Positions 1-11,498 of a stretch of 11,498 bases of DNA are shown here, in pieces. Within the stretch, counting starts at the first letter, position 1, and every line of letters begins with the position of its first letter. Source of the DNA: Deltaproteobacteria bacterium (GTDB taxonomy: Bacteria; Myxococcota; Myxococcia; Myxococcales; 40CM-4-68-19); the NCBI GenBank assembly GCA_005879095.1, contig VBLM01000153.1, positions 1 to 11,498 of the forward strand, in the 5' to 3' direction. Under the pieces are notes generated by a model, which saw only the letters and a program-made list of their open reading frames with translations, did no database searches and was not told the DNA's origin. The position numbers and the translations under genes are program-made.

Positions 1-1890
1 GCAGGCATCGCCGAGGTGCAACTCGAGCGGACGCAAGAGGTCCCGGCAGTGCCGGATTGTCTCCGGAGAGCGGCCGAAGGCGCAGAGGTACGCGCGCACG
101 AACGGGCCCAGGAGCCACGGCCAGACCGTGCCCTGATGATAGCCCCCGTCGCGCTCGGCGGGCCCGCCACCGTAGTGCGGGACGTACCCGCGTTCCTCGG
201 GCCCCAGGGTTCGCAGGCCGAACGGCGTGAGCAGTTTCTCCTCGACGACGCGCACCACCGACTCGCGCTGTTCGGGGGAGAGAAGCGGGAAGGGCAGCGA
301 CAGCGCAAAGAGCTGGTTCGGCCGCAAGGTCGGATCGCCGACGACATCGTCGAGGTGCCCACGGTCCTGGTTCCAGAAGCTCTTCTCGAAGGAGGACTTG
401 ACGAGATCCGCTTCCGTGGCGAACTGCTTGGCGGCCGGCGCGTCGCCCAGCGCCCCGCCCCACATCGCCATCAACCGGAGCGCGTTGTACCAGAGCGCGT
501 TGATCTCGACCGGCTTGCCATGGCGCGGGGTGATCACCTTGTCGCCAACCCGCGCGTCCATCCAGGTCAGTTGCACGCCAGGCGCGCCGGCGGAAAGCAG
601 GTGGTCTGCCGGATCGACGTGGATCCCGTGGTGCGTTCCCTCGCGATGCCAGCGAACGATCTCCTTCGCCGCGGGATAGAACTCCCCCCGGAGGAAGCGG
701 ACGTCGCCGCTCGTCTTCACGTACGCGTGGACTGCCTGGAACATCCACAGCGTGGCGTCCACCGTGTTGTACTCGGGCTTGTCGCCGGGCCGGTCGGGGA
801 ACGCGTTGGGGATCAGGCCCCGATCGACGTGCGCGAGAAAGCCGCGCAGCACCTCGCGAGCCTCCGGCAGCCTGTTGCGGGCGATCAGCAGGCCGGGCAG
901 GGAGATCATGGTGTCGCGGCCCCAGTCGGTGAACCAGGGATAGCCGGCGATGATGGTTGGCTCGTTGACGGCCCGGCGCACGACGAACTGGTCGGCCGCG
1001 AGCTCGAGGCGGGCCAGGAAGGGATCTTCGCTGCGCGTGCGGCGCTGCTCGCGCGCGGCGGCCGCAAGCTGGGCCACCTCCTCTGCATCGAAGGGGCGCG
1101 CGCCCAGCGTCGCCGCGATGAACACCGGCTTGTCCTGGTCCAGCTCGAAGCTGAGCGTGCCGAGCTTCCACAGGTCCTCACGAAAATCGAGGCCGCGGTC
1201 GAGTTCGGCGAGGTACTCGGTGTCGTGATACCAGCAACCGTCCCTCGTCACCTGCGCGCCGGCGCTCATGTGAAGCGACATCTCGGGCAGCCCGCGGTAC
1301 GGACGGGTTCGCAAGATCACCGCGCCTGAAGAGCGCTCCATGCGCACGTTCCCGTCCAGAGCGGGATTTGCATGGCTCAGCGAGTGATAGTCGCGGAACG
1401 CCAGAAACGGAGCGACCGAAATTCGTCGAGGCCGCGTCGAGCGATAAGTGATCACCACCGTCTGCTCGCCCGGTACGAGGAAGAGCTGCTTCTCCACGTG
1501 GGCGCCGCCGACGTCGTAGACCCAGGTCGGAAACGGATCGAGCCGGAACTCGACCAGGTGAGCATGTCCCTGCGGCGAGAGCGTGCCGGGATACTGGTTG
1601 GTGGCGAGCGGCACCTCGGGAACGCCGTCGCCGGAGATCACTTCGTCGAGGCGCGAGAGCAGCACATGACGGTCCACCGGCGGCCGCAGCGACGCCACCA
1701 GAAGACCGTGGTAGCGGCGGGTGTTGGTGCCGGCGACGGTGCCCATGGCGAAGCCGCCCACGCCGTTGGTTTCCAGCCACTCCAGCCGCGACGAGCGGGC
1801 GTGGTCCTGGCACACCTTTCGCCCCACGCTGAGCGGCGGCAGGGGGCGCGTGTGGGGGGATGGGAACACTGCGTCGGGCTGGACTCGCAT
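1..1890 (-). CDS. Glycogen debranching enzyme / amylo-alpha-1,6-glucosidase (3' end outside window)
   Basis: Seen: the frame is open from an ATG at 1890 to the left edge, giving 630 residues without a stop. It carries hallmark segments of bacterial glycogen-debranching enzymes: GYPWFTDWGRDTMISLPG (316-333), EYNTVDATLWMFQ (373-385), TWMDARVGDKV (442-452), VEINALWYNAL (461-471) and YHQGTVWPWLLGPF (584-597). Residues 1-290 form the beta-rich N-terminal domain (NGVGGFAMGTVAGTNTRRYHG, quoted here as its NGVGGFAMG start, 42-50) and the rest is the (alpha/alpha)6 barrel. Known: the family hydrolyses alpha-1,6 branch points of glycogen-like glucans in the cytosol; members are usually a little longer than 630 residues, so only a short C-terminus is missing. 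Start choice: the ATG at 1890 has GGAG seven bases upstream, whereas the in-frame ATG at 1896 forms an ATGA overlap with the stop of the upstream glucosidase but sits almost on the Shine-Dalgarno. No signal peptide is seen. Confidence 0.93.
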   Translation of the reverse strand, partial: MRVQPDAVFPSPHTRPLPPLSVGRKVCQDHARSSRLEWLETNGVGGFAMGTVAGTNTRRYHGLLVASLRPPVDRHVLLSRLDEVISGDGVPEVPLATNQYPGTLSPQGHAHLVEFRLDPFPTWVYDVGGAHVEKQLFLVPGEQTVVITYRSTRPRRISVAPFLAFRDYHSLSHANPALDGNVRMERSSGAVILRTRPYRGLPEMSLHMSAGAQVTRDGCWYHDTEYLAELDRGLDFREDLWKLGTLSFELDQDKPVFIAATLGARPFDAEEVAQLAAAAREQRRTRSEDPFLARLELAADQFVVRRAVNEPTIIAGYPWFTDWGRDTMISLPGLLIARNRLPEAREVLRGFLAHVDRGLIPNAFPDRPGDKPEYNTVDATLWMFQAVHAYVKTSGDVRFLRGEFYPAAKEIVRWHREGTHHGIHVDPADHLLSAGAPGVQLTWMDARVGDKVITPRHGKPVEINALWYNALRLMAMWGGALGDAPAAKQFATEADLVKSSFEKSFWNQDRGHLDDVVGDPTLRPNQLFALSLPFPLLSPEQRESVVRVVEEKLLTPFGLRTLGPEERGYVPHYGGGPAERDGGYHQGTVWPWLLGPFVRAYLCAFGRSPETIRHCRDLLRPLELHLGDAC

Positions 1891-1892
1891 CG

Positions 1893-4478
<2,586 letters not shown>

Positions 4479-4512
4479 GGTTCCTTTCAGGTACGTCGAG
4501 GCGGGCGAATCG

Positions 4513-5529
4513 TTACTCGGATGCGAGCTGCAAGACGTGTCCGTCGGGATCGCGCGCGAGAAAGGCGCGCGAATAGCCCAGCCGCGTGTCGGAAAGCGAA
4601 ACCGACGCCGCTCGCAGCACGCGCGCGGCCGAGCCCAGGTCGGAGGTGAACAGTGTCGTCTGCCAGTGGATCAGATCGTTGGCGCGTTCGTCGGCCGGCA
4701 TGGGTCGCCCGTCGCGCGGCGCCAGGTACTCGAGCAGCTCCACGCCGGGCCCGGTGGCCCCGCGGAGCGTGGTGATGCGCAGCCGCGCGCCGAAGACGTT
4801 AGTCAGGTGCTCCTGTTCCGTGCCCCAGTTCTCGCTGGTTCTGGCGACATGAAGCCCCAGCATGTCACGATAGAACGCCAGGCTGACATCGGTGTCGCCC
4901 ACCACGATGGCGGTGTGGTCGACGCCGAGGAAGAGCCTGTCCGCCGACTGCCAGCGCGCGTCGCCCTTGCCGCGCGGAAACTGCAGCACCTCGAGGACGT
5001 GACGGTCGGGATCGCGGAAGTAGAAGGCGCGGATCCCGCCCGCGTTCGGGTTCCAGTCAGGCAGGCGCTGCGGGCCTGTCGACGCATGCTCGACGCGCGC
5101 CACCCGGAGCGCGGCATAGGCCCGGTCCATGTCGGAAACGACGATGGCGACGTGCTGGAACGAACGATCGTTGCTGCGCGCGTCGGGCGGAGCGGGGCGG
5201 CCGCGCGGAGCCAGGTACTCGGTGAGGTCGAGACACTCGCGCCCGAGCCGGACGCGGACTGTCCGCGTGCGCGCGCCGAAGACGCCCTCCAGCTGCTCGA
5301 TTGGCTCACCGGCCTGTTCGACCTCCGCTGTCTTTTCGAAGGAAAGCACGCGTGTGTAGAAATCCGCCGAGCGGTCCGCGTCCGAGACGGTGAGACCGAC
5401 GCACCCGACCGCGCGGATCAGAGGCAGCGGCTCCGCGTGCGCGGTGGAAATGCAGCTGCGCGTTCCGCCCGCGATCAGGGACGTGAGCGCGAGGAGGAAT
5501 GCCCAGCCGGTTCGGGGGAGAATGTTCAT
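4513..5529 (-). CDS. Exported protein with two VOC (glyoxalase/bleomycin-resistance) domains
   Basis: Seen: from the ATG at 5529 the protein has 338 residues; an in-frame GTG at 5544 would add five (MRLLS). Neither start has a clear Shine-Dalgarno; ATG is chosen as the stronger codon. The N-terminus is a Sec-type signal peptide with likely cleavage after STAHA. Two tandem glyoxalase-fold repeats follow (numbering from GTG 5544): 41-190 ([32 protein letters not shown]) and 205-343 ([31 protein letters not shown]). At the usual VOC metal-ligand positions domain 1 shows C48, E109, H131, E185 and domain 2 shows H210, E272, H293, Q339. Known: VOC proteins are metal-dependent lyases, isomerases, dioxygenases or binding proteins; the reaction cannot be assigned. 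The gene lies 34 bp before the GH63 gene and may be co-transcribed with it. Confidence 0.85.
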
Positions 5530-5544
5530 GCTCAGGAGTCGCAC

Positions 5545-5657
5545 GCGCGCGCGGATTCGTTACGCAGGACAGACCATTCCGGGAGGCCCTCGAAGAGAAG
5601 CGCGCGTGGCAAGCCCAGTGGCTCGCCCGCGCGCGCGATCTCTGCGAGTGCTGAAAG
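5545..5657. other. Spacer between lipoprotein and VOC genes
   Basis: This 113-bp gap should hold a promoter or terminator, but I see neither clearly. It contains one CGTTACG heptamer (5558-5564). On the + strand a 25-codon open run ends at TGA 5652-5654 with normal-looking amino-acid usage (FREALEEKRAWQAQWL) but no start codon, perhaps a gene remnant or chance. Confidence 0.35.
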
Positions 5658-6053
5658 CTACGGGACCACCGCGACGTAGGGATCCACGCGCGTCAGCGTG
5701 AACTGGCCCGAAGCCGTCCCGGAGGCGGTGTCCGTCACCGATCCGGCGATTGTGCGGCCGCTGACGTGCCCGTCGAAGCTGAGCGTCTTCAGCTGGAACC
5801 GCACCGCGTCGCCGTTCACGTCGACGCGATCAATCATGATACCGGGCTGCGATTCGAGGGACATCCAGCTCCCAGCGTAGGTGCCGTCCTGGTTGGCGAT
5901 GTCGAGCGCGAGCGGCCGCTGCCAGCCGTCGCGGTCGATCGCGCCCATCCAGTGGCCGGACACCTTCTCCTGCGCTTGCTTGCCGGACTGCGAAACGCCC
6001 GCGCATCCCGCCGCAGCGGCGAGCGCGAACGCGATCCAGGTCATCTTCTTCAT
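5658..6053 (-). CDS. Small putative lipoprotein with a beta-rich domain
   Basis: Seen: 131 residues from the ATG at 6053, preceded by GGGAG with a six-base spacer, and overlapping the stop of the MNIO fusion gene as ATGA (6050-6053). This overlap and the Shine-Dalgarno decide the start; the same frame stays open upstream to 6521, but that stretch is antisense-like sequence inside the neighbour. MKKMTWIAFALAAAAGC is a lipoprotein signal peptide with lipobox AAGC and the lipidated Cys at position 17. The mature part begins VSGHWMGAIDRDGW, then shows alternating short strands (TYAGSWMSLE, VRFQLKTLSFDG, TIAGSVTDTASG, GQFTLTRV). This resembles the small beta-sandwich or lipocalin-like domains sometimes found before hydrolases, but I do not recognise a named family. 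Inference: it is anchored in the envelope and, by coupling, made together with the MNIO protein. Function unknown. Confidence 0.82.
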   Translation of the reverse strand: MKKMTWIAFALAAAAGCAGVSQSGKQAQEKVSGHWMGAIDRDGWQRPLALDIANQDGTYAGSWMSLESQPGIMIDRVDVNGDAVRFQLKTLSFDGHVSGRTIAGSVTDTASGTASGQFTLTRVDPYVAVVP

Positions 6054-7792
6054 CGTGATCTCCCGTGACCGGAAAAGGCCGGTCGCTTCTCCTGAGTCGT
6101 CTTCGACCAGCGCGGCGTTACGCCGGTGAAGCGAATCTTCTGGATCACGCCGTCGCGCACCCACTGCGCGAACCAGGCGGAAACGCGTGCCGGGTACCTG
6201 ATCCGCTCGCAGGCTTCGCCTAGCGTTACCCCGTCGCGCAGCGCGGAGAGGGTGGCGAAAGCTGCCGGCGGGAGCCGGTCGACTCGAACTCCTTCGGGGG
6301 CACGGCGGACGATCAAGAAGGAACGCCTGCGTGCGCGCAGCACGCGGCTGCCCCGGCGCTCCGGAAGATCGCGATCGGCCCAGAGACGATCGACGGGCCA
6401 CCTGGTCCGGAGCAGCGCAACCGATGAGTCCAGATCCGCGCGCGCGTCCGCCCATTCTCCCGTCGCGCCGATTCCTGCAGTTTCGCGCGGCGGACCCAGG
6501 AGCGCCTGAAGCGCGCTCCACTCGAGCTGCGCCAGCTCGGGAAGAAAGGGCAGCATGCGCGAAAGACCATGCCGCGAGAGGAAGCCAGGGAGCTGCTCGC
6601 CGAGCGCCGCGAGCGTGGGCTCATGTGACGACTGCTCGACGAGATATTCCGCCACCAGCCGATGAAACGCGTGCTCGCCCACCGCCCTGCGCACCGCGCG
6701 AAAGTCGCTGGCAAGAGAATCGCGGATGCGGAGGAAGTACGCGTTCGCGTAGATGCCGAGCCGATCCTCGCCGCCGACCACCCGGCCGAACAGGCGCGGC
6801 TTCGGCTCTTGCGCGCGGCGCGGACCCGATCCGTTGTCGAGCGCACCGCGGACGCCGCGAGGATCCGTCAGCATCCAGCGCATCCAGCGCTGCAGCCTGG
6901 CCAGCGGGGGTCCGCCGACCTCGATCGCAGCCGTGGCTCGGCGCGGTTGTGCCTGAAAAGAAGGCGTGCGCTGCAGCGCCGATCGCTGCACGTCCGCGGC
7001 GACCCGGGCTTCGTGGAGCAGTTCCGCGAACGGCGGGATCTGCTCGTCCCACTCGATCATCGTCGGCACCGCGCCGAACCTGCGCACCGCTTCCGCGTAG
7101 AGCTGCAGCACGGGAGCAGAGACGGGATGGTCGTGTGTGTCGATCAGGACCGGACCATGCGTCGAGTAGCCCGCGAGGTGGATCTGCTGCACGGCCTTTC
7201 GCGGCAGACCGCGTAAAAACTCCGCCGGATCGAATCCCTGGTTCACCGCGCTCACGTAGACGTTGTTGACGTCGAGGAGCAGCCCGCAGCCGGTGCGTCG
7301 CACCAACTCGGCCAGGAATTCCCACTCGCGCATCGTGGAATGCGCGTAGGTCAGGTAGCTCGACACGTTCTCGACCAGCAGCGGCCTGCCGAGTGCGTCC
7401 TGGACCTGCGCGATTCGCGACGCCAGGTGGCGCAACGACTCTGAAGTGAAGGGCAGCGGCAAAAGGTCGTGCAGGTTCTCCGCGGCCACTCCCGTCCAGC
7501 AGAGGTGGTCGGACATCCAGAGCGGCTGCACGCGATCGGCGAGAGCGCCCAGCCGGCGCAAGTAGTCGCGATCGATCGGGTCGGCGGACCCGAGGTTCAT
7601 CGACACGCCGTGCAGCAGGATGGGGTAGTGCGCGCGGACCCGCTCGAGGATCTCCAGCGGACGGCCGCCGCCGCCCTCGCGCAGCCCCATGTAGTTCTCG
7701 GAGATCACCTCGAAGAAAGGCACCGCAGGCAGGGTGGACAGCACCTCCCCGTAGTGCTGCGGGCGCAGGCCGAGCCCCACCCCCGCGATCAC
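6050..7792 (-). CDS. bufBC: DUF692 (MNIO oxidase, BufB/MbnB family) fused to DUF2063 (BufC-like), 580 aa
   Basis: Seen: GTG start at 7792 with GGGAG seven bases upstream. Residues 1-270 are a DUF692 TIM-barrel opening with GVGLGLRPQHY (4-14). Expected iron-ligand motifs are all present: LLHGVSMNLGS (H61), SDHLCW (H96), LVENVSSY (E141), LLLDVNNVYVSA (D174, N176/N177), IHLAGY (H205), DTHDHP (D218, H220) and IEWDE (E247). After an Arg/Ala/Pro-rich linker (~270-295), residues 296-580 carry a DUF2063 module (RLGIYANAYFLRIRDSLASD at 344-363). Known: MNIO enzymes use two or three irons and O2 to modify Cys residues of RiPP precursors, usually with a separate partner protein for substrate binding; DUF2063 proteins (BufC) are such partners in bufferin clusters. 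Inference: this single chain both binds and oxidises the Cys-rich peptide encoded at 10187-10480. It overlaps the broken SMP-30 gene (GTGA) and the lipoprotein gene (ATGA). Confidence 0.92.
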   Translation of the reverse strand: MIAGVGLGLRPQHYGEVLSTLPAVPFFEVISENYMGLREGGGGRPLEILERVRAHYPILLHGVSMNLGSADPIDRDYLRRLGALADRVQPLWMSDHLCWTGVAAENLHDLLPLPFTSESLRHLASRIAQVQDALGRPLLVENVSSYLTYAHSTMREWEFLAELVRRTGCGLLLDVNNVYVSAVNQGFDPAEFLRGLPRKAVQQIHLAGYSTHGPVLIDTHDHPVSAPVLQLYAEAVRRFGAVPTMIEWDEQIPPFAELLHEARVAADVQRSALQRTPSFQAQPRRATAAIEVGGPPLARLQRWMRWMLTDPRGVRGALDNGSGPRRAQEPKPRLFGRVVGGEDRLGIYANAYFLRIRDSLASDFRAVRRAVGEHAFHRLVAEYLVEQSSHEPTLAALGEQLPGFLSRHGLSRMLPFLPELAQLEWSALQALLGPPRETAGIGATGEWADARADLDSSVALLRTRWPVDRLWADRDLPERRGSRVLRARRRSFLIVRRAPEGVRVDRLPPAAFATLSALRDGVTLGEACERIRYPARVSAWFAQWVRDGVIQKIRFTGVTPRWSKTTQEKRPAFSGHGRSR

Positions 7793-8373
7793 GGGGCCGC
7801 TCCCGCGACTCGAACGGGCCCGCCCGGGCGGATCCCGGGAACGGAGAGGCGAATGCGATAGAGCGCCGTTCGCCCCACGCCATGTTCGCGGCGAGCTGCT
7901 CCGGAACGATGGTCCCGAGATGCTTGCCCTCGGGTGAAAGGATCCACAAGCCGCCGGGTCCGGAGACGTACAGGGTGCCGCGCTGATCCACTTTCATGCC
8001 GTCCAGCGCTTCCTCGCCGGGCGCGGAGGTCATGTCGAAGAAGACGCGGCCACCGGAGAGCGTGCAGTCCGGCGCGACGTCGTAGCGCATGACTACCTTG
8101 CGCTGCGGGTCCCAGTTGGTGACGTAAAGGAGCTTCTCGTCGGGCGAGAAAGCGATTCCGTTGGGTCCGATCAGCTCGGTTGCGGCCAGCTTCACCTCGC
8201 CGTCCTTGACGCAGAAGACGCCGCTGAACGGCAGCTCCTTGCGCGGATCGTCGTAGACGCGCGGCAGCCCGAACGGTGGGTCGGTGAAGTAGAGCGCGCC
8301 GTCCGAGCGGTAGACGAGGTCGTTGGGGCTGTTGAGGCGCTTGCCCTGGTAGCGATCGGCGAGCACCGTGAGC
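7789..8373 (-). pseudogene. 3' part of a broken SMP-30/gluconolactonase-like gene
   Basis: Seen: after a frame change near 8374 the SMP-30 beta-propeller continues with LTVLADRYQGKRLNSPNDLV, YFTDPPFGLPRVYDDPRKEL, YVTNWDPQRKVVMRYDV, DGMKVDQRGTLYVSGPGGLW and ends the frame's homology at ANMAWGE near 7872. A second frame change there leads into LYRIRLSVPGIRP and a stop TGA at 7789-7791. Known: relatives carry about twenty residues between the NGLTL and LTVLADRY segments, and about ten between AWG and LYRIRL; both stretches are missing here. Each loss is therefore a short deletion that also changes the frame. The stop overlaps the GTG of the MNIO fusion gene, which shows that an intact ancestor was translationally coupled to it. 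The lengths of the missing stretches come from memory of the family, not from an alignment. Confidence 0.8.
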
Positions 8374-9294
8374 CGTCGGGGCTCAGGGTCAGGCCGTTGG
8401 AGCCGGGCTGGTGGTACTCACCGATGTTCGCGCCTTTGTAGCCGCTCTTGGTGCGATACACGGACACCTGACCGTCCGACGTCCAGCGATAGATGCGGTT
8501 CGCGTTGGGATCGCTGAAGAGCAGGTATCCATCGGGATGCCACACCGGGCCTTCGAGGAACTCGAATCCATCGGCCAGCTTCTCGATGCGGGCGTCCGCC
8601 GGGAGCAGCGCGTCGACCGCGGGATCGAGGCGGACGATCGACCCGAAGCTGCGAGTGTCGGCCGACGGCCGGTGCAACTCGAGCGTGGCCGAGCGGATCC
8701 AGAGGAAATTGTCCGGGCCTACGGAGAGCGGTCCGTTGGCGGCAAAGACGGCGATGTGGAATTGCTGTCCCGGCCTCGCGTCGCGGGTTAGGACGACCCG
8801 ATTGGGTGCGTTGAAGCCACGGACTACCGCGCCGCCACTCTGGCCGAGCGTCGGAGAGAGCTTTCCGTCGACCCACACCTCGGCGTAGTCGTCGACCACC
8901 ACTTCGAACACCAGCGTGCCGCCCTTCACCTCGGTGGTTCCGATGCGCTCCGGGAGGGCGAGGGCGAGGCGGTACCATCCGAAGCAGACCTTGCCGTTGC
9001 CCCGTCGCTGCTCGAGGCCGGTCGCGGGGACTGCCTCCCACGCCGAGTCGTCCGCATCGGCGCGCGGAGCAAACTGCAGCGAGCGCACCGGCTTGCCGGA
9101 AGCGCGCAGGTCGGGGCCGGCCGCGCGCGCATCCACTGCAATCAAGGAAGCGTCCTCCAGGCGCCGGACACCGATGCGAGCGCGGCCGGATCGGCGAGAT
9201 CGACGATGGCTGCCGGCAGGCGGTAAGCGTCGTCGTACGGCGCCGGGGCGATCGGCGCCGCGAAAAGCATCGCGAGCAGCGTGAGCGCGCCCAT
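8192..9294 (-). pseudogene. 5' part of a broken SMP-30/gluconolactonase-like gene, with signal peptide
   Basis: Seen: an ATG at 9294 overlaps the cupin stop as TGATG, with AAGG upstream, and encodes a signal peptide (MGALTLLAMLFAAPIAPA) then VDLADPAAL. This frame stops at 9142-9144 after 50 codons. The homologous sequence continues in another frame from about 9155 (DASLIAVDARAAGPDLRASG), so 1, 4 or 7 bases are missing at 9151-9159. That second frame encodes a galactose-binding-like domain (NGKVCFGWYRLALALPERIG, DDYAEVWVDGKL) and the start of the propeller (GFEFLEGPVWHPDGYLLFSD, GEYHQPGSNGLTLSPDG). It loses homology near 8374 and runs out of phase to 8192. Known: SMP-30/gluconolactonase/LRE proteins are calcium-dependent lactonases; this version is of the secreted type. 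As written it cannot make a full protein, so it is either a pseudogene or contains assembly errors. Confidence 0.8.
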
Positions 9295-9641
9295 CACCGC
9301 ACCTTGACGACGTAGTAGTCGAACGGCGCCGAAGCCTGCTGGAACCAGTGGGGCACGCCACTCGGCACCACCATCACGTCGCCTTCGGCGAGATGGCGCA
9401 CGTCACCGCCTTGAAGGCCCGTGCCGCGGATTTCGTCGGGCTCGGTGCTCTGGCCGTCGATCACGGTCCCGCCGGTCACCAGCGTCGCCTTGCCATGCAG
9501 CACGTGAATGATGTCCGTGTCGCGCAGGTGCACCTCGGCCTTGCCGGCGCCGTCGCGGTGGCTGGCGTGCACCTTGTAGTTCGCAACCTCGACCAGCGGC
9601 CGGCCCTTGACGAAGGCTTCCGCGACTTCCGCGCCCCGCAA
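9294..9641 (-). pseudogene. Cupin half of a frameshifted GlcG-cupin gene
   Basis: Seen: the frame encodes a complete small cupin domain: VEVANYKVHASHRDG, then HLRDTDIIHVLHGKATLVTG, LAEGDVMVVPSGVPHWF and YYVVKVR before TGA at 9294-9296. The domain keeps the cupin pattern of an acidic/His first motif and a G-(D)-x6-P-x-G-x-P-H second motif. In this frame the only start near the domain is a TTG at 9641 with no convincing ribosome-binding site; upstream codons continue the reading (ASITY) until the break near 9655. Inference: the domain was originally translated as the C-terminal part of the GlcG-like gene, and the break has cut it off. Known: cupins of this sort bind metals and small ligands; the substrate is unknown. 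An alternative is a separate cupin gene with a weak TTG start. Confidence 0.72.
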
Positions 9642-10093
9642 GTAGGTGATGGACGCTCCTCGTCCTGCTGCGCGCTGTTCGCGCCGCTGACACCGATCGC
9701 GCCAACGATCTGGCCGTCGATGACGATCGGCACGCCGCCGATCAGCGGCGTGAAATCGTCGAGTGCGGCCATCGCGGTTCGACTCTTGTTGATCAGCTCC
9801 TCGAAGAAACGGGTCGGTTTCTTGAACAGTGCCGCGGTGCGCGCCTTGCCGATCGAGATCCGGGCGCCGGCGGCGAACGTGCCTTCGAGTCGCTCGAGCG
9901 CGATCAGGTTTCCGCCGTCATCGACCACGGCGATGATGCCGCCGGCCTTGTCGCGCCGGGCCTCCGCTTCCGCGGCGGCGATGGCGCGGCGGGCGCCTTC
10001 CAGCGTAAGGACCTTCTTCTCCACTACCTGCGCGCGCGCAGGTCCGACTACCACCGCGGCGAGCGCGGCGGCGACGAGCATTGCCCGGATCAT
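9476..10093 (-). pseudogene. GlcG/HbpS-like (heme-binding family) half of a frameshifted GlcG-cupin gene
   Basis: Seen: ATG at 10093 behind AAAGGTG. A signal peptide (MIRAMLVAAALAAVVVGPARA) is followed by a GlcG/HbpS domain: VLTLEGARRAIAAAEAEA, GIIAVVDDGGNLIALERLEG, ISIGKARTAALF, GGVPIVIDGQIVGAIGVSGA. Homology runs to SAQQDEE near 9657. From there the frame continues out of phase to a stop at 9476, giving an unrelated Arg/Ser-rich tail. The stretch usually following AQQDEE in this family (roughly a dozen residues, often Ala-rich) is missing, and the cupin domain follows in another frame. This indicates a short deletion of a length not divisible by three. Known: HbpS/GlcG-type proteins bind heme or cobalamin or are sensors; role here unknown. 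The first ~145 residues could still be made with a wrong tail. Confidence 0.78.
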
Positions 10094-10106
10094 CGGAGCA
10101 CCTTTC

Positions 10107-10123
10107 GCGCGCCGATGGCGCGC
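10107..10123 (-). other. Hairpin directly upstream of the GlcG ribosome-binding site
   Basis: Perfect seven-base arms (GCGCGCC 10107-10113, GGCGCGC 10117-10123) with a three-base loop. On the leftward mRNA it ends one base before the AAAGG of the GlcG-like gene, so it could limit translation or stabilise a processed 5' end downstream of the precursor gene. Confidence 0.45.
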
Positions 10124-10140
10124 AGCAAGAGAAGACAGCA

Positions 10141-10177
10141 CGCGGCGCCGCGGCCGGGGGAGAGCCGCGACGCCGCG
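10141..10177 (-). terminator. Strong GC hairpin just after the precursor stop (attenuator or weak terminator)
   Basis: Seven base pairs (CGCGGCG 10141-10147 with CGCCGCG 10171-10177), a 2x2 internal loop, then five pairs (10150-10154 with 10164-10168) around a nine-base loop. It begins ten bases past the precursor stop codon. On the leftward transcript it is followed by a pyrimidine-rich stretch (TGTCTTCTCTTG) rather than a clean T-run, so partial termination or 3'-end protection of the precursor mRNA is more likely than full termination. Confidence 0.55.
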
Positions 10178-10186
10178 CTCGAGCCA

Positions 10187-10480
10187 CTACGACTTCTTGA
10201 TCGGCGTGAGAGAACCGCCCTTGATCGCCAGGCACGAATCCTTCGGGACAGGGAGCCAGCCCTGGCCGCTGCAGGAGTTCTGCGATGCGCAGCCGTTGCC
10301 TTCGCCGCTGCACTGCCCATGCTGCGCGCAGGAGTTGATGCCGTAGCAGGGAACCACGGTCATCTTCTTCAGCTTGGAGGCGGGGATCGGTTCGGCGGCC
10401 TTCGCTTGCAGCGCGATGCCGCCGAGGATTCCCGCCACTGCGGCGCCCAGCAACGCACGCCGTCTTCCGGTGTTCTTCAT
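10187..10480 (-). CDS. bufA: Bufferin-type (BufA2-like) Cys-rich RiPP precursor with Tat-like signal peptide
   Basis: Seen: 97 residues, ATG at 10480 behind a strong AAAGGAGA with a five-base spacer. The N-terminus has a Tat-like motif (RRRALL, 6-11), a hydrophobic stretch and likely cleavage after QAKA (28). The mature peptide has six Cys at 45, 51, 57, 64, 70 and 83 in CYGINSCAQHGQC, NGCASQNSCSGQGW and KDSCLAIKGGSL. Known: this CYGxNxC ... CxGQG pattern is that of bufferin precursors (BufA2 type); bufferins are MNIO-modified peptides that sequester copper, and in the DUF2282 type the modified site is an EGKCG motif. Here the nearest string is EGNGC (60-64), so the modified residues may differ. 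Neighbours: DoxX upstream, and the MNIO-DUF2063 fusion 2.4 kb downstream on the same strand. Family assignment is from recalled motifs and context. Confidence 0.84.
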   Translation of the reverse strand: MKNTGRRRALLGAAVAGILGGIALQAKAAEPIPASKLKKMTVVPCYGINSCAQHGQCSGEGNGCASQNSCSGQGWLPVPKDSCLAIKGGSLTPIKKS

Positions 10481-10513
10481 TTCATTCTCCTTTGTGGTTG
10501 GTGAAAGCTTGCT

Positions 10514-10528
10514 TCGACAAAGTGTCGA
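10514..10528. repeat. Short palindrome TCGACA-AAG-TGTCGA in the DoxX-bufA spacer
   Basis: Perfect six-base arms around a three-base loop, about 35 bp upstream of the precursor ATG. It has no T-run on the leftward side, so an intrinsic terminator is unlikely; an operator or an mRNA hairpin in the leader of the precursor gene is possible. Confidence 0.4.
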
Positions 10529-10548
10529 GTGGCTGGCGATCCGTTACG

Positions 10549-11034
10549 TCAGACGACTGCAATGCGCGCGGTGGATTCCGATCCGCCCGAGCGGCGCAGA
10601 AAGAACTGCACGAACCGATCGAGCGAGAGCGGTCCCGGGCCCGCAACGGCGATCCAGGAGGCCAGCACGATGTACGTCCACTCCTCGAACCCGAGCAGAT
10701 CGGGAAGGCCGTGCAGGTCGCCGCGCTTGGCGGTGAGAATCGCCACGATCATGGTGACGATCAGCGGGATCGACGCGAGCCGGCTGAGCAAGCCAACCAG
10801 CAGAAGCGATCCGCAGGTGAGCTCGGCGCTGGACGCGAGCAAGGCATTGAAGCCGGGCGCCGGAATACCCAGCTCGGTGAAGAAGCCGGTCACCTTGTCC
10901 AGGTCATGCAGCTTGCCCCAGCCGGTGCCGATGAAGACGACGCCGAGCGTGAGTCGCGCCAGGGTGGGGCCGATCCACGACAGGCGCCCGGCGGTGGAAA
11001 GGAATGCAGCTTCTGCGCGCGAAAGAAGGTCCAT
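10549..11034 (-). CDS. DoxX-family membrane protein
   Basis: Seen: 161 residues from the ATG at 11034, with GGAG six bases upstream. An open frame extends to 11217, but the extra part has no signal and overlaps the divergent gene, so the short form is chosen. Four hydrophobic segments are visible at about 22-39, 63-83, 86-103 and 118-134. The DoxX signature VVFIGTGWGKLHDLDKVTGF (32-51) lies at the first helix, followed by FTELGIPAP, and FEEWTYIVLASW opens the last helix. A single Cys (C74) sits in the second helix. Known: DoxX proteins are small four-helix inner-membrane proteins of poorly defined, redox-linked function, and one is a regular member of bufferin clusters beside BufA, BufB and BufC. 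Inference: it heads the leftward operon and serves the peptide encoded 68 bp downstream. Confidence 0.9.
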   Translation of the reverse strand: MDLLSRAEAAFLSTAGRLSWIGPTLARLTLGVVFIGTGWGKLHDLDKVTGFFTELGIPAPGFNALLASSAELTCGSLLLVGLLSRLASIPLIVTMIVAILTAKRGDLHGLPDLLGFEEWTYIVLASWIAVAGPGPLSLDRFVQFFLRRSGGSESTARIAVV

Positions 11035-11143
11035 GGTTTGCTCCGTTTCGAAGGTGAAAAGACGTCCTCCGGTGAAGGCGCGCGTTACAGCCGCGTAACG
11101 GAGAGGCAGCTGGAACGTACCCAGGATGCAAAGGAGCATCCGA
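11035..11143. promoter_or_regulatory. Divergent promoter region between DoxX and SDR genes
   Basis: This 109-bp gap separates two diverging starts and must hold promoters for both. It contains a perfect inverted repeat (11083-11100). Reading rightward, GTAAC (11095-11099) is followed after 16 bases by CGTA (11116-11119), a spacing like ECF-sigma promoters; this is a suggestion only. No convincing sigma-70 pair was found on either strand. Confidence 0.5.
11083..11100. promoter_or_regulatory. Perfect inverted repeat CGTTAC-N6-GTAACG, possible operator
   Basis: Two exact six-base arms (11083-11088 and 11095-11100) flank a six-base spacer, about 50 bp from each of the divergent starts. The geometry suits a dimeric repressor or activator acting on both genes. 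One arm is part of the CGTAACG motif that recurs in other spacers of the window. Confidence 0.5.
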
Positions 11144-11498
11144 ATGACCTCGACCCGAGCGCTGCAAGGCCAGATTGCCCTCGTCACCGGCGCGAACTCC
11201 GGCATCGGCCGCGGCATCGCGCTCGCGCTGGGAGCTGCCGGCGCGGACGTGGTCGTGAACTACCGCGACGGCGAGGACGCCGCCATGGAAGTGGTCCGGC
11301 AGATCGCGCAGTCGGGCAGCCGCGCACTCGCGCACCGCGCCGACGTCTCGCGCGAGCCGGAGGTAAAGGAGCTGTTCCAGCGCTCCGTGGAGCACTTCGG
11401 CACCGTGGACATCCTGGTCAACAACGCCGGCCTTCAGCGAGACGCCGCGTTCGAAAACCTCTCGCTCGAGCAATGGAACACCGTCATCGGCGTGAATC
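11144..11498 (+). CDS. SDR-family dehydrogenase, N-terminal part (runs off right edge)
   Basis: Seen: ATG at 11144 with AAGGAG and a seven-base spacer; 118 codons to the edge, no stop. The Rossmann fold is classical-SDR: cofactor motif TGANSGIG (15-22), VVVNYR (36-41) where Y40-R41 favours NADP(H), D67 after HRA, and NNAG (93-96). The window ends on N118, the usual position of the catalytic Asn, so Ser, Tyr and Lys of the active site lie outside. Known: sequences of this type are often annotated as glucose 1-dehydrogenase or 3-oxoacyl-ACP reductase-like; the substrate cannot be told from this part. It is divergent from the DoxX/bufferin operon and is the only rightward gene. Confidence 0.92.
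   Translation, partial: MTSTRALQGQIALVTGANSGIGRGIALALGAAGADVVVNYRDGEDAAMEVVRQIAQSGSRALAHRADVSREPEVKELFQRSVEHFGTVDILVNNAGLQRDAAFENLSLEQWNTVIGVN

Follow-up and report, generated by a model that had tools for sequence, protein, structure and literature searches.

The window, by which we mean the whole stretch of 11,498 nucleotides analysed here, probably carries one uninterrupted, ECF-regulated and expanded bufferin-2 operon, in which two separable envelope-stress modules, bufferin-2 and a GlcG-cupin/SMP-30 pair, would be expressed together. This reading builds on gene content, gene order, the recurrence of that order in a second genus, the overlaps between ORFs, a recurring promoter-like motif and the separability of the modules. 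Profile searches and the ORF list place DoxX, the precursor, the GlcG-cupin and SMP-30 genes and an MNIO-DUF2063 gene on the minus strand, with 2,394 bp between the precursor stop and the enzyme start, which departs from the canonical bufferin layout, where the precursor lies directly 5' of the MNIO gene. Among the 119 MNIO places in the fetched loci, which share common ancestry, 107 have a same-strand BufA match (tblastn, E up to 1) upstream within 6 kb, and in 106 of these the gap is at most 500 bp, the remaining one being 1,295 bp; the spacing, suspected to be unusual from the sequence alone, is thus unusual among the fetched relatives. The sequence-only reading, which described bufferin parts with precursor and enzyme apart, was right about the parts and the gap, and wrong or unsupported in taking MNIO and DUF2063 as two genes and the precursor as Tat-exported; the inserted genes, moreover, are not intact here. 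The genome to which the window belongs (G000, 62% complete, 791 contigs) has a second, canonical buf cluster on contig C162 with its own BufA2, and as far as seen no second complete cluster uses the window peptide. That the window MNIO is a recent copy of the one on C162 was considered and dropped, as a tree places the two in different groups.

The precursor (10187..10480, minus strand, 97 aa) has six Cys at positions 45, 51, 57, 64, 70 and 83, spaced C-x5-C-x5-C-x6-C-x5-C-x12-C, and these six, in Buf2 spacing, are invariant when it is aligned with five others from related loci. In NCBIfam it matches BufA2 and nothing else, with 53.9 bits, below the cut-off of 60; its orthologue in G011, a genome from another genus of the same family, passes that cut-off with 64.4 bits at 66% identity to the window peptide. 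Because the orthologue does so, and because the MNIO domain of the enzyme exceeds the MNIO_BufB cut-off (374.8 bits against 310, NCBIfam), the original assignment of the locus to the bufferin type holds. The N-terminus of the precursor resembles a signal peptide, as judged by eye. Tat export, proposed earlier, was abandoned as unsupported, because the G011 orthologue starts with MQTKKK and has no twin arginine.

The enzyme is encoded by a single 580-codon ORF with a GTG start (6050..7792, minus strand), so that the two domains expected from the sequence are both present, on one chain instead of in two genes: a BufB-type MNIO at residues 4-269 and a DUF2063 partner at residues 301-405 (PF09836, 58.3 bits, cut-off 27.2). 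An RRE-type region was sought after DUF2063, and residues 342-527 match the HvfC model with 56.2 bits, below its equivalog cut-off of 142. A structure model covers residues 1-577 with a pLDDT of 88.1; fold-search matches that carry ranges fall on residues 1-279, and in another fold search, which gives no ranges, the top matches are MNIO and TIM-barrel proteins. Eight residues (H61, H96, E141, D174, H205, D218, H220 and E247), which are presumably iron ligands, do not vary across an alignment of 61 fused proteins that includes the window's, and align with those of TglH. Both domains were read by eye on one chain in all 120 database relatives listed, from a search limited to proteins of 0.55-1.75 times the query size, which favours fusions. 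Among the accessible parts of PMC12452194 and PMC13097082 and the listed titles and abstracts of related literature we found no MNIO-DUF2063 fusion; PMC12452194, as far as it was available, names MNIO-nitroreductase fusions. The fused enzyme would serve as a convenient one-chain maturase.

The gene order recurs in G011, where contig C93 reads BufA2 - GlcG-cupin - SMP-30 - MNIO with open frames, and where, besides BufA2 at 66%, identity to the window is 70% for GlcG-cupin, 65% for SMP-30 and 59% over 29 residues of the MNIO N-terminus. The G011 enzyme is split over two contigs, cut by the end of C93 and with the fused MNIO-partner beginning at the edge of C878, so the linkage consists of this 29-residue fragment. 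A metagenomic close relative appears to have a fused enzyme (P0005, 84%) and an intact GlcG-cupin (P0252, 95%), which, judging from equal contig sizes and a shared source, would lie together on one 14,584-bp contig; the four-gene order was seen in one family only, in the window, G011 and this putative contig. With its order conserved in a second genus, the locus looks to us like a genuine larger operon rather than a broken one. The window ORFs overlap at TGATG (cupin stop and SMP-30 start, with one base in common), at GTGA (SMP-30 and MNIO) and at ATGA, where the MNIO-DUF2063 stop meets a small ORF of 131 aa (5658..6053, minus strand), lipoprotein-like by eye, which has no family match in the profile searches and no match in the loci searched. 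In G011, SMP-30 and MNIO do not overlap and are about 11 nt apart.

The two genes between precursor and enzyme have broken frames in the window. The GlcG/HbpS-like-cupin frame (9294..10093, minus strand; intact relatives 281 aa) is disrupted near 9654 by a deletion of 46 nt, and what is left are a GlcG/HbpS-like piece (107.7 bits for PF03928, cut-off 25) and a cupin piece (Cupin_2, 28.4 bits, cut-off 27.2). The SMP-30/gluconolactonase-like frame (7789..9294, minus strand) is disrupted by three deletions, 7, 61 and 34 nt long, and of its PF08450 pieces the C-terminal one scores 85.8 bits (cut-off 26.3) and the longer N-terminal one 20.1, below the cut-off. All four deletions are relative to G005, a genome of the window's own genus, in which the intact SMP-30 relative has 535 aa. 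If they are real, the operon could be decaying, with GlcG and SMP-30 dead here and bufA and the fused enzyme left behind a hairpin, an account compatible with the expanded operon and one that we regard as possible though rather doubtful. It would explain that the deletions are confined to this pair, the remaining window ORFs, bufA and the enzyme included, being open, and it fits the finding that the deleted GlcG form is not wholly covered at high identity by any of the 119 other GlcG matches listed (best coverage 97%, at 51% identity). Against it, metagenomes contain intact near-identical proteins (P0247, 100% over the GlcG part; P0151, partial, 95%), the substitutions between the window and G005 fall mostly at third codon positions, so that any decay must be recent, and the deletions could equally well stem from a local misassembly of near-identical strains.

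The two modules also occur apart. G005 retains the GlcG-cupin/SMP-30 pair with no bufferin genes beside it, and G131 has the pair with neither BufA2 nor a fused MNIO beside it, an MNIO lying some 18 kb off on the same contig. In the 80 GTDB loci around related MNIOs, many of them short, there is no GlcG-cupin, and a single locus has an SMP-30-like gene, at a distance of about 9 kb. On these grounds the bufferin-2 and GlcG-cupin/SMP-30 modules are separable. What looks like a relic of the bufA 3' end lies upstream of the G005 glcG: with a 2-nt gap, it agrees with the final 21 nt of bufA, among them the stop codon, at 17 positions; an equal score was reached by 1 of 20,000 random G005 23-mers and by none of 20,000 random window 21-mers. 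A corresponding scar of the MNIO gene downstream of the G005 SMP-30 was rejected: there is a common 14-mer, but the alignment scored 28 where shuffles reached up to 26, and a wider comparison gave 36 against 39.

One could also speculate that this bufferin has GlcG-cupin and SMP-30 as obligate partners, which would tailor the exported peptide or handle its metal in the periplasm. The identical order in two genera, the overlapping ORFs of the window and the signal-peptide-like N-termini of both proteins (judged by eye) speak for this, as does a natural fusion of an SMP-30-type propeller with a Cu/Zn-SOD in Deinococcus, described in the portion of PMC12362111 that was available. We nevertheless consider it improbable, given the pair standing without BufA2 or fused MNIO in G005 and G131, the GTDB loci (GlcG-cupin in none of 80, an SMP-30-like gene in one) and a window pair that is broken next to an open bufA and enzyme; among the matches listed, moreover, 30 of 119 non-self GlcG matches but 1 of 119 non-self enzyme matches reach at least 82% identity, which faintly suggests that the fused enzyme is missing from many close relatives of GlcG. 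The earlier suggestion that the inserted genes were once part of the pathway is borne out in that they look integral to the operon, but not as regards dependence, the pair being free of bufferin in G005 and G131. Since some relatives have GlcG-cupin/SMP-30 alone and many others bufferin alone, the contribution of the module to a copper-buffering peptide is directly testable.

A scan for the ECF-type motif GTAAC-N15-18-CG(A/T)(A/C) found five matches in the window, compared with 0.51 expected from first-order Markov shuffles. One, GTAACG-N14-CGAC, lies upstream of bufA (10524..10547, minus strand). Another (6096..6121, minus) is 5' of the lipoprotein-like ORF and, as the MNIO-DUF2063 ORF contains it at its 3' end, is possibly due to chance. 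The others precede a divergent SDR gene (11095..11119, plus), the VOC gene (motif 5538..5563, gene 4513-5529, both minus) and an MGH1/GH63-type glycoside hydrolase (motif 4492..4516, overlapping the VOC stop codon, gene 1893-4478, both minus), and all three recur in G005 (L034:3374, L034:2803 and L034:1742, respectively). The motif is common to orthologous genes, preceding bufA in the window and in G011, the canonical bufA of G000 and G005, glcG in G005 and G131, and an ECF sigma gene in G131; the window doxX has no match at its own start. With a stricter motif, 6 of 13 matches in the G005 genome fall on two contigs of interest (P 5.9e-10), and for G011 the count was taken as 2 of 8, which excludes C597:2951-2976, about 500 bp upstream of that genome's other MNIO. 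Genome-wide, this signal is weak, with counts little above those of a reversed control (13 and 8 in G005, 8 and 4 in G011, 6 and 3 in G131) and below it in G000 (3 and 7).

No ECF sigma gene is found in the window; in its 62% complete genome two sigma homologues were seen, one on C692 as a fragment at the contig edge and one on C461 with 36% identity. Across seven loci with sigma homologues, the motif stands 5' of the sigma gene and in its direction in G131 only; it is on the opposite strand in G005 C38 and absent from G011 C878, G005 C81, G004 C157, G000 C692 and G000 C461. A search for sigma-70 promoters gave none against 0.2 expected, which is uninformative. Between bufA and glcG lies a 16-bp G+C hairpin with a pyrimidine-rich tail (10140..10178, minus strand; z -3.63), in a region with four terminator-like sites where 2.8 are expected. 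Its sequence is kept 5' of glcG in G005 (score 95 for the whole stretch, shuffled maximum 33), and a differently built hairpin is predicted, without shuffle control, in G011; the window hairpin may act as a partial terminator or a stabiliser. DoxX (10549..11034, minus strand; PF07681, 78.8 bits, cut-off 23.6) adjoins the operon. It had been counted among the bufferin genes, and it is present as described, but synteny ties it to an SDR-DoxX-VOC neighbourhood, as in G005, where no buf genes lie between DoxX and VOC.

Chance interruption of a bufferin operon by unrelated genes in the window strain, as first envisaged, is very unlikely: BufA and MNIO do adjoin in the nearest out-of-family relatives of both precursor and enzyme (L070/L071), and the GlcG-cupin/SMP-30 pair is free-standing elsewhere, but the same order with open frames in another genus, the ORF overlaps and an ECF-type motif that precedes the unit here and each module where the two are separate make a one-off event hard to hold, and an old, later fixed insertion merges with the expanded operon.

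In the expanded operon that we favour, an ECF sigma factor would probably read one promoter 5' of bufA and, given cotranscription and readthrough of the hairpin, drive bufA, glcG-cupin, smp30, MNIO/DUF2063 and the small lipoprotein-like ORF. In the cytoplasm, the fused enzyme would act on the BufA2 precursor by oxidising its Cys residues, with 5-thiooxazoles as the likeliest product; once exported, the peptide could buffer periplasmic copper or a comparable metal. Within the same regulon, GlcG-cupin and SMP-30 would make up a second envelope module, presumably periplasmic in location and function, that is co-expressed with bufferin, may cooperate with it and can exist without it. A further-reaching and, in our judgement, unlikely proposal is that of a new bufferin subclass, in which MNIO and its recognition partner form one chain and the exported peptide would act with a haem- or metal-binding GlcG-cupin and an SMP-30 lactonase in the periplasm, all from one ECF-controlled operon, maturation or metal transfer thus continuing after export.

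We take the Caulobacter genes CC3254-CC3257 to be a bufferin operon. According to the passages available of PMC3511200, sigma-F recognises GTAACC-N16-CGAA there. The Caulobacter sigma-F regulon and the Sinorhizobium RpoE7 operon (PMC6180224, passages available), the latter with DUF692 and DUF2063 genes, resemble our case in their ECF-type GTAAC...CGAA promoters. The window family differs from these two in a motif that reads GTAACG...CG(T/A)(A/C) and that also precedes GlcG-cupin/SMP-30, VOC, SDR and glycoside hydrolase genes, and in a G011 sigma neighbour that is a zf-HC2 zinc finger rather than NrsF. With the Buf2 clusters, so far as covered by the accessible sections of PMC12452194, the window has in common the six-Cys precursor, the BufB-type MNIO, a DUF2063-type partner and a nearby DoxX; it departs from them in the two extra genes between precursor and enzyme, in the fusion of MNIO and partner and, in G011, in a fused enzyme that adjoins an ECF sigma gene and a zinc-finger protein. 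The same sections report extra conserved genes in bufferin clusters at extremely low proportions only (section 14), and sigma and NrsF genes in Buf1, not Buf2, clusters; a link of GlcG or SMP-30 to bufferins was not found among the literature matches listed. In TglHI, MbnBC (PDB 8hi7, 7tcr) and the DUF692 structure 3bww the MNIO is a separate chain, whereas here it shares one with DUF2063. Judged by sequence, the solved structures closest to the intact proteins P0247 (GlcG-cupin) and P0124 (SMP-30) include those of the HbpS/EfgA family (6bws, 3fpv) and of exported gluconolactonases (3e5z, 3dr2); the differences are that GlcG is joined to a cupin and that the N-terminal region of SMP-30 has no Pfam match. 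Compared with these systems, two features seem to come together in the window family: a Buf2 operon that includes an envelope module of two genes, and an ECF-type motif common to its members.

On the minus strand of the window, from 11034 to 5658, lie genes for DoxX, a bufferin-2-type precursor (bufA), a GlcG-cupin protein, an SMP-30 protein, a fused MNIO-DUF2063 protein and a small lipoprotein-like ORF. In profile searches, the MNIO half of the enzyme reached 374.8 bits against the BufB model (cut-off 310), the DUF2063 domain 58.3 (cut-off 27.2), DoxX 78.8 (cut-off 23.6) and the HbpS-like part of the GlcG-cupin 107.7 (cut-off 25); the C-terminal piece of SMP-30 scored 85.8 bits and its N-terminal piece 20.1, the latter under the cut-off of 26.3. 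In P0124, a database relative of SMP-30, the N-terminal region (residues 1-249) is conserved and has no Pfam match. The lipoprotein-like ORF (5658-6053) gave no family match in the profile searches and no match in the loci searched. The precursor, 97 residues with six cysteines, scored 53.9 bits against the BufA2 model, under the cut-off of 60, and all six cysteines align with those of five other precursors; its counterpart in G011, a genome from another genus of the same family, is 66% identical and scores 64.4 bits (same cut-off). The sequence-only reading had listed the parts correctly, apart from Tat export and a DUF2063 gene of its own, the partner domain being fused to the MNIO. Outside the window, such fusions occur at 4 of 119 MNIO places (L063, L143, L177, L178), where both domains were confirmed to share one open frame, and in at least 120 database proteins among the matches listed. 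The scatter of the fused proteins in the MNIO tree suggests more than one fusion event.

From the BufA stop to the MNIO start, the window measures 2,394 bp. In the fetched loci, 107 of the 119 MNIO places have a BufA match on the same strand no more than 6 kb upstream, and at 106 of these the distance is at most 500 bp (median 114), the remaining one being 1,295 bp; the unusual spacing in the window is real. Among 80 GTDB loci around the enzyme's best relatives (flanks up to 10 kb, often shorter), none carries a GlcG-cupin gene and one carries an SMP-30-like gene, about 9 kb off.

Of 195 genomes searched in the phylum, 4 encode a GlcG-cupin of the window's type (E up to 1e-40) and 5 an SMP-30 of the window's type (E up to 1e-80); the two genes adjoin in all four genomes with GlcG-cupin. 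G011 contig C93 carries, in this order and in open frames, BufA2, GlcG-cupin, SMP-30 and the start of an MNIO, at which the contig breaks off. Contig C878 starts within an MNIO, followed by a fused DUF2063 partner; in a comparison with the window enzyme and the database proteins listed, its best matches are the window enzyme and P0006. The two contigs probably hold one split gene, since the single other MNIO match in G011, on C597, is complete. A fused enzyme 84% identical to the window's is encoded on a 14,584-bp jgi contig; an intact, 95% identical GlcG-cupin appears to lie on the same contig, judging from equal size and source. In G131, a further relative, GlcG-cupin, SMP-30 and DoxX stand together with no BufA or MNIO alongside, and an MNIO lies about 18 kb away.

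In the MNIO tree, in which inner nodes are below the top support class and long-branch rows are flagged elsewhere, the window enzyme groups with P0005 (100/99) and then with P0006 and L070/L071 (91/94), apart from the canonical MNIO that its own genome also encodes. Among the fetched loci, the precursor too has its nearest relatives outside the family in L070/L071 (45-47%); there BufA directly neighbours MNIO, and the partner has a separate frame. Precursor and enzyme thus seem to have a common history, and the GlcG-cupin/SMP-30 pair probably entered between the two before the genera of the window and G011 diverged. The whole block may alternatively have been acquired by transfer. That the pair had interrupted the operon, one option of the sequence-only reading, is disfavoured by the order and open frames kept in G011, and its position does not look like a one-off event. 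The other option, that the pair belonged to the pathway, is supported as regards the operon, a role in the pathway being a proposal. A second, canonical BufA2-MNIO cluster lies close to a contig edge in the window's own genome (G000, C162; L033:1958-864); its bufA is preceded (L033:2030) by the ECF-type motif described below for the window.

Relative to G005, from the same genus, the window's GlcG-cupin and SMP-30 genes carry four frame-breaking deletions (7866-9654) of 46, 7, 61 (aligned as 4+57) and 34 (13+21) nt. Differences in the remaining codons fall mostly on third positions (e.g. 10/5/47 at positions 1/2/3 in GlcG), and metagenomes contain intact near-identical proteins (P0247; P0151, partial). 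Recent deletion and an assembly error at this place are the two explanations. Upstream of glcG, G005 keeps the hairpin that in the window lies between bufA and glcG, together with a stretch in which 17 of the final 21 nt of bufA are matched with a 2-nt gap (1 of 20,000 random G005 23-mers scores as high), adjoining a promoter motif that starts GTAACGGATCG, like that of the window bufA. As these traces remain, the sequence suggests that G005 lost this bufA.

In the window, neighbouring reading frames overlap, a sign of an operon: cupin and SMP-30 by one base (TGATG), SMP-30 and MNIO within GTGA, and MNIO-DUF2063 and the lipoprotein-like ORF within ATGA, in each case the stop of the first with the start of the second. 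Similar GlcG-cupin/SMP-30 overlaps occur in G011, G005 and G131, and about 11 nt separate SMP-30 from MNIO in G011. The 16-bp hairpin (z -3.63) has a pyrimidine-rich tail, in a region with four terminator-like sites against 2.8 expected, and could allow an excess of bufA product.

The motif GTAAC-N15-18-CG(A/T)(A/C) occurs five times in the window (0.51 expected), upstream of bufA, SDR, VOC, the MGH1/GH63 gene and the lipoprotein-like ORF, the last site lying within the 3' end of the MNIO ORF; doxX in the window has none. It precedes the canonical bufA in G000 and G005, VOC, SDR, GH63 and glcG in G005, bufA and doxX in G011, and glcG, doxX and an ECF sigma gene in G131. Genome-wide strict matches (G000 3, G005 13, G011 8, G131 6; reversed controls 7, 8, 4, 3) are weak evidence alone, because they are near the controls and in G000 below. 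The motif evidence is its concentration near the loci of interest, not the genome-wide count; in G005, 6 of 13 matches fall on 43.9 kb of 5.2 Mb (P 5.9e-10). Further copies of the motif lie about 500 bp ahead of the second, 38-40% identical MNIO of G011 (C597:2951-2976) and, in G005, after SMP-30, ahead of a 249-codon ORF with no Pfam match (L170:6320-7133). A neighbourhood of SDR, DoxX, VOC and two glycoside hydrolase genes, also bearing the motif, recurs with partly shared content (window 1-5563 and 11095-11498; L034, L171, L175) and is perhaps one ECF regulon island.

Beside the fused enzyme, G011 encodes an ECF sigma factor (sigma-70 r2 and r4_2), a zf-HC2 zinc-finger protein, which is a candidate anti-sigma factor, and a third gene; G131 also has the sigma and third genes, and G005 has them twice. 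We consider it fairly likely that the locus is an expanded bufferin-2 operon with one ECF-type promoter before bufA, our confidence being lowered because, of seven scanned loci with sigma homologues, that of G131 alone has the motif facing the sigma gene. The window motif resembles sequences used by Caulobacter sigma-F, given in PMC3511200 as GTAACC-N16-CGAA, and by Sinorhizobium RpoE7, whose target operon, according to PMC6180224, includes DUF692 and DUF2063 genes.
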